From Gemmatimonadota bacterium (GTDB lineage Bacteria; Gemmatimonadota; Gemmatimonadetes; Longimicrobiales; Gaopeijiaceae), in assembly GCA_013002885.1 (NCBI GenBank), contig JABDLS010000042.1, positions 16,782 through 80,781 of the forward strand: DNA of 64,000 nucleotides, in the 5' to 3' direction. This document shows positions 1-64,000 of the stretch, piece after piece. Made by a program: the position numbers and the translations under genes. The notes beneath the pieces were generated by a model. It did no database searches and was not told the DNA's origin. It saw only the letters and a program-made list of their open reading frames with translations. Each line of letters begins with the position of its first letter. Position 1 is the stretch's first letter.

Positions 1-200
1 CGTTCCCGGACTCTCCCGAGTGGGACGGCGAGTCCACGTGGCGACCCCTCGGCCTCCCCGTGGATCACTTCTTCTTTCGCCGAGGGCCCTTCGACAATGT
101 CTCGGTCAGCGAATACGCCCGGCTCGAGACCGACTACGGGTCGGATCACTTCGGCCGTCGCATCGTCGTCGAGTATGCGCCTAGCGCGGTACCCGACTGA
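1..200 (+). CDS. Endonuclease/exonuclease/phosphatase family protein, C-terminal part
   Basis: The open frame enters from the left edge at base 3 and ends at a TGA at 198-200, giving 65 visible residues. The visible tail contains LPVDHFFFR and, near the end, YGSDHFGR. These match the Asp-His and Gly-Ser-Asp-His motifs that close the active site of the metal-dependent EEP phosphohydrolase fold. The N-terminal part, any signal peptide and the substrate lie outside the window, so a nuclease cannot be told from a phosphodiesterase. The last 20 bases overlap the end of the convergent methyltransferase gene. Confidence 0.75.
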   Translation, partial: FPDSPEWDGESTWRPLGLPVDHFFFRRGPFDNVSVSEYARLETDYGSDHFGRRIVVEYAPSAVPD

Positions 201-1041
201 ACGCGCACACCACAGGCCACACCACCAGTACTCCACCGGCCCGGGTGGTCTCCAGGCGAAGCCGTTCTGCCAGACCGTCGACCTCTCCGCTGGAGTCAAA
301 ACCAGCGATCCCTGTTCTGCGGGCCTCGGGGAGCATGCTTCTGACGCTCTCTTCGACATACTGGTAGTACGCGCTCGCTGGGCCACCCTCCAGCCGCGCG
401 TCGAGCCGGCAGATCGGGGCGGGTAGTCCAGCCGCGACGAAGGTCTCACGGAGCCGGCCGCCTGCACGGGTGTCGGCCCCGGCGGCTTCGACCACCGCGC
501 ACTTGAAGCGAACGATCTCGTCGTAGAGGGGAGAATGTGGCTCGGAATGCCTGGCGCGGATGAGGTCCATCCACGATTCGATCATGACGACGATCCCACC
601 GGGCTTCAGCGCGTGGACCGCCGAGGAAAGCGTCGCCGCTGCCTCACTCTGATGCATGAGGACGAAGCGACCTACCAGGGCGTCGAAGGTCCCGCCCGCC
701 CTGCGGTGGATCCCCGCGGCACGGTCGATCTCGGCGACGCGAAAGCTCGCGTTCGTCAGCCCCCGGGCGGTCGCCCGCGCCGTAGCAGCCTCTACCGCGG
801 CTTCGCCTCGATCGATGCCCAGGACCTCACCTTCTGGCCCCACGACCTCCGCCGCCAGACAAGACACGTCGCCGGATCCGCAGCCCATGTCGAGGACGCG
901 CATGCCCTGCTTCACGCCGGCCTCGGCAAGCGCGCGCAGAGTCACCTCTCGATACAGCTCCCCTTGCAGGTCCAGACGACGCAGCTCCCGGGTGTCGTGA
1001 CCCAGCAGGTAGTGGCCCGACCCTTCTTGGCCCTCCGTCAT
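181..1041 (-). CDS. Class I SAM-dependent methyltransferase
   Basis: Cytoplasmic protein of 286 residues. The SAM-binding motif I VLDMGCGSGDVS lies at residues 49-60, followed by an acidic ribose-binding segment (VLGIDRG) and a post-motif region FDALVGRFVLMH typical of Methyltransf_25/31-type enzymes. No residues indicate the acceptor substrate, so it could act on a small molecule, lipid or quinone precursor. The ATG at 1041 is preceded by a GGAGGTGTGAGG purine stretch that serves as the ribosome site. It stands alone, converging on the EEP gene, with which its stop region overlaps. Confidence 0.8.
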   Translation of the reverse strand: MTEGQEGSGHYLLGHDTRELRRLDLQGELYREVTLRALAEAGVKQGMRVLDMGCGSGDVSCLAAEVVGPEGEVLGIDRGEAAVEAATARATARGLTNASFRVAEIDRAAGIHRRAGGTFDALVGRFVLMHQSEAAATLSSAVHALKPGGIVVMIESWMDLIRARHSEPHSPLYDEIVRFKCAVVEAAGADTRAGGRLRETFVAAGLPAPICRLDARLEGGPASAYYQYVEESVRSMLPEARRTGIAGFDSSGEVDGLAERLRLETTRAGGVLVVWPVVCAFSRVPR

Positions 1042-1126
1042 ACCTCACACCTCCGCATGCCCGTCCTCCCGGTCCTGCTGCCCCCCGGGTCCTCCCGTCC
1101 CCTGGCCCGCCGCCGGGTGGCCCGCC

Positions 1127-2815
1127 TCACGGATCGTTCGAAGGTTCCGCGGTGCCAGACTCATCGAGGGGCCGGTAGTTCACACCCAGCGCCTTGAACC
1201 GGTCCAGATGCCACCCGAGCCGTCTCAGGAAGTCGGCGTAATCCTTCTGCTCCGGAGCGGACCACACCACCTCCGAAAGGGCCAGCATCCGGGGAAGGAG
1301 CATGTACTCCACGTGTTCAGGCGTCTTCATGTACTCGGTCCAGACGTTGGCCTGGGCTCCGATGATTCGTGCGGCGTCCCGGTCCCGGAGGGGCCCGGGA
1401 ATGGGCTCGTAGCCGTAGACGGTATCCAGCGGGAGGAATCCGCCGATGGCGAAGGGCTCGTCCTCCCGATCCTCGGACTGGTAGTAGTCGAAGTAGAGGT
1501 GACTGTAGGGAGTCATGATGACCTCGTGCCCCATGCGTGACGCCTCGATACCGCCGAGAGTGCCTCGCCACGACATGACTGTGGCGTTGGGAGCGAGGCC
1601 ACCTTCCAGGATCTCGTCCCAGCCGATGAGTCGCCTGCCTCGCTCGTTGAGAAAGCGCTCGATACGGCGGATGAAGTAGCCCTGGACCTGTTCGACCTCC
1701 CGCAGCCCTTCACGGACCATGAGGTCCTGGACGAAGCCGCTTTCCTCCCATTGCGTCTTGGGCGCCTCGTCGCCTCCGATATGGACGTACTCCCCAGGGA
1801 AGAGTTCGATGACCTCGGCCAGGACCGTCTCGAGGAACTCGAAGGTCTCTTCGGTGGGGCAGTAGATATCCTCGAAGACGCCCCAGGTCATGGCTACCTC
1901 CACAGGCTCACCGTGACACGAGAGCTCCGGGTACGCGGCGATGGCTGCGGTGGCGTGACCCGGCATTTCGATCTCGGGGATGATGGTCACGAAGCGCGAT
2001 TCGGCGTAGTCGACGATGTCGCGGATCTCGTCCTTGGTGTAGTAGCCCCCGTACCGTTGGCCGTCGCCATTGAAGGGCTCGCTGCCGTGTCCGATCTGGG
2101 TCTGGTCCCGCCAGGCCGCGACCTCGGTGAGGCGTGGATACGCGTCGATCTCGATGCGCCATCCCTGGTCCTCCGTGAGGTGCCAGTGGAAGCGGTTGAT
2201 CTTGTAACGCGCCAGCACATCGATGTAGCGCTTCACGAAGTCGGGCCCGAAGAAGTGGCGGGCGACGTCGAGGTGCATGCCTCGATAGCTGAAGCGGGGC
2301 TCGTCCACGATGGTCACTGCGGGGATCTCCACCCCTCCGTCCGCCACAGCGCCAGTTTCAGCCCCGGGAGGCATGAACTGGCTCAGGGTCTGGAGGCCGT
2401 AGAAGACTCCGGCATGGTCGGCGCCCACGATGGTGACTCCGTCGCGGGTCACCTCCAGCCGGTAGCCCTCTGGCCCGACGCCGGCGGCCCCGGGGTCCAG
2501 GGCCAGGATGATCTCGCCGTCGGCTCCGACGGCCACCGGAAGGCCAATCCCGTCGCCGAAGGGAGCCGCCCAGACCTCGGCCAGTTCACGGAGGAGAGGG
2601 TCCTCCGGCGATCCGGGAACGATGCGGGTGTCGGCGGTGAGGGTGAACGCGCCGCTGCCTGCCTCGACGGAGGCGGGCTGGGGAACGACGGAGTGTTCGA
2701 ACTCCGGTTGGCAGGCGGCCATTAGGACCCCTACGGAGAGGATGGTGACCAGGGGGCCGAGGCGGCGGGTTGCGGGGCGGACCCGTTCGGAAGCCACCAG
2801 CGACCTCGTCGTCAT
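1127..2815 (-). CDS. Lipoprotein beta-N-acetylhexosaminidase, GH20
   Basis: Exo-acting glycoside hydrolase (562 aa) that would release terminal GlcNAc or GalNAc from chitin fragments, glycans or peptidoglycan by substrate-assisted catalysis. It begins with a lipoprotein signal (LMAAC, Cys35), so it is likely exported and lipid-anchored. A GH20 N-terminal domain covers roughly residues 40-170. The catalytic barrel follows, with HWHLTEDQGW at 210-219 and the catalytic pair in HIGGDE (Asp349-Glu350). The frame is open about 90 codons further upstream, but that part is arginine-rich antisense of the ALDH gene. The ATG at 2815 is chosen because it precedes the signal peptide and overlaps the ALDH stop as ATGA, implying translational coupling. 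Confidence 0.92.
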   Translation of the reverse strand: MTTRSLVASERVRPATRRLGPLVTILSVGVLMAACQPEFEHSVVPQPASVEAGSGAFTLTADTRIVPGSPEDPLLRELAEVWAAPFGDGIGLPVAVGADGEIILALDPGAAGVGPEGYRLEVTRDGVTIVGADHAGVFYGLQTLSQFMPPGAETGAVADGGVEIPAVTIVDEPRFSYRGMHLDVARHFFGPDFVKRYIDVLARYKINRFHWHLTEDQGWRIEIDAYPRLTEVAAWRDQTQIGHGSEPFNGDGQRYGGYYTKDEIRDIVDYAESRFVTIIPEIEMPGHATAAIAAYPELSCHGEPVEVAMTWGVFEDIYCPTEETFEFLETVLAEVIELFPGEYVHIGGDEAPKTQWEESGFVQDLMVREGLREVEQVQGYFIRRIERFLNERGRRLIGWDEILEGGLAPNATVMSWRGTLGGIEASRMGHEVIMTPYSHLYFDYYQSEDREDEPFAIGGFLPLDTVYGYEPIPGPLRDRDAARIIGAQANVWTEYMKTPEHVEYMLLPRMLALSEVVWSAPEQKDYADFLRRLGWHLDRFKALGVNYRPLDESGTAEPSNDP

Positions 2816-4170
2816 GAGGACCTCGTGAGGACGCGGGTCTGGGTGAACTGCCTGTGGCCGTCCCTGGACTTGTGGAACCCGAAACCGCTCTCTCGAGCGC
2901 CTACCCAGGGAGTTCCAGGCACGCCGCCGACGGACCGGTTTATTCCCACCATTCCGGCGGAGAGGCGACGGCCTACCTGAGCGGCACGTTCTTCGTCGCC
3001 GCCGAAGACCACGGCGCCGAGACCGAAGGGCGTGTCGTTGGCGTGCTCCACGGCCTCGTCGACGCTCGCCACCCGAGTGACGCACGCTACCGGGCCGAAG
3101 GTCTCCACCGATCCGATCTCCATCTCGTCGGTGACACCGGTCAGGACGGTGGGTGTCACGAAGTTGTCCCGGTGACCACTCCCGCCGGCGAGGACCTTGG
3201 CTCCGGTGGCCACGGCGGATTCGATCTGCTCAACGACGTGGTCGCGCTGCCGGCGGCTCACCATGGGCCCGACATCGGCGCCCTCCATGCCGTTGCCGAC
3301 GCTCATGGCCGACGCGAGTTGGGTTAGAGCCTCTTCGAAGGCGTCGGCGACTTCTTCGACGACGAAGATGCGCTCTGTGGATACGCATACCTGGCCGCAA
3401 TTCCGGAAGGAGTTCATGGCGGCGAAACGCGCCGCCTTGTCGACGTCGGCGTCGTCGAGGACGATCATGGGGTCCTTGCCGCCCAGCTCCAGGACCACGC
3501 GCTTGAGCGTGCCGCTGGCCTGTCTCATGATCTCCTTGCCTACCTCCCTCGAACCGGTGAAGGCGATCATCTCGACGTCCGACGCCACCAGAGCCCTCCC
3601 CTGCTCATCGGCTCCGTGGACGACCTGGAGCACACCCTCGGGCAACACCTCGTTGAGGACGTCCGCATACGCCTGGCCGCAGAGGGGCGTCTCTTCCGAC
3701 GGTTTGAACACGACGGCGTTCCCAGCCGCCAGCGCCGGAAGGACCATCCAGCTGGGCATGGCCATGGGGAAGTTCCACGGAGTGATGGCCCCCACGACGC
3801 CGAGAGGATCGTGGTGAATGGTGGATCGGGCACCTCCCTCCTCCAGAGCCTCGGGCCTCAGCGCCTCTACGATCTCGTCGAGTTCTCGCCGGAGTCCCGG
3901 GCCTCCGAGACGATGGGCCTCGGCTGTCGACTCCTTGAGGGGCTTCCCCATCTCCCGGGTCATGAGTCGGGCGTGCTCTTCGATGCGGTCGTCGAAGATG
4001 GCGCCAGCGCGGGCAAGGACGTCCGCCCTCTCATCGAGGGTCAAACGAGTCCACCCGGGCTGAGCCCGCCGGGCGGCATCGACCGTCGCCTGGACCTGGT
4101 CGGCAGGGGTGACGGGAACCCGTCCCACCGATGCCCCGGTGGCGGGATCGAAAGATTCGAGCGTGTCCAT
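2812..4170 (-). CDS. NAD(P)-dependent aldehyde dehydrogenase, succinate-semialdehyde type
   Basis: ALDH superfamily enzyme (452 aa) oxidising an aldehyde to its acid in the cytoplasm. The segment PWNFP (131-135) and the Rossmann motif FTGSREVG (204-211) are present. The general base is Glu228 in LELGGKDP and the nucleophile is Cys262 in GQVC. Length and motifs fit the short succinate-semialdehyde dehydrogenase (GabD/Sad) group best, but the substrate is inferred. The ATG at 4170 gives a normal ALDH N-terminus; the longer open frame is antisense of the ankyrin gene. It is the first gene of a two-gene unit with the hexosaminidase (4-base ATGA overlap) and is divergent from the ankyrin gene. Confidence 0.9.
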   Translation of the reverse strand: MDTLESFDPATGASVGRVPVTPADQVQATVDAARRAQPGWTRLTLDERADVLARAGAIFDDRIEEHARLMTREMGKPLKESTAEAHRLGGPGLRRELDEIVEALRPEALEEGGARSTIHHDPLGVVGAITPWNFPMAMPSWMVLPALAAGNAVVFKPSEETPLCGQAYADVLNEVLPEGVLQVVHGADEQGRALVASDVEMIAFTGSREVGKEIMRQASGTLKRVVLELGGKDPMIVLDDADVDKAARFAAMNSFRNCGQVCVSTERIFVVEEVADAFEEALTQLASAMSVGNGMEGADVGPMVSRRQRDHVVEQIESAVATGAKVLAGGSGHRDNFVTPTVLTGVTDEMEIGSVETFGPVACVTRVASVDEAVEHANDTPFGLGAVVFGGDEERAAQVGRRLSAGMVGINRSVGGVPGTPWVGARESGFGFHKSRDGHRQFTQTRVLTRSS

Positions 4171-4223
4171 TGGAGGGGCCTCGCGCGGAGGGAACGGGAT
4201 CGGCAGCTTGGGCTCGGAAGATG

Positions 4224-4235
4224 TCCAACGTTGGA
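4224..4235. promoter_or_regulatory. 12-bp perfect palindrome in a divergent promoter region
   Basis: TCCAACGTTGGA is a perfect palindrome lying in the 81-bp gap between the divergent ALDH and ankyrin starts, 17 bases before the ankyrin ATG. It could be an operator. No adjacent regulator gene identifies the binding protein, and a 12-bp palindrome can occur by chance. Confidence 0.35.
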
Positions 4236-4251
4236 AAGCGAGGGCAAGCGG

Positions 4252-4905
4252 ATGGCGGGAGATCATGCAGCGGCATTCGAGGCCGTCGACCGTGGCGATA
4301 GGGACGGACTCGAAGGGGTGCTGGCGTCGGAGCCGTCGTGGGCGTCGGCCATGAACGACGAAGGGATGCCGCTTCTGCATGCGGCGGCTCAGACCGACCA
4401 CGTCGCGGTGGTCGAGGTCGTCCTGGACGCCGGGGCCGACGTGGCCCGCAAGGCGAAGTGGGGTCACACGGCCCTGGAGTGGGCGGCCAACATGAACGCC
4501 CGTCGGGCGGCTGAGACCCTCCTCGACCGGGGGGCGCGGCTTACCCTTTGGTCTGCTGCCGGGCTCGGGCGACTCGAAGACGTCCACAGCTTCCTCGAGT
4601 CCGGTCCCGATCCCGAGGCCATCTCCGAGGCCTTCTACATCGCGTGCCGGAACGGTGCCCTCGAGGTCGCACGTCTGCTCCGCGAACACGGAGCGGAAGT
4701 CGACGCCCTGGGCTATTTCGATGCTCCGGCGATCCACTGGGCGGCCATCAACGGCCACGAGGAGGTCGCCGGGTGGCTCGCCGAGGAGGGCGCTGACCTG
4801 AGCCGGCGGGATCCGGAGTTCGACGCGACACCGGCAGGGTGGGCTCGGGAGGGAGGCCACGAAGAGCTTGCTCGACGCCTCGAGAATCTGGAGGAAGTAC
4901 AATGA
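4252..4905 (+). CDS. Ankyrin-repeat protein
   Basis: 217-residue soluble protein made almost wholly of ankyrin repeats. Recognisable units include PLLHAAAQTDHVAVVEVVL, GHTALEWAANMNARRAAETLL, an A-F-Y-I-A-C-R-N-G-A-L-E-V-A unit and PAIHWAAINGHEEVAGWLA, about five in all. Such repeats mediate protein-protein contacts and no catalytic domain is visible. The ATG at 4252 is preceded by AAAGCGAGGGCAAG, a plausible ribosome site. Its stop overlaps the start of the next gene as ATGA, and its 3' end GAGGAAG serves as that gene's Shine-Dalgarno, so it is probably co-translated with the secreted amidohydrolase. No functional link between the two is evident. Confidence 0.85.
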   Translation: MAGDHAAAFEAVDRGDRDGLEGVLASEPSWASAMNDEGMPLLHAAAQTDHVAVVEVVLDAGADVARKAKWGHTALEWAANMNARRAAETLLDRGARLTLWSAAGLGRLEDVHSFLESGPDPEAISEAFYIACRNGALEVARLLREHGAEVDALGYFDAPAIHWAAINGHEEVAGWLAEEGADLSRRDPEFDATPAGWAREGGHEELARRLENLEEVQ

Positions 4906-6650
4906 ACCAGTCTCGCATGCTCCGCAGGTGGACGTTGGCCTTCGCCCTCTTTGCTTCGGGTCTGACACCCCATCGCGTCGACGCCCAGGCCCTCGACCTC
5001 ATCATTCGAGGCGGCCGCGTGCTCGACGGGTCTGGAAACCCGGCGTTCCTGGCCGATGTCGGTATCGACGACGGGGTGATCGTGGCCATGGGCGATCTGG
5101 GTGGCGCAGCCGCGGTTCGGGTCATCGACGCCGAGGGCCTCTACGTCGCGCCGGGCTTCATCGACATGCACTCCCACGCCGACGGTGCGCTCTACGACGG
5201 CAGCTCCCGCCAGCGGCAAGCCCGCAACCTCGTCGCCCAGGGCATCACCACCATCGTCGTCGGACCGGACGGACGAAATCCCACCTGGCCCATTACCGAA
5301 GAAGTCGCCGGGTATCGTCGGGGCGGTACGGCGGTGAATGTCGTCCCCATGGTGGGTCATGGGACGGTCCGGGGAATCGTCATGGGCGACGACTACGAAC
5401 GCCACGCCACCGAAGAAGAGATCGCACGCATGCAGGGCCTCGTCCGGCAGGGAATGGAGGAAGGCGCCTGGGGCCTCGGAGCCGGGCCCGAGTACCGTCC
5501 GGGCCGATTCTCCACTACCGAGGAGCTCATTGCCCTCGCCGAGGTCGTCGCCGACTTCGACGGCTTCTACTACTCCCATCAACGCAGCCAGTCGCCCCTT
5601 CCACTCTGGCTCACGCCGAGCATCGTAGACGAATACACCCCACCGCCCACGTGGCCCTCGGGGTGGCGCCTCACGGCCACGGACGGCATGGCCGAGACCA
5701 TCCGCATCGGTCGTGAGGCTGGAATCCGGGTGGTGGGGACGCACATCAAGGCCAAAGGACCGAGGACGTGGGGACAGTCGGCTGTGGACGTCATGGCCAT
5801 CGACAGGGCCCGCGCCGACGGGGTCGAGGTCTACCTCGACCAGTATCCCTACGAGACCTTCGGCGGCGGATCGGTCGAGGTCATTCCGCGCTGGTACTAT
5901 GCCCCCGTGGGCACGGACCGCAGCGGAGGCCTCGACGCACCACTGTGGAGTCGACGCGAGCTCATGGCCGAGCGTGAGGCGAACCTCCGGACACACCTCG
6001 GACACCCGGTCTACGGTAAAGAGCTCGTCACCGACATCGAGTACGTCCTCGATCTTCAGGGCGGCGCCGACCGCCACGTCATCGTGATTGCTCCCCACGA
6101 CGAGTCACTCGTCGGCAGAACCCTCGCAGCGGTCGCTGCGGAGAACGGCCTCACCCCGGTGGAGCAGGTGATCCGGTTCGCTCTGGAGATGGGAACCGAT
6201 GAACTCCGGTCGGGGGTTCGCTTCCGGGGGTTGGCGGGTTCGGCCGAGGACGTGGAGCGGTACATGCGCCAGGAGTACACAGCCACGTCGACCGACGGAG
6301 GCGTGGTGGAGGATCCCGGGCCGGGTCGTCATCCACGCTACTTCGGGACGTATCCTCACAAGATCGCGACGTACGTTCGTGAGAAGGGCGTGATCACCTT
6401 GCCGTTCTTCGTGCGCTCCTCGACGGGGTTGCCGGCTCAGATCATCGGTCTGGACGATCGGGGTTACGTAAGACCAGGACAGGTCGCCGACCTGGTCGTC
6501 TTCGACTTCGATCGGGTGCAGGACCATGCCACGATTTTGAACCCCGGTGGTCACAACGAAGGCATCGAGTTCGTCTTGGTGAATGGAAGGGCGGTGGTGG
6601 ACGGCGGTGCCCTCACGGGGGTGGTGCCCGGAGAGGTCCTGATCCGCTGA
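4902..6650 (+). CDS. Secreted N-acyl-D-amino-acid deacylase-like amidohydrolase
   Basis: Metal-dependent amidohydrolase (582 aa) with a signal peptide ending near VDAQA (residue 30), so it acts outside the cytoplasm. The segment LDLIIRGGRVLDGSG is the family's N-terminal beta-sandwich. The metal motif FIDMHSHADG includes His90 and His92. THIKAKG carries the probable metal-bridging position, and VRPGQVADLVVFD is the usual C-terminal sandwich. The overall pattern is that of D-aminoacylase/dihydroorotase-like enzymes, which remove N-acyl groups from D-amino acids. A related paralogue lies at 29449. The start at 4902 overlaps the ankyrin stop (ATGA) and has GAGGAAG in front. Confidence 0.88.
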   Translation: MNQSRMLRRWTLAFALFASGLTPHRVDAQALDLIIRGGRVLDGSGNPAFLADVGIDDGVIVAMGDLGGAAAVRVIDAEGLYVAPGFIDMHSHADGALYDGSSRQRQARNLVAQGITTIVVGPDGRNPTWPITEEVAGYRRGGTAVNVVPMVGHGTVRGIVMGDDYERHATEEEIARMQGLVRQGMEEGAWGLGAGPEYRPGRFSTTEELIALAEVVADFDGFYYSHQRSQSPLPLWLTPSIVDEYTPPPTWPSGWRLTATDGMAETIRIGREAGIRVVGTHIKAKGPRTWGQSAVDVMAIDRARADGVEVYLDQYPYETFGGGSVEVIPRWYYAPVGTDRSGGLDAPLWSRRELMAEREANLRTHLGHPVYGKELVTDIEYVLDLQGGADRHVIVIAPHDESLVGRTLAAVAAENGLTPVEQVIRFALEMGTDELRSGVRFRGLAGSAEDVERYMRQEYTATSTDGGVVEDPGPGRHPRYFGTYPHKIATYVREKGVITLPFFVRSSTGLPAQIIGLDDRGYVRPGQVADLVVFDFDRVQDHATILNPGGHNEGIEFVLVNGRAVVDGGALTGVVPGEVLIR

Positions 6651-6699
6651 CGCGACACCCGATACATCGACCCGAGGTACGGCAGGAGGCCGCACGGAC

Positions 6700-7545
6700 A
6701 TGAGACGATCGACCCTCGCCCTGGCTACGCTCGCCACGCTCACCTTACCGGCCGTGGCGACCCTTGTCGTGCCGGCGTCTGTCGAAGCCCAGAGGGTATT
6801 CCACTCCACGCAGTCGGCCAACCTCCACACCGCCGAGATGCTGAGGCCGGGCAACTGGCTCTTCGAGATCTCCCATCGCTTCTTCCCGCCGGTGTCGGAA
6901 GGCGCCGATGCGCTCTGGGGTGTCGATGGATCCGCCTTCATCCGCCTCGGCCTCACATACCAGGCCAGCGAGCGACTCATGCTCAGCCTGGTCCGGACCA
7001 ATCTCGACGACAACCTCGGCCTCGACGCGCGCGTCGCGATCGGGTCCACGGATGTGGGTGGGGCGCTGGTGAAGCTGGCGGCGGCCGGGGGAGTCGCGGT
7101 GAACACCGACGTCAACGAAGTCTCGAATCCTGCCCAGGATCAGCTCAGGGAGGACAATGAGGTCCAGCTCTACGTCCAGCTCCTCGTCAATGCTCTGCTG
7201 GGCGAGAGCTTCGCCGTAGGTGTGGCACCCTCCTACCTCAGGAATCCCAGACTGCTGGACCTCGAGTCGGAGAACACCGTTTCCCTCGGTCTCCACGCTC
7301 AGGGGTACATGAGCGACGCCGTGAGTCTGTTCGGAGAGTGGATCATATCCGAGTCCATTCCCGGTCAGGAAAACGACAGCGGGACCTTGGGCGTCCAGTT
7401 CGAGACCCGCGGGCACTTCTTCAAGCTCCTGGTCACGAACCAGACGCGACCGAACCCCACACAATATCTGGGTGGTTCGCCCCATCCCTTCGAGCTCGAC
7501 GAGCTGCGCTTCGGCTTCAACATCACGCGGCTTCTGCCCTTCTGA
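6700..7545 (+). CDS. DUF5777-like outer-membrane beta-barrel protein
   Basis: 281-residue exported protein with a clear signal peptide (cleavage near VEAQR, residue 31). The mature part starts VFHSTQSANLHTAEML, continues with LFEISHRFFP and a run of alternating strands (IRLGLTYQASERLMLSLV), and ends in an aromatic residue (LLPF), as expected of an outer-membrane barrel. This arrangement resembles DUF5777, a family of unknown function. It lies 49 bp after the secreted amidohydrolase on the same strand, with AGGAGG upstream of the ATG, so the two may share a transcript. No binding or catalytic residue can be named. Confidence 0.7.
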   Translation: MRRSTLALATLATLTLPAVATLVVPASVEAQRVFHSTQSANLHTAEMLRPGNWLFEISHRFFPPVSEGADALWGVDGSAFIRLGLTYQASERLMLSLVRTNLDDNLGLDARVAIGSTDVGGALVKLAAAGGVAVNTDVNEVSNPAQDQLREDNEVQLYVQLLVNALLGESFAVGVAPSYLRNPRLLDLESENTVSLGLHAQGYMSDAVSLFGEWIISESIPGQENDSGTLGVQFETRGHFFKLLVTNQTRPNPTQYLGGSPHPFELDELRFGFNITRLLPF

Positions 7546-7582
7546 CCTGGGGTGCGCCCTTCCGGGTGCCGCTCCGGGTCGA

Positions 7583-7768
7583 TCAGATCCCTGCGCCGAA
7601 GTACTCCACGAGAAGGACGTAGAGCGCGGTGGCGATGGCGGCGACAGCCGCGAGTTTGAGAAGCTTCTTCAGGATGGCGAAGAAGATCATCGCCGCGGCG
7701 AAGAGGATCGGGACGAGGAAGAGCGGGTTGGCGAGTAGGAACGCGACCAGCTCGTTGACTTGGCTCAT
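7583..7768 (-). CDS. Small membrane protein
   Basis: 61-residue protein, not recognised. Residues 14-35 and 40-54 form two hydrophobic stretches (FLVPILFAAAMIFFAILKKL and AAVAAIATALYVLLVEYF) separated by a Lys-Lys-Leu-Leu-Lys turn, suggesting a small two-helix inner-membrane protein. The ATG at 7768 is favoured over the upstream in-frame start because residues before it look like antisense noise. It is divergent from the POT transporter. Confidence 0.55.
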   Translation of the reverse strand: MSQVNELVAFLLANPLFLVPILFAAAMIFFAILKKLLKLAAVAAIATALYVLLVEYFGAGI

Positions 7769-7927
7769 GGTTTGGGCTCGGTGGCACGGAGGTATGTCAT
7801 GAATCAAGCGAGGCGGGGCGAGCCTGTCCACGCAGACTTGCGTTCCCACCTCATATATCCGATTACGATGGCGCGGGACCTTGTGTTTCCCATGGTTCTA
7901 GCGACTTCAACCGGAGGACGATGACTC

Positions 7928-9475
7928 ATGGGGGGACCGATCCAGGACGCACCCGGCGGCGGCGCCACGAAGGCTGCGGCTGCTGATCCTGTGGCGCTTG
8001 GAGGCGGCAAGACCTTCTTGGGCCACCCTCGGGGCCTCTCGACCCTCTTCTTCACGGAGATGTGGGAGCGTTTCTCGTACTACGGGATGCGTGCGCTCCT
8101 CACCCTCTTCATGACCGCCGCCACCATCGGCGAGAACCCTGGCCTGGGATTCGATGTCGCGACGGCCGGTGCGATCTACGGCATGTACACCGCGCTCGTC
8201 TACATTCTGGCGTTGCCCGGTGGATGGATCGCCGACAACCTCTGGGGCCAGCGTAAGGCCATCTGGGTCGGCGGTTGGATCATCGCCCTCGGTCACTTCA
8301 CCATGGCCATCCAGGGGACCCCCACGTTCTTCCTGGGCCTGTTCTTCATCATCTGTGGCACGGGGCTCCTCAAGCCCAATGTCTCCACCATCGTCGGTGA
8401 CCTCTATCCAGAGGGTGGGGCCCGGCGAGACGCCGGATTCTCCGTTTTCTACATGGGGATCAACCTCGGCGCATTCTTCGGCCCTCTGGTGACGGGATTC
8501 CTGGGCGAGGGCTACCACTGGCACTGGGGCTTCGGCGCAGCCGGTGTGGGCATGGTGCTGGGCCTGATCCAGTACCGCATGGGTCAGCCGTACCTGGGAG
8601 ATATCGGTCACCTGGAGACCGATCGCACCCCGGAAGAGACGAAGGCCCTCTCGAAGAAGTTCTTCGGAGGCTTCTTCGGCGTCCTGGCGGCCGTGGCGAT
8701 CTTCGCGAATCTGGTGAACAGCGGGGTCATCGACCTGACCATTACCGAGATCGCCCAGCGTCTCGGTTACAGCGTTCTCATCGTCGTCGCCGGCTACTTC
8801 GTCTATGTCTGGACCCTCGGCGGACACTCGGCCGAGGAGAACAAGAAGATGTTCGTCATCTTCTGGCTGTTCCTCCTCATCGCCGTCTTCTGGTCCGGTT
8901 TCGAGCAAGCCGGCACCTCTCTGAACCTTTTCGCCCGGGACCTCACCGACCGGATGATCGGAGGCTGGGAGCTTCCAGCTTCCACCCTCCAATCGGTGAA
9001 CGCCGGTTTCATCATTCTGCTCGCGCCGGTCTTCGGGATGCTCTGGGTCTGGCTCGAGTCCAGGAGCGCCAACCCGTCGATTCCCATGAAGGCGGGTCTC
9101 GGATTGCTGGGTCTCGCCGCCGGCTTCTTCGTGCTGGCGTGGGGAGCCTCCCAGGCGACGCCCGAGAACCCGGTCTCGCCCGCGTGGCTCGTGGTCACGT
9201 ACTTCCTCCACACCGTCGGAGAGCTCTGCATCTCGCCCATCGGGCTTTCGGCCATCACCAAGCTGTCGCCCAAGCGGCGTGTGGGTCAGATGATGGGCGT
9301 CTGGTTCGTCGGAGCGGCGCTCGGCAACCTCTTCGCAGGACTGGTGGCCGGGCAGCTGGAGACCCTCGCTCCCAATACGCTGTTCATGACCGTCGCGAGC
9401 ATCACCGGTGGTGTCGGCGTGCTGGCTCTGATCGTGTCGCCCGGAGTGAAACGGCTCATGGGCGGTACGAAGTAG
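7928..9475 (+). CDS. Proton-dependent oligopeptide transporter, POT/PTR family
   Basis: Inner-membrane MFS-fold protein (515 aa, about 14 predicted helices) that imports di- and tripeptides with protons. The diagnostic ExxERFxYYG motif is present (Glu44, Glu47, Arg48 in EMWERFSYYGM), as is the PTR2 signature region FSVFYMGINLGAFFGP. LKPNVSTIVGDLY is another conserved POT element. The ATG at 7928 has GGAGGA nine bases upstream; the ATG seven bases earlier is out of frame. It fits a peptide-scavenging lifestyle together with the many peptidases in the window. The exact peptide range cannot be predicted. Confidence 0.93.
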   Translation: MGGPIQDAPGGGATKAAAADPVALGGGKTFLGHPRGLSTLFFTEMWERFSYYGMRALLTLFMTAATIGENPGLGFDVATAGAIYGMYTALVYILALPGGWIADNLWGQRKAIWVGGWIIALGHFTMAIQGTPTFFLGLFFIICGTGLLKPNVSTIVGDLYPEGGARRDAGFSVFYMGINLGAFFGPLVTGFLGEGYHWHWGFGAAGVGMVLGLIQYRMGQPYLGDIGHLETDRTPEETKALSKKFFGGFFGVLAAVAIFANLVNSGVIDLTITEIAQRLGYSVLIVVAGYFVYVWTLGGHSAEENKKMFVIFWLFLLIAVFWSGFEQAGTSLNLFARDLTDRMIGGWELPASTLQSVNAGFIILLAPVFGMLWVWLESRSANPSIPMKAGLGLLGLAAGFFVLAWGASQATPENPVSPAWLVVTYFLHTVGELCISPIGLSAITKLSPKRRVGQMMGVWFVGAALGNLFAGLVAGQLETLAPNTLFMTVASITGGVGVLALIVSPGVKRLMGGTK

Positions 9476-9482
9476 CGCTTCC

Positions 9483-10439
9483 CTAGGCCCCGATTCCACC
9501 TCGGTCCAGGATCTTCTTGTAGTGGGCCAGGTGGGCCAACGCGTCGGCCGCGCGCCCGCCAGCTTCGTACAGGCGGGAGAGGTTGAAGTGGGCGACGGCC
9601 AGTTCGGGATCGAGGCGCAGCGCGGCCTCGTAGGCCTCGATGGCACCGGCCGATGCCGACTGGTCATCCAGGGCGACACCCAGGTTGTAGAATGCCCGGG
9701 CGCTTTCGGGGTCGGCAGTTGCCGCCCGCCTGTAGTGCTCCTCGGCCTCCTTCACCCTTCCCGACTCGTGGAGGAGTCGGCCCAGGTTCAGGTGGGCGTC
9801 TGAGTGGGTAGCGTCCAACTCCAGTGCGTGCCGGTACGCCACGATGGCGTCTTCGAGGGAGACAGCCTCCAGATCGACCCCGGAGTCATACCAGTCGTCG
9901 GCGGTCATCCCCTCGTCTCGGCCCTGCTCGTGAAGCGCCCGCCGCACCACGGGCCTCGCCGCCTCGGCCACGTCGGAAACGGGAAAGTCCATCCGGAGTT
10001 GGCCGGTATCGGGCTCCCAAACCGTGTCCTCATCGCGCACCAGGACTCGGTCGCCCAGGGCCGAGATCGTGACGGCGCTGAGGGGGCGCCCCGCAGGGAG
10101 CTGCCCTCGGAGCGCTTCCAGCGCCTGGCTCACCCGCTTGGCCGGAATGTCGGCGTCCAAAAGCTCCCGGGCCGTGCGGAGCAGGACGATGTCCTGAAAG
10201 GAGAAGACGTACCCATGCGCACCGCGGGACGGCGAGATGAGGCCCCGCCGGGTCCAGGAGAGGATCCGGGAGGTGGGGAGGCCGAGGACCTCGGCGACCT
10301 CGCGAGTGGTGTAACCCTTCACGTCGGGGTCGTCCGCGTCCTCGCGATCGCCCCCGTCGTGCGAGCCCGGGCCGCCTGGCCCATCAGCCCGAGGCGGCCT
10401 TCTTGCCCGAGGACTTCTTCTTCCCTGACTTCTTGGCAC
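9483..10439 (-). CDS. MerR-type DNA-binding domain fused to TPR repeats
   Basis: Putative transcriptional regulator. A MerR-like winged helix (YTTREVAEVLGLPTSRILSW, about residues 42-61, then GLISPSRG) is followed by a linker and three or more TPR units near the C-terminus (DAHLNLGRLLHESGRVKEAE, ARAFYNLGVALDDQ, AVAHFNLSRLYEAGG). TPRs suggest protein contacts rather than small-ligand sensing. The longest frame begins at a GTG (10439) inside the Lys-rich tail of Ku. A GTG at 10322, just before KGYTTREV, would give a 279-aa protein without the low-complexity lead and is a reasonable alternative. It lies directly downstream of ku on the same strand and may be co-transcribed with it. Confidence 0.75.
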   Translation of the reverse strand: MPRSQGRRSPRARRPPRADGPGGPGSHDGGDREDADDPDVKGYTTREVAEVLGLPTSRILSWTRRGLISPSRGAHGYVFSFQDIVLLRTARELLDADIPAKRVSQALEALRGQLPAGRPLSAVTISALGDRVLVRDEDTVWEPDTGQLRMDFPVSDVAEAARPVVRRALHEQGRDEGMTADDWYDSGVDLEAVSLEDAIVAYRHALELDATHSDAHLNLGRLLHESGRVKEAEEHYRRAATADPESARAFYNLGVALDDQSASAGAIEAYEAALRLDPELAVAHFNLSRLYEAGGRAADALAHLAHYKKILDRGGIGA

Positions 10440-11268
10440 CGGATGTCTTCTTCTCGGCCCGTTCGGCGGGCTTGCGGGTCCCCTCGGACTCGTCGTCCCC
10501 TTCCTCGATGGAGGCCTTCAGCGCGGCCATGAGATCAATGATCTTGCCTTTCGATTCCTCGGCCGGGGCTGCGGTGATCTCTTCTCCGTCGATCTTTTTC
10601 TGGATGAGCTCCATGGTGGCCTCGCGGACCTCGTCCGTGAAGGCCGTGGGGTCGAAGGCCTCTTCCGTGGCCTGGTCGATGAGCTGGAGGGCAAGCTTGA
10701 GCTCGGCCTCGTCCACGTCGCCCTCTTCCGTGGGCACTTCCTCGAAGGAGCGGATCTCTTCGGAGTAGTAGAGCTGCTCCAAGAGGAGTCCGTCCTCGTG
10801 GGGACGGATCATGACCACGTACTGCTTCCCCCGCGTGGCGTGCTTCGCGATGGCGACGCGGTCCGTCTCCTTCAGTGCCGCCGAGAGCAGTCGATAGGCA
10901 CGAGCACCGCCCTTGTCGGGGCCCAGGTAGTACGCCTTGTTGAAGTAGAGGCGGGGGACGGTCTCGGCGGGTACGAAGCTGACGATTTCGATCTCGTCGG
11001 ACTTGGGTGCCTGGACGACGTCCAGCTCCTCTTTGTCGAAGAGCACGTACTGGTCCTTGGCGAATTCGTACCCCTTCACAATCTCGTCCCGGGGCACGAC
11101 TGCGCCGTCGGTCGGGTCGATGTACTGCTGGCGAACCCGCACGCCCCGTTCCTTCCAGATCATGTTGAAGGATATCTTCCGGGACGACTCGCCCGTGGAG
11201 TAGATCTTCACGGGGAGTGATACGAGCCCGAAGGCAATGGTCGATGTTCCGATCGCGCGAGCAGCCAT
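10384..11268 (-). CDS. ku: Ku protein, non-homologous end joining
   Basis: Bacterial Ku homodimer subunit (294 aa) that threads onto DNA double-strand ends and recruits LigD. The N-terminus MAARAIGTSTIAFGLVSLPV is the family signature. The body covers the Ku beta-barrel/bridge region, and the C-terminus is a Lys/Ser-rich basic tail (KKTSGAKKSGKKKSSGKK) as in DNA-binding bacterial Ku tails. The ATG at 11268 is chosen because it matches the family start; an in-frame ATG four codons upstream (11280) is possible. Neither has a clear ribosome site. LigD lies 2.2 kb away on the other strand, completing a minimal NHEJ pair. Confidence 0.95.
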   Translation of the reverse strand: MAARAIGTSTIAFGLVSLPVKIYSTGESSRKISFNMIWKERGVRVRQQYIDPTDGAVVPRDEIVKGYEFAKDQYVLFDKEELDVVQAPKSDEIEIVSFVPAETVPRLYFNKAYYLGPDKGGARAYRLLSAALKETDRVAIAKHATRGKQYVVMIRPHEDGLLLEQLYYSEEIRSFEEVPTEEGDVDEAELKLALQLIDQATEEAFDPTAFTDEVREATMELIQKKIDGEEITAAPAEESKGKIIDLMAALKASIEEGDDESEGTRKPAERAEKKTSGAKKSGKKKSSGKKAASG

Positions 11269-11390
11269 GTGCGAAAACATACGTTTCAGCCAGGGTTGGG
11301 TGCAACGGTGGCTTTTCCGGAACTGACCCCGCCCAAACCCGGACCACGGCTCGACTTGCTATCGGGTGACGGCTCGTACATGATCGCGCG

Positions 11391-12446
11391 ATGATTTTCG
11401 CCCTCCTCCTCGGCGGGACCCTCGTCGGTACCGCCCTTCTCTGGTTCGCGTGTTCGCGCCTGGAGGAGTCGACGCACCGACTCGCAGAGCATTACGGGAT
11501 CCCCGACGCCGTGAAGGGATCGATCCTGCTCGCGGTGGCCTCGAGCATGCCCGAGCTGGTTACGGCTCTGCTGGCGTTCCCGGTACACGGCGACTTCGAG
11601 TTGGGCCTCTCCGCCATCATCGGCTCGGCCATTTTCAACATCCTCGTGATACCGGCGTTCTCGGTGTACGCGCGGGGCAGGCCGCTCGAGGCGAATCGGG
11701 ACCTGGTCTACAGGGAAGGCCAGTTCTATCTGGTCTCCGTCACGGTCTTGATGCTGATCCTGAGTCTCTCGGTGATCTACGGGGGCGATGGAAGCCTGAA
11801 TCCCGTGGCCGAGGCGGGTGAGCGACAGATCTTCCGCGGCGAGTTCGACCGCACCCTGGCCCTCTTCCCCCTCATGCTGTACGGCCTCTACGTCTACATC
11901 CAGTTCGAGGAGGTGAAGCGCCAGCGTGACGATCATCCCCGGAAGCCGGGAATAAGCCCCCTGAGGGAGTGGAGCATACTGGCGGGCACGATCGTCTTCA
12001 TCCTCGTGGGTGTGGAGATGCTTCTTCAGGTCGCCATGACCCTCGGTGACCTTCTGCAGACCCCGACCTTCCTGTGGGGCATGACCATTGTCGCGGCGGC
12101 CACGTCGCTCCCTGACACCTTCGTGTCAGTGCGGGCGTCCGTGCTAGGGCGGACCGAGTCCAGTGTCTCGAACGTGCTGGGGAGCAACGTCTTCGACCTT
12201 CTGGTGGCCGTTCCTGCTGGCGTCATGTTGACGGGAGCGATCGTCATCAACTTCACCCAGATCGTCCCGATGATGGTCTTCCTGGTGGTGGCGACCATCG
12301 TCATGCTCGTCTTCATGTTGCGTGACATGAGGCTCTCGAGACGGGAAGCTCACGTGATGATGGCGCTCTACGTGATGTTCGGGATCTGGATGACCATGGA
12401 GGCCTTCGGTGTCATGAACCTGCTGGGGGTCCGCGCTGTTCTTTAG
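11391..12446 (+). CDS. Cation/calcium exchanger (CaCA superfamily) membrane protein
   Basis: 351-residue inner-membrane protein with about ten hydrophobic segments and the two inverted alpha-repeats of Na+/Ca2+ exchanger-type antiporters. The first repeat contains AVASSMPELVTALLA and GSAIFNILVIP; the second contains AAATSLPDTFVSVRA and GSNVFDLLVAVP. The acidic residue of each repeat (Glu in SMPEL, Asp in SLPD) is the expected ion ligand. It may exchange Ca2+ or another cation against Na+ or H+; the ion is inferred. It is divergent from ku, and no clear Shine-Dalgarno precedes the ATG. Confidence 0.88.
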   Translation: MIFALLLGGTLVGTALLWFACSRLEESTHRLAEHYGIPDAVKGSILLAVASSMPELVTALLAFPVHGDFELGLSAIIGSAIFNILVIPAFSVYARGRPLEANRDLVYREGQFYLVSVTVLMLILSLSVIYGGDGSLNPVAEAGERQIFRGEFDRTLALFPLMLYGLYVYIQFEEVKRQRDDHPRKPGISPLREWSILAGTIVFILVGVEMLLQVAMTLGDLLQTPTFLWGMTIVAAATSLPDTFVSVRASVLGRTESSVSNVLGSNVFDLLVAVPAGVMLTGAIVINFTQIVPMMVFLVVATIVMLVFMLRDMRLSRREAHVMMALYVMFGIWMTMEAFGVMNLLGVRAVL

Positions 12447-12470
12447 GAGGGTGACAGGAGGGTAGCGGCC

Positions 12471-13313
12471 TCAGACGGTGGGCAGCGGCTCTCCGCAGTA
12501 CCGGCAGTACCGGGCGTCAGGATCGGTCTCGACCTTCTCGCACGCGGTGCATGTCCGGGTAAGCGCCGTGGCCGTGCCAGGTGGGATGCGGGACAGTTCC
12601 GCGGTCACGATCCCCGTTGGCACCGCGATGATCCCATACCCGAGGATCATGACGAAGGCGGCCAGCGCCTGACCGAAGGAGGTAATGGGAGCGATGTCGC
12701 CGTAGCCGACGGTGGTCAGGGTCACGATGGCCCAGTAGACCCCTCGGGGGATGCTCGTGAAACCCGATTGCGGCCCTTCCACCACGAACATCACCGAGCC
12801 TACCACCACGACCACGCAGATGACCGTCACCAGAAAGACGGAGATCTTGTAGCGCGCGTTGCGAAGCGCCGTGGCGAGGACGTTCGCCTCCCCAAGAAAG
12901 CGTACCAGCTTGAAAACCCGGAAGACGCGGAGGATGCGCAGGATCCGGATCACCACGAGGAACTGCCCACCCGGAAGCAGAACGCTCAGATACGTCGGTA
13001 GAACCGAGAGAAGGTCGATGATGCCGAAGAACGAGCGGGCGTACGCGAACTTGCGCTTCACACACCACAACCTCATCAGGTACTCAGCGGTGAAGAGGAG
13101 GGTGAAGCCCCACTCGATGGCCCGCAGGAGTTCGCCGTGTCGGGCCCGGATCCCCGCCACCGAGTCCAGCATGAGGGCGACGACGCTTCCGAGAATCGCC
13201 ACCATGAGGACGCCGTCGAAGACCTGGGGTGCGCCCTCTTCGTGGCCGAAGATGACCTGGTAGGTGCGGCTCTGGAGCGAGCCCGGTGGCCCGGCGGATC
13301 CGAAAGGAGGCAT
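12471..13313 (-). CDS. Voltage-gated-type potassium channel with C-terminal zinc ribbon
   Basis: Six-helix ion channel (280 aa). An S4-like helix with regularly spaced arginines (RILRILRVFRVFKLVRF, about 123-139) precedes the pore. The selectivity filter TVGYGD is at 201-206, so K+ selectivity is expected. After S6 (VMILGYGIIAVPTGIV) the tail contains a treble-clef/zinc-ribbon-like CxxC...CxxC (Cys255, 258, 270, 273: CTACEK, CRYCGEPL), an uncommon regulatory tail. The ATG at 13313 is preferred; the longer frame to 13436 adds a Pro/Ser-rich lead without features. It converges on the exchanger gene. Confidence 0.9.
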   Translation of the reverse strand: MPPFGSAGPPGSLQSRTYQVIFGHEEGAPQVFDGVLMVAILGSVVALMLDSVAGIRARHGELLRAIEWGFTLLFTAEYLMRLWCVKRKFAYARSFFGIIDLLSVLPTYLSVLLPGGQFLVVIRILRILRVFRVFKLVRFLGEANVLATALRNARYKISVFLVTVICVVVVVGSVMFVVEGPQSGFTSIPRGVYWAIVTLTTVGYGDIAPITSFGQALAAFVMILGYGIIAVPTGIVTAELSRIPPGTATALTRTCTACEKVETDPDARYCRYCGEPLPTV

Positions 13314-13495
13314 GGGTAGTGAGGTGGAGGCGCGAAGGTCTGGGAGGTCCCCGCCAATAGTAGTGTGGGCAACGAGGAGCGTCGCCTCGGAGCGCCCAGA
13401 CGATACCTTGACGCCATGACCTGCTTCGGGATTCACTACGGTCTCGCGCTACCGCTTCATCCCCTTCCGGCCCACCTGGTGGTTCATGTGACGGC

Positions 13496-16012
13496 ATGAC
13501 TCCGACCCGCGACGAACGCCTCGCCACCTACCGCGAGAAACGCGCGGCCTCCCGGACGCCCGAGCCTTTTGGCGGCCGGGTCCTGGCCGGTGGCAGCATC
13601 TTCGTGGTACAGAAGCACGCCGCCAGGAATCTTCACTGGGATCTTCGATTGGAGCTCGACGGCGTGCTCCTGTCCTGGGCGATCCCCAAGGGCCCGTCGC
13701 CGAACCAGGACGACAAGCGCCTGGCCATGCAGACGGAGGACCACCCCCTGGAATATGCCGAGTTCGAGGGTGTCATCCCCGAGGGTGAGTACGGTGCCGG
13801 ACCCATGATCGTCTGGGACAGAGGCGTCTGGATTCCCATCGAAGACCCCGGCGAGGGGCTGGAGAAAGGCAAGCTCCTCTTCGAGCTCAGGGGCCACAAG
13901 CTCATGGGCAAATGGACGCTGGTGAAGACGAAGCAGGCACCCAACTCCTGGCTCTTCATCAAAGAGCGCGACGCGTACCTCGACCCTGACGCCAGCACAG
14001 AGGACTATCCCGACGACTCCATCTATTCGGGACTCACCGTCGACGAGTTCTCTCGGGCGGATGACTTCGCAGAGGCCCTCGCGGAGCGCATCGGCGACTC
14101 CGGCGCCCGTGAGGGCGAGGTTCGCGCCAGGGACGTCGAACTCATGCTGGCCAGCGCCCAGGAACGGCCGTTCTCGAGGGACGGCTGGATCTTCGAGATC
14201 AAGTACGACGGCTACCGACTTCTGGCGGAGCGGAGCGGCCGGGAGGCGTTTCTACGCTCCAGGAAGGGCCACGATCTCACGGCGACTTTCCCGGAGATCG
14301 CCCGCGCCGTTCGGGGGCTACCCTACGAGGGTCTGGTGCTTGACGGCGAGGTGGTCGTGAATGACGCGGAAGGGAAGCCCTCCTTCTCACGCCTGCAACG
14401 CCGGGGTCGCATCCTGAACAAGACCGATGCTCTTCGAGCCAGCTTCGAACTCCCGGCCCTCTACTACGTTTTCGACATCCTGGGCGTGGAGGGCTACGAC
14501 CTGCGCGGGCTGCCGCTCCTGCAGCGGAAGGCATTCCTTCGCGACATCCTTCCCTCGGTGGGCCCCGTTCGTTTCGTGGACCACATACCAGAACAGGGCG
14601 AGCTGATGTACGAGCACGTTGAGCGGATGCGCCTGGAGGGCATCGTCGGGAAGAAGGCCGACGCCCCGTACCGCGGTGGCCGCTCGAAGAGCTGGATCAA
14701 GGTCCGGACCATACGCACCGGCGACTTCGTCGTCGTCGGATGGACCGACGCCAAGGGCTCTCGCGGAGGGCTGGGTTCGGTACACGTGGCGCAGTACGAC
14801 GGCGACGAGCTCGTCTACCTGGGCAGCGTGGGAAGCGGTTTCACAGACGCCCAGCTCGATGACACGCTGGCCGTGCTCGAGGAGCTGGAGGTCGAAGATC
14901 CGACGTGCGAGCGGGGCGCTATTCCCACCGGCCGAGGTCATCACTGGGCTACGCCCGGGCTGGTGGCCGAGGTGAAGTACAAGGAGATCACCGACCAGGG
15001 GATGCTGCGACAGCCGTCCCTGTCCCGCCTCCGGGACGACCTTCTCCCTGAGGATTGCGTGCTCACCGTGGTCCTTCCCGGTGGTGGGGATGCCGAGCCC
15101 GAGCCCGTGGAGATCGTGGAGGAGAAGGCGGTTTCATTCTCGAACCTCGACAAGGTCTTCTGGCCCGAGGAGGGCTACACCAAAGGCGACCTCATCGAGT
15201 ATCACCGGCGCATCGCGCCGTGGATGCTGCCCTACCTCCAGGACCGGCCACTGGTCATGACCCGGTACCCCGACGGAATACACGGAAAGTCGTTCTTCCA
15301 GAAGGATGCGCCGCCCTACGCCCCGGATTGGTTCCGGACGGTGACGGTGTGGAGCGAGGGCTCGGAGCGGGAGCTCTCGTACTTCGTTGCCGAGGACGTG
15401 GAGTCGCTGCTCTACGTCGCGAACCTCGGGACGATTCCGCTGCACATATGGTCGAGCCGGATCGAGACGCTGGCTGCCCCCGACTGGTGCATCCTGGACC
15501 TGGATCCAAAGGAGGCTCCCTTCACCGACGTCGTCGACGTGGCCTTGGCCATCCGTGAGCTGTGTGACGAGATCGACCTTCCCTGCTACCCCAAGACCAG
15601 TGGGTCATCGGGGATCCACGTGCTCATTCCCCTGGGTCGGAAGCTCACCTACGAGCAGTCGAGGTCGCTCGGGCAGCTCCTCGGTCAGGTCGTTGTGAGC
15701 CAGCGTCCGGACATCGCCACGCTCACCCGGAACCCCGAGCGGCGGGATGGGAAGGTGTACGTCGACTTCGTCCAGAACGGGCATGGCCGACTTCTGGTGG
15801 CGCCGTTCTGCGTCCGACCGAAAGAGAAAGCGCCGGTGTCGGCTCCTCTTCTCTGGGACGAGGTCACCCACGACCTCCGCATCGAGCATCACACCATCAC
15901 CACGATGCCCGACCGCATGGAGAAGCTGGGAGCCGACCCCTTGAGCCCGGTCCTCGACGAGGAGCCCGATCTTCTGCGAGCGTTGGGGCGGCTGCAAGAG
16001 CGGTTCGACTAG
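13496..16012 (+). CDS. ligD: ATP-dependent DNA ligase D, PE-LIG-POL order
   Basis: Multifunctional NHEJ enzyme (838 aa). Residues about 30-190 form the 3'-phosphoesterase domain (His41, His47 in HWDLRLELDG, His83). Residues about 210-525 form the ATP-dependent ligase, with the adenylated lysine Lys236 in EIKYDGYR and the conserved LDGE and WIKV motifs. Residues about 545-838 form the primase-polymerase, with the metal-binding aspartates in ILDLDP (Asp668, Asp670). The order phosphoesterase-ligase-polymerase is that of Pseudomonas-type LigD rather than the mycobacterial order. All three active sites look intact. It pairs functionally with the nearby ku gene. Confidence 0.96.
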   Translation: MTPTRDERLATYREKRAASRTPEPFGGRVLAGGSIFVVQKHAARNLHWDLRLELDGVLLSWAIPKGPSPNQDDKRLAMQTEDHPLEYAEFEGVIPEGEYGAGPMIVWDRGVWIPIEDPGEGLEKGKLLFELRGHKLMGKWTLVKTKQAPNSWLFIKERDAYLDPDASTEDYPDDSIYSGLTVDEFSRADDFAEALAERIGDSGAREGEVRARDVELMLASAQERPFSRDGWIFEIKYDGYRLLAERSGREAFLRSRKGHDLTATFPEIARAVRGLPYEGLVLDGEVVVNDAEGKPSFSRLQRRGRILNKTDALRASFELPALYYVFDILGVEGYDLRGLPLLQRKAFLRDILPSVGPVRFVDHIPEQGELMYEHVERMRLEGIVGKKADAPYRGGRSKSWIKVRTIRTGDFVVVGWTDAKGSRGGLGSVHVAQYDGDELVYLGSVGSGFTDAQLDDTLAVLEELEVEDPTCERGAIPTGRGHHWATPGLVAEVKYKEITDQGMLRQPSLSRLRDDLLPEDCVLTVVLPGGGDAEPEPVEIVEEKAVSFSNLDKVFWPEEGYTKGDLIEYHRRIAPWMLPYLQDRPLVMTRYPDGIHGKSFFQKDAPPYAPDWFRTVTVWSEGSERELSYFVAEDVESLLYVANLGTIPLHIWSSRIETLAAPDWCILDLDPKEAPFTDVVDVALAIRELCDEIDLPCYPKTSGSSGIHVLIPLGRKLTYEQSRSLGQLLGQVVVSQRPDIATLTRNPERRDGKVYVDFVQNGHGRLLVAPFCVRPKEKAPVSAPLLWDEVTHDLRIEHHTITTMPDRMEKLGADPLSPVLDEEPDLLRALGRLQERFD

Positions 16013-16072
16013 CGGTTGCAGCGGAAACCGAATCAGGGGTGCCGCCGACCCCGGCGAGAACCGCCGTCTCGT

Positions 16073-17101
16073 CTACGCGAGCAGGCCGGGCGCCCCGCCG
16101 GTATGGACAAAGACGACTCGTCGATGGCTCAGCACCGCTTTTCGCTCTAGCGCCGCGATCATTCCGGCGGCGGCCTTGGCGGTATAGGTGGGATCGAGGA
16201 CGACACCCTCGGTCCGAGCGAAGCGCTCCAAAGCCTGCGTCGAGGCGCGGGTGGGGATTCCGTACCCGTCTCCCACCTGGCTGTCGTCGATGGCAAGGGG
16301 GATGGAGGCGAGGTCAGGAGGAGCGGCCAGCAACTCGGCGCCCTCGGCAGCCAGGGAGAGGGCCGTCGTCCGAAGCTCGTCCGCCGGCGCGTCGGCGCTC
16401 ACCGCGACGACGCTTACGTCGTCGCGGCCCAGGAGGGCCAGACCCAAAACAAGACCCGCGAGGGTTCCTCCGGACGAACTGGACACGTACAGCGTGGTTC
16501 CCGTGCATCCGTCCGCGAGTGCCCCCAGCTGTCGAACGAGTTCCCATGCCGCCAGCGCGTAGCCCAAGCACCCCAGCCCCGTGGATGCGCCGACGGGCAC
16601 GACCCTTGGATGGCCGCCCTGGGCTTCGATCCGGGCGGCGACGTCCTCCATGCCGCCCAAGCGATCTTCGCGATTCGCCACGGTGACCATCTCGGCGCCG
16701 AAGAGCCGGTGGAGGAGGGCATTGCCCCTGGGCGTCTCGGGCTCGGGTGCCTGGGTCACCAGGACACAGCCGAGGCCGAGCCGAGCGGCGGCCGCTGCCG
16801 TGACGCGGCAATGGTTGGACTGGGGCCCACCGGCGGTGATGAGGTGGGTGACCCCATCGAGGCGGTCCGGCGCCAGCTCGAACTCCAGTTTCCGGACCTT
16901 GTTTCCCCCGAGGGCGAACCCCGTCTCAGCGTCCATCTTGAGATACACGTTGGCTGCGCCCAGCTCGACACCGAGTCGATTCGAGCGTCGCAGTGGGGTG
17001 GGTAGGGTGGCGAGGTGCAGCCTGGGCCACCGGTGGAGACGCTCCAGCGAGGCCCGGCCACCGCCTTCTTCGATGGGCGGACGAGCCGCTTCGGATTTCA
17101 T
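16073..17101 (-). CDS. PLP-dependent D-cysteine desulfhydrase / ACC deaminase-like enzyme
   Basis: Fold-type II PLP enzyme (342 aa) of the ACC deaminase/D-cysteine desulfhydrase group. The pyridoxal lysine is Lys68 in ALGGNKVRKLE. TAGGPQSNHCR is the conserved substrate-carboxylate loop, and SSSSGGTLAGL binds the cofactor phosphate. Ligand specificity (D-cysteine, another D-amino acid or ACC) cannot be settled from sequence. The ATG at 17101 overlaps the stop of the HDAC-like gene by ATGA. This start gives the normal family N-terminus; the longer frame is antisense noise. Coupling with the HDAC-like amidohydrolase suggests that both act on the same small molecule. Confidence 0.85.
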   Translation of the reverse strand: MKSEAARPPIEEGGGRASLERLHRWPRLHLATLPTPLRRSNRLGVELGAANVYLKMDAETGFALGGNKVRKLEFELAPDRLDGVTHLITAGGPQSNHCRVTAAAAARLGLGCVLVTQAPEPETPRGNALLHRLFGAEMVTVANREDRLGGMEDVAARIEAQGGHPRVVPVGASTGLGCLGYALAAWELVRQLGALADGCTGTTLYVSSSSGGTLAGLVLGLALLGRDDVSVVAVSADAPADELRTTALSLAAEGAELLAAPPDLASIPLAIDDSQVGDGYGIPTRASTQALERFARTEGVVLDPTYTAKAAAGMIAALERKAVLSHRRVVFVHTGGAPGLLA

Positions 17102-18012
17102 GTCCGCGCTCCAGTCCCGTGAGTCGGCTGCCTCGAACCGGAGGCGGCTCGAATGGTAGCCGCGTGGATTTCCACCGTATCGGCGATGTCGCGGCCGTAG
17201 CCTCCTCCCATGACGACCGCTACCGGGACGCCCTGGGCAGCACACCTGTCGAAGACGAGCCCGTCCCTCTCGGCGAGTCCTCCCTTCGAGACGGCGAGCC
17301 GACCGAGGCGATCGTCCGAGAAGGGATCGGCTCCGGCCACGTAGAAGGCGACATCGGGGTCGTGGGCGAGGGCGCGGTCCAATCCCCTGTCCACGGCATC
17401 GAGAAAGGTGTCGTCGTCTGCTCCGTCTGGGAGAGCGACGTCGAAATCACTGTGCTCCTTCCGGAAGGGGTAGTTGTTCGCACCGTGGACCGAGAGCGTG
17501 AACACCGAGTCGTCGCCGGAAAAGATGGCAGCCGTGCCGTTGCCCTGATGCACGTCCAGATCGAGTACCGCCACGGTATCCACGAGTCCGTCCGCCTGCA
17601 GGTCACGGGTAGCGACAGCGACGTCGTTGAAGACGCAGAAGCCCTCCCCTCGGTCGGCGAACGAGTGGTGCGTCCCTCCGGCGAGATTGGCGCCGGCACC
17701 GTCGACGAGGGCGGCTAGACCAGCGGCGAGGGTGCCGCCCACCGATCGCCGGGAGCGTTCCACGAGCTCGGGCGACCAAGGAAAGCCGATGGCTCTGATG
17801 GCCGCACGGTCCAGCCTGCCGCCGACGACAGCGTCCAGATAGCCGGGCTCATGGACCCGAGCGAGACTCGGAAGGGGCGCCGCATCGGGCACTTCCAGTG
17901 TCACATCGGCGTACTCGGTAACGCGCTCCCGCAGGAGACGGTACTTCTCCATGGGAAAGCGATGACCGTCGGGTAGCGGAAGGACGAACTCGTCGCAGTA
18001 GAAGGCTCGCAT
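17098..18012 (-). CDS. Histone deacetylase-like amidohydrolase
   Basis: Zinc amidohydrolase (304 aa) of the HDAC/AcuC/acetylpolyamine amidohydrolase fold. It has the catalytic histidine pair in GGTHHSF, the zinc ligands in LDLDVHQGNGT, and the C-terminal VVMGGGYG glycine motif. Bacterial members deacetylate small amides or protein lysines; histones are not implied. The start at 18012 (RAFYCDEFVLPLPDGHRF) matches the usual family beginning, whereas the longer frame needs a TTG at 18093. It is followed by the PLP enzyme with a 4-base ATGA overlap and is divergent from the TonB receptor gene. Confidence 0.87.
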   Translation of the reverse strand: MRAFYCDEFVLPLPDGHRFPMEKYRLLRERVTEYADVTLEVPDAAPLPSLARVHEPGYLDAVVGGRLDRAAIRAIGFPWSPELVERSRRSVGGTLAAGLAALVDGAGANLAGGTHHSFADRGEGFCVFNDVAVATRDLQADGLVDTVAVLDLDVHQGNGTAAIFSGDDSVFTLSVHGANNYPFRKEHSDFDVALPDGADDDTFLDAVDRGLDRALAHDPDVAFYVAGADPFSDDRLGRLAVSKGGLAERDGLVFDRCAAQGVPVAVVMGGGYGRDIADTVEIHAATIRAASGSRQPTHGTGART

Positions 18013-18160
18013 CTCGGCCGATGTGGGATCGCTGTCGACGGGTCGGGCCCCAGGCCCGGCTCCGAACTCGGTGAGAAGATACTTCAGACGCAACGGGGTG
18101 CCGAAGCTGGCCTTCGGCCTCCAGGTAGATAGAGTGGTCCATATCAGTCAACGCATTCGC

Positions 18161-20521
18161 ATGGGATGGGTGATCCGCCGCGCGGCACCCGCCGTCGTTG
18201 CCGTCGCCATGGCTCTCCCCTTGGCGCCGGTCGGTGCCCTGGCACAGGCGTCCACGGTGCAGGGTCAGATCCGGGATGAGGTGGGGTCGGCTGTCTTCGG
18301 GGCCACCGTCCTACTCTACCGTGGCGACCGACTCGTGCACGGGGCCGACACCGATCGTCTGGGGTCTTTCCGGATCTCCGAGGTCTCGCCCGGCCCCTAC
18401 GAGATGCGCGTGCAGGCCCTCGGCTACGCCGAGCTCGTCCAGGCCCTGGACGTGGGCTTTGCCACCACCGAGACCCTCGATCTTCGACTCCAGCAAAGCG
18501 CCCTCGAGCTCGAAGGGATCTCGGTGGAGGCCGAACGGAGTCGCCAACGGCGTCGCTTCGAGGAAGTGCCCGGGCCCACCGTACGTGAGATGAATCGGAG
18601 CCAGGTACGGTGGGTGCCTGGCGTCGCCGAACCCGATCCCGTCCGAGCCATCGAGGTCCTACCGGGCGTGGTGTCCACGTCGGATTTCTCCGCTGCCTTC
18701 CATGTGCGCGGTGGGTCGCAGGATCAAAACCTCATCCTGCTGGACGGCATCCCCATCTTCTCCCCGTTCCATCTGGGTGGGCTCTTCTCGGTATTCAACG
18801 CCGACATGATCGACCGGGTGGAGCTGATGTCCGGTGGCTTTGCTGCGGAGCACGGCGGCCGGGTGTCCTCGGTCCTCGACATCGACTCGGACCCGGGGTC
18901 GGGCGACTTCGGAGTGGACGGCGCCGTGTCGCTCCTCTCCAGTCGGGCCGCGGTCGCTGGCTCACTCCCGAAGAGCTTCGCCGACGCACTGGGGCATGCC
19001 AACGTCCGTTACCGTCTCTCGGCCCGGCGATCGTACTTCGACGTCCTTCTCAAGCCGGCGTTCGAGTTCCCCTATCATCTCACCGACCTTCAGGGCGTCA
19101 TCGAGGGTTGGACCCGGTCCGGGGGGCGTGTCACGGTGTCCGCCTACAGTGGTGAGGACGTCTTTGCGCTGACGTCCGTGGATGACGAGGACTTCCCCCT
19201 CCGGGTCGACTGGGACTGGGGCAATGATGCCATCGGAGCCCGGTGGACCCAGCCAAGGTCGGGAGGTGGGTCCATAGACGTGCGGGCCAACTTCTCCCGC
19301 TATGGGACGGGTCTCATCTTCCCCGACTTCGGCGATACCGAGTTCGACAGCCGGATCCAGCAGGCACAGCTCCGAACCGACCTGGACTTCCGTCCGACCC
19401 CTCGGTGGTCGTTCCAGACCGGCGCCACGGCCCAGCGGCTCTCCTACGGGAACTCCTTCCTCACCGGAGGGACGGACTTCGGCGGTGGACGGGGAACGGG
19501 GAACCTCCTGGGCAGCTACGTCCAGGCTCGTTGGTCGAGTCCCAGAAAGTGGCTCGTCGAGGTGGGCCTCCGCGGAGACCTGTACGCTCCCGATCCTGGG
19601 TCGACCGTGTTCGAGCCGGCTCCCCGCTTCGCGGTGAAGCGCTTCCTCGGGAGCGGTGAGGTCGCCCTCAAGATGGCCGCCGGGCGCTACACCCAGTTCC
19701 TCCACTCTCTCAGAGACGAGGAATTGCCCCTCGGCCTCGACATCTGGGTACTCGCCGGTGCTCGAGCGCCCCACACGGTCTCAGATCAGATTCAGGTTGG
19801 TATCGAGGGCTTTCGGGACATCGACTGGTACTGGTCGGTGGAGGGGTATCTCCGCGAATTCGACGGCGTCGTGACCTTCAACGTCGCGGACGACCCCAAC
19901 GACGATCGAGACGACATCCTCGGAGGGCGAGGCACGTCCTGGGGGGTGGATGCAATGCTCCGCAAGGAGACGGGCGACGTACAGGGCTGGATCGCCCTCT
20001 CCTTCCTCAAGGCCGAGCGGACGTTCCCGGACGTCATCTCCCCTCTGGAGGAGAAGCCCCGCGTAACCTACCCGCCCATCTTCGACCGGAGGCTCGATGC
20101 CGACCTGGTCCTCACGTACCCGGGGCCATGGGGATGGACCGGCGGCGTACGCTGGAATCTCGGTACGGGCATCCCGTACACCCGGGCCTTGGGCTCCTAT
20201 GCCTACTATCAGCCGCGCTACGTGGAGGGTGGAGGACTCGATTGGACGGGTGACGACCAGGACGCCTCGGGCGGCTATGGCGTGGTCCTCGGGGCCCGCA
20301 ACTCATCCCGGTACCCCACCTATCACCGCCTCGATTTGAGCTTTCGGCGCACCTTCCCGAAGTCGTGGGGCTCGCTGACGCCGTATCTCAACCTCGTGAA
20401 CGTCTACAACCAGCGTAACGTCCTCTTCTACTTCTTCGAGTACGAGCAGGACCCTCCCGTTCGCTCGGGGATCTCCATGTTCCCGGTACTCCCCACCTTC
20501 GGTGTCGAGGTGTCGTTCTGA
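18161..20521 (+). CDS. TonB-dependent outer-membrane receptor
   Basis: 786-residue receptor for energised uptake across the outer membrane. The signal peptide ends near GALAQA. A carboxypeptidase-regulatory-like beta-sandwich follows (VQGQIRDEVGSAVFGATVLL), then the plug (FHVRGGSQDQNLILLDGIPI and VELMSGGFAAEHGGR), then a long 22-strand-type barrel ending in an aromatic residue (VEVSF). The ATG at 18161 directly precedes the hydrophobic signal. The next gene, a lipoprotein, starts in the stop codon (TGATG). Receptor-lipoprotein pairs of this kind resemble SusC/SusD-like or DUF4249-type systems. The substrate is unknown. Confidence 0.9.
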   Translation: MGWVIRRAAPAVVAVAMALPLAPVGALAQASTVQGQIRDEVGSAVFGATVLLYRGDRLVHGADTDRLGSFRISEVSPGPYEMRVQALGYAELVQALDVGFATTETLDLRLQQSALELEGISVEAERSRQRRRFEEVPGPTVREMNRSQVRWVPGVAEPDPVRAIEVLPGVVSTSDFSAAFHVRGGSQDQNLILLDGIPIFSPFHLGGLFSVFNADMIDRVELMSGGFAAEHGGRVSSVLDIDSDPGSGDFGVDGAVSLLSSRAAVAGSLPKSFADALGHANVRYRLSARRSYFDVLLKPAFEFPYHLTDLQGVIEGWTRSGGRVTVSAYSGEDVFALTSVDDEDFPLRVDWDWGNDAIGARWTQPRSGGGSIDVRANFSRYGTGLIFPDFGDTEFDSRIQQAQLRTDLDFRPTPRWSFQTGATAQRLSYGNSFLTGGTDFGGGRGTGNLLGSYVQARWSSPRKWLVEVGLRGDLYAPDPGSTVFEPAPRFAVKRFLGSGEVALKMAAGRYTQFLHSLRDEELPLGLDIWVLAGARAPHTVSDQIQVGIEGFRDIDWYWSVEGYLREFDGVVTFNVADDPNDDRDDILGGRGTSWGVDAMLRKETGDVQGWIALSFLKAERTFPDVISPLEEKPRVTYPPIFDRRLDADLVLTYPGPWGWTGGVRWNLGTGIPYTRALGSYAYYQPRYVEGGGLDWTGDDQDASGGYGVVLGARNSSRYPTYHRLDLSFRRTFPKSWGSLTPYLNLVNVYNQRNVLFYFFEYEQDPPVRSGISMFPVLPTFGVEVSF

Positions 20522-21456
20522 TGTCGCGCCTGGTGCTCACCGCGCTCGCCGTCGCCAGCTTCGCAGCGTGTGAACTGGAGGAGATCACCGTGGTCGACGT
20601 CGAAGAGGTTGTCCTGGCCGAGGTCTATGCAAACGTCGCCACCGACTTCGCCGACAATCAGCTCCTCGCTTTCCTCCACCAGACACTGGGAAGCGAAGAC
20701 GTGGACGCGGCCGAGGCGGGCCTCGTGGGTGCCCGCATCACCGTGCGGCGGCCGTCCGACGGCCTGATCATCTCCCTGCGAAATGCGGCAATCACCGACT
20801 GCATCGAGGAGGATCGCGACGACTTGCCCGAAGCATGCTTCCTCGCCGACTCCTTGGATGCCGCTCGCCTGCGACCGCGCGATCTCCTAACCCTGGAGGT
20901 CGATCTCGTCGACGGTGGACGGATGGAGGGAGAGACCAGAGTGCCGGGTGACTTCGAGCTCCCGGGCTTTCCCACTCAATGTCGTCTGGCGCCTGACACG
21001 CTCCTTCCCATTCTCTGGACGAGCGCCGAGGGAGCGTGGGCGTACATCAACGAAACGGCTATTTCCGGCCTCCCCGATGCGGTGAGGTCGGAGGGGATCA
21101 TCTTCCGTGACGATCCACTGTACCTTCTCGGCCTCTCGATATCGGCGACAGACACCACCACCACCTTCCCATCGGAGTTCGGTGTCTTCAACCGGTTCGA
21201 CCTCGATCAGCAGCTGGCCGTGCGACTCCAGCGGGGTCTACCGGCGGATGTCAGTGCCGAGATCACCGTGACGGCAGTCGATCGGAACTACGTGAACTGG
21301 GCCAGGGGCGGGAACTTCAATCCGTCCGGTCAGGTGCGCGTTCCGAGCCTCAGAGGAGACGGATCGGGTGTCTTCGGCTCAACCGTGGGACGGCGGATCC
21401 TGCTCACCACTTCGTCGGGGTCCGGACTTCCAGCGTGCGCCTTGGAAGGCGGCTGA
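20521..21456 (+). CDS. Lipoprotein partner of the TonB receptor (DUF4249-like)
   Basis: 311-residue protein with a lipoprotein signal (VASFAACELEE), so probably outer-membrane anchored. The body is beta-rich, begins VEEVVLAEVYAN and holds few cysteines. The arrangement resembles DUF4249 proteins, which are encoded directly after TonB receptors, but I recognise this only from size, signal and context. The ATG shares a base with the receptor's TGA (TGATG), so expression should be coupled one to one. It probably assists substrate capture or plug control at the surface. Confidence 0.6.
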   Translation: MSRLVLTALAVASFAACELEEITVVDVEEVVLAEVYANVATDFADNQLLAFLHQTLGSEDVDAAEAGLVGARITVRRPSDGLIISLRNAAITDCIEEDRDDLPEACFLADSLDAARLRPRDLLTLEVDLVDGGRMEGETRVPGDFELPGFPTQCRLAPDTLLPILWTSAEGAWAYINETAISGLPDAVRSEGIIFRDDPLYLLGLSISATDTTTTFPSEFGVFNRFDLDQQLAVRLQRGLPADVSAEITVTAVDRNYVNWARGGNFNPSGQVRVPSLRGDGSGVFGSTVGRRILLTTSSGSGLPACALEGG

Positions 21457-21462
21457 CGGGAT

Positions 21463-22140
21463 TCAACTTTCGTCGGGCACCACGTAGATGTGGCGCGCGA
21501 GCTCGTCGGGCACCTGCCGAGCTGCCTCGTCTCCGGTCACGGATACGTTCACGAAACCGTCCCCACGCGAGTCCTCGTTGACCACGACCTGGGCCCCGGG
21601 CACGAGGCCGCCCTCGGCCATCGAGCGTAGATCCGAAGAGTCCTCGTCGCGGACGGCCCGGATCATGACCCGGTCTCCGGCTCGGGCATCGGCCAGGGTG
21701 GCCAGGTTCGTCGGCTCGATGTCGCCGGCCCTCGTCGGGATGGGCGCACCGTGGGGGTCGTGACTCGGGAAGTCCAGGGCGCCAGCCATCTGCTCGATGA
21801 GCTTGTCCGACGCCGCATGTTCGAGGCGCTCTGCTTCGTCGTGGACGTCGTCCCAGCTGTAGCCGAGGCGCTCGCACAGGTAGGTCTCGAGGATGCGGTG
21901 TCGCCGGAGGATCTTGAGGGCTTCGACGGTGCCGGGCTCCGTGAGGCGGACACCCTTGTACGGTACATGCTCAACCAGCCCGGATTCGGCCAGTCGCTTG
22001 ATCATGCCCGTCACCGACGCCGGCTGGATGTCCAGGGCCTCGGCGATGGCAGATGTCGATGCGGGGTCACCGGTGTCGCACAGGGCGTAGATCGCCTTGA
22101 GATAGTCTTCGACAGAACGGGATAGGGGCCGCGCACTCAT
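21463..22140 (-). CDS. DtxR/MntR-family metal-dependent transcriptional repressor
   Basis: 225-residue regulator. An N-terminal winged helix (SRSVEDYLKAIYAL; STSAIAEALDIQPASVTGMI) is followed by the dimerisation/metal domain LRRHRILETYLCERLGY and DDVHDEAERLEHAAS. The His and Glu residues of the DtxR metal sites are present, with Glu rather than Cys at the DtxR Cys102 position. A C-terminal SH3/FeoA-like domain follows (about 150-225). It would sense Fe2+ or Mn2+ and repress uptake genes; which metal is open. A -10-like hexamer six bases before the ATG suggests a leaderless message, and an AT-rich palindrome lies about 50 bp upstream. Confidence 0.92.
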   Translation of the reverse strand: MSARPLSRSVEDYLKAIYALCDTGDPASTSAIAEALDIQPASVTGMIKRLAESGLVEHVPYKGVRLTEPGTVEALKILRRHRILETYLCERLGYSWDDVHDEAERLEHAASDKLIEQMAGALDFPSHDPHGAPIPTRAGDIEPTNLATLADARAGDRVMIRAVRDEDSSDLRSMAEGGLVPGAQVVVNEDSRGDGFVNVSVTGDEAARQVPDELARHIYVVPDES

Positions 22141-22146
22141 GCTCGA

Positions 22147-22152
22147 AGCTAA
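22147..22152 (-). promoter_or_regulatory. Putative -10 element of a leaderless dtxR-like transcript
   Basis: TTAGCT on the minus strand ends six bases before the ATG of the DtxR-family gene, and no Shine-Dalgarno is visible. That spacing puts the transcription start at or next to the ATG. No convincing -35 is seen. Confidence 0.3.
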
Positions 22153-22191
22153 CCGTCGTCGATCGGGGTCGTCGAGTCGGGCACCCCGAGC

Positions 22192-22205
22192 AAAGAATAT
22201 TCTTT
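22192..22205. promoter_or_regulatory. 14-bp AT-rich perfect palindrome, candidate operator
   Basis: AAAGAATATTCTTT is a perfect palindrome in an otherwise GC-rich region. It sits in the divergent gap between the DtxR-family regulator and the pseudopilin-type genes. AT-rich palindromes of this kind are typical regulator sites, and self-binding by the DtxR-like protein is the simplest guess. It does not closely copy a published DtxR or MntR box that I know of. Confidence 0.5.
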
Positions 22206-22312
22206 TACCGGTGCGTATCGGATACCATCTTTAGGACGCCGTTCACGTCCAACCTCTCTTCTCCGAGGTCGTTTCTTCGCGCCCCGCTCCAGGCGGACTT
22301 GCAACGAAGCCC

Positions 22313-22825
22313 ATGCCCGATCGCGACCAGGTAAAGCCGTATCACTCCAAGGAGACCGCCCCGGGCCAGGAGGCCGCGGACGTGGTCGCCGAGGTCTTGA
22401 AGCATGCCGAGGCAAGGGAGCAGGCCTCGAAGAAGAAGGTCGTTCCCAAGGGGCCGCCCAAGTGGACGTTGCCTCTGACCTTGAATCTCGGCGTCCTGGC
22501 GTTGTACTTCCTCATTGCCCAGCCCGACTTCCTGGTCCTCAATCCTGTGGAAGACCCGCGTGCGTCGGCGGAGGTCATCGAGGCGGAGAAGCGCGGTCTG
22601 TACATCGAGATCATGAAGCTCCTCAATTACCAGAGCGAGAACGGCCGTCTCCCTGCCACGCTGGCGGAGATGGGCAGTCCGCTGGCCGAGCAGGGCGTGG
22701 ATTACACCGTGCAGGGGGACTCGAGCTTCCTGCTCATCAAGACGGTGCAGGGCGAGACCCTCGTGTTCGACTCGGCTCAGGACGACCCGGCCACGTGGGT
22801 TGGAAACTTCCAGATTCCGGGGTGA
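22313..22825 (+). CDS. Single-pass membrane protein beside a prepilin gene
   Basis: 170-residue protein, not assigned to a named family. A charged cytoplasmic N-terminus (1-50) is followed by one transmembrane segment (about 51-73, LTLNLGVLALYFLIA). An outside domain then contains YIEIMKLLNYQSENGRLPATL, a layout reminiscent of the helix-plus-loop of pseudopilins but without a prepilin cleavage motif. Its TGA overlaps the next gene's ATG (TGATG), so it is co-translated with a true prepilin. It probably belongs to the same fibre or secretion assembly. Confidence 0.6.
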   Translation: MPDRDQVKPYHSKETAPGQEAADVVAEVLKHAEAREQASKKKVVPKGPPKWTLPLTLNLGVLALYFLIAQPDFLVLNPVEDPRASAEVIEAEKRGLYIEIMKLLNYQSENGRLPATLAEMGSPLAEQGVDYTVQGDSSFLLIKTVQGETLVFDSAQDDPATWVGNFQIPG

Positions 22826-23310
22826 TGACCATGCGATCCACGAGCGGCGGACGTCGGCGAGCCAGGAACGGCTTCTCCCTCATCGAGCTCCTCATGGCAA
22901 TGTCCATAATGGGCATTCTGGCTGGGCTGGCGATCCCGAACCTGCGCACCATGACGTTCCGGGCCCGGGCCGCGTCCGTTTCGGGCGACATCGATGTGGT
23001 CCGAGTCGCCATCTCGCAGTACAACGCCGACCAGAACGCATGGCCAGCCGAGGCGGCCAACGGCGTAGTCCCGCCGGAGTTGTCGACCCACCTCCCAGAG
23101 GGCTTCTCTTTTCAGGGTGAAGGGTTCGAGCTCGACTACGAGGCCCTTTCCCCGGTGGTCATCCCTGGTGACCCTTCCACGACGCAGGTCATAGGTGTTG
23201 CGGTGACCGCCGACACCGATGAGCTGTCCAATGCCATTGTCGAGCTCCTCGGCGGGGGCATCATCTTCTCCACGGGCCGACGCCACACCTTCGTCATCTT
23301 CCGTAGCTAG
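22825..23310 (+). CDS. Type IV pilin / type II secretion pseudopilin-like protein
   Basis: 161-residue prepilin. A short basic leader ends at the prepilin peptidase site (RNG|FSLIELL): cleavage follows Gly17, with Phe18 N-methylated and Glu22 at the conserved +5 position. It continues into the hydrophobic helix AMSIMGILAGLAIPNL. The globular domain is short and has no cysteines, closer to a minor pilin or pseudopilin (GspG/H-like) than to a major pilin. No secretin, ATPase or peptidase gene is nearby, so the assembly machinery must be elsewhere. The start ATG overlaps the preceding stop. Confidence 0.8.
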   Translation: MTMRSTSGGRRRARNGFSLIELLMAMSIMGILAGLAIPNLRTMTFRARAASVSGDIDVVRVAISQYNADQNAWPAEAANGVVPPELSTHLPEGFSFQGEGFELDYEALSPVVIPGDPSTTQVIGVAVTADTDELSNAIVELLGGGIIFSTGRRHTFVIFRS

Positions 23311-23397
23311 AAGACCGGATCGCGGCAGGCCGCACGGATGTGACAAACCGGATGGGTCGGTGTATGACTGTGCGACCACTTCACCGGGCATTCCGCC

Positions 23398-23835
23398 ATG
23401 CGATACGAAAAATCCACCGAGGGAATCCGGGTCCAGGTGCGGCCCCGCTACTCCCTGGCCGACTCGGATCCGGCCGACGGGATGTTCGTCTTCGCGTATA
23501 CGGTCACCATGGCGAACGAGAGTGACGACACCGCCCAGCTCCTCTTCCGCCACTGGCAGATCCACGACGCAGCCGGCGACGACTCCACGGTGGACGGTGA
23601 GGGCGTCATCGGTGAACAGCCGATCCTCGCACCCGGTGAGTCCCACGAGTATCAGAGCTACTGCGTGCTGCGGTCGCCGGTGGGATACATGGAGGGGTAC
23701 TACACTTTCGCCCGGCGGAGTGGCGAGGAGTTCCGAGTCGAGGTCCCGCGCTTCCACCTCAACGGCCCCTTGGTCCTGCCCGGGACATACTCACCGGTCT
23801 TCGACGACGAAGAAGAGCCTGACGTCCTCCACTGA
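23398..23835 (+). CDS. apaG: ApaG-domain protein
   Basis: 145-residue cytoplasmic protein with an ApaG/CorD immunoglobulin-like fold. It starts TEGIRVQVRPRYSLADSDP, has the core FAYTVTMANES and RHWQIHDAAG, and keeps the family motif GYMEGYYTFARRSGEEFRVEVPRF. ApaG is linked to metal resistance and nucleotide (Ap4A) phenotypes in enterobacteria, but its molecular role is unsettled. It is slightly longer than the usual 125 residues because of an acidic C-terminal tail (FDDEEEPDVLH). It appears to stand alone. Confidence 0.9.
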   Translation: MRYEKSTEGIRVQVRPRYSLADSDPADGMFVFAYTVTMANESDDTAQLLFRHWQIHDAAGDDSTVDGEGVIGEQPILAPGESHEYQSYCVLRSPVGYMEGYYTFARRSGEEFRVEVPRFHLNGPLVLPGTYSPVFDDEEEPDVLH

Positions 23836-23968
23836 CGTGCGCTCCTGCCCGCCCGTTCGCCGGGCTCGCCGGGGGATGCCGTCAGCTGTGTCCCGTGGAA
23901 CCCCCTCCATTGTCGCGGTTAATCGATGACGGCCTACCCGAGTCCCGAACAGTTGAGCAAAAATCACC

Positions 23969-24166
23969 GTGGATGACTCCGTCGCCATCGATGCCAAACG
24001 GATCCTGCTTCGCTACGGTGCCCCCATCGTCATCCTCGACGACGTGACCGAGGCGCATCGGATCGAGTTTGCACGTGAGATCGCCAAGACTTCATTGCCC
24101 GAGCGTCAGACGCGGCTCCGTGAGCTCCTGGTGGAGCACGGCTACATCGTCGAAGAAGACGACTGA
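23969..24166 (+). CDS. Small hypothetical protein
   Basis: 65-residue acidic protein, not recognised. It is predicted mostly helical (AHRIEFAREIAKTSLPERQT, LRELLVEHGYIVEEDD) with no membrane segment or cysteines. The only usable start is a GTG at 23969, since an in-frame stop lies five codons upstream. The codon bias resembles that of its neighbours, which supports it being real. No neighbour suggests a function. Confidence 0.45.
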   Translation: MDDSVAIDAKRILLRYGAPIVILDDVTEAHRIEFAREIAKTSLPERQTRLRELLVEHGYIVEEDD

Positions 24167-24221
24167 AACCTGGCGGGTGGGTCTCGTACGGGCCGACCGC
24201 TGCTCCGTCTCTGATATCCTG

Positions 24222-25961
24222 TCAGACCTTCGAGCGGGCTATCTCGACGACCCGGAGGGCATCGAGCGGGAGTTGAACCGGGACCACAGTCCGGGACCCT
24301 GATGCCCGGGCATCGAGCTCGGCGACTCCTCCGTCGATGCGGACCTCCCTCGGTCTGCCGGACATCGAAGGCTCGAAGATCACGAGTGGCGGCACGGCTG
24401 CGGACTCGGGCACCAGTTCGTAGCGCAGGATCTCCGGTGTTGCCGAAAAGCGGAGCTTGATGGTGCTGCTACCCACCCTGATGCCCGACGCCTCGAAGCG
24501 CGTGAGGTGACTCGGTAGCCTCGGCGCTATTCGGATCCGTCCTGCAGCCGCGTCGGCTCTCACACCGAGGATCCCCGAGGTCAGGTCGAGGAGCAGTCCG
24601 GCCGTGGCAGAACCGCCGCTCCCCGATGGACTCCCCCCCCCGGGCCCCTGTTCAGGCGAGCCCCCGGCTGCCCGTGGGTGCCCTTCGTCCCAGAGCGTGA
24701 CGATGCGCCCGGAGCCGTCCACCAAACGATCTCGCCACGCCATCCAGGCGGCGTCGGGGCTCACGGCGTCGGCGCTGGGGTCTCCTGCGAGGAGCCTGCG
24801 GAGGAGCGTGGTGGCGAGACCGTCGACGTCGGGCTGCGAGCGGCGGGCCATGGGCAGAGACCGGCCCGCGGAGGGAAGGGGTCGCCCTCCAGCCGTTCCG
24901 TCGTGCCGCGAGGGGGACGGCGGATCGGTGTCCGCCTCCCCGAGGGCACGGAGTCTCGAGACGGACGCGGCGTCTCCTGCGAGATGGAGCGCATCGGCCA
25001 ACTCGACGGCGGTGAGCGCCACGAGGCTCGAAGGTGGGGGCGCCCGTGTCGCCCAGCGAGAGGCGTACTCCCGCGCCCGGCTCGTCTCGCCGAAGACGGC
25101 GGCGTGTCGTGCCGCGAGGAGGGCTCGCTCGACCGAGTCCTGGGCCATGGAACCGAGAACGGCCAGGCTCGAGTCCCGGTCTCCTACGGCAGTCGCCGCG
25201 AGGCCGATGGAGAGAGCTGCGCCTTCGTCGACTCCAACGGTGATACGTCGAGCTTGTCCAAAGAGACGGACCCTCAACCAGGCTACGGCGTCGTCGATGT
25301 CGGCGACCCCTGTCCGGATCTCGAGGCCTTCAGCCGGCCCGGCCGCCGCTCGAATGGCGTGGCTCCGGGCGTGCTTCGCCGCGGCCATCGATGTACGTCG
25401 CCCGTCCTTGTCCCCCACTGCGAGGATCAGAGATGCGTGAGCGCTGGCGGTTGGTCGGAATACCACCTGGACCACCCCCTCGACGACGTCCAGGCGGACT
25501 TCGGCTGCAGGTGGCACCAGCCTGATCTCCATCGGAGGGGTTCCCGAATCCCGGCCACCCTCCAGAATGACGGATCCCTCGTCGGTAACACGCGGGCCGG
25601 CGGCGACTTCGTGCAGAAGCACGACGATGGAGGGGGGGAGCGCTTCGCGGCTTCCCTTCCATTGGACGACGGCGAGAGGAAGCGTCGGTAGCGCGAGGGC
25701 CGTCTCGACGACTTGGCCGCCAGCGGAGGTGAACTCCCGCCTGGCCATCCCCGGGAAGAGGAGGACGTTGGCGGCCATGCCCATGGTTTCCGGACGGATC
25801 GTGACGAGCGGGCGTCCACCGCGACCCACGTCGAGCTCCGGCCGGCTCGCAACCCCCCGCACCCAGATCGACTCCCCCTCCGCGAGAAAGGGAAAGACCC
25901 CGGCGGGCCGCGCGTCGTGCAGTCCGGTGAGCCCGACATCGATGAGGGGAATCGAGTCCAT
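24222..25961 (-). CDS. Uncharacterised protein with glycosidase-like C-terminal sandwich
   Basis: 579-residue soluble protein without a confident family. The C-terminal segment LLLDLTSGILGVRADAAAGR followed by LPSHLTRFEASGIRVG resembles the closing beta-sandwich of (alpha/alpha)6 glycosidases such as glucoamylase or rhamnosidase. The middle contains helical repeats (about 230-350), but no catalytic acid motif can be picked out, so the catalytic barrel seems reduced or degenerate. A Gly/Ser-rich linker encoded by a nine-C run joins the parts. It starts only three bases after the ABC-class ATPase stop and is clearly co-expressed with that gene. Confidence 0.55.
   Translation of the reverse strand: MDSIPLIDVGLTGLHDARPAGVFPFLAEGESIWVRGVASRPELDVGRGGRPLVTIRPETMGMAANVLLFPGMARREFTSAGGQVVETALALPTLPLAVVQWKGSREALPPSIVVLLHEVAAGPRVTDEGSVILEGGRDSGTPPMEIRLVPPAAEVRLDVVEGVVQVVFRPTASAHASLILAVGDKDGRRTSMAAAKHARSHAIRAAAGPAEGLEIRTGVADIDDAVAWLRVRLFGQARRITVGVDEGAALSIGLAATAVGDRDSSLAVLGSMAQDSVERALLAARHAAVFGETSRAREYASRWATRAPPPSSLVALTAVELADALHLAGDAASVSRLRALGEADTDPPSPSRHDGTAGGRPLPSAGRSLPMARRSQPDVDGLATTLLRRLLAGDPSADAVSPDAAWMAWRDRLVDGSGRIVTLWDEGHPRAAGGSPEQGPGGGSPSGSGGSATAGLLLDLTSGILGVRADAAAGRIRIAPRLPSHLTRFEASGIRVGSSTIKLRFSATPEILRYELVPESAAVPPLVIFEPSMSGRPREVRIDGGVAELDARASGSRTVVPVQLPLDALRVVEIARSKV
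24633..24641. repeat. Homopolymer of nine C within a coding region
   Basis: Nine consecutive C (nine G on the coding strand) encode part of the GPGGGSPSG linker of the uncharacterised 579-residue protein. A run of this length can slip in replication or sequencing, and a one-base change would truncate or restore the frame. Confidence 0.7.
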
Positions 25962-25964
25962 CGT

Positions 25965-27692
25965 CTACTCGACTTCCAGGGAACGGAGCCGATTCAACGC
26001 AGCGGAGAGCTCGAAGCGGCGAAAGGAGGCCAGGGTGCCCAGGCGGCGGGGGCTGAGGGCGTCGAGACCCGCGGCCGTGATTCGATCCTCGACCCAGTCG
26101 AGGAGGTCCGGGAGCGACTCGTGCCCACTCGGTGCGGAAGGGATGAGGGCTAGCGCCAGTCCCACCGCGCGCAGCTGGCTTCGCAAGGTGAGCTGCTCCA
26201 CTCCGTTGAGATCGATGGCGTCGCGTCCAAAAAGGAGCGTGCGATCGTCGGGGACCCTCACGAAGGTCGAGCGCCGGTCCTTGGACGGATCGATGGAGCT
26301 TCGATCGGGCCGGCGTGGAAGAGGGCGCCTGAGCCTGGTCGCTGCTTCGTCCACCCGCCCCGTGGGCAGCTCGCTCGCCACCGCTCGGGCCCGGTCCGTG
26401 ACGTCTTCGGGCAGGTAGTCTCGCATTCGGATGACGTGGTCCGCCACGTCCAGGTAGTCTCCGCTGCCGCCGATGACCAGCACGGTGCTGACGGCGTGGT
26501 CCCTATGGAGGGCGCGTACCCGGTCGATGAAGGGGGTGATGGGCTCGCCGTCGGAGGGCACCAACTCCTGCATTCGGCGATCCCGGATCATGAAGTTCGT
26601 CGCCGACGTGTCTTCGTCCACGAGGAGGACGTGGGCGCCGGCCTCCCACGCCTCGACGATGGCAGCGGCCTGGCTGGTGGAGCCAGAGGCGTTCTCCGTC
26701 GTGAAGTTCGTCGTCCGCCGACCCATGGGCAGCCCGTCGATGAACGGGGAGATGTCCACGCCGGCGACGCTCCGTCCGTCTTCCGCCCGAACCTTCACCG
26801 TGTCGTCGCGGCAGACGACGAGTTCGCGGCCGTCGCCTGGCCGGTGATTGTACACGCCCGACTGGAGCGCCCGCAGGACGGTGCTCTTGCCGTGGAATCC
26901 CCCTCCCACGACGAGGGTGACCCCTTCGGGAACGCCCATCCCCGTGGTCGGGCCGGCGTTGGGCAACTCTACGGTGACGCGGAGGGTCGCGGGCGATGTG
27001 AAAGGCACGACTTCGTCGATGTCGAGGGGTGTGTCCTCTATCCCACTCTGGCGGGGCAGACGGGCACCATCGGCGATGAAGGCGATGAGCCCCTTGGGCT
27101 TCAACGCAGAGCGTAGGGCTTCAGCGTCTTCGTTTGCGGCTGCACACCGGGCCACCTCCTCGGCTGGGTGGGCGGCCGCCGTGAGCGACGCGCCGACGAT
27201 CTCGGGGACGTCCTCCGTCAGGAGGGCGACTGCCTCCTGCGCCGAGATCCGGCGCCCCCTGGCTGGAAGGCCGACGGCGAAGCGGGCCTCGATCCGACCT
27301 TCCTCGTCGATGCCCACCGCCGTCTGGGGCAGCACGATCTGCCCGACGGACTCCATCCGCACGGCTCCGCTGCGCCCACTTCCCCGGCGACGGGACCGGT
27401 TGCCGGCCTCGTGACGAAAGGTTCGGGCGAGGAGGGCGGCCGTGCCCCAACGCCGCGCCTCGTTGCCATAGGCGTCAGCGGGGAAGGACGCGGTGGCTGG
27501 GTCGATCTCCACCTTGACCCGACTCGGGTCGGCGAAGGGATCACCCTGGACGTGATCGAACACCAGCGTGAAGTCCGTGAAGCGCCAAGCACCGGTGAGC
27601 GCCTTGTACGCCTTGTAGCCTCGACCGTCGATGCCTTCGAGGAGGGTGACGAGCTCGCTGGCGGTTCGGGACAGATTCATGGAGTGGGTCAT
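25965..27692 (-). CDS. ABC-class ATPase (COG3044-like)
   Basis: 575-residue soluble ATPase of the predicted ABC-class ATPase family, not a transporter subunit. Walker A is GGGFHGKST (263-271). A signature-like ENASGSTSQAA lies at about 333-343, and Walker B with catalytic acid is VLLVDEDTSA (355-364). The N-terminal portion (GIDGRGYKAYKALTG, FTLVFDHVQGDPFA) is characteristic of the family. The biological role is poorly known. The ATG at 27692 gives the family N-terminus; a longer frame exists but overlaps the divergent GGT gene. The next gene begins three bases after its stop. Confidence 0.85.
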   Translation of the reverse strand: MTHSMNLSRTASELVTLLEGIDGRGYKAYKALTGAWRFTDFTLVFDHVQGDPFADPSRVKVEIDPATASFPADAYGNEARRWGTAALLARTFRHEAGNRSRRRGSGRSGAVRMESVGQIVLPQTAVGIDEEGRIEARFAVGLPARGRRISAQEAVALLTEDVPEIVGASLTAAAHPAEEVARCAAANEDAEALRSALKPKGLIAFIADGARLPRQSGIEDTPLDIDEVVPFTSPATLRVTVELPNAGPTTGMGVPEGVTLVVGGGFHGKSTVLRALQSGVYNHRPGDGRELVVCRDDTVKVRAEDGRSVAGVDISPFIDGLPMGRRTTNFTTENASGSTSQAAAIVEAWEAGAHVLLVDEDTSATNFMIRDRRMQELVPSDGEPITPFIDRVRALHRDHAVSTVLVIGGSGDYLDVADHVIRMRDYLPEDVTDRARAVASELPTGRVDEAATRLRRPLPRRPDRSSIDPSKDRRSTFVRVPDDRTLLFGRDAIDLNGVEQLTLRSQLRAVGLALALIPSAPSGHESLPDLLDWVEDRITAAGLDALSPRRLGTLASFRRFELSAALNRLRSLEVE

Positions 27693-27729
27693 AGGCGGGC
27701 TTCGCGTTTCTCCCTGGTGGTCCGAATCG

Positions 27730-27735
27730 TACGTT
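27730..27735 (+). promoter_or_regulatory. Putative -10 element directly before the GGT start
   Basis: TACGTT ends six bases before the ATG at 27742, in the 49-bp gap between divergent genes, and no Shine-Dalgarno is visible. This is consistent with a leaderless transcript. Confidence 0.35.
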
Positions 27736-27741
27736 CTTCCC

Positions 27742-29388
27742 ATGCGAGACCGTAGACGTACGTGGTTCCAGGCACGCCTCGCCTTCCTGGCCGCTACCCT
27801 TTGCACCGGCTGCAGCGGGGCGGAAGAGACGGCACCGGAGGCTCCCGGGTTCTCCCATCGGGCCGTGTCGTCGAGGGGGATGGTCGTCACCGGGTCCCCC
27901 TATGCCACGGGGGCAGGCGTCCGCGTCCTCGAGGCTGGCGGCAATGCCATCGACGCGGCGGTGGCCGCCGCCTTCGCTCTCGCTGTCGCCGAGCCCACCC
28001 AGTCGGGCCTGGGAGGGCGCACGCAGATCCTCCTCCGGACGGCGAGTGGGGCCGTGCATGCCGTCGACGGCGGCACCGAGGTTCCGGCCGGCTACGACGC
28101 ACAAACGGCCCCGGCAGGCGAAACTGGATACGCCGCCGTGGGAATCCCCGGGACGGTGGCGGCCCTCTTGAAGGTACACGAGGAGCACGGAGTCCTCGGG
28201 CGGGTGGAGGTGCTGGGGCCTGCCGTCGCGTGGGCTGAAGACGGGGTCCGTTTGCCTGACGGCGAACGTCGCCGACTCGAAGGCCTCGCCAGGGAAGAGG
28301 GCCCGGAGTCGGCCGTCGCGCGGCTCTTCGGTACGGAGCCCGACTCCGTCGTCGTTCAGCCGCAGCTGGCCCGAACGCTCCGGGCCATCGTGACCGACGG
28401 TCACCATGGCTTCTATGGAGGCGAAGTCGCCGCCGCCATGGCGAGGGACATCGGCGAGGGCGGCGGCTTCGTGTCCGCGTCGGACCTGGCCGCGTATCGC
28501 CCCAGGGACGGCCTGGTCGGCCGGACCTCAGTTGGCGAGGTCGAGGTCGTCGGCAGCTATCTACCGGCGTCAGGTGTCACCGTGGCCGAGATCATGGGCA
28601 TCCTCGACCGCGTCGACGTACCGCGAGAGGACGGAGCGTGGGCCGACCTCCTTGCCGACGCCCTGGTGGCGGGCTTCGAAGATCGTGAGATGGCCGAGTC
28701 GATGTCGCCCGCAGCCGCCGTGGCGTGGCTCATGTCTGATTCGCTCCTCGAGCGGCGTGCCCGGGAGGTCATGACGGCCATGGCCGACCCGCCGCCGACG
28801 GCAACCTCGGTGGGGGTCGGCGAGTGGACGAGGGTCGAGGATGAGCCTCTCGAGCCCGAGCCTCCCTTCACGAGCCATATCTCCGTGGCCGATGTCGACG
28901 GCAACCTCGTCGCCATGACTCAGTCGTTGGGGCCGTCGGGCGGAGCTCGCGTGGCCACTCCCGAACTCGGCTTCCTCTACGCTTCGACGCTGGGCGGCTA
29001 TCTGACGGCGGGCGGGCCCGGCTATCGACCATGGTCGTCCCAGGCTCCCCTTCTGGTACTGGGGGAGGAGGGCCCGGTCATGGTGGCCGGAGGGGCGGGG
29101 GCTCGTCGGATCATCTCCGCCCTGGTGGGGACGTTGAGCCGGACGCTCCATCTCGGCGTGGAGCTGGAGGAAGCGCTCCGGGCTCCTCGCCTGCATCCCA
29201 CGGGGGGGCGGGTCTACGTCGAGGCGGGGTGGGGCGTCGCCGCAGCCCTCGAGGAGCGCGGCCAGGAGGCGGTGCCTCGGGAGCGAAGCTACTTCGCCCG
29301 GCTCAACGTCATCGAGATCGACCGAGGACGGTGGACGGGGATAGCCGAGCCGGGATGGAGCGGTGCGTCGGCGGCGGGACCGCGTTAA
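27742..29388 (+). CDS. Gamma-glutamyltransferase-family lipoprotein
   Basis: N-terminal-nucleophile hydrolase (548 aa) acting on gamma-glutamyl compounds such as glutathione. A lipoprotein signal (ATLCTGC, Cys24) suggests anchoring in the cell envelope. The large-subunit region has MVVTGSPYATGAGVRVLEAG and NAIDAAVAAAFALAVAEPTQ, typical of GGT. The autocleavage threonine is Thr377 in PFTSHISVADVDGN, and the small subunit keeps a GGA-x-G loop (VAGGAGARRI). The oxyanion-region Gly-rich loop is GLGGRTQ rather than the common GIGGGGF, so activity or specificity may differ from classic enzymes. It is followed by a secreted deacylase. Confidence 0.87.
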   Translation: MRDRRRTWFQARLAFLAATLCTGCSGAEETAPEAPGFSHRAVSSRGMVVTGSPYATGAGVRVLEAGGNAIDAAVAAAFALAVAEPTQSGLGGRTQILLRTASGAVHAVDGGTEVPAGYDAQTAPAGETGYAAVGIPGTVAALLKVHEEHGVLGRVEVLGPAVAWAEDGVRLPDGERRRLEGLAREEGPESAVARLFGTEPDSVVVQPQLARTLRAIVTDGHHGFYGGEVAAAMARDIGEGGGFVSASDLAAYRPRDGLVGRTSVGEVEVVGSYLPASGVTVAEIMGILDRVDVPREDGAWADLLADALVAGFEDREMAESMSPAAAVAWLMSDSLLERRAREVMTAMADPPPTATSVGVGEWTRVEDEPLEPEPPFTSHISVADVDGNLVAMTQSLGPSGGARVATPELGFLYASTLGGYLTAGGPGYRPWSSQAPLLVLGEEGPVMVAGGAGARRIISALVGTLSRTLHLGVELEEALRAPRLHPTGGRVYVEAGWGVAAALEERGQEAVPRERSYFARLNVIEIDRGRWTGIAEPGWSGASAAGPR

Positions 29389-29448
29389 GATCGCGACGCT
29401 CCACGGACCCCCGATCTCGGGACCCCCTGATCACGGACTCGGAGAACC

Positions 29449-31041
29449 ATGACCGCACGACGCCTCCTCGCCCTTCTCCCGCTGACCTTCACCGCCGCGT
29501 TCGGCTTAGGCTCGATGGTCGTGACGCCTACTGCGGCCCAGGAGGCGACCACGCTCATCTGGAACGGGCGTCTCCTCGACGGTAGCGGGAATCCCTGGAT
29601 CTATGCGGATGTCCTCATCCGTGGCGACCGGATCGAGGCCGTGGGCGATCTCTCCGACGTGGAAGCAGACGAGGTCATCGACGCCACGGGCCTCTATGTG
29701 GCTCCGGGCTTCATCGATTCCCACTCCCACGCCGGTGGTGGCCTCGCGTCGGCGGGACTGAGCCACGCCGAGCCCCTGCTGGCCATGGGCCTCACCACCG
29801 TCTTCGTGAATCCTGACGGAGGCGGGCCGGCGGACATGGCTGCCCAGCACGACGCCCTCATGGCGAACGGCTTGGGCGTGAATGTCGCCCAGCTCGTTCC
29901 CCAAGGCTCGGTGCGACGGGCAGTCATGGGCTCCGCCGACCGGGCGGCGACCCCATCGGAGCTCGCGCGGATGCGGGAAATCGTCCAGGAGGCGATGGAG
30001 ACGGGTGCGTGGGGACTGTCCTCCGGTACGTACTACGTACCAGGCAGCTATACGCCGCCCGAGGAGATCGAGGAGCTGGCCAAGATCGTCGCAGAGTTCG
30101 GAGGGGCTTACACCAGTCACATCCGTGACGAATCGACCTACAGCGTCGGCCTCATCGCGGCTGTGGACGAGGTCATCAACGTCGGGCGCGTGGCGGGTAT
30201 TCCGGCGGTGCTCACCCACGTCAAGGCGCTGGGACCCTTCGTGTGGGGGTACGGCGATGCCATCGTGAAGCGCGTCGAGCGAGCCCGGGAAGAGGGGGTT
30301 CAGGTCTTCGCCGACCAGTACCCGTATACGGCCTCGGCAACCGGACTCGACGCGGCACTTCTTCCCCGATGGTCGCAGGCCGGCGGGCGCGACTCGCTCA
30401 TGGCCCGCATGGACCATCCGGCCACCATGGCACGGATTCGTGAGGGCATGGTGGACGGCCTCGCACGCCGAGGAGGGGCGGATCGGATCCAGTTCCGGCG
30501 CTTCCGACCCGACCCCTCCATCGAGGGTCGTCTGCTCAGCGATCTCGCCGAGGAACGGGGCGAGGACCCCATCGACACCGCCATCGAGCTGATCCGGGAC
30601 GGGGGGGTGAGCATCGTCTCGTTCAACATGCACGAGGACGATCTGGAGCGGCTGATGGCTCAGCCTTGGACCATGACGTCATCCGATGGAGACCTGGTGC
30701 CCATGGGGGAAGGGGTTCCCCACCCACGCACGTACGGGGCCTTCGCTCGGAAGATCGGCCTCTACGCCCGGGACCTGGGCGTGGTATCCCTGGAGGAGGC
30801 GGTTCGGAGCATGACCTCCTTGCCGGCGCTGGTCTTCGGTATGGCGGACCGGGGTGTGCTCCGGGAGGGGGCTGCGGCCGACATCGTCGTCTTCGACCTG
30901 GCGGCCGTGGACGACGTCGCCGAGTACACCGATCCCCACCACTACTCCGAAGGCATGGTCCACGTCCTGGTGAACGGGGTGCCGGCCATCTCCGAGGGCG
31001 ACTTCACCGGGGAGCGTCCGGGACAGGTCCTGAAGAAGTGA
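29449..31041 (+). CDS. Secreted N-acyl-D-amino-acid deacylase-like amidohydrolase (paralogue)
   Basis: 530-residue secreted amidohydrolase. The signal peptide ends near PTAAQEA. The N-terminal sandwich LIWNGRLLDGSGNP is followed by the metal motif FIDSHSHAGGG, the bridging region LTHVKALGP, DQYPYTASATGL, and the C-terminal REGAAADIVVFDL. It shares the whole domain plan with the 582-residue enzyme at 4902, so the two are paralogues with different substrate loops. It is located 60 bp after the GGT lipoprotein on the same strand. Together they could process gamma-glutamyl or N-acyl amino acids in the envelope. Confidence 0.87.
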   Translation: MTARRLLALLPLTFTAAFGLGSMVVTPTAAQEATTLIWNGRLLDGSGNPWIYADVLIRGDRIEAVGDLSDVEADEVIDATGLYVAPGFIDSHSHAGGGLASAGLSHAEPLLAMGLTTVFVNPDGGGPADMAAQHDALMANGLGVNVAQLVPQGSVRRAVMGSADRAATPSELARMREIVQEAMETGAWGLSSGTYYVPGSYTPPEEIEELAKIVAEFGGAYTSHIRDESTYSVGLIAAVDEVINVGRVAGIPAVLTHVKALGPFVWGYGDAIVKRVERAREEGVQVFADQYPYTASATGLDAALLPRWSQAGGRDSLMARMDHPATMARIREGMVDGLARRGGADRIQFRRFRPDPSIEGRLLSDLAEERGEDPIDTAIELIRDGGVSIVSFNMHEDDLERLMAQPWTMTSSDGDLVPMGEGVPHPRTYGAFARKIGLYARDLGVVSLEEAVRSMTSLPALVFGMADRGVLREGAAADIVVFDLAAVDDVAEYTDPHHYSEGMVHVLVNGVPAISEGDFTGERPGQVLKK

Positions 31042-31051
31042 GTCTCGGAGC

Positions 31052-31825
31052 CTAGCGACCTTCGAAGTCCGGCGCCCTGCGGTCACGCCAGGCCCGGAGG
31101 CCTTCCTTCACATCGTCCGATGCGGCGCACTCGTCGACCAGGCCAGCGAGTGCGTCGGGGTCGGGGTCGCCGGCCGCCAGCTCCAGCAACCCCCGCTTCA
31201 TGTTCCTCACCGCCAGGGGAGCCAGAGTGCCGAGTCGCCCGACCAACTCGTTGACGAGTGAGTCGAGCTCCTCCCGGTCGGTGAGGTGGGTGAGATAGCC
31301 GCTGCGAAGGAGCTCGTCATCCTCCAGCTCCTCGGCGGCCAGGAGAATTCGGCTCGCCGTGCCCAGGCCCAGTCGTGTCAGGTAGCGGCGGAGGCCGCCT
31401 GGTGGGTAGCAGACGCCCAGCTTGGCGGCGGGAACCGATAGCCGCATTCCTCTGAACCCGATGCGGAAATCACAGCAGAGGGCCAGCTCGGCACCCCCGC
31501 CGTAGACGTGTCCGTTGATCCGGGCGACAGTGGGCAGCGGAAGTGAGGCGAGCTCATCGGTGAGGGTGTCGAAGACGGCACCGCTCATTCGACCGCTCTC
31601 CATCTCCTCCAAAGCCGCGCCGGAACAGAAGGTCCTGTCTCCCGACCCGGTGAGCACGAGGACTCGTACCCCGTCGTCGCTTGCCACCTCCCCGAGGACC
31701 CGCTTCAGCGCGTCCACATCGTCGGCGCCCAGGGCGTTGTGACGCTCGGGTCGGTGCAGGATCACGTGCCCCGCGGGGCCGTCCCTTCGATATCGGATGC
31801 CGGGTGATTCATCGACGAGATTCAC
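31052..31825 (-). CDS. Enoyl-CoA hydratase/isomerase family protein
   Basis: Crotonase-fold enzyme (257 aa) acting on an acyl-CoA. The acyl-CoA site is seen in GHVILHRPERHNAL, and the oxyanion-hole segments are TFCSGAALEEM and INGHVYGGGAELAL. Catalytic glutamates of the classic hydratase are not clearly placed, so an isomerase or hydrolase activity is possible. The GTG at 31825 is taken as start, since the longer frame is antisense of the divergent gene. TATAGT ends six bases before this GTG, suggesting a leaderless transcript. It is divergent from the deoxyhypusine synthase-like gene with a 33-bp gap. Confidence 0.85.
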   Translation of the reverse strand: MNLVDESPGIRYRRDGPAGHVILHRPERHNALGADDVDALKRVLGEVASDDGVRVLVLTGSGDRTFCSGAALEEMESGRMSGAVFDTLTDELASLPLPTVARINGHVYGGGAELALCCDFRIGFRGMRLSVPAAKLGVCYPPGGLRRYLTRLGLGTASRILLAAEELEDDELLRSGYLTHLTDREELDSLVNELVGRLGTLAPLAVRNMKRGLLELAAGDPDPDALAGLVDECAASDDVKEGLRAWRDRRAPDFEGR

Positions 31826-31831
31826 GGACGC

Positions 31832-31837
31832 ACTATA
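31832..31837 (-). promoter_or_regulatory. Putative -10 element of a leaderless enoyl-CoA hydratase transcript
   Basis: TATAGT on the minus strand is close to the sigma-70 -10 consensus and ends six bases before the GTG start at 31825. The intergenic gap is only 33 bp, which leaves little room for a conventional leader on either side. Confidence 0.45.
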
Positions 31838-31858
31838 GGCTCGCTGCCGACGGTACGC

Positions 31859-32911
31859 ATGGGTTCGACTCCTGGCGGGTCCGCTGGTACCATTCGCATC
31901 CCCGAGTACATCGAGAGCACCGGACGGAGGACCAGGTTGGGCGCGATCCGCGATTTCATGGAGGCCCACTACCGGCACTTCAACGCGAGGGAGGTGGTGG
32001 ATGCCGCGAAGGCGTACCAGGCGCATGTCGACGAGGGCGGAAAGATGCTCGTGGCCATGGCGGGCGCCATGTCGACCGGCGAGTTCGGTGTCATCCTCGC
32101 GGACATGATCCGGGCCGGTAAGGTCCACGCGATCTCATGCACCGGCGCCAACCTCGAAGAGGATGTCTTCAACCTCGTCGCCCACGGTGACTACGAGATC
32201 GTCCGTTCGTGGCGGGAGTTGTCGGCTTCCGACGAGCAGGCCCTCTACGAGCGCGGCATGAACCGGGTGACGGATACGTGCATTCCCGAGACCGTGATGC
32301 GTCACATCGAAGGTCGACTCCTCGAGTGCTGGAGGGCGGCCGCGGACAGCGGCCGTCGGCTCATGCCCTCTGAGTTCCTTTTCGAGGTCCTGTCCGATCC
32401 GTCGTTGGAAGAGCATTACCAGATCGATCCCGCCCATTCCTGGATGCTGGCCGCGAAGGCCGCGGGGATTCCCGTCTACTCACCGGGATGGGAGGATTCG
32501 ACCACCGGCAACATCTTCGCGGCCAACGTGCTGGCGGGAAATCTCCCGAGCCACGGGTGTGTGAAATCCGGCACAGAGCAGTTCGCCCACCTCATCGACT
32601 GGTATCGGGCCAACCATGGCGACGGCGAGCATCCCTCCGTGGGCTTCTTTCAAATCGGCGGAGGCATAGCAGGAGACTTCGCCATTTGTGCGGTGCCGTG
32701 CATCACCCAGGATCTGAAGGAAGAAGTGCCCTACTGGGGCTATTTCTGTCAGATCACTGACGCGCAGCCCTCCTACGGTGGCTACTCGGGTGCTCCGGCC
32801 AACGAGAAGATCACGTGGGGCAAGCTGGAGCCAACGACCCCTCGTTTCGAGATCAACTCGGACGCTGCCATCGTGGCTCCGCTGGTCTGCGCGTGGGTGC
32901 TGGGGCGCTAG
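31859..32911 (+). CDS. Deoxyhypusine synthase-like protein
   Basis: 350-residue cytoplasmic NAD-binding protein of the deoxyhypusine synthase family. NAD-site segments are MLVAMAGAMSTGEFGVILADM, ISCTGANLEEDV and GGGIAGDFAICAVP. The lysine forming the enzyme-butylimine intermediate in eukaryotic and archaeal enzymes (in WGK) is present as Lys322 in NEKITWGKL. Bacteria have no eIF5A, so the true substrate is uncertain. Bacterial relatives can work as homospermidine synthase-like or spermidine-dependent aminobutyl transferases. It is divergent from an enoyl-CoA hydratase gene. A membrane spermidine-synthase-like gene lies 8 kb away, which is at most suggestive. Confidence 0.85.
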   Translation: MGSTPGGSAGTIRIPEYIESTGRRTRLGAIRDFMEAHYRHFNAREVVDAAKAYQAHVDEGGKMLVAMAGAMSTGEFGVILADMIRAGKVHAISCTGANLEEDVFNLVAHGDYEIVRSWRELSASDEQALYERGMNRVTDTCIPETVMRHIEGRLLECWRAAADSGRRLMPSEFLFEVLSDPSLEEHYQIDPAHSWMLAAKAAGIPVYSPGWEDSTTGNIFAANVLAGNLPSHGCVKSGTEQFAHLIDWYRANHGDGEHPSVGFFQIGGGIAGDFAICAVPCITQDLKEEVPYWGYFCQITDAQPSYGGYSGAPANEKITWGKLEPTTPRFEINSDAAIVAPLVCAWVLGR

Positions 32912-32961
32912 CAACCGTCACGGATCGACCTTCTGCCTCGTTCGATTCACTCACCGGCCCT

Positions 32962-34353
32962 TCACGAGACCGGCCCTGCGAAGCCGGCCTCGGCCACTAC
33001 CAGGAGCAGGGCCCGTTGGACCGCCAGGTAGGCTTCGCGATTGACCCAATACTCGTCGGGCGCGTGGCCGTTGGCGCCGATACCACCCCTACCGATGGTC
33101 ACCGCGGGAATCCCCAGCGCGATGGGCACGTTGGAGTCGGTGGAGGAGCGCCCCAGCTCCCCGTCGACGCCGAAGGCGGACGTCGAGGCCAGCGCGCGCT
33201 GAATGAGAGGCAGCGAGGGCTCCAACTCTCCGGACGGGCGATCCCCGATCTTCGCCGGATCGACCGTGAGGGACGGGCCCTCCCGGCGGAGCGCGTTCTC
33301 CTCCTCGAGTGCTCGCTGCATGGCGTCGAGGAAGACCTCCTCGATCCGCGCCAGGCTCTCGGGGCTCTCCGAGCGCATGTCCACCTCCATCCACGACTCG
33401 AAGGGCACCGAGTTCACCGACGTACCGCCTCCGATCCGCCCGACGTTGTAGCTCGTGCGGGGGCCCGATCGGGTGAGGGTGTCGGCCACGTCCTGGAAAT
33501 AACGCACCGCCCGGCTCATGGCGTGGGCGGGGTTCGCCGTTCCGAAGGCACCCCAGGAGTGTCCGCCGGGGCCCTCGAAGGTGACGCGGTACCGGACCGA
33601 CCCCAGACCCATGGTCACCAGCCGGGAGAGGCCACCGCCGTCGACTTCCACCCACACGTCGGGTCGCAGGCCACCCTCGCGGTAGATGTGCTTCATGCCC
33701 CTGAGGTCGCCGAGCCCCTCTTCTCCCACGACGCCGACGAAGAGCAGGTCGTCTTCCGTCTCCAGGCCGGCCTCCTCGAGAGCACGGAGTACCGAGAGCA
33801 CCACGACCAGTCCCCGCGTGTCGTCGCCGACCCCGGGGGCGAATAGCGTGTCACCGACCTGACGTACCGTGACATCGGTGCCTTCGGGGAAGACCGTGTC
33901 CAGGTGACCCCCGAATCCGATGGCGCGATCCCCCGTGGTACCACGCCGTAGCCCGATCACGTTGCCCTCTTCGTCCGTCCAGACCGAGTCGGCGCCGAGT
34001 TCGGTGAGCAGCTCGGCGAACCGCTCCCCCCGGACGTCTTCCATGAAGGGCGGTGCTGGGATCTCGGTGAGCTCGATGAGTAGATCCAGAGCCCACCGAT
34101 CGTGCTCCTCGGCGAGCTCGAGGGCCGAACTCACCGTCGGGTTGGCGAGGAGGGTGCGGATCTCCTCGGCGTACTCCGGCGCCGCTTCCTGGGCGGCGAG
34201 AGGAGCGGCGAGAGCCATGAGCAAAAGCATCACGGCACCGGTTGTCGGACGCGGCAACAGGGCGCGCCAGTGGGTCGTCGTCGGCGTGGCGGTTGGAGGG
34301 GCAGTGGAGCTCACCGATGGCCTCCCGGGCTTTGTTCGTTTCTGAGGTTCCAT
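32962..34353 (-). CDS. Secreted M20-family metallopeptidase
   Basis: Zinc peptidase (463 aa) with a membrane-targeting N-terminus (TTGAVMLLLMALAAPLAAQE, about 37-56), so exported. The M20 catalytic motifs are GFGGHLDTVFP, the bridging Asp in GVGDDTRG, the Glu-Glu pair in GVVGEEGLG and a distal histidine in GANGHAPDEY. An insertion (SYNVGRIGGGTSVNSVP) is the dimerisation domain typical of PepT/CPG2-like members. It would cleave small peptides, aminoacyl amides or gamma-glutamyl bonds. It converges on the DHS-like gene and is divergent from the Wzz-like gene. Confidence 0.88.
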   Translation of the reverse strand: MEPQKRTKPGRPSVSSTAPPTATPTTTHWRALLPRPTTGAVMLLLMALAAPLAAQEAAPEYAEEIRTLLANPTVSSALELAEEHDRWALDLLIELTEIPAPPFMEDVRGERFAELLTELGADSVWTDEEGNVIGLRRGTTGDRAIGFGGHLDTVFPEGTDVTVRQVGDTLFAPGVGDDTRGLVVVLSVLRALEEAGLETEDDLLFVGVVGEEGLGDLRGMKHIYREGGLRPDVWVEVDGGGLSRLVTMGLGSVRYRVTFEGPGGHSWGAFGTANPAHAMSRAVRYFQDVADTLTRSGPRTSYNVGRIGGGTSVNSVPFESWMEVDMRSESPESLARIEEVFLDAMQRALEEENALRREGPSLTVDPAKIGDRPSGELEPSLPLIQRALASTSAFGVDGELGRSSTDSNVPIALGIPAVTIGRGGIGANGHAPDEYWVNREAYLAVQRALLLVVAEAGFAGPVS

Positions 34354-34514
34354 CGCTACGATACCGGGGCTCGGCCGCTGGGGTCCACCCGGCGTGGGGC
34401 CGCGACATGGCGCAGGTCGCGGGCAGGGCCTCCCGGGTTGCTGCGCAGATTTGGGACGGCGATACTCCGAGCCGGTAGGAGTGACCGCCTCCTCCCCGAG
34501 CCCATCACCCGACG

Positions 34515-35573
34515 ATGACCGACGCCCACGTCACCGAGCCCCCGGTGCGCCGCCCGATAGCCGATGAGATCTCCCTCTGGGAGGTCCTGGCGGTCCTCCT
34601 GCGTAGACGGGGAACCATCGTTCTCACGACGATTCTGGTGACGGCGCTCGCCATCGCCGTAACGCTTGTCAGGGCCGAGGAGTTCACGACTCAAGCGGCA
34701 TTCCGGCCTCAGGGAACCGAGGCCTCGTCGTCACAGCTCATGGCTCTGGCGAGCCAGTTCGGCGTGAACGTGCCCGGAGGTGGGGAAGAGGCGAGCCCCG
34801 CCTTCTACGCCGAGCTTCTCGCATCGAGGGAAATCCTGTCGCGGGCGGCGACCCGGCCCTATGACGTGGACGGTGTGGGGACGGTCTTGCTGAAGGACCT
34901 CCTGGAGATCGAGCAAGACACGGAAGCGCTTCGCGATGCGGCGACCATAAATTGGTTGCGCGAGGAGGCCGTGTCGGTCTCCACCGGCCGTGAGACGGGA
35001 ACCGTCACCGTGTCGGTCACCACTGAGTGGCCGGACCTGTCCAGGGGGATCGCCGACGAGCTCCTGGCCGAGGTGGCGATCTTCAACTTGAACACGCGCC
35101 AATCCCAGGCGGCGGCCGAGCGCGCCTTCATCGAAGAGCGCGTCCGGGAGGCCGAGGCCGAGCTGGAGGCGGCGGAGGGGGAGCTCAGGATATTCCTGGA
35201 AGCGAATCGCCAGTGGCAGGATTCCCCCCTTCTGACCTTCCGCCAGCAGGCCCTGCAGCGCGAAGTGACACTCCGTAGCTCCGTCCTCTCCACCCTTGTC
35301 CAGTCGTTCGAGCAGGCGCGGATCTCCGAAGTCCGGGACACGCCGGTCATCACGGTGGTCCAGGAGCCTTTCCTTCCGCCGGGACCCGATGAGCGCCCTC
35401 TGGTTTTGATTGCGGTACTGGGGATCGTGCTCGGCGGCATGATGGGCGTCGTCCTCGCCTTCGTTGTCGAGGCGTTCCGCCGCCCCAGTGAGGGCGATCC
35501 GGCCAAGGAAGACTTCCAGAATACGTGGGAGGGTCTAAAGCGCTCGATCCCCTTCGTGGGAAGCCGCGCCTAG
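34515..35573 (+). CDS. Wzz/chain-length-determinant-like inner-membrane protein
   Basis: 352-residue polysaccharide co-polymerase-type protein. TM1 lies at about 34-52 (IVLTTILVTALAIAVTLV). A periplasmic domain follows, with a long helical coiled-coil (about 195-240, ERAFIEERVREAEAELEAAE). The Pro-rich stretch EPFLPPGPDERP precedes TM2 (LVLIAVLGIVLGGMMGVVLAF). This layout matches Wzz/GumC-N proteins that set O-antigen or exopolysaccharide chain length. No tyrosine kinase domain is fused and no glycosyltransferase genes are adjacent, so it is an orphan here. Confidence 0.82.
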   Translation: MTDAHVTEPPVRRPIADEISLWEVLAVLLRRRGTIVLTTILVTALAIAVTLVRAEEFTTQAAFRPQGTEASSSQLMALASQFGVNVPGGGEEASPAFYAELLASREILSRAATRPYDVDGVGTVLLKDLLEIEQDTEALRDAATINWLREEAVSVSTGRETGTVTVSVTTEWPDLSRGIADELLAEVAIFNLNTRQSQAAAERAFIEERVREAEAELEAAEGELRIFLEANRQWQDSPLLTFRQQALQREVTLRSSVLSTLVQSFEQARISEVRDTPVITVVQEPFLPPGPDERPLVLIAVLGIVLGGMMGVVLAFVVEAFRRPSEGDPAKEDFQNTWEGLKRSIPFVGSRA

Positions 35574-35591
35574 CCTCTTTTCTGGCTGTTT

Positions 35592-35607
35592 CCGTTAGAT
35601 TTAACGG
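35592..35607. promoter_or_regulatory. Short inverted repeat upstream of typA
   Basis: CCGTTA-GATT-TAACGG is a 6-bp perfect inverted repeat with a 4-nt loop, located 19 bp after the wzz-like stop and 76 bp before typA. No T-run follows, so it is a weak terminator at best. A regulator site or RNA hairpin in the typA leader are alternatives. Confidence 0.35.
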
Positions 35608-35683
35608 CTACCCACTCGTAGAACACTTTTCGCCCGTCGGCGCGTGAGGACACCGCCGCTGCCGGACGTCGCAGGTTTTTGAT

Positions 35684-37549
35684 ATGCCCATTCGCAACAT
35701 CGCGATCATCGCACACGTCGACCACGGAAAGACGACCCTCGTCGACCAGATGTTCGGTCAGGCCGGGATCTTCCGGGAGAACCAGAACGTCGAAGAGCGG
35801 GTCATGGACTCGAACCCGCTGGAGAAGGAGCGCGGGATCACCATCCTCGCCAAGAACACGGCGGTGCACTGGAACGATGTGAAGATCAACATCGTCGACA
35901 CACCCGGACACGCTGATTTCGGGGGCGAGGTCGAGCGGATTCTCCGGATGGTGGACGGCGTCGTGCTGTTGGTCGATGCCGCCGAGGGGCCTATGCCTCA
36001 GACGCGCTTCGTTACCCGAAAAGCGCTGGAGCTGGGTCTTCTGCCTCTGGTCGTCATCAACAAGGTCGACCGAGGTGACGCCCGACCCGAAGAGGTGCAC
36101 GACGAGGTCCTCGAGCTTTTCATGGATCTCGAAGCCAATGACGCGCAGCTCGACGCTCCCTTCTTGTACGCTGTCGGGCGGGACGGATGGGCGTCTGAGG
36201 AGCCCGGGGTCCAGGGGAGCGACCTCACGCCCCTTTTCGAAGCCATCGTCTCCCACTTCCCCGCACCGCAGGTGGATCGTGAGGGGCCGTTCCAGATGCT
36301 GGTCTCCACCCTCGACCATTCACCGTACGTGGGTCGTATCGCCGTTGGGCGCATCGAGCGTGGCATCGTGCGTTTGGGCGAACAGGTCGCGCTTCTCGAT
36401 CTCGGTGACGCCGGGATGGTGAGCGACCCCACCGAGGCAGAACTGGCCAAGGTGTCCCAGCTCTACACGTTCAGCGGCCTCGACCGGATCGAGATCGAAG
36501 AGGCTCACGCCGGGGACATCGTTGCGCTGGCGGGCTTGGAAGGAGTGGAGATCGGCAAGTCGGTCACCGACCCGGAGCACCGGGAGCGCCTGCGAGGCAT
36601 CGCCGTGGAGGAGCCTACCCTCGCTGTGGACTTCACGGTCAACAACTCGCCGTTTGCCGGCCAGGCCGGCAAGTACGTGACGACGCGCCAGCTTCGCGAG
36701 CGGCTCTTCAAAGAGTTGGAGCGCAACGTTGCGCTACGAGTGGAAGACACCGAGTCGCCGGACACCTTCACCGTGAGTGGCCGTGGTGAGTTGCATCTCA
36801 CCATTCTCATGGAGACCATGCGCCGAGAAGGGTACGAGTTCCAGGTATCGCGCCCACGGGTCATCACCCGACGTGACGATGGCGGCGAGCTCCAGGAGCC
36901 GTACGAGGAGGCCGTGGTGGAGGTGCCGTCCGATATGGTGGGGACGGTCATCGAGAAGTTGGGCTCGCGGAAGGGTGAGATGACCGAGATGAGGCCGATG
37001 GGTGGGGCACCTGCCGGAGGAGGGTCGGGGACGACGCGCCTGCGCTTCAAGATCCCGGCTCGGGGCCTCTTCGGTTATCGCTCGGAGTTCATGACCGACA
37101 CACGAGGCGAGGGCATCCTGCACCACACCTTCGCCGAGTGGGACGGCTGGGCCGGTGACTTGAAGGGCCGCACCCGCGGCGTGCTCGTCGCCGATCGGCC
37201 CGGAAAGGCCGTCGGGTTCGCCCTCTTCGGCCTCCAGGAGCGCGCGACCCTCTTCGTCGCCCCGGGAGCGCCGGCCTATCAGGGCATGATCGTGGGCGAG
37301 AACGCTCGGACCGACGACATGGACGTGAACGTGAGCAAGGAGAAGAAGCTCACGAACATGCGGACGACGTCGTCGGACGAGAACATCAAGCTGGAGCCAC
37401 CCAGGCAGATCACCCTCGAGCTCGCCCTCGAGTTCATCGAAGACGACGAGCTCATCGAGGTCACGCCCGAAGGCATCCGCCTCCGCAAGCGGATTCTGGA
37501 CCCCAACCAGCGGAAGAAGGCGGCAAAGCGTCAGCACCAGATGGCCTAG
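35684..37549 (+). CDS. typA: Translational GTPase TypA/BipA
   Basis: Ribosome-associated GTPase (621 aa) involved in 50S assembly at low temperature and stress adaptation. G-motifs are visible: G1 AHVDHGKTT (10-18), G2 region ERGITI, G3 DTPGHADF and G4 NKVD. The EF-G-like domains II, III and V are followed by the TypA-specific C-terminal domain ([40 protein letters not shown]). Length and motif set are standard. It stands alone, with a 110-bp upstream region that includes an inverted repeat. Confidence 0.97.
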
Positions 37550-37611
37550 GGCCGCCATCTTCACGATCCGCGCGACGCAGGCTGCTCGGGGCGGCGCGCC
37601 TCCGAAGGACC

Positions 37612-38760
37612 TCAGCGGACGGCTGGCAGCACACCCTCGACGACGAGGCGCATGGACTGCTCGGTGAGCCACGCGTTTCCTTCGTCCTGACTGACGCCGC
37701 GCCACTCTGTGGTGGTCACGACGACCAGGTCGAGTCCTGGGTGGACGTAGACGAGCTGGCCACCGTATCCCCAAGCGAAGACTGCCCCCCGCGACTCGTC
37801 GATCCACCACAGATAGCCATAGGAGACGGGTCCGATGGCCGTGACGGAGCCCAGAGCTCCCATGATCGGCCCCATGGAGTTGCGGACCCACTCCTCGGGC
37901 AGGATGCGGCGCCTGCCCGACTCACCACCCTGAAGGTAGAGTTGCCCGAAGCGGGCCAGGTCTCGAGGGCGAAGGTCGAGCCCCGCTCCTCCGTTGACGT
38001 GCCCGCCGCTCCCGATGGGCTCCCAAGTACGGTCCACTATGCCCAACGGGCCGAAGAGAACCTCGTCGGCGAAGGCGGGGAGCGTTCGGCCCGCGGCTTC
38101 CTCGACGATGACGCCGAGGAGGTGGATTGCCGCCGAGTTGTAGGCGAACGTTTCGCCGGGGGTGGCGACGAAGGTCCGCTCCAGCAGGTAGGCCACGTGG
38201 TCCGGCGCGGCGATCCAGTCGAGGTAGCCCACCGAGCCGCTCTCCGTCCATTGAATGCCGCTGGCCATGGACAGGAGATGGCCGACAGTCACCTCCGCGT
38301 GCTCCGGGCGCAGAGGTGCGTGGGGGCCCGACAGGAAGTCGGCGATGGACTGTTCGGTACTCTCGATGTGACCGGCATCGATGGCGAGGCCCACCAGTGC
38401 TCCGACGACGCTCTTCGTCACCGACCGCACGTCGGCCAGGGTCTCGCGGTCGGCGCCGTTGAAGTACCCCTCGTAGACGAGTCGGCCATGGCGTACCACC
38501 AGCAGGCTCCTCATGCGGTCGACCGAAGCGGCTCGGGCTCCTGCCAGCTGCAGAGCGAACGGGTCCAGCCCGACCTCGACCGCGGCAGCGGTTTCCCACG
38601 GCGCCGACAGCTCGACGGGCGTCGTCGTGGTCGGGCCCAGGGGCGCGTCGGTGCATCCCCCGGCCAGAAGAAGGAGAGCCCAAACCGCGGGGTGGACGTT
38701 GCGCCCGTGTCGTCGCTCCGGTCGTGTCACGAACAGCTCCCGAGTTGGCGGTACCCCCAT
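37612..38760 (-). CDS. Serine hydrolase, class C beta-lactamase-like lipoprotein
   Basis: 382-residue penicillin-binding-protein-like hydrolase with a lipoprotein signal (LLLAGGCTDAP, Cys36). The catalytic Ser-x-x-Lys is Ser113-Val-Thr-Lys116 (RSVTKSVVG). The second motif Tyr-x-Asn-type is Tyr207-Asn-Ser. A third motif of HxG type lies near WGYGGQLVYV, where the His is replaced by Tyr-Gly. Such proteins are usually esterases, D-amino peptidases or transpeptidase-like enzymes rather than resistance enzymes. It converges on typA and is divergent from a lipoprotein gene. Confidence 0.82.
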   Translation of the reverse strand: MGVPPTRELFVTRPERRHGRNVHPAVWALLLLAGGCTDAPLGPTTTTPVELSAPWETAAAVEVGLDPFALQLAGARAASVDRMRSLLVVRHGRLVYEGYFNGADRETLADVRSVTKSVVGALVGLAIDAGHIESTEQSIADFLSGPHAPLRPEHAEVTVGHLLSMASGIQWTESGSVGYLDWIAAPDHVAYLLERTFVATPGETFAYNSAAIHLLGVIVEEAAGRTLPAFADEVLFGPLGIVDRTWEPIGSGGHVNGGAGLDLRPRDLARFGQLYLQGGESGRRRILPEEWVRNSMGPIMGALGSVTAIGPVSYGYLWWIDESRGAVFAWGYGGQLVYVHPGLDLVVVTTTEWRGVSQDEGNAWLTEQSMRLVVEGVLPAVR

Positions 38761-38860
38761 CTACGCGGACGCAGTGCCCACCCTTTCCTGCCCCCGGGGA
38801 CTTCGCGGCGAGTAGTGCGCCAGGGGCTCCTGAGAATCGCCGCGTTACCCCTTCGGGCAA

Positions 38861-38913
38861 CCGACCGTCTGTATGGCGAGAACACGGACGGTCGGCGTCG
38901 AGTTCGCCGTCCG
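38861..38913 (+). promoter_or_regulatory. Two mutually exclusive hairpins in a leader region
   Basis: Arm A is CCGACCGTC (38861-38869), perfectly complementary to GACGGTCGG (38887-38895). Arm B is CGGACGG (38885-38891), perfectly complementary to CCGTCCG (38907-38913). The two pairings share bases 38887-38891, so only one can form at a time. They lie 31 bp before the lipoprotein ATG at 38944, where they could act as an RNA switch or bind a protein. No ligand-binding riboswitch class is recognised. Confidence 0.4.
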
Positions 38914-38943
38914 CGAGAATGCACCAAGACCGAGGGTACGAAG

Positions 38944-39738
38944 ATGCATGGACGAACGAACCGCCGCAGGACCATGGTCGGCGCGGGGACCGCTTTCGCG
39001 TTGGCGCTCACACTCGGTGCGTGTGACACCACCGAGCCCGCCATCGACGATGCCCTCGTCGACGACGTGGCTCTCCTCGCTGCCGACGCAACGTTGGAAG
39101 ACGTCACCTTGTGGAATCAGCCGCTGGACTTCGGTTCCGCCGGCCCCGCGCAGACGGAGCCCCAGGCCGCTCCCGGAGAGCCTGGAGGCCGAGGGGGTTG
39201 GTCTGGGACCTTCTCCGGAATGCGGAGCGTGACCTTCTACGACGAGAACGGCGACGAACAGGACGGCTACGATCCCCTTCTCACCGAGTCCATCGACATC
39301 GTCCTCGAGATCGAGGGCGAGGTCTCCCGGGCCGGCTGGGAAGCCAGTATCTACCGCGAGCGGGATAAGACGGTCTCCGGCCTCCTCGGTGAGGAGACGA
39401 GCCGGACCTGGAACGGAACCGGCAGCAGCGAAGTCTCGCGTAGCCGCCACCTGGACTCGGGTGAGGAGCGTACCTACGACGCCGTCGGCACGGTGGAATA
39501 CGAAGACGTGGTGGTACCCATTCCCGGCAGCGATCCCCGGTGGCCCCTTTCCGGCACCATCCGTCGCACCTTCGCCGTGACCCGTACCGGTCCGGACGGA
39601 TCCATCACGCGCTCCATCGAGGTGGTCATCACCTTCGATGGCTCGCCCATGGCCGTCGCCTTCGTAAACGGCGAAGAGCGACTCATCGACCTCGCTGCTG
39701 TCGATGGCGTGAATCCCGTCCGCCATCGCGGAGGCTGA
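38944..39738 (+). CDS. Hypothetical lipoprotein
   Basis: 264-residue exported protein, not recognised. The lipoprotein signal is FALALTLGACDTTEP, with acylated Cys at about residue 24. The mature region is acidic and beta-rich (SVTFYDENGDEQDGYDPLL; RTFAVTRTGPDGSITRSIEV), with a Gly/Pro linker after residue 70. The start ATG has GAGGG upstream. It is a single-gene unit followed by a strong intrinsic terminator and preceded by two alternative hairpins, which suggests individually controlled expression. Confidence 0.7.
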   Translation: MHGRTNRRRTMVGAGTAFALALTLGACDTTEPAIDDALVDDVALLAADATLEDVTLWNQPLDFGSAGPAQTEPQAAPGEPGGRGGWSGTFSGMRSVTFYDENGDEQDGYDPLLTESIDIVLEIEGEVSRAGWEASIYRERDKTVSGLLGEETSRTWNGTGSSEVSRSRHLDSGEERTYDAVGTVEYEDVVVPIPGSDPRWPLSGTIRRTFAVTRTGPDGSITRSIEVVITFDGSPMAVAFVNGEERLIDLAAVDGVNPVRHRGG

Positions 39739-39785
39739 TACCGTCGACTCACCGGCCGGCGATCCAGGACCGGCCCCGGCACTCA

Positions 39786-39818
39786 GGGGGTGGTGGCTGC
39801 GCGCCACCACCCCCTTTT
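39786..39818 (+). terminator. Rho-independent terminator
   Basis: A perfect 12-bp stem, GGGGGTGGTGGC (39786-39797) pairing with GCCACCACCCCC (39803-39814), encloses a TGCGC loop and is followed directly by TTTT. It lies 47 bp after the stop of the hypothetical lipoprotein and is the clearest intrinsic terminator in the window. Confidence 0.92.
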
Positions 39819-39940
39819 GGCGTGCCTCCACGCTCGGTTGCCCCCACGGGAACCGGTTCTGATTCGGTTCACGGAAGGCGATGTTTCCCAGGCGCCGCAC
39901 ACACGATGGCTGCGCCGATCAGGGAGTCGAGGAAATCGAG

Positions 39941-40468
39941 GTGGACGGATTGAATAGAGAGCGCTTCGAGAAGGCCCATACCTTCGAGACGTATCTGGAG
40001 ACGGTGGAAAAGAACCGAGAGCTCTGGCACGCGGTCTACGACCGCGTGCGGCTCCCCGAGGACGTCGTAGAAGAGGCCCGGAGCCTGCCCGGCGGCTGGC
40101 ACCTCGTGGCCCTTTCCGAGGACTGGTGCGGCGATGCCGTAAACACCCTGCCGATCATCGCGCGCCTCGCCGACGAGGCCGGTTGGGACCTGCGGGTCAT
40201 GAGCCGGGACGAGAATCCCGATCTCATGGACACACACCTCACCAACGGGAGGAGCCGGTCGATTCCCATCGTCATCGTCTACGATGAAGCGTTCGAGGAG
40301 GTGGGCTGGTGGGGGCCGCGTCCAGGGGAGATCCAGAAGTGGGTAATGAGCGAGGGCTTGGAACTACCGTCTCCAGAGCGCTACAAGGTCATTCGACGAT
40401 GGTACGCGAAGGACCGGGGCCGGACTACGTTGGACGAGCTCCTCCGTATCGTCTCCTCGGCGGCGTGA
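39941..40468 (+). CDS. Thioredoxin-like protein, Thioredoxin_9 type
   Basis: About 175 residues with a thioredoxin fold and the active-site segment SEDWCGDAVNTLP. Only one cysteine (Cys63) is present, in WCGDAV rather than CxxC, which is typical of the Thioredoxin_9 group, so disulfide exchange by a standard mechanism is unlikely. The start is uncertain: GTG at 39941 has GAGGAAATCGAG in front, while an in-frame ATG at 39881 would add 20 unfeatured residues. The next gene starts 43 bp downstream in the same direction, so they may share a transcript. Confidence 0.78.
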   Translation: MDGLNRERFEKAHTFETYLETVEKNRELWHAVYDRVRLPEDVVEEARSLPGGWHLVALSEDWCGDAVNTLPIIARLADEAGWDLRVMSRDENPDLMDTHLTNGRSRSIPIVIVYDEAFEEVGWWGPRPGEIQKWVMSEGLELPSPERYKVIRRWYAKDRGRTTLDELLRIVSSAA

Positions 40469-40511
40469 TGGCCAGCGAGCCGAAACGCGAGGACCGGGAG
40501 GAGGCGGACGC

Positions 40512-42035
40512 GTGAGCAGACGATCGGGTCTCTTCGCGCTCGCCTTCGGATCGGGCTTCGCGGTCCTGGCCATCGAGATCGCCGGGGCCCGACTCATCGC
40601 GCCGGTCTTCGGGCTGTCCGCCGTGCCGTGGACGGCGGTCATCGGCGTGATCCTCACGGCCCTCGCCCTGGGCAACCACTTCGGCGGGCGCTTGGCCGAC
40701 GCGGGCAAGGTGCCGCTCTCGCGGATCCTCGTCGTCGCCGGATTCACCGGACTGCTTCCGGTCCTCGGCGCCGGCGTGCCCTGGGTAGCGCGGTCGGTCC
40801 TCGGCTTTATTCCCGGGGCGGTGGTCAGCGCCCTCGTCCTCTTCGCGCCACCCGTCCTGTGCCTCGGCGCCGTGGTGCCCTACCTGGTGCGGGCCGATAC
40901 CGAGAGTCTGGAGACCATCGGCCGCCGCGCCGGGGACATCAGTGCGGCAGCCACGACCGGGTCGATTGCCGGGTCGTTTGTCACGGGTTTCTTCCTCCTT
41001 CCCGCGATGCCGCTACCCGTGCTCCTCGGGCTGACGGCTGGGGCTCTTTTCGTCATGGCCTGGGCGGCTTCGCGAATCCTGGGGGAGGGTGGTTTCGGAG
41101 GCGGTGTCCTGATGGCGGCCCTTGTCGGACCCGCGGTGGGCCTGTTGGCTTCGGGCACGCCGCCCGACACCCTCCACGCCGAGCAGACGCTGCACACCTC
41201 CGTGCGCGTCACGGAGCGCACGTGGGCCGACGGGAGTAGGGTGCGGGAACTCTGGCAAAACGGCGGGTCGTCTTCGGCGGAGTACGTAGCGTCGGGGGCG
41301 CCGGCCCACGTGTATGCACGGGCGAGCCTCGAGATCGTCCGGCCCTTCGTCGCTGAAATGGAACAGGTGTTGGTGCTCGGCGGCGCCGCCCTGACCCTTC
41401 CCGTGGCTCTCGTCGCGGAGTCGGACGACCTCCGCGTAGACGTGGTGGAGATCGACCCGGAGGTCACGCGGCTGGCCGAGGCGTATTTCACCTACGGTGA
41501 AGCGCCTCGCCCGGCCATCGACGTCATCCATGAAGACGGTCGGGTATTCCTCCGGGCTCCTGCCCGCTACCTGGGCCGGGCGGCGGGAGATCCCGAGACC
41601 CGTGCCTCCGGGGCCGGCGCACCGCAGTACGATCTGATATACCTCGATGTCTTCGACCACCTCCTCACCGTGCCCTGGACAATGGTCACCCGCGAAGCCC
41701 TGGCCGATATGGCTGCGCTCCTCGACGAGGACGGGATCTTCATGGCGAACGTCCTCTCTCCGTTGGAAGGGGAGGGTCGCGTCTTTCTCCAGCGCCTCCG
41801 AGCCACCCTCGAATCGGTCTTCGGCGATGTACGCGTCTACCTCGCCGACCCCACCCTCGACGCAGGCGCAACGCAGAACCTCGTGGTGTTGGCCACCGTC
41901 GACCCGTCGCTCCTGCCACCGCTGGATCGCCCCCAGACCAGTGTCACCGGCGAGGGTAGGCCCTTTACGGACGCTTGGGCGCCGGTGGAGTACCTTCAGG
42001 CCAAGGTCTTTCTCGAAGGTCTCCGCTGGAGGTGA
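40512..42035 (+). CDS. Membrane-bound spermidine-synthase-like protein
   Basis: 507-residue fused protein. About seven or eight N-terminal transmembrane helices (residues 1-215, starting LFALAFGSGFAVLAIEIAGA) precede a soluble spermidine-synthase-like Rossmann domain. That domain has a SAM-type motif VLVLGGAALTLPVAL, an acidic loop VDVVEIDPEVTRLAEAYF and DLIYLDVFDHLL. Members of this fused family are often annotated as spermidine synthase, but a polyamine product is unproven. The GTG at 40512 has GGAGGAGG eight bases upstream. The dCMP deaminase-like gene follows two bases after its stop. Confidence 0.85.
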   Translation: MSRRSGLFALAFGSGFAVLAIEIAGARLIAPVFGLSAVPWTAVIGVILTALALGNHFGGRLADAGKVPLSRILVVAGFTGLLPVLGAGVPWVARSVLGFIPGAVVSALVLFAPPVLCLGAVVPYLVRADTESLETIGRRAGDISAAATTGSIAGSFVTGFFLLPAMPLPVLLGLTAGALFVMAWAASRILGEGGFGGGVLMAALVGPAVGLLASGTPPDTLHAEQTLHTSVRVTERTWADGSRVRELWQNGGSSSAEYVASGAPAHVYARASLEIVRPFVAEMEQVLVLGGAALTLPVALVAESDDLRVDVVEIDPEVTRLAEAYFTYGEAPRPAIDVIHEDGRVFLRAPARYLGRAAGDPETRASGAGAPQYDLIYLDVFDHLLTVPWTMVTREALADMAALLDEDGIFMANVLSPLEGEGRVFLQRLRATLESVFGDVRVYLADPTLDAGATQNLVVLATVDPSLLPPLDRPQTSVTGEGRPFTDAWAPVEYLQAKVFLEGLRWR

Positions 42036-42037
42036 CG

Positions 42038-42568
42038 ATGGCCGCTGGCTTCAAGGATGGCGTGCCCGAGAACACCCACCCCCTGAACCTCGTGGATACG
42101 GACGACGCGCCCGGAAGCGTTGCCGGTGTCATCGAAGAGGTGGGTCGCCCTCCCCTCTTCGAGGTCTACATGAGGATGGCCGAGGAGCTGGCAAAGCGGT
42201 CGACGTGCGCCCGATTGCAGGTGGGCACCGTCATCACCGACGCCAAGCTCGAGAACGTCGTCGCCATCGGATACAACGGAAACGCCCGCGGCTTTCCCAA
42301 CCGCTGCGACTCAGACGAGGCGGGTCGTTGCGGATGCATCCACTCCGAGATGAATGCCTTGGTGAAGTCGCCGGGCCAGCTGCGGGACAAGGTGGCCTTC
42401 GTTACCGCGAGCCCGTGTGTCATGTGCGCGAAGCTCATGGTCCAGGCCAACGTGTCCCACGTCTTCTACCGCCATCGCTACCGGATCCCCACCGGCATCG
42501 AGGTCCTGGAACGGGGCGGTGTCCAGACGGTCCACTACACCCGCTGGCAGAGCGCCTGGCGCGACTGA
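42038..42568 (+). CDS. dCMP/cytidine deaminase-like zinc protein
   Basis: 176-residue zinc-dependent deaminase fold, nearest to deoxycytidylate deaminase or ComE operon protein 2. Zinc ligands are His102 and the catalytic Glu104 in IHSEMNAL, with Cys127 and Cys130 in SPCVMC. A cysteine cluster CDSDEAGRCGC precedes the active site, as in dCMP deaminases that bind extra zinc. It would supply dUMP for thymidylate synthesis. The ATG at 42038 has GGAGGT overlapping the previous gene's stop, so translation is likely coupled. Confidence 0.87.
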   Translation: MAAGFKDGVPENTHPLNLVDTDDAPGSVAGVIEEVGRPPLFEVYMRMAEELAKRSTCARLQVGTVITDAKLENVVAIGYNGNARGFPNRCDSDEAGRCGCIHSEMNALVKSPGQLRDKVAFVTASPCVMCAKLMVQANVSHVFYRHRYRIPTGIEVLERGGVQTVHYTRWQSAWRD

Positions 42569-42683
42569 ATCGACTGCCACCGGCCCCCTGGGAAACATCC
42601 GTCGATTGACTAGACTTCCGGGCCCAGACCGTACGTGAACCCAAAGGGCTCCAGGGCCGACGAGGCTCGGAGGATCTCTTTCA

Positions 42684-43796
42684 TTGCATACTCTCGAGAA
42701 GAACGTCGTCACTCGGCCCTACGGCCGCTTCTTCCTGCCCGGCCCCACCGAGGTCCACCCCGTCGTCCTCGGCGCCCAGGCCCGCCCGATGATGGGACAT
42801 CGAGGAGCCGAGGCTCAGGCATTCATGAAGGACATCCACCGCCGGCTCGGCGATGTCTTCATGACCACGCGGCCGGTCTTCGTTTCGACCTCCTCGGCCA
42901 CGGGGCTCATGGAGGCCGCCGTCCGCAACGCCGGCCGGGGGCGGATCCTTTCCTTGGTGAACGGCGCCTTCAGCCAGCGTTTCGCCGACATCGGCAAAGC
43001 CTGTGGTTTCGACGTCGAGACGCTGGACGTCGTCTGGGGCGAGGCACACGACCCGGATGTCGTTCGGAGTCGAGTGGCTGAGGGGTCGTACGACGCGGTG
43101 ACACTCGTCCACTCCGAGACGTCGACAGGAGTTCTCAACGACGTGGCCGCCCTCTCCGCCGCCATCAGGGAGACGCCCGACACCCTCGTCCTCGTCGACT
43201 CGGTCACCGGTTTCGGTGCTGCCGAGGTTCGGCCCGACGACTGGGGGGTGGACTTCCTCCTTACGGGCTCGCAGAAGGCGTTCGCCCTTCCGCCGGGACT
43301 CTCTTTCGGGGTTGCCTCGGAGCGGATGATGGTCCGGGCGGCGGAGGCGCCACGCCGCGGCTACTATTTCGACTTGGAGTTCTTCGCCAAGAACCACGCC
43401 AAGGACCAGGCGACGACCACGCCGGCCATCTCGGTCCTCTACTCGCTGGACGTCCAGCTCGACCGCATGCTCGCCGAGGGGATGGAGGCTCGCTGGGCCC
43501 GACACAGGCGCATGGCCGAGCGCAGTTGGGCGTGGGTCGAAGAGATGAATGGGCGTGGGCTGGACCTTCAGGTCATGGCGCCCGAAGGCTATCGCTCGCC
43601 GGCAGTCACGGCGGTTGTGACTCCCGAGGGCCTCACCGGGCCCGATGTCACCTCACGCGTGGCCGAGCGGGGATGGGTGGTGGGCGGTGGGTACGGCAAG
43701 CTCAAGCAGACGAGCTTCCGTATCGGCCATATGGGCGACCACACCGAGGACGAGCTCGACGGGCTCCTCGACGTGCTTACGGAGGTGCTGACATGA
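42684..43796 (+). CDS. Class V aminotransferase (probable phosphoserine/alanine-glyoxylate type)
   Basis: PLP aminotransferase (370 aa) of the alanine-glyoxylate/serine-pyruvate group. The cofactor lysine is Lys198 in LLTGSQKAFALPPG, and VDSVTGFGA is the aspartate region that holds the ring nitrogen. The start is a TTG at 42684 with GGAGG ten bases upstream; no ATG or GTG gives a comparable N-terminus. It overlaps serA by ATGA, which strongly suggests that it serves serine biosynthesis by aminating 3-phosphohydroxypyruvate in place of classical SerC. A second paralogue lies at 54328. Confidence 0.87.
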   Translation: MHTLEKNVVTRPYGRFFLPGPTEVHPVVLGAQARPMMGHRGAEAQAFMKDIHRRLGDVFMTTRPVFVSTSSATGLMEAAVRNAGRGRILSLVNGAFSQRFADIGKACGFDVETLDVVWGEAHDPDVVRSRVAEGSYDAVTLVHSETSTGVLNDVAALSAAIRETPDTLVLVDSVTGFGAAEVRPDDWGVDFLLTGSQKAFALPPGLSFGVASERMMVRAAEAPRRGYYFDLEFFAKNHAKDQATTTPAISVLYSLDVQLDRMLAEGMEARWARHRRMAERSWAWVEEMNGRGLDLQVMAPEGYRSPAVTAVVTPEGLTGPDVTSRVAERGWVVGGGYGKLKQTSFRIGHMGDHTEDELDGLLDVLTEVLT

Positions 43797-45397
43797 GCGC
43801 CGACCGTTTCACCGTCCTCGTGACGGACAAGGTCTCCGAGTCGGGCCTCGCCCCACTCCTCGGTGACGACCGTTTCGAGATCGTGATGATCGACGACTCC
43901 TCCGACCCGGCCTTTCCCCGAGCCCTCGCCGGGGCCCACGGCCTCATAGTCCGGAGTGCGACGAAGGTCCGCGAAGACCTCCTCTCCGACGCTCCGCTGC
44001 TCCGGGTCATCGGCAGGGCGGGCGTGGGCGTGGACAACATCGACCTGATGGCCGCTACACGAAATGGCGTGGCGGTGATGAACGCTCCGGCGGGAAACAC
44101 CGTTTCCGCGGCGGAGCTGACCATGGCGCTCATCCTCGCCATGGTCCGGCGTGTGGCGGCCGCCGACGCCTCGATGCGTTCCGGTGAGTGGGCACGCTCC
44201 CGGTTCAAAGGGGGTGAATTGCGGGGGCGCACACTCGGCCTCGTCGGCGCTGGCCGGATCGGCGGAGAGGTCGCCAGACGCTGCCGCGCCTTCGGCATGA
44301 GCGTCGTGGCATTCGATCCCTATCTCACCACGGAGCGCGCCGAAGAGCTCCACATCGAGCGTGCCGAGCGCCTCGAGGACGTCCTGGAGAGGGCCGACGT
44401 CCTCTCGCTCCATGTGCCCCTGACCGACGGCACGCGCGCAATGATCGACGCCGATGCACTGGCGCGGATGAAGCATGGCGCCTTCTTGGTGAACGTGGCT
44501 CGGGGGGGTGTCGTCGTCGAAGACGACCTCGCCGCCGCACTCGAATCGGGTCACCTGGCTGGCGCGGCGCTCGACGTCTTTGCCAAGGAGCCACTGGAGG
44601 TGGACTCCCGACTCCGGGAGGTTCCGAATCTGGTCCTCACGCCTCACCTCGGCGCGTCGACATCGGAGGCCCAGGAGCTTGTGGCCACCGAGATCGCCGA
44701 GGGCGTGCGGGCGGCCTTGGCGGAGGGTGACCTGTCGAAGGCCCTGAACGCGCCGGCCATCAGTGGCGCATCGATGCGGGCGCTCTCGCCCTTGTTCTCC
44801 CTTGGTGAGGCGCTGGGCCACCTGGCGTGCGCGCTGGCGCCTGGTGCCGTGGAAGAGATCCAGGTCAGGTACGCAGGAGACGCCGACGAGGCGCTGGAGC
44901 CACTCACGGCCTACGTGCTGGTGGGGCTACTTCGGAACGTCCTCGGCTCGGATCAGGTGAACTTCGTCAGTGCCGGACATCTCGCGGCGCAGCGCGACAT
45001 CGACGTGGCGCGGACCCGGCTCTCTGCCCATGTCGACTACACCGAGTACGTGGAGCTGGTCGTCACCGCCGAGCGGGGTGAACTCCGTCTCGCCGGCGCG
45101 CTCCTGGGCGATTCCCACCCTCGGATCGTCCGCATCGCGGACTACCACGTGGACGTGGTCCCGGAAGGCACGCTCATCGTCCTGAAGAACGACGACGTGC
45201 CGGGCGTGATCGGACGCGTGGGTACCCTCCTCGGCGAGCACGGTATCAACATCGCCGGCTATCACCAGGCGCGGCTCTCGAAGGGAGGAGAGGCGCTGGC
45301 GGCGGTGGCTGTCGACGGGGCGGTCGGGGCCGAGGTCCGGCAGGCGCTTCTTGGCCTCGCAGAGGTATCGAGGGCGGTGGTGGTGAGGCTAGGATAG
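43793..45397 (+). CDS. serA: D-3-phosphoglycerate dehydrogenase
   Basis: First enzyme of serine biosynthesis (534 aa), oxidising 3-phosphoglycerate with NAD. The Rossmann motif is LGLVGAGRIGGEVARR. Catalytic residues are Arg in NVARGGVV, Glu in the region around DVFAKEPLE, and His in PHLGAST. The long type is present: an allosteric substrate-binding domain (about 330-450) plus a C-terminal ACT domain (TLIVLKNDDVPGVIGRVGTL; GINIAGYHQAR), consistent with serine feedback. It is coupled to the preceding aminotransferase by a 4-base overlap. Confidence 0.95.
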   Translation: MSADRFTVLVTDKVSESGLAPLLGDDRFEIVMIDDSSDPAFPRALAGAHGLIVRSATKVREDLLSDAPLLRVIGRAGVGVDNIDLMAATRNGVAVMNAPAGNTVSAAELTMALILAMVRRVAAADASMRSGEWARSRFKGGELRGRTLGLVGAGRIGGEVARRCRAFGMSVVAFDPYLTTERAEELHIERAERLEDVLERADVLSLHVPLTDGTRAMIDADALARMKHGAFLVNVARGGVVVEDDLAAALESGHLAGAALDVFAKEPLEVDSRLREVPNLVLTPHLGASTSEAQELVATEIAEGVRAALAEGDLSKALNAPAISGASMRALSPLFSLGEALGHLACALAPGAVEEIQVRYAGDADEALEPLTAYVLVGLLRNVLGSDQVNFVSAGHLAAQRDIDVARTRLSAHVDYTEYVELVVTAERGELRLAGALLGDSHPRIVRIADYHVDVVPEGTLIVLKNDDVPGVIGRVGTLLGEHGINIAGYHQARLSKGGEALAAVAVDGAVGAEVRQALLGLAEVSRAVVVRLG

Positions 45398-45477
45398 GAG
45401 CCGTGACGGCTCAGTCGCCCGTCACGCCGAAACGCCCACCGGACGTACGTCCATCTCAGTGGAAGGTGAGAGGCTCG

Positions 45478-46029
45478 ATGCTCAGCGATCTCCAGACCAA
45501 GAAGCTGACGCGCTACTTCCAGGTCTACGACATCGACGACGACGGTCGCATCGATTCCGCCGACTTCGATCGAATCGTCCACAACGTGATGATCCTACAT
45601 TGGGCGGAAGATGGCTCGGAGACCACGAGCGCCCTGCGTGAGGCCTACTCCCATTTCTGGCACGGCCTGCGCTCGGCTGCCGACGGTGACAGAGATGGTG
45701 GAGTCAGCATCGACGAATGGCTCGCCTATTGGCAGATCACCCTCGAGGACGACGCCCGCTACGAAGCGGAGGTCCACCAGCTGACGGATCGTCTCTTCAC
45801 GGTGTTCGATCTCGACGAAGACGACACGATCGGCGCGGCCGAGTTCATGGACTTCTTCGGGGTTTTCGGCCTTCCGGTGGATCTCGCCGAGTCGGTGTTC
45901 GTGGAGCTGGACGCCAACGGCGACGGGGTGATCTCCCGGGACGAGCTTCTGGAGGTGGCTCGCGACTTCTACCGAAGCGACGATCACGAGGCTCCGGGCA
46001 ATCTTCTCTTTGGCCCCTTCGGAGCGTGA
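45478..46029 (+). CDS. EF-hand calcium-binding protein (calerythrin-like)
   Basis: 183-residue protein with four EF-hand loops at residues 18-29 (DIDDDGRIDSAD), 69-80 (DGDRDGGVSIDE), 111-122 (DLDEDDTIGAAE) and 145-156 (DANGDGVISRDE). Most coordinating positions are intact. There is no signal peptide, so it is a cytosolic Ca2+ sensor or buffer of the calerythrin/sarcoplasmic type. The ATG at 45478 matches that family start and has GGTGAGAGG upstream. A GTG at 45403 behind AGGATAGGAG would add 25 residues. Confidence 0.88.
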   Translation: MLSDLQTKKLTRYFQVYDIDDDGRIDSADFDRIVHNVMILHWAEDGSETTSALREAYSHFWHGLRSAADGDRDGGVSIDEWLAYWQITLEDDARYEAEVHQLTDRLFTVFDLDEDDTIGAAEFMDFFGVFGLPVDLAESVFVELDANGDGVISRDELLEVARDFYRSDDHEAPGNLLFGPFGA

Positions 46030-46072
46030 TCGGCGTCTTCGATGGCCCCATGCAGGTCGATAGGAGCACGGC

Positions 46073-47467
46073 ATGAAACTCACGTTCTGGGGCGCTGCTC
46101 AAACGGTGACCGGGTCCCTTCACATGCTCGAGTTCGAGGGCGGTCGGATCATCATGGACTGCGGCCTCTTCCAGGGCCGTAGGTCAGAGGCCCGCCGCTT
46201 CAACCAGGACTTCCCGGCGGACCCCTCGACCATCGACGTCGTACTCCTCTCCCACGCTCATATCGATCATTCGGGACTCCTTCCGAAGCTCTACAAGGAG
46301 GGTTTTCGCGGACGAGTCTTCGCTACGTCGGCCACCCGGGACCTGTGCACGTCGATGCTTGCCGACAGTGCATACATCCAGGAGAAGGACGCGGCGTGGG
46401 TGAATCGCCGTCAGCGTCGAAAGGGCAGCGATCGGGTCGAGCCCCTATACGGCGCCGAGGATGCCGCGGGGGTCATGGAGCACTTCGAGGACGTGGCCTA
46501 CGGCGAGGACTTCGACGCTCTCCCCGGAGTCCGGGTCCAGTACCGGGACGCCGGGCACATTCTCGGGTCGGCCTCGATGGTGCTGACGGTCCGGGAGGAC
46601 GGGCGGACGGTGAAGCTGGGCTTCACGGGGGACGTGGGTCGTCCTGACCGACCCATCCTCCGTGACCCCCAGCCCATGGAGGATTGCGACTACCTCATCT
46701 GCGAGTCGACCTATGGGGGGCGGGTTCATGAGCCCCCGGATCAGTCCAAGCAGCGACTCGCCCACGTCGTCGGAGCCACCGCCCGCCGAGGTGGGAAGGT
46801 CATCATTCCCGCCTTCGCCGTCGGGCGGACGCAGGAGATCGTGCATCGCCTCGACGACCTGACCAACGAGGGTCGGCTGCCTCCCATTCCGGTCTACGTG
46901 GACAGCCCTCTGGCGGTGAACGTCACCGACATCTTCAAGCGTCACCCCGAGTGCTACGACGCAGAGCTCCTCGAATACATGAGAGACGACGCCGAGCCCT
47001 TCGGCTTCGGCCGGCTGACCTACATCCGGGACGTGGAGGAGTCGAAGAAGCTGAACTCGTCTCGGCTGCCCATGGTGATCATCTCGGCGTCCGGCATGGC
47101 CGAGGCTGGACGGATCCTGCACCACCTCAGGAACAACGTCGAGGACCCCCGAAATACGGTGATGATCGTCGGTTACTGTGCGCCTCACACCTTGGGTCGC
47201 CGCATCGTGGAGCGGCGTCGGGAGATCAAGATCTTCGGCGAGCCCCATCGCCTCCGGGCCGAGGTGGAGGTCATGAATTCCTACTCGGCCCACGCCGACG
47301 AGCCCGAGCTCGTGGACTTCGTGTCGCACCTCGATCCGGACCGCCTGAAGCAGATCTTCCTGGTCCACGGTGATCCGCCCAGGCAGCTGGCCCTCTACGA
47401 GGCCTTGGCCGCCCGCGGTTACGCCAATGCGCACGGACCCGCCAGGGGTGAGGTCTTCGACCTGTAG
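46073..47467 (+). CDS. Beta-CASP metallo-beta-lactamase RNA-processing exonuclease
   Basis: 464-residue nuclease of the CPSF73/YsxC-like bacterial beta-CASP group. The metal motif is SHAHIDHSG, followed by the distal residues TGDVGRPD and AGHILGSAS. The beta-CASP domain (IIPAFAVGRTQEI; ISASGMAEAGRILHH) and the C-terminal YSAHAD histidine are conserved. It acts on RNA in the cytoplasm. The start at 46073 has ATAGGAGC in front. It converges with the selenocysteine AhpD-like gene, six bases apart. Confidence 0.9.
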   Translation: MKLTFWGAAQTVTGSLHMLEFEGGRIIMDCGLFQGRRSEARRFNQDFPADPSTIDVVLLSHAHIDHSGLLPKLYKEGFRGRVFATSATRDLCTSMLADSAYIQEKDAAWVNRRQRRKGSDRVEPLYGAEDAAGVMEHFEDVAYGEDFDALPGVRVQYRDAGHILGSASMVLTVREDGRTVKLGFTGDVGRPDRPILRDPQPMEDCDYLICESTYGGRVHEPPDQSKQRLAHVVGATARRGGKVIIPAFAVGRTQEIVHRLDDLTNEGRLPPIPVYVDSPLAVNVTDIFKRHPECYDAELLEYMRDDAEPFGFGRLTYIRDVEESKKLNSSRLPMVIISASGMAEAGRILHHLRNNVEDPRNTVMIVGYCAPHTLGRRIVERRREIKIFGEPHRLRAEVEVMNSYSAHADEPELVDFVSHLDPDRLKQIFLVHGDPPRQLALYEALAARGYANAHGPARGEVFDL

Positions 47468-47473
47468 GCGGAG

Positions 47474-48082
47474 CTACGCGGGTGTGTCGCTCTTCGTGCG
47501 GCCCTCGAACTCAGCGCGCGAGAGCAGGAGGTCGGCCTCGTCCCAGGAGTCCTCGAGTTCGACCCCGAGGCCGTCTGCCATCCGGTTGACGTAGTTGTAG
47601 TACGACGTCACGTGGGCGATGTCGTGAATGGCGGTGTCGTCGAAGCCGTGATCCCGCAGCGCCTGCACGTCGTCCGCGTCGATGGCGTTGGGAGATGTCG
47701 TGAGCCGTACGGCGTAGGTGAGCATGGCGGCGTCAGCTGCCGTCAGGCCGGGCGCCATAGGGTCGCCCCGAGCGAGCGACCGGACGACCTCCTCGTCAGT
47801 ACCGAGCCGACGGAGTCCCGCTCCGTGATGGACGATTCAATAGAAGCAGTCGTTCGCCGCCGACACCGTGATGGCGATCAACTCACGCTGTATCTCGCTG
47901 AGGGGTGAGGGGCCGCGCATGGCATGCTCGTAGAGCTGGATGTGGTGGCGCATGGCCGGAGGATTCACCGAGTGGATCCGAACGACGTTGTCGACGATGC
48001 CTTCATCGTCTGCGAGGCGGTCGTGGAGCCTCTGGTACGAGGCCGGAAGCGCAGACGGGTTTCGGTATTCGATGTAGGCCAT
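47474..48082 (-). CDS. AhpD-like peroxidase-related selenoprotein (in-frame TGA = Sec82)
   Basis: Carboxymuconolactone-decarboxylase/AhpD-fold alkylhydroperoxidase-like protein, 202 residues if the TGA at 47837-47839 is read as selenocysteine. The two halves (81 residues before and 120 after the TGA) are in the same frame, without other stops, and align end to end with the TIGR01926-type peroxidase-related family. The active site reads SAANDCFY-U-IVHHGAG. Cys79 and Sec82 form CxxU exactly where relatives have CxxC, followed by the proton-relay histidines 85-86. A hairpin fitting a bacterial SECIS starts 10 nt after the TGA. Conventional annotation would give a truncated 81-residue protein and a separate 94-residue one. 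Alternatives are a nonsense mutation or sequencing error at that codon. Confidence 0.85.
47807..47828 (-). promoter_or_regulatory. Candidate bacterial SECIS element of the AhpD-like gene
   Basis: In the mRNA, ACGGAG pairs perfectly with CUCCGU around the five-base loop CGGGA (stem at 47810-47826). Two further pairs form outside a one-base bulge. The apical loop begins 16 nt after the UGA, and the second loop base is G. This agrees with the general bacterial SECIS model of a short stem and a small G-containing loop about 16-37 nt past the UGA. Confidence 0.7.
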
Positions 48083-48181
48083 GGCGCAGCAACGTGGGCT
48101 CCCTGGCGCACAGTCGGCAACCGGGTCGGGCTGCTCGGACTGCGAGGGGTCCGCACGGCGCGCCCGGTTCTTCCGCTCCCC

Positions 48182-50845
48182 TCACTCCCCTCGGAGCGCC
48201 CTCATCGGGTGCAGTCCGGCCGCGCGTCTCGCCGGGAAGTAGTTCGCGACGAAGGCCACAGCGAGGAGAAGGGCCGTCACCCCGAGGTACACCCACGGAT
48301 CGGTCGGACTCACGCCGAAGAGGATGCCCGAAACGGCGCGCGCGCCAGCCAGCGACATCGCGAGGCCCAGAGCGGTGCCGACCGTCACGAGCAACATGCC
48401 CTCGCGAAGGACGTCCCGGACGACCTTGCCACGTTCCGCGCCCATCGCCATCCGGATGCTGATCTCCTGTCGACGTTGACCCACGGAGAACGAGATGACG
48501 CCGTATATGCCGGCGATGGCCATGAGCAGCGCAACGGTGGAGAAGATGGCGATGAGCCAGGAGACGGCTCTTCGCGCGAAGAGTGAATCGCGAAGGCTCG
48601 TGTTCAGGGGCGACACCTGGTGCACCGGGAGTTCCACGTCGATGGTGGCGGTGACCTCCCGGACGCGCGTCATGAGGGTTGCGAAGTCGCCACGCGTGTC
48701 GAGGGCGACCTGGAAGGACGACAGGGGGTACTGCGCCAGCGGCTGATAGACACCCGGACGCATCTCCTCGTCGACGCCATAGTGCTTCACGTCACGGGCA
48801 ATGCCGACGACGGTCCACCACATGGCGTCGCCTTCCGGAGCGTCGGTGCCGGGGTGGATTCGGGCGCCGACGGGATCGTCCAGGTGCATGAGATGCGTTC
48901 GTACGAACGTCTCGTTGACGATCACGACCGGAGCTTCCTCGTCGCGGCCGTCGAAGTCGTCGAAGGCGCGCCCCGCCTGCATCTGGACGTCGAGGGCCTC
49001 GAAGTAGCCGGGGGATACCACCCGGTGGAGGACGACGGGATTGGCTTGATCCTCCCCTCGCGGTGGGGCAGCCTGGGCGGTGAAGAACCACCCCCAGTGC
49101 CCCCCCAGCGGCAGGCTGCTGGCGATCGCCGCCGATTCGACGCCAGGCACCGCGTCGAGTTCCTGGAGATATCGCTCCGCGAAGGCGAGCCGCGCGGGGC
49201 TGTCTTCGTAGCGCTGCGAGGGCAGGTTGAGGCGGAACGAGACCACGCCCTCGGCGTCGAAACCCGGATCCGTCCTTCCGAGCTGACGGACATCGAGACT
49301 GCTGAGGCCCCCGACCACAAGGAGAACGAGGGCAAGAGCGACCTCGCCGGCGACGAGCAACCCGATCGCTCGCTTCCGCCTGCGCCCCGTGGTCGAACGA
49401 TTCGAGAGGGCGCCGGCCTCGGACGCTCCCGCAGCCCTCAAGGCGGGCGCGAGCCCGAAGCCGATGGCGGCCCCTGCGGTGATCGCGAGGGTGAAGAGGA
49501 AGAAACGGAGATCGAGATCGAAGCGCACGAAGGCCGGGAACTGTTCGGCGAGTGGGCGCACCAGGAACTCGGAACCCCAGTAGCCGAGCCCGCCCCCGAC
49601 CAGGGCGCCGATGCCGGCCAGGACGAAGCTCTCGGTGAGCAGTTGGCGAACGATCCTGCCCTTGGGCGCGCCCATGGCCCTGCGGATCCCCATCTCCTGA
49701 CTCCGCGCCATCGCACGGACGGCCATGAGGCCGGCGATGTTCGCGCAGGCGATGAGGAGAACGATGCCCACGGCGCCGAGAAGGAAGCCGGCCCCGAGTC
49801 GATACTCGCCCAGGAAGCGGTCCCGCAGCGGCGTGATGACGGGTGACGAGATGTCGTTCACCGGTCGTTCGTCGACGAGTCCTTTGTGGATGGACGTGAG
49901 ATCGGCGAGAGCCTGCTCGGGTGTCACATCGGCACGCAGCCGCCCGACGCCGTTGTACGACCAACTGCCGGTCACGTCGACATCGCCGCGCAGCGGCAAC
50001 CAGAGGTCGTGCTGCCCGAAGTAGCGGGCCTCAGGGGGCAGGATGCCCACCACCTCGATGGGGAAGCCGTCGATGGAGATGGTACGCCCGAGGACATCGG
50101 GGTCGCCGCCGAACTCCCGTTGCCAGAATCCCTCGGACAGGACCGCAGCGCGAGGCCCGTCCGGCGTGTCCTCCGCCGGCTCGAGGAAACGGCCCATGAG
50201 GGGCTCGAGACGCAGGACGTCGTCCAAGTCGTGCGTGGCGAGGAGTGTCGTGACTCGTCGTGCACTCCCCTCTCCAACGAAGTTCCCACCCCCCTCGGAG
50301 TAGAGCGCCATGGACTCGAAGGTGCTGTTCGCCTCCCTCCAGGCCACGAAGTCGCGGTACATGACGCTGAGGAACTCGAGATCCCATGCCGGCGCCGTCT
50401 CGTCGAGGTCGACGAGCTGACCCGACTCGTGGAAGGGCAGAGGTTTGAGGAACAGCCCGTTGAAGACCCGGAACACGGCGGCGTTGCCTGCGATGGCCAG
50501 CGCCATGAGCAGGACGATGACGAAGCTGTACAGCGGCTGCCTGACCAACTGGCGTGCCGCGTATCGGATATCTCCAACGATCTCGGACATCCTATCCTCC
50601 CCTCCCCTGGTCGAAATCGACCCCACGGTTCGTCCCATGAGGGCGAGCCACTCGAGGGCGGACACCCGACAGGTGTCTACCACCAACGCGCACCAGAATC
50701 GTGCGCCGGGCTCCCCCTGCTCCTCTTCCCAATCGGCTCTCATGTCCAGGTAGGCTCTCTCCAGCTCCGCCCCATGGGCCCGTCGGAACGCGGGGGGAAG
50801 GAGACGGAGAAGGCTCCTGTACCGGCGGAGGCCGGGCGCCGGCAT
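48182..50845 (-). CDS. ADOP-type duplicated FtsX/MacB permease
   Basis: 887-residue inner-membrane protein of the acidobacterial duplicated orphan permease group. An N-terminal prefix domain (about 1-75) precedes two MacB-like halves, each with a periplasmic domain between TM1 and TM2-4. FtsX segments are visible (IVLLIACANIAGLMAVRAMA with EMGIRRAMGAPKGRI; VALLMAIAGIYGVISFSVG with EISIRMAMGAERGKV). It ends in the typical FPARRAAGLHPMRALRGE. No ATPase gene is adjacent, as usual for orphan permeases. It lies two bases after a PadR regulator, and this pairing is characteristic. Confidence 0.9.
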   Translation of the reverse strand: MPAPGLRRYRSLLRLLPPAFRRAHGAELERAYLDMRADWEEEQGEPGARFWCALVVDTCRVSALEWLALMGRTVGSISTRGGEDRMSEIVGDIRYAARQLVRQPLYSFVIVLLMALAIAGNAAVFRVFNGLFLKPLPFHESGQLVDLDETAPAWDLEFLSVMYRDFVAWREANSTFESMALYSEGGGNFVGEGSARRVTTLLATHDLDDVLRLEPLMGRFLEPAEDTPDGPRAAVLSEGFWQREFGGDPDVLGRTISIDGFPIEVVGILPPEARYFGQHDLWLPLRGDVDVTGSWSYNGVGRLRADVTPEQALADLTSIHKGLVDERPVNDISSPVITPLRDRFLGEYRLGAGFLLGAVGIVLLIACANIAGLMAVRAMARSQEMGIRRAMGAPKGRIVRQLLTESFVLAGIGALVGGGLGYWGSEFLVRPLAEQFPAFVRFDLDLRFFLFTLAITAGAAIGFGLAPALRAAGASEAGALSNRSTTGRRRKRAIGLLVAGEVALALVLLVVGGLSSLDVRQLGRTDPGFDAEGVVSFRLNLPSQRYEDSPARLAFAERYLQELDAVPGVESAAIASSLPLGGHWGWFFTAQAAPPRGEDQANPVVLHRVVSPGYFEALDVQMQAGRAFDDFDGRDEEAPVVIVNETFVRTHLMHLDDPVGARIHPGTDAPEGDAMWWTVVGIARDVKHYGVDEEMRPGVYQPLAQYPLSSFQVALDTRGDFATLMTRVREVTATIDVELPVHQVSPLNTSLRDSLFARRAVSWLIAIFSTVALLMAIAGIYGVISFSVGQRRQEISIRMAMGAERGKVVRDVLREGMLLVTVGTALGLAMSLAGARAVSGILFGVSPTDPWVYLGVTALLLAVAFVANYFPARRAAGLHPMRALRGE

Positions 50846-50847
50846 CG

Positions 50848-51165
50848 TCAGCTCCTGGCTTCCCGAGCGGTTCGGACCCAGCGCGTCATGAGGTCCGCCT
50901 CGGCGGAGAGGCGCTCGCGCCCTTGGCTGGTGAGGGCGTAGTACTGGCGCCGTTCGTCATCCGGCTCTTCCGCAGGAGGCGGCACCTGCTCGATGAGTCC
51001 GTCCTCCTCGAGGCGCGCAAGCGACCGATACAGCGTGGCGGGCCACAGCTTCAGCCCGTCGTCGGTCTGATCCAGCACGGCTCTCTGGATGCCATAGCCA
51101 TGGAGGGCCCGGTCGGAAAGGGCCAGGAGGATCTGGAAGTACTGGGTCTTGAGCGGCGAACGCAT
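50848..51165 (-). CDS. PadR-family transcriptional regulator
   Basis: 105-residue winged-helix repressor. The PadR N-terminal domain is clear: FQILLALSDRALHGYGIQRAV, then WPATLYRSLARLEEDGLIEQ, and DDERRQYYALTSQGRERL. It lacks a long C-terminal dimerisation domain, as in short PadR-s2 proteins. It precedes and is co-transcribed with the duplicated permease. The ATG at 51165 matches the family start. A perfect inverted repeat 21 bp upstream is probably its own operator. Confidence 0.93.
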   Translation of the reverse strand: MRSPLKTQYFQILLALSDRALHGYGIQRAVLDQTDDGLKLWPATLYRSLARLEEDGLIEQVPPPAEEPDDERRQYYALTSQGRERLSAEADLMTRWVRTAREARS

Positions 51166-51185
51166 GGCGATCCAATTGCTATCAA

Positions 51186-51201
51186 GTGATACTAATATCA
51201 C
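51186..51201. promoter_or_regulatory. Putative PadR operator
   Basis: GTGATA (51186-51191) and TATCAC (51196-51201) form a perfect inverted repeat around CTAA, in an AT-rich patch just upstream of the padR start. Dyads of this sort overlapping the promoter are how PadR proteins autoregulate. The match to a published PadR box is loose. Confidence 0.6.
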
Positions 51202-51211
51202 ATGGTAGCGG

Positions 51212-54148
51212 TTAGGCGCCTTTCGCCGCAAGCTCCCGAGCGAGGACGACCACCGACGCCTCGGCGCGCCGACCGGTGAGGTCGGCGATCTGGGCGCGAC
51301 AACTCGTCCCGTCAGCGACGAGGATCGCCTTGGCGTCGGCGGCCCGGACGGCAGGTGCGAGAGCCAGCTCACCCATGGCCACCGAGGTCTCATAGTGCTC
51401 GGCATGGTAGCCGAACGCTCCAGCCATCCCGCAGCATCCCGACTCGATGAGGCGAACGTCCGCCCCGGGGATTCTCTGGAGGATCGAGAGCGTCGCATCG
51501 ACGCCGCCGAACGCCTTCTGGTGGCAGTGACCGTGGACGAGCACGGCGCGGGGCGGCCCTTCGGCTCCGGGCGACCCATTCGACTCGGGCGGACCTCTCG
51601 ATCCGGCGTGACTCAGGTACTCGGGCAGCGCGCGGGCCATCTCTCCGACGAGCTCGGCGTCGGGGCCTCCGACCAGAGCCGGCACTTCGTCCACGAGCGT
51701 GTAGAGACACGACGGCTCGAGACCGGCGATGGGGATCCCCCTCCGGGCGAACGGCACCGCGGCGTCGACGAGTCGTCGGGCTTCCTCGCGCGCCTCATCG
51801 AGCATCCCGGCGCTTAGGTACGTCCGGCCACAGCACAAAGGCCGCTGGCCTCCAGGTGCGGAAAGGGACGCTGACCGGTAGCCGCCGGTCTTCAGCAGCG
51901 CCGCTGCCGCCCGGGGGATCTCAGGCTCGAACCAACGCGAGAAGGTGTCCACGAAGAGGACGACGTCGGGACGACCTCCGTCGCCCTCCGCCCCGGCGGA
52001 GAGCTCGCCATCGTGCCACGGCCTGGAGCTCCACGCCGGAAACGATCGATCGCCGGCGAGTCCGACCAGGCCGCGCCCGGGCAGGCTCCCGAGGACGTTC
52101 GCCAAGGGCGCGGCGAGGGCCGCCCGTGACTTCGATGAGAAGAGGCGTGGGGCCAGGCGGGGCACGCCGGCGAGGAGCCGCTCCCGGAGCTGGACGCCGT
52201 CACGCTGATTCCGGCGATGCTGCCACTCGAGCTTCATTCGGGCCATGTCCACGCCGGCCGGACACTCCCGCCGGCACCCCTTGCACGAGATGCACAAAGA
52301 CATGGCCTCCGCCATCTCCGGTGAGTCCAGCCCGTCGTCGCCGAGCTGGCCGGTGAGGGCCAGCCGCAGCGCGTTGGCTCTGCCCCGGGTGGAGTGTCGC
52401 TCGTCGTGGGTGACGCGAAACGAAGGACACATGACGCCGGCCTGGTGCTTCCGACACGCGCCGTTGTTGTTGCAGCGTTCGGTGGCTTCCAGCAGGCCTC
52501 CGCTGGCGGACCAGTCGAGGACCACCGGAAGGGGCCGCTCGGCGTAGTCGGGCGGATACCGGAAGAGCGATCGGTCGTCCATGGCCGGAGGATCCACGAT
52601 CTTGCCGGGGTTCATGAGCCCCCCCGGATCGAAGGTGCGCTTCACCTCCTCGAAGGCCTTCACCATGCGGGGCCCGAGCATGGACTCGAGGAACTCCGAG
52701 CGTAGGATCCCGTCGCCGTGCTCGCCCGAATGAGTCCCGCCGAGGCGGCGCACCAACGCGTGCGTCTCCTCGGCGATGGCGCGCACCAGCTTCACGTCGT
52801 CGGGGTCCTTGAGGTTCAGGGCCGGGCGCACGTGGAGGCAACCCACCGACGCGTGGGCGTACCACGTCCCGGACGTCTGGTGTCGTCGAAAGATCTCCTG
52901 CACCGAGGTTGCGTACTCGGCGAGGTGCTCCAAGGGGACGGCGCAATCCTCGATGAAGGAGATGGGCTTTCGGGGACCCGCCATGGACATGACGATGTTC
53001 AGTCCGGCCTTTCGCACGCTCCAGACGGCGGCCTGCTCGGCGTCGGTGACAGCGCGGACTACCGCTCCCGGGTAGCCGAGGTCGGCCATGGCGTCGTCGA
53101 GGGCCGAGAGCCGCTCTTCGAGGGGGGACCGCCGGGCCCGTGGGGAAGCTCGCCGGTGCGAAGCGTCACGCTTCGAAGGCCTGACCCCGTCGCCTTCGTC
53201 GGCGAACTCGACCAGGAGCAGGGCTCCGGGCTCGCCCTGAACGAAGCCGGCCATGGCCGAGCGGAAGTCGTCGTTGGCAGCAGCAAGGCGAAGGACCTTC
53301 TGATCGACGAGTTCGACGGCGCTGGGCTCGAGGGCGACCAGGTGCTGGACCGAGTCCAGGGCGGAGACGAGGTCGGGGAAGTGGCAGACGCCCAGCACCC
53401 TGCGAACCGGCCGTGGGCTCAGCCTCAGCCTCAGACGCGAGAAGAACGCGAGGGTCCCCTCCGAGCCCACGAGAAGCTGGGCCAGGTTCTCCGCCCCGGG
53501 CCGGAGGCGATCGAGGTTGTAGCCGGCCACGTTCCGCATGGTGCGGGGGGTGCGTCTCTCGATCTCGTCGACTTCCCGGGCGAACAGGGCTCGCAGCGCC
53601 TGAAGTTCTCGCGGCAGCGCGGCCTCGGGCTCGTGACCCTCTCCCAGCCACACGCGACGACCGTCGGGCAGCACCACCTCCAGGGCCGATACGTTGTCCA
53701 CCATCATTCCGTATCGGATGGAGCGCGCCCCGGCGCTGTTGTTGCCGGCCATCCCACCGAGCGTCGCCCGGCTGCCAGTGGACGGGTCCACCGGAAACCA
53801 AAGACCCTCCGGCGCCAAATGGGCGTTGAGGTGATCGAGGACGACCCCGGGCTCGACCACGATCGTTGCTCGGCCCTCCCTCGGGCGTTGGACACCCTCG
53901 GCGTGGATTCCCGTCAGATGCCGACTGGTATCGAGGACGATGGCCCGTCCGATGGTCTGGCCACACTGCGACGTTCCTCCGCCGCGGGGCAGGAGAGGCA
54001 CGTTGGCTTCCCGGGCCACCTCCATGGCCGCTTCCACGTCCTCCACCGAGCGTGGGAAGACGACGCCCAGGGGCTCGATCTGGTAGTGTGACGCGTCGGT
54101 GGAGTAGATGCCGCGGGTGAGAGCGTCGAAGCGGACCTCGCCCCTCAT
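51212..54148 (-). CDS. Fused FAD-linked oxidase / Fe-S oxidoreductase (D-lactate or glycolate type)
   Basis: 978-residue fusion of a GlcD/Dld-like flavoprotein and a GlcF-like Fe-S subunit. FAD binding is seen in PLLPRGGGTSQCGQT (52-66) and DPSTGSRATLGGMAGNNSAG. The substrate-site histidines are in GTHSGEHGDG (471-480). Fe-S ligands include CNNNGACRK and GVMCPSF (Cys559, 565, 574) and CISCKGCRRECPAG (Cys619, 622, 625, 629). CCG-type motifs follow (GHCHQKAFGG; ESGCCGMAGAFGYH). It oxidises a 2-hydroxy acid and feeds electrons to the respiratory chain. It is divergent from a serine-glyoxylate-type aminotransferase, which favours glycolate/glyoxylate chemistry. Confidence 0.9.
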   Translation of the reverse strand: MRGEVRFDALTRGIYSTDASHYQIEPLGVVFPRSVEDVEAAMEVAREANVPLLPRGGGTSQCGQTIGRAIVLDTSRHLTGIHAEGVQRPREGRATIVVEPGVVLDHLNAHLAPEGLWFPVDPSTGSRATLGGMAGNNSAGARSIRYGMMVDNVSALEVVLPDGRRVWLGEGHEPEAALPRELQALRALFAREVDEIERRTPRTMRNVAGYNLDRLRPGAENLAQLLVGSEGTLAFFSRLRLRLSPRPVRRVLGVCHFPDLVSALDSVQHLVALEPSAVELVDQKVLRLAAANDDFRSAMAGFVQGEPGALLLVEFADEGDGVRPSKRDASHRRASPRARRSPLEERLSALDDAMADLGYPGAVVRAVTDAEQAAVWSVRKAGLNIVMSMAGPRKPISFIEDCAVPLEHLAEYATSVQEIFRRHQTSGTWYAHASVGCLHVRPALNLKDPDDVKLVRAIAEETHALVRRLGGTHSGEHGDGILRSEFLESMLGPRMVKAFEEVKRTFDPGGLMNPGKIVDPPAMDDRSLFRYPPDYAERPLPVVLDWSASGGLLEATERCNNNGACRKHQAGVMCPSFRVTHDERHSTRGRANALRLALTGQLGDDGLDSPEMAEAMSLCISCKGCRRECPAGVDMARMKLEWQHRRNQRDGVQLRERLLAGVPRLAPRLFSSKSRAALAAPLANVLGSLPGRGLVGLAGDRSFPAWSSRPWHDGELSAGAEGDGGRPDVVLFVDTFSRWFEPEIPRAAAALLKTGGYRSASLSAPGGQRPLCCGRTYLSAGMLDEAREEARRLVDAAVPFARRGIPIAGLEPSCLYTLVDEVPALVGGPDAELVGEMARALPEYLSHAGSRGPPESNGSPGAEGPPRAVLVHGHCHQKAFGGVDATLSILQRIPGADVRLIESGCCGMAGAFGYHAEHYETSVAMGELALAPAVRAADAKAILVADGTSCRAQIADLTGRRAEASVVVLARELAAKGA

Positions 54149-54327
54149 GGCCGCGCGCAGCCGGCGTTCGAGGCCAGGATCGCCGGGTGCGATCCCCGGT
54201 TCGGCTTGGGTGTCGGAGGCGATGGTTGGGATGGTGTCGAGGGTGACCGGACCGTGTATGTTGGCCCTTCCGATTCGGCGGCAAGCTATCCCGAGGTGCC
54301 GCGCGTCGCATCCGAAGGGGAGCGAGG

Positions 54328-55485
54328 GTGAGCTACAAGAGCGGGCGGCACTTCCTTCAGCTACCGGGCCCGACCAACACGCCCGAGCGTGTTCTTCGTG
54401 CCATGTCGAAGCCCACCATCGACCACCGTGGCGCCGAGTTCAAAGAGCTCACCCACCGGCTTCTCGAAGGTCTGAGCGCCGTGTTCAAGACAGAGCACAC
54501 GGTCATCATCTATCCGGCGTCGGGGAGCGGCGCGTGGGAAGCGACGCTGGCGAACGTGCTGAACAAGGGAGACAGGGTCCTCTCCTTCCAGCAGGGCTTC
54601 TTCGCCGGGAAGTGGGCAGAGACGGCGACCCGGTTCGGCCTGGACGTGCGCGTCGAGTCCTGGGATCCGAGACGGGGACTCACGGTCGATGCCGCCATGG
54701 ACGCCCTGGACTCGGACCATGAGATCAAAGCGGTCCTCGTCGTCCACAACGAGACCTCCACCGGCGTCACCTCCGACGTCGAGGCCATTGGACGGGCCAT
54801 GAAGGAGTCGGAGCACGAGGCCTTGCTCCTGGTGGACGCCGTCTCCTCACTGGCGGCGACGGACCTCCGCCACGACGAGTGGGGCCTGGATGTGACCCTG
54901 ACCGGATCGCAGAAGGGGCTCATGCTCCCTCCCGGGCTGGCCATGGTAGCCGTGAGTCCGCGTGCCCTGGATGCGAGCCGGAGAGCGGACCTGCCCGTGT
55001 CGTACTGGAGGTGGTCGGATCACGTGGAGTCCAACGCGAACGGCGTCTTTCCCTACACGCCCGCCACACACCTGCTCTACGGGCTGGAAGAAGCCCTCGC
55101 CATGCTCGCCGAGGAGGGACTCGATCGGGTCTTCCGCCGACATGCCCGTTTCGCCGAGGCCACGCGGGCCGCAGTCGGCGCCTGGGGCCTGGAGAACTTC
55201 GCCGCCGATGCGTCGGAATCGAGCAACGCCGCTACGGCCGTCCTCGTACCCGAGGGCCACGACGCCGACGCTCTTCGTCAGGTGATCCTGGACCGGTTCG
55301 ACATGTCGCTGGGCACCGGGCTCGGACCGGTCAAGGGCAAGGTGTTTCGGATCGGGCATCTCGGTGATTTGAATGCCCTCACCCTGGCTGGCACGTTGGC
55401 GGGTGTCGAGATGGGTCTGCGCCTGGCCGGCGTCCCCCACTCCCCGGCAGGTGTGAGCGCTGCCCTGGACGTACTGTGCGCGTGA
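54328..55485 (+). CDS. Class V aminotransferase, serine/alanine-glyoxylate type
   Basis: 385-residue PLP enzyme. The cofactor lysine is Lys196 in LTGSQKGLMLPPGLA, and LLVDAVSSLAATDL holds the ring nitrogen. The N-terminus FLQLPGPTNTPERVLRAMS is typical of serine-glyoxylate aminotransferases. The GTG start at 54328 follows GGGGAGCGAGG. It heads a run of same-strand genes (TRAP transporter, hydratase, CoA-transferase) and is divergent from the 2-hydroxy-acid oxidase. The probable role is transamination of glyoxylate or a related keto acid. It is a paralogue of the serA-linked enzyme at 42684. Confidence 0.87.
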   Translation: MSYKSGRHFLQLPGPTNTPERVLRAMSKPTIDHRGAEFKELTHRLLEGLSAVFKTEHTVIIYPASGSGAWEATLANVLNKGDRVLSFQQGFFAGKWAETATRFGLDVRVESWDPRRGLTVDAAMDALDSDHEIKAVLVVHNETSTGVTSDVEAIGRAMKESEHEALLLVDAVSSLAATDLRHDEWGLDVTLTGSQKGLMLPPGLAMVAVSPRALDASRRADLPVSYWRWSDHVESNANGVFPYTPATHLLYGLEEALAMLAEEGLDRVFRRHARFAEATRAAVGAWGLENFAADASESSNAATAVLVPEGHDADALRQVILDRFDMSLGTGLGPVKGKVFRIGHLGDLNALTLAGTLAGVEMGLRLAGVPHSPAGVSAALDVLCA

Positions 55486-55544
55486 GAATGCCGTGGGACC
55501 GAGCCCTGGAGCCACGAGGCACCAGCCCGAGGAGGAACAACCCG

Positions 55545-56609
55545 ATGAGGCACGACCCGATGAGTCCGCTGACCACGAGCCCGGCCAGGAAGCGCCGGTC
55601 GACCGTGGGATGGGCGATGCTGGCCAGGCAATGGACGACCTCGGCGGGTCTGGTCGCGGCCGTCGCCATGGCTGGATGTTCGCCAGATGCCACCACGCCC
55701 AGAGAGCTCAAATTCGGGCACGTGGGTGAGCCCGGCTCCCTTTTCGCGCTCTCAGCCGACGAGTTCGCCCGCCGGGCGAATGCCCGGCTGCCCGAGGGGT
55801 GGGAGGTGGTCACCTACGGTTCCAGCCAGCTGGGTGGGGACGAGCTCCTCTTGCAGAAGATCAAGTTGGGCACGGTGGACTTCGCCCTACCGTCCACCAT
55901 CATGTCGTCCCAGGTCGACGCGTTCGGCCTCTTCGAGATGCCGTACCTCGTGCGGGACCGGGAGCACATGGGGGTCATCGAAGACGAGGTGGTCTGGCCC
56001 CGACTGGTGCCGAGAGCCGAGGAGGCCGGGTACCGCATCATCGCCGTCTGGGAGAACGGCTTCCGGCACGTCACCAACAACCGTCAGCCCGTGCGGACGC
56101 CCGCCGATCTGGCTGGAGTCAAGCTCCGGACACCCAGTGGCGTCTGGCGCCTCAAACTCTTCCAGGCGCTGGGCGCGAACCCCACACCCATGGCCCTCTC
56201 GGAGGTGTTCATCGCCCTGCAGACCGGGGTCATCGACGGTCAAGAGAACCCTCTCGCCCAGATCTGGGGGTCGAAGTTGTACGAGGTCCAGGACTACCTG
56301 TCCCTCACCGGCCACGTCTACACGCCGGCTTATGTCGTCACGTCGCCAGCGCGATGGGATGGTTTGCCTGAAGACGTGCGAGCCATCCTCGAGGAGGAGG
56401 CCCGTGCGACCCAGGCCTACGTCTACGAGACCGCGGCGCGGCTGGACGAGGACCTCCTGGAGCGCATCCGGGCCGAGGGCGTGGAGATCAACGACCCCGA
56501 TCCGCAGCCCTTCCTGGACGCGGCGGCACCGTTGTATGCCGAGTTCGTCACCGAGGTGGCAGGCGCCGAAGATCTGGTGGAGCGTGCCCAGGCTTCCGGG
56601 AGCCGATAG
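55545..56609 (+). CDS. TRAP transporter solute-binding subunit, DctP-like
   Basis: 354-residue periplasmic binding protein with a lipoprotein-type signal (VAMAGCSPD), so probably membrane-tethered. DctP features include LKFGHVGEPGSLFALSADEF, QLGGDELLLQKIKLGTVDF and the substrate-domain segment GVKLRTPSGVWRLKLFQALG, with the conserved arginine that binds carboxylates. It ends shortly before the small membrane subunit. ATG 55545 is favoured over earlier in-frame starts because AGGAGG lies nine bases upstream. The ligand is probably a carboxylate of unknown identity. Confidence 0.88.
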   Translation: MRHDPMSPLTTSPARKRRSTVGWAMLARQWTTSAGLVAAVAMAGCSPDATTPRELKFGHVGEPGSLFALSADEFARRANARLPEGWEVVTYGSSQLGGDELLLQKIKLGTVDFALPSTIMSSQVDAFGLFEMPYLVRDREHMGVIEDEVVWPRLVPRAEEAGYRIIAVWENGFRHVTNNRQPVRTPADLAGVKLRTPSGVWRLKLFQALGANPTPMALSEVFIALQTGVIDGQENPLAQIWGSKLYEVQDYLSLTGHVYTPAYVVTSPARWDGLPEDVRAILEEEARATQAYVYETAARLDEDLLERIRAEGVEINDPDPQPFLDAAAPLYAEFVTEVAGAEDLVERAQASGSR

Positions 56610-56615
56610 ACCCAC

Positions 56616-57209
56616 GTGACGAGGCCGTCGGGGGGCGACCACGAGTCGAGAGGGGGCTCTGCCCCGGAGTCCACCCTCCGACGAACCCTCCGCACCACAC
56701 TCGAGGTCGTCGTGCTCGTCCTCATGGCGTCGTTGGCCGTCGTCGTCGTCGTGGGCGTCGGATTCCGGAAAGCGGGGGCGTCCCTGGTCTGGTACGACGA
56801 GGTGGCCTCCATCCTCCTGGCGTGGCTGACGTACTACGGTGCCGCTCTCGCCGCGCTCCATCGGGCCCACATCGGCATGCCCACCCTCGTCGACAAGATG
56901 CGTGGGACGCTGAGGAAGGTCACCGTCCTGGCCGGCGAGGTATGCACCCTTGCCTTCTTCGGCGTTCTCACCTGGGCGGGCATACGCGTCCTCACCGTGC
57001 TGGGCGGCACGACCCTGGTGTCCCTGCCGTCGATTCCCATGTGGGTGGCCCAATCGGTCATCCCCATCGGGGGGGTGCTGTTCATCGTCGCTGAGCTCCT
57101 CTCGATACCCGATGCCCTGCGGGAGCCCGTGGAGGAGGTCGCCGCCGCTTCGCCCTTTACCGTGACGCCTTCGGCGGAGGAGCCGGACGGTGGGGACCGA
57201 TCGCCATGA
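56616..57209 (+). CDS. TRAP transporter small permease, DctQ-like
   Basis: 197-residue protein with four hydrophobic helices: LEVVVLVLMASLAVVVVVG; LVWYDEVASILLAWLTYYG, with the DctQ-typical WxDE-like segment; VLAGEVCTLAFFGVLTWA; and WVAQSVIPIGGVLFIVAELL. It begins with a GTG six bases after the binding-protein stop, and its TGA overlaps the DctM start by ATGA. The C-terminal tail is longer and more acidic than usual. Confidence 0.88.
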   Translation: MTRPSGGDHESRGGSAPESTLRRTLRTTLEVVVLVLMASLAVVVVVGVGFRKAGASLVWYDEVASILLAWLTYYGAALAALHRAHIGMPTLVDKMRGTLRKVTVLAGEVCTLAFFGVLTWAGIRVLTVLGGTTLVSLPSIPMWVAQSVIPIGGVLFIVAELLSIPDALREPVEEVAAASPFTVTPSAEEPDGGDRSP

Positions 57210-58492
57210 GCCTACTGGGCATCGGGCTCCTGCTGCTCGTCCTCGTCGTGCTGGGGGTGCCTATCGCCATCGCGCTGGGCTTCGTGGCCCTGGTCGCGAT
57301 GATCGCCGGCCCAGGGGGCGTGGGCTCCATTCCCAACGCCGCCCTGGTCATGTTCGACGGGGCGACGTCCTTCCCCCTCATCGCCATCCCCCTCTTCATC
57401 CTGGCGGGGGCTATCATGAACGCGTCGGGCATCAGCCGACGCCTCATCGCCTTTGCCTCGGCGTGCGTGGGCTTCATCCGCGGTGGCCTGTCCATGGTCA
57501 CCATCAGCGCTTCTCTCTTCTTCGCCGAGATCAGTGGTTCTGCCGTCGCCGATGTGGCGGCCCTGGGCTCCATCCTCATCCCGGCCATGAAGAAGAAGGG
57601 GTACTCGAAGGCCTTCGCCGCTGCCGTCACCTCGTCGTCGGCGACACTGGCGGTCATCATCCCGCCCTCCATCCCCATGATCATCTACGGGGTGATGTCG
57701 GGCTCGTCCATCGTCGAACTCTTCGTGGCCGGCATCATCCCGGGCGTCCTCGGTGGCGGGCTCATGATGTTCGTCGCCTACCTGCTGGCCAGGAAGCACG
57801 ACTTCCCCCGGGAGGAAGCGTTTCGGATGCAGCGCGTCTGGGAGACGTTCAAGGATGCAGGGTGGGCATTGGTTCTGCCTGTCATCATACTCGGCGGGAT
57901 CTTCAGTGGGTGGGTCACGGCGACGGAAGGTGCCGGTCTCGCCGTAGTGGCCGCCATCTTCATCGGCGGCGTCATCTACCGGGAGTTGGACGCCACGGAA
58001 CTCCGCAGGGCGATGCTCGAAGGAGGACAGCAGACGGCGGTGGTGATGCTCCTCGTGGCGGCGTCTGCGCTCCTGGGTGACTACCTCACCGAGGTGCGCG
58101 TTCCTCAGCGTGTGGCCACCGGGATCATGGAGCTGACACAGGCTCGCTGGGCCATCCTTTTACTGCTCAACGGATTCTTCCTCGTCATAGGACTCTTTCT
58201 TCACTCGGCCGCAGCGATCATCCTGGTAGTACCGATCGTGATGCCGTTGGTGCAGGCCGCCGGCATCGATCCCGTACACTTCGGACTCATCGTGACGCTC
58301 AATCTCGGCATTGGACAGCAGACCCCTCCCGTAGCTTCCGTCCTCGTCACCGCGTGCTCTGTGGCCAAGGCCGATATCTGGGAAGTGAGCAAGGTGAACG
58401 TCTACTTCGTCGCCGTGCTCGTGACGATGCTGGTGCTCGTCACGTATGTGCCGGTCGTGCCCATGGCCCTCGTCGAGCTCTTCTACCGATGA
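57206..58492 (+). CDS. TRAP transporter large permease, DctM-like
   Basis: 428-residue inner-membrane permease with about 12 helices, the Na+-coupled transport subunit of a TRAP system. Characteristic segments are FPLIAIPLFILAGAIMNASG, SMVTISASLFFAEISGSAVA, VIIPPSIPMIIYGVMSGSSI and NLGIGQQTPPVASVLVTAC. It is coupled to dctQ upstream (ATGA) and to the enoyl-CoA hydratase downstream (ATGA). The transporter and the acyl-CoA enzyme are therefore made together, which links uptake to CoA-dependent breakdown of the same compound. Confidence 0.93.
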   Translation: MSLLGIGLLLLVLVVLGVPIAIALGFVALVAMIAGPGGVGSIPNAALVMFDGATSFPLIAIPLFILAGAIMNASGISRRLIAFASACVGFIRGGLSMVTISASLFFAEISGSAVADVAALGSILIPAMKKKGYSKAFAAAVTSSSATLAVIIPPSIPMIIYGVMSGSSIVELFVAGIIPGVLGGGLMMFVAYLLARKHDFPREEAFRMQRVWETFKDAGWALVLPVIILGGIFSGWVTATEGAGLAVVAAIFIGGVIYRELDATELRRAMLEGGQQTAVVMLLVAASALLGDYLTEVRVPQRVATGIMELTQARWAILLLLNGFFLVIGLFLHSAAAIILVVPIVMPLVQAAGIDPVHFGLIVTLNLGIGQQTPPVASVLVTACSVAKADIWEVSKVNVYFVAVLVTMLVLVTYVPVVPMALVELFYR

Positions 58493-59274
58493 GCGAAGGC
58501 GCGAGGGTCGTCGTCGAGATCGATCGCCCCATCGCGACGGTGCGTCTCGACAGACCGGCCCGCCACAACGTCCTCGACGGAGACGGGTGGCGCCGCCTGG
58601 GAGAGGTGTTCGACGAGATCTCCGAAAACGACGACGTCCGAGCCGTGGCCGTCCGTGGGACCGGCGGGCGTGCTTTCTCCGCTGGCTCCGACATCGCCGC
58701 CTTCGAGGAACAGCGATCCGAGCCCGAGGACGTCCGCTCCTACTCGGGGGCCATCGGCCACGCCCTCAATGCCATCCAGGGGTGCCGGCACCCGACGGTT
58801 GCTATCGTGGAGGGACTCTGCGTGGGCGGTGGCCTGGAGATCGCAGCGTGCTGTGATCTCCGGGTGTGTGGAGAGTCGAGCCGCTTCGGCGCGCCCATCA
58901 ACCGCCTCGGGCTGACCATGTCGTACGACGAGCTCGAGCCCCTCGTTCGGCTCCTCGGCCCCGGCACCGTCCTGGAGATCCTTCTCAGCGGAGAGTTGGT
59001 CGACGCGAAGCGGGCCCTCTCCGTGGGCTTGGTGAATCGGGTGATGCCGGACGGCGCCGTCGTGGAACACGGCTACGGCCTCGTTGCCCGGATCGCAGCC
59101 GGTGCACCGCTGGTGAACCGTTGGCACAAGAAGTTCGTGCGCAGGCTTCTCGACCGCCGACCCATCGAGGCGGAGGAGCGGGAGGAGGTCCACGAGGCGT
59201 TCGAGACGGCCGACTACCGGGAGGGACGCGAGGCATTCCTGGACAAGCGCAAGCCTGATTTTTCCGGGGAGTAG
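58489..59274 (+). CDS. Enoyl-CoA hydratase/isomerase family protein
   Basis: 261-residue crotonase-fold enzyme. Oxyanion-hole and CoA-binding segments are VRLDRPARHNVLDG, GRAFSAGSDIAAFEEQ and EGLCVGGGLEIAACCD. The ATG at 58489 overlaps the TRAP permease stop, so it is expressed with the transporter. The next gene is a family III CoA-transferase 45 bp on. Together they suggest that an imported acid is converted to a CoA thioester and then hydrated or rearranged. It is distinct from the paralogue at 31052. Confidence 0.9.
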   Translation: MSEGARVVVEIDRPIATVRLDRPARHNVLDGDGWRRLGEVFDEISENDDVRAVAVRGTGGRAFSAGSDIAAFEEQRSEPEDVRSYSGAIGHALNAIQGCRHPTVAIVEGLCVGGGLEIAACCDLRVCGESSRFGAPINRLGLTMSYDELEPLVRLLGPGTVLEILLSGELVDAKRALSVGLVNRVMPDGAVVEHGYGLVARIAAGAPLVNRWHKKFVRRLLDRRPIEAEEREEVHEAFETADYREGREAFLDKRKPDFSGE

Positions 59275-59319
59275 CTTGGGTCGCTCAATCCCGCCAGGTC
59301 GACCACGGCCCTCGATCCC

Positions 59320-60570
59320 GTGACCACGACTCCCCTCGAAGGCGTTCGCGTGGTGGAGTTGGCCCACATCATGGCCGGCCCGGTGTGTGGGCTCATGCTC
59401 GCCGACCTCGGCGCCGACGTGGTCAAGGTCGAACGCCTGCCTGCCGGCGACGGCTCGAGGGGCTTCGTCCCTCCTGACGTCGGCGGGGAGTCGGCGGCCT
59501 TCATGATGTTGAACCGGGGCAAGCGTGGCGTCGCCCTGGACCTCCGCGATCCCGAGGGTGTGGAGATCGTTCGCCGCCTCCTCGATGACGCGGATGTGGT
59601 CATCGAGAATTTCAGGGTGGGTACCATGGACACGATCGGTCTCGGGTGGGAGACCGTGTCCGACGCCAACCCTCGGCTCGTCTACTGCCAGATCACCGGC
59701 TTCGGGCGGACGGGCCCACTCGCCCATCAGGGTGGCTTCGACCTCATCGCCCAGGGTTACTCGGGCCTCATGAGCATCACGGGCGAAGGCCCTGGCCGGG
59801 CACCGGTGAAGGTGGGCGCCCCGATAACCGATATCACCGCCGGGCTTCTAGGCGCGCTCGGTGTCGTATCGGCCCTCTTTCAGAGAGAGCGCACGGGGCG
59901 AGGCTCCCTCGTCGACACCTCCCTCTACGAGGCGGGAGTCGCTCACACCTACTGGCAGAGCGCCATCGCCCTTGCCGGCGGAGGTTCCTCTGGGCCTCTG
60001 GGGTCGGCGCACCCACTATCGGCGCCGTACCAGGCTTTCCGCACATCCGATGGATGGATCAACGTCGGCGCGTCCAACGAAGCCACGTGGCGAAGACTCA
60101 TCGATGCCCTGGGCCGCAACGACCTCGCCACCGATCCTCGCTTCTCCACCAACGCCGACCGCATGGGCAACCTCGAGGAACTGGTCGACGTTCTCTCCCG
60201 CGAATTCGCATCGCGAGGTACGGAGGACTGGCTCACGACGTTGGAGGTGGCGGGGGTTCCCGCGGGTCCGGTCGCGTCCGTCGGTGAGATGCTGGAGCAC
60301 CCGCACACCGAAGCGCGGGAGATGGTTCAGAAGGTCCGACACGCCAGACTGGGAACGGTGCGATCTCTCGGGGTCCCGGTAAAGGTCCGGGAATCTGCGG
60401 CGCGAGGCAGCGGGGATCGCGTTGAGGGCTCCCACGGGCGCGGCGCACCGGTCCTCGGCGAGCACACGCGAGAGGTTCTCCTGTCCGGCGGTTGGTCTGC
60501 AGCCGAAGTATCGGATCTGACAGAGCGAGGGGTCGTCGTCGACGGCGGAGCACAGAACCGTGTCCGGTGA
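59320..60570 (+). CDS. Family III CoA-transferase (CaiB/BaiF type)
   Basis: 416-residue enzyme that moves CoA between carboxylic acids. N-terminal features are VVELAHIMAGPVCGLMLADLG and VKVERLPAGDG. The nucleophilic aspartate is Asp141 in GGFDLIAQGYSG, and GSLVDTSLYEAGVA is another family motif. The start is a GTG at 59320. It is the activation step for the putative TRAP-imported acid. Its end overlaps the small Cys/His protein gene by 11 bp. Confidence 0.9.
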   Translation: MTTTPLEGVRVVELAHIMAGPVCGLMLADLGADVVKVERLPAGDGSRGFVPPDVGGESAAFMMLNRGKRGVALDLRDPEGVEIVRRLLDDADVVIENFRVGTMDTIGLGWETVSDANPRLVYCQITGFGRTGPLAHQGGFDLIAQGYSGLMSITGEGPGRAPVKVGAPITDITAGLLGALGVVSALFQRERTGRGSLVDTSLYEAGVAHTYWQSAIALAGGGSSGPLGSAHPLSAPYQAFRTSDGWINVGASNEATWRRLIDALGRNDLATDPRFSTNADRMGNLEELVDVLSREFASRGTEDWLTTLEVAGVPAGPVASVGEMLEHPHTEAREMVQKVRHARLGTVRSLGVPVKVRESAARGSGDRVEGSHGRGAPVLGEHTREVLLSGGWSAAEVSDLTERGVVVDGGAQNRVR

Positions 60571-60946
60571 GCTTCCGGCGGCGCGCTACGCCCACGTAAA
60601 GCCGGCCCCCTTCTGGCGAAAACGGTGCGGCCGGACCGCCCCGGGGTCCGAGGGGACGTGCACGCGGGAGCCTGGCCATCGGGGCCCCCACGTAGCTCAC
60701 GGTCCCCTGCGACGCGTCGTCGCGGTGTGGGAGGCCGAGGATTCGCGGGTGGCTCAGCCGTCCGGCCGAAAGCCAGCCACCCGAAGACCCGTAGGCCTCC
60801 CCTCGAAGGGCTCGTCGAGCCTGACGGGGCGATTGGGCGTCGCTGCAAAATTCATGGACGAGCACATCGAAGAGATCGCCCTCGCGGTCTTCTTCGTGGC
60901 TTTCGTCTGGTTCGCCATCGAGTGGCTGATGATCATCCTGCGTTGA
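60560..60946 (+). CDS. Small protein with Cys/His motif and C-terminal membrane anchor
   Basis: 128-residue protein, family not named. The N-terminal region has CGRTAPGSEGTCTREPGHRG followed by PHVAHG and VVAVWE. This compact Cys-x(n)-Cys-x(n)-His-His arrangement could bind zinc, and its pattern recurs in small bacterial proteins. A Pro/Arg-rich linker leads to one C-terminal transmembrane helix (IALAVFFVAFVWFAIEWLMI), predicting a tail-anchored protein. The GTG start lies inside the CoA-transferase end. The function is unknown. Confidence 0.6.
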   Translation: MSGELPAARYAHVKPAPFWRKRCGRTAPGSEGTCTREPGHRGPHVAHGPLRRVVAVWEAEDSRVAQPSGRKPATRRPVGLPSKGSSSLTGRLGVAAKFMDEHIEEIALAVFFVAFVWFAIEWLMIILR

Positions 60947-60968
60947 GCCGGCAACGGCTGACCGCGCA

Positions 60969-61682
60969 CTACGGCAGCGACCAGAATTCTCCGGTAAGGC
61001 CGACGCTCTCGAGAATGGCGCGGGATTCCTCGACGCTTCGCCCTCGCCAGTCGGCGTCCAGCCTTCCGCGGTACCACGCCTTGGCGAGTTCCCACACCGT
61101 GCTCAAATCGAGAACCGCGCCTTTATCGTAGCGCCGCTCGGTGAGCCAGGCTTCAACGTCGGCTTCCGACCGGAAGGCGAGGTAGTTCGCTCAGGTGAAG
61201 CCGATGTCGTCCCAAGCACGGCGCAGCGGCGTGAGGAAGTGGATGACCGTTTTCGAATCTCCTACCACGTTCCACCGTTTGACGCCGAACTCCAATGGCT
61301 CGCCGCTGGCGGGACACGTCGTCGCAGTCCAGCCGTCCTTCCTGAGCACCGCGGGCACGGCGAGCGCGTCCCACGCGCAGTTGGCGTGGCACACGAAGTC
61401 GCTGGTCTCCACGGGATAGGCGGTGGACCGGGCCGAGAACGGATGAGCCATGGTCACGGCCTCGCCGTCTTCGCTGAGGGCGAGCTGATGGGCATCCCGC
61501 AACTTGAGCAGAGAGCCCTTCACTCTGGCGGACCCCGCTCCGGAGGTGGCGGCCAGGTCGTCGAGGGAGGGTGCGTGTCCCGATCGGGCGAAGGATGCAT
61601 AGATCTGGGTACGAACCATCCAGTCGAACTCGCCGAGGGGGACGTCACCTCGAGCGCGCGCATATCCCGGGAAGTCGTTCAC
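60969..61682 (-). CDS. MerB-family (organomercurial lyase-like) selenoprotein (in-frame TGA = Sec164)
   Basis: 237-residue protein if the TGA at 61191-61193 is read as selenocysteine; it ends at a TAG at 60969. The first 163 residues contain the MerB active-site segment FVCHANCAWDALAVPAVL, where Cys102 and Asp105 match Cys96 and Asp99 of E. coli MerB. After VIHFLTPLRRAWDDIGFT the TGA occupies the place of catalytic Cys159; the spacing to the following Trp (15 residues) is identical. The frame then continues in family style (FRSEADVEAWLTER, WELAKAWYRGRLDADWRG, LGLTG-like VGLTGEFWSLP). The GTG at 61682 overlaps the P1-peptidase stop (GTGA). A SECIS-like hairpin follows the TGA. A mutation or sequencing error is the alternative. 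Confidence 0.85.
61159..61180 (-). promoter_or_regulatory. Candidate bacterial SECIS element of the MerB-like gene
   Basis: In the mRNA, CUUCC pairs with GGAAG around the loop GGUC (61163-61176). Below a C/C mismatch, UCG pairs with CGA (out to 61159-61180). The loop starts 19 nt after the UGA and opens with GG. The GGU loop and its distance resemble the E. coli fdhF SECIS, whose loop G and U contact SelB. This fold lies wholly inside the coding sequence, as bacterial SECIS elements do. Confidence 0.78.
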
Positions 61683-62842
61683 CGCACGACGCCGTAGCGC
61701 TGGAGGATCTCGAGGGTCTCGGCTAGCGGAAGCGCCTGCACGGTTCGACCGTTGCTGGTCACCGTCTCGCCCTTGAAGAGGGAGTTGTAGATGGCCTCCT
61801 CGGTGGCTTCGACCGTAGCCTGGAAGAGAGAGCTCACGGCGTCGTTGGCCAGGTCGTCGACGGCGGACATGGGTCCGGTGCGGCCCCTGCGGACGCCGTT
61901 CGCCGTGGAAAACGCGATCACGTAGTCCCCGGATCCGTTGCTGGCGTAGGAGCCGGTTCTCGACAGACCCATGATGGCCCGACGGGCCACCCGCTCCAGG
62001 TTCCGATCGGAGAGCGGGGCGTCGGTGGCAACGACGATCATGATCGAGCCCCACTCCTGGACGTCGTCGTCGGGATCGTAGTCCTCGTTGCCTCCGATCT
62101 GGTTGGCGAAGGCGTACTGACCCAACTCACGACCCACGGGAGCGCCGTCGATCTGGAGGATGCCCCCGAAGTTCGACTGGACCAGTACACCCACGGTGTA
62201 CCCACCCAGACTCTGGGGGAGGACGCGGCTGCTGGTGCCGATACCACCCTTCCAACCGAAGGCGACGGTGCCGGCTCCAGCCCCTACGGCTCCCTCCTCC
62301 ACCGCGCCGCCGGTCGCCCCTTCGAGGGCAGCCACCACGTGTTCGGGCTCCACCGGACGGGAGCGGATGTCGTTCAGGCCACCGTCGTTCGTTTCTCCGA
62401 CCACGGCGTTCAGCGACCGGACGTCCTCCATTCCGTCCCGCTCCAGCATCCAGCCGACCATGGCGTCGGCGGCCTTCCACACGCAGAGCGTGCACGTGAG
62501 AAGGATGGGTGTTTCCAACTCCCCGAGTTCTCTGACTTGCGTAACCCCGAGGAGCTTCCCGTAGCCGTTCCCTACATGCATCGCGGCGGGGACACGCGAC
62601 GTGTAGGCGTTTCCGGAGTGAGGCACGATGGCGGTCACGCCCGTCCGTATGTCCGGTTCTCGGACGACGGTGCTGTGCCCGACCCGCACTCCGGCGACGT
62701 CGGTGATGGCGTTATGGGTGCCCGTTGGGAAGATGCCGACCTCGATGCCCAGGTCGCGGGCCCGGGGACGGTCGGACTCCTGGCTCACGACACCTGCGGG
62801 AAACACGGCCATGGCGCAGGCGATGAAGAGAATGAGGGGCAC
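61679..62842 (-). CDS. Secreted P1-family aminopeptidase (DmpA-like)
   Basis: 387-residue self-processing Ntn-hydrolase-like peptidase related to L-aminopeptidase D-Ala-esterase/amidase DmpA. A hydrophobic export signal (LILFIACAMAVFPAG) is followed by the P1 start IEVGIFPTGTHNAITDVAGV. The nucleophile generated on autocleavage is Ser223 in VGVLVQSNFGG, preceded by GAGTVAFGWKGGIGTSSR. The GTG at 62842 with TGGAG upstream is preferred over a TTG at 62863 overlapping the ctaB stop. The TGA overlaps the MerB-like GTG (GTGA). Export is likely, and it fits the peptide-scavenging theme. Confidence 0.87.
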   Translation of the reverse strand: MPLILFIACAMAVFPAGVVSQESDRPRARDLGIEVGIFPTGTHNAITDVAGVRVGHSTVVREPDIRTGVTAIVPHSGNAYTSRVPAAMHVGNGYGKLLGVTQVRELGELETPILLTCTLCVWKAADAMVGWMLERDGMEDVRSLNAVVGETNDGGLNDIRSRPVEPEHVVAALEGATGGAVEEGAVGAGAGTVAFGWKGGIGTSSRVLPQSLGGYTVGVLVQSNFGGILQIDGAPVGRELGQYAFANQIGGNEDYDPDDDVQEWGSIMIVVATDAPLSDRNLERVARRAIMGLSRTGSYASNGSGDYVIAFSTANGVRRGRTGPMSAVDDLANDAVSSLFQATVEATEEAIYNSLFKGETVTSNGRTVQALPLAETLEILQRYGVVR

Positions 62843-62859
62843 GTCGGGATCTCCAGCAT

Positions 62860-63750
62860 TCAAAGTCGGAACGTGTCGAACAGCATGAGGCCCAACAGCA
62901 CCGGATGATAGAGGAGTGACGCGAAGAACACCCGTCTCGCCGTCGCCTCTGTCAGGTCACGGGCGGCCGCCACGGCCGTGCCGAGGAAGGCCAAGCCGAT
63001 CAGGGTGGCGCCCACGGTGTAGGGCGTCCCCACGTAATCGAGGGCGGCGGGCACCCAACTCACCGGAAGAAGCACGGCCGTAGAGACGATCATCATCCAC
63101 CCTATGGCTTTCGCCCCTCCGGGCGGGACCAACTTGAAGCCCACCCGGGCGTAGTCGTCGCGGAGCATCCACGCCAGCCCGAGGACGTGGGGCAGTTGCC
63201 AGAGATAGCCGATGGCGAACATGGCCAGACCTCCGGCGTCGACGACGCCCGTGACCGCGGTCCACCCGATGAGCATCGGCAGCGCGCCGGGAATGGCTCC
63301 TGCCAGGGTGGCTACGAAGGAGTGGCGCTTCAGCGGCGTGTACACGCCATGATACATGAGGCCGCTGGCGGCGGTCAGCAGGGCGGGCAGGGCTCCCACA
63401 GCCAGTGCAAGCCAGACCAGACCTCCCATGAGAAGGACCGTACCGAACGCGAGGGCGGCCATGGGGCTCACGCGGCCGGTGGGGAGCGGGCGGCCCCGGG
63501 TGCGGACCATGACGGCGTCCAACTCGCGTTCGACCCATTGGTTGAGCGAGAGGGCGCCTGCCGTCGCGAGCCCCGTGCCCACCATCACGTGCAGGGCCAT
63601 CGCGAGGGCGACGTCACCTCCGCTGGCGACGAAGGCGCTGACCCCGGCGGTGATCATCACATACCCGGCTATGCCGGGCTTCGTCAGCTCGTAGTAGGCC
63701 CGAAGTCGAGAGTGTCCTGTCGCTTCGATGTGCGCTTCGGCGTGGTCCAC
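62860..63750 (-). CDS. ctaB: Protoheme IX farnesyltransferase (heme o synthase)
   Basis: UbiA-superfamily membrane enzyme (296 aa, about nine helices) that attaches farnesyl to heme b to make heme o for terminal oxidases. The prenyl-diphosphate motif region NQWVERELDAVMVRTRGRPLP and the second polar loop YTPLKRHSFVATLAGAIPGA are conserved, as is RDDYARVGFKLVP. The N-terminus ELTKPGIAGYVMITAG is family-typical. The GTG at 63750 is used because the longer frame is Pro/Arg-rich noise. Cytochrome oxidase genes are not in the window. The P1 peptidase follows closely. Confidence 0.92.
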   Translation of the reverse strand: MDHAEAHIEATGHSRLRAYYELTKPGIAGYVMITAGVSAFVASGGDVALAMALHVMVGTGLATAGALSLNQWVERELDAVMVRTRGRPLPTGRVSPMAALAFGTVLLMGGLVWLALAVGALPALLTAASGLMYHGVYTPLKRHSFVATLAGAIPGALPMLIGWTAVTGVVDAGGLAMFAIGYLWQLPHVLGLAWMLRDDYARVGFKLVPPGGAKAIGWMMIVSTAVLLPVSWVPAALDYVGTPYTVGATLIGLAFLGTAVAAARDLTEATARRVFFASLLYHPVLLGLMLFDTFRL

Positions 63751-63850
63751 GGCCCGGTCCCCGGGGGCGGATGGAAGAGACGCCGACGGCCGGAATGGTC
63801 GGCCGCCGGCGTCCGTGTCCCGAAAGGTACCAGTAGGCCGTCGGAGAAGT

Positions 63851-64000
63851 CTACTCGGCGCGCAGCGCCCGCACGGGATCGACACGGGAGGCTCGGCGTG
63901 CAGGGAGGTAGGTGGCGGTGGCGGCCACCAGTGCGAGGACGACGGGTGCAGCGACGATGGCCAGGGGATCGAGGGCCCCGGCACCGTAGAGGAACTGATC
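63851..64000 (-). CDS. FtsX/MacB-type ABC permease, C-terminal end
   Basis: The last 49 codons of a minus-strand gene that runs off the right edge and ends at a TAG (63851-63853). The visible part is one transmembrane helix (LAIVAAPVVLALVAATATYL) followed by the standard permease ending PARRASRVDPVRALRAE. This resembles the duplicated permease at 48182, so it may be another ADOP or MacB protein. Nothing more can be said without upstream sequence. Confidence 0.8.
   Translation of the reverse strand, partial: DQFLYGAGALDPLAIVAAPVVLALVAATATYLPARRASRVDPVRALRAE

Follow-up and report, generated by a model that had tools for sequence, protein, structure and literature searches.

A predicted selenocysteine at the Cys159-equivalent position of a MerB-family protein from Gemmatimonadota

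A MerB-family gene in the 64,000-nucleotide stretch of Gemmatimonadota DNA that we analyzed (contig JABDLS010000042.1; hereafter, the window) is interrupted at residue 164 by one in-frame TGA. Comparison with related sequences supports this codon being a selenocysteine (Sec) codon, which would place Sec at the position equivalent to the catalytic Cys159 of MerB. We consider it likely that the UGA is read as Sec by means of a hairpin that follows it, and that the product is a predicted organomercurial lyase with an active site of Cys102, Asp105, and Sec164. That the stop codon is likely read as Sec is based on the hairpin having been kept almost letter for letter and on another stop codon, TAG, occurring at the same place in some Geodermatophilaceae. 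We refer to the gene and its relatives as Sec-MerB, and the features discussed are listed in Table 1.

Table 1. Features of the Sec-MerB locus in the window, and loci with Sec-MerB in a translation gene cluster
Feature	Position	Strand	Basis or remark
MerB-family gene with predicted Sec (Sec-MerB)	60969..61682	minus	begins with GTG and ends with TAG; 237 codons, one of them an in-frame TGA
TGA codon, predicted Sec, residue 164, MerB Cys159 equivalent	61191..61193 (61193-61191 as read)	minus	column alignment and family profile
Cys102 codon, MerB Cys96 equivalent	61377..61379	minus	Cys in 115/115 aligned rows
Asp105 codon, MerB Asp99 equivalent	61368..61370	minus	aligned rows and family profile
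SECIS-like hairpin CUUCC-GGUC-GGAAG	61163..61176 (61176-61163 as read)	minus	loop GGUC at 61171-61168, starting 19 nt after the UGA
Peptidase_S58 gene, upstream	61679..62863	minus	stop overlaps the MerB GTG by 4 nt; Pfam on window copy
UbiA prenyltransferase family gene, upstream of Peptidase_S58	62860..63984	minus	Pfam on window copy
tsf-[Sec-MerB]-pyrH loci			L062-L065, L067, L068, L073, L074, L081, L083, L086, L091, L099, L107, L114, L117

An earlier note on this DNA had described a MerB-like frame that is split by an in-frame TGA and runs on to a TAG, and translation of the minus strand together with a match to the Pfam family PF03243 bore this out. The match to the read-through product spanned residues 82-204 and scored 84 bits against a cut-off of 27; taken separately, the segment before the TGA scored 43.7 bits and the segment after it 23.3, which is under the cut-off. 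The predicted structure of the full-length protein, in which Sec was modeled as Cys, had a mean pLDDT of 94, and conservation among the homologues was equal on the two sides of the TGA. The nearest named relatives of the window sequence are Gemmatimonadota, and the source assembly comprises 4.0 Mb in 156 contigs and is 89% complete. A scan of the window against Rfam gave zero matches at the gathering score.

MerB cleaves C-Hg bonds with the residues Cys96, Asp99, and Cys159. In a family profile, U164 aligned with Cys159 of E. coli MerB, as comparison with the C160S mutant (3f2g) made clear, and the same alignment set Cys102 and Asp105 on Cys96 and Asp99, so that all three residue assignments made in the earlier note held. 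The Asp105 column had Asp in 89/89 TGA rows and the TAG row, as well as in 22 of the 25 Cys rows. The full active-site set of MerB, with Sec in place of Cys at the third position, was found in every one of the 89 TGA rows. The known enzymes (E. coli MerB, PDB 3f0o; MerB2, PDB 5c17) differ from the window protein in having Cys159 where it has UGA/Sec. In a branch of Cys forms near the Sec forms (L037 of genome G098, and the database proteins P0027 and P0035), Cys replaces the catalytic Asp (CAWC or CLWC), and this branch perhaps has a different chemistry.

The family belongs to the MerB superfamily, in that all 37 members of set A2 matched PF03243 with E <= 0.001. The window protein is distant from canonical MerB: it has ~20% identity to MerB, scored below both NCBIfam MerB cut-offs (NF009710 and NF033555; 42.7 against 193 and 35 against 200 bits), and no mer operon was seen around its gene. 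A second possible relative is SaoL, for which the original paper is reportedly that of Haft and Gwadz from 2023. Assignment to SaoL was rejected by score, at 25.2 bits against a cut-off of 140, and ten further members of the family scored 39-56.6. By score, the Sec-MerB family is thus neither canonical MerB nor SaoL.

SaoL (NF040728), the MerB-like organometallic lyase of the SAO system, is listed as a selenoprotein with the motif CU in the portion of PMC13188914 available to us. The earlier note knew of no described Sec-containing MerB, and this stood only in part: the score of the window protein sets it apart from SaoL, but SaoL, itself a MerB-like selenoprotein, already appears in the available portions of two reviews, so the bare idea of a Sec-containing MerB-like protein is not new. 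All 11 alignments to the SaoL model stopped before the Sec of Sec-MerB. Ungapped extrapolation put the Sec at positions 158-162 of this 159-position model (162 in one protein, 158 or 159 in the other 10), and SaoL's CU may therefore sit at the same place as Sec164. The motif of SaoL in the portion of that review available is CU, whereas that of the window family is FTU, the columns being set side by side by extrapolation only. In a search of open-access literature, we found no description of the Sec-MerB family and no characterized enzyme reported to cleave C-Hg bonds with Sec in its active site.

The earlier note had suggested checking homologues for Cys in the TGA column, and related genomes for TGA or Cys at this codon. 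Both were found: Cys was present in all 25 aligned rows that have a sense codon there, and 30 of 148 genomes (the source genome included) had a match, of which 27 contained TGA exactly once and always in that column. The other three had Cys (L037), a match that stops before the site (L038), or a broken frame with two TGAs (L039); the latter two loci were left out of the codon and hairpin alignment, as were, from both alignment and tree, the database proteins P0044 and P0046, in which the site was missing or the C-terminus was unlike the others. L038 and L039 are broken copies of Sec-MerB in genomes (G086 and G052, respectively) that both keep selA, selB, and tRNA-Sec matches. Weak second matches were noted in G090, G066, and G032. 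In a collection of named genomes, the best 80 of 403 loci consisted of 62 TGA, 17 Cys, and 1 TAG forms, a TGA share that is skewed towards the Sec form because these loci were ranked by likeness to the query.

By record label, TGA forms occurred in eight phyla (Gemmatimonadota, Chloroflexota, Acidobacteriota, Calditrichota, Fidelibacterota, Vulcanimicrobiota, Thermomicrobiota, and Actinomycetota), with almost all coming from metagenome bins. The label of one further locus, L071 (VXNP01000090.1, Gammaproteobacteria bacterium SB0662_bin_11), looks wrong, as its Sec-MerB is nested in a Gemmatimonadota clade. Several loci, including the pairs L013/L014 and L113/L136, are the same or near-identical genes; de-duplication on 180 nt around the codon left 72 distinct loci, the TAG one included. 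No viral copies of the gene were found: 28 stretches fit a pattern, and 0 of these encode a relative.

The hairpin with a GGUC loop starting 19 nt after the UGA, also described in the earlier note, was confirmed in the window. The letters TTCCGG were present 18 nt past the first base of the TGA in 89/89 TGA rows and in the TAG row, and in none of the 18 Cys rows for which there was DNA. The Cys rows differ in protein at this place too (FC.. or FESE), so the contrast is partly a protein difference and is not decisive alone. A synonymous test is unaffected by that difference. Among the 72 distinct loci, the codons TTC (72/72), CGG (72/72), and TCG (69/69) were the only perfectly synonymous-invariant ones in 31 conserved columns, and they held ranks 1-3 when these columns were ordered by their excess over codon usage.

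The stem also showed compensatory change. Stem pair 17-30 was C-G in 62 loci, U-A in 5, A-U in 2, and U-G in 1, giving a pair in 70/72 against 61 expected if the positions were independent, and pair 16-31 was formed in 52 against 37.8 expected. No excess was seen at the outer pairs 15-32 (30 against 35.2 expected) and 14-33 (14 against 27.8), which indicates that the stem ends there. As given in the available portion of PMC13188914, the bSECIS model has G in the first two loop places, a loop 16-37 nt after the UGA, and an energy of <= -7.5 kcal/mol; the GGUC loop at 19 nt agrees with the first two of these. The energy of the minimal hairpin was -5.3 kcal/mol in the window and averaged -7.1 over the 72 loci (range -9.6 to -2.5), values for a folded stretch that may differ from that of the model. 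For a 50-nt piece of the window, the minimum-energy fold was another structure and not the hairpin; folding of a single sequence is poor evidence for the window hairpin.

A different line of evidence came from the Geodermatophilaceae, whose CUA tRNA-Sec is said to have been discovered by Mukai in 2016. The sole TAG locus among the best 80 of the 403 was in Modestobacter excelsi (L113), and this species, the one TAG genome checked for the tRNA, has a tRNA-Sec with the anticodon CUA (66.9 bits). A second tRNA-Sec-like match in M. excelsi (L132) was a tRNA-Ser. Matches were found in 10 of 112 Geodermatophilaceae genomes, of which 6 had TAG, 1 had Cys, and 3 were weak and partial. In all six TAG genomes, M. 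excelsi included, the TAG is exactly at the Sec codon and the hairpin is retained, whereas the Cys form is without the hairpin; one of the six has an extra TAG early in the match, ahead of the conserved part. A quick tree built from 94 rows united the six TAG forms in one clade (SH-aLRT 95) within a group that also holds four TGA forms (99), and the TGA, TAG, and Cys states require only 3 changes on that tree. A stop codon that switches in step with the anticodon of tRNA-Sec, as in M. excelsi, is hard to explain other than by Sec coding. According to the portion of PMC5330540 available, Geodermatophilaceae are known to have the CUA tRNA-Sec and UAG-decoded selenoproteins (FDH, a UGSC-motif protein, and AhpC); these have in common with the TAG forms the UAG Sec codon and the CUA tRNA-Sec, and MerB is not among the selenoproteins named in that portion.

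These observations bear on whether the TGA could be a true stop, leaving a truncated product of 163 residues from a decayed gene or through a sequencing error. Broken copies do exist (L038 and L039), and 44 of 53 homologues in the protein database stop right before the site (42 by pattern and 2 by eye). Such entries appear to have been stored as truncated. Among the source-given names of the homologues are hypothetical protein, organomercurial lyase (P0012), and Alkylmercury lyase (P0051). Against a true stop are the equal conservation past the TGA, the invariance of the hairpin, and the TAG at the same codon alongside a CUA tRNA-Sec in M. excelsi; moreover, a truncated protein would be without the third catalytic residue. 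A truncated product, a pseudogene, and a sequencing error were ruled out on the evidence of conservation, hairpin, and TAG, and we consider a true stop highly improbable.

The reading of the UGA as Sec also bears on the machinery for Sec in the source genome, to which the earlier note had tied its proposal by way of selA, selB, and selC. A tRNA-Sec (69.4 bits, anticodon UCA) and selB (340 bits) were found, but selA was not found in the assembly, which is 89% complete. Because of that completeness, and because 12 of 13 further congeneric genomes have selA, we read the missing selA as an assembly gap. The same assembly gave no match to selD above the cut-off, and selD is likewise present in 12 of those 13 genomes; a selD candidate on contig C74 was the thiamine-phosphate kinase ThiL (234 against 57.5 bits). 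Across the lineage, selD was found in 39 of 59 genomes searched, and 34 of these 39 genes have one in-frame TGA, so that SelD is probably a selenoprotein there too.

At least one of selA, selB, and tRNA-Sec was found in 27/27 TGA-form genomes and all three in 23/27, with selA in 26 (the source genome being the one without), selB in 24, and tRNA-Sec in 24. The genomes G009, G019, and G022 had neither selB nor tRNA-Sec matches. Among the 121 remaining genomes, which are related and not independent, selA was found in 75, selB in 77, and tRNA-Sec in 76. In these counts, five genomes with no tRNA-Sec match other than one below 55 bits (G021, G048, G085, G101, and G102) were discarded from the tRNA-Sec list, leaving 100 instead of 105. 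The UGA might instead be read as tryptophan or another standard residue, through code reassignment or leaky read-through, and the frame is indeed open on both sides of the TGA. Yet every sense-codon row has Cys, six Geodermatophilaceae have TAG, and the source genome has a UCA tRNA-Sec. Reassignment to tryptophan was rejected because several related genes (e.g., L012-L017) end with TGA as a real stop, and a standard residue is in our judgment more improbable still than a true stop.

The surroundings of Sec-MerB differ between lineages. A Peptidase_S58 homologue directly upstream, with a UbiA homologue beyond it, was present in the same 8 related loci (by BLAST cluster). On the opposite strand of the window, positions 54328-60570 carry genes for a class-V aminotransferase, the TRAP transporter DctPQM, an enoyl-CoA hydratase, and a CoA-transferase III, and 7 or 8 related loci retain homologues of these. 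Sec-MerB lies between tsf and pyrH of the rpsB-tsf-pyrH translation locus in 16 of 64 loci, each of them labeled as Chloroflexota. No mer genes were found among the annotated neighbors at three loci (the window, L063, and L113), and three L094 ORFs gave no family match. Motif patterns for MerA, HMA, MerR, and ArsR found nothing in ORFs of >=90 aa flanking the 64 loci; this test is weak, and small mer genes can escape it. Over the loci and flanks examined, neither a neighborhood common to all lineages nor a mer operon was seen, and the conserved context is lineage-specific.

Neighbors that are unrelated to mercury and change with the lineage (Peptidase_S58 and UbiA, or rpsB-tsf-pyrH in Chloroflexota), together with scores below the MerB cut-offs, speak for a selenoprotein with the MerB fold and a substrate other than organomercurials. 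Such a protein might act on another organometal or on a thiol or selenol compound, or Cys102 and Sec164 might have a redox role. The complete MerB active-site set in all the TGA rows argues against this, and a mere redox pair would have no obvious reason to keep the Asp. Our estimate for a different substrate was lowered by small-molecule selones, which, according to the available portion of PMC11639659, break Hg-C bonds more quickly than the corresponding sulfur compounds do, and we regard it as rather unlikely. Sec-MerB is most likely a selenium-dependent organomercurial lyase, with its substrate and activity being predictions from family and active site.

Selenolates have a low pKa and an affinity for Hg, and mercury is bound more strongly by selenium than by sulfur. 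In the mechanism that we propose, SelB would bind the hairpin and insert Sec at the UGA, and the full 237-residue protein would fold as MerB does. By analogy with the accepted mechanism of MerB, Cys102 and the selenolate of Sec164 would hold R-Hg+ while Asp105 protonates the leaving carbon. Hg(II) would then remain coordinated between the S and the Se until its removal by a cellular thiol. The low pKa of the selenolate and its affinity for Hg would favor the capture of dilute organomercurials, such as methylmercury.

Our confidence is evenly divided on a broader hypothesis: that a selenium-dependent organomercurial lyase with a selenolate-thiolate grip on the metal exists across eight phyla outside any mer operon, that it was missed because annotation cuts the gene at the Sec codon, that it represents an overlooked sink for methylmercury, and that it moved intact to the UAG-Sec code in Geodermatophilaceae. 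The occurrence of UGA and UAG at one homologous codon provides a rare evolutionary control for Sec recoding. If active, the family would link the selenium and mercury cycles in bacteria with no mer operon seen adjoining the gene and would bear on where methylmercury gets broken down, and its natural Sec and Cys forms would allow the contribution of selenium to metal chemistry to be tested.
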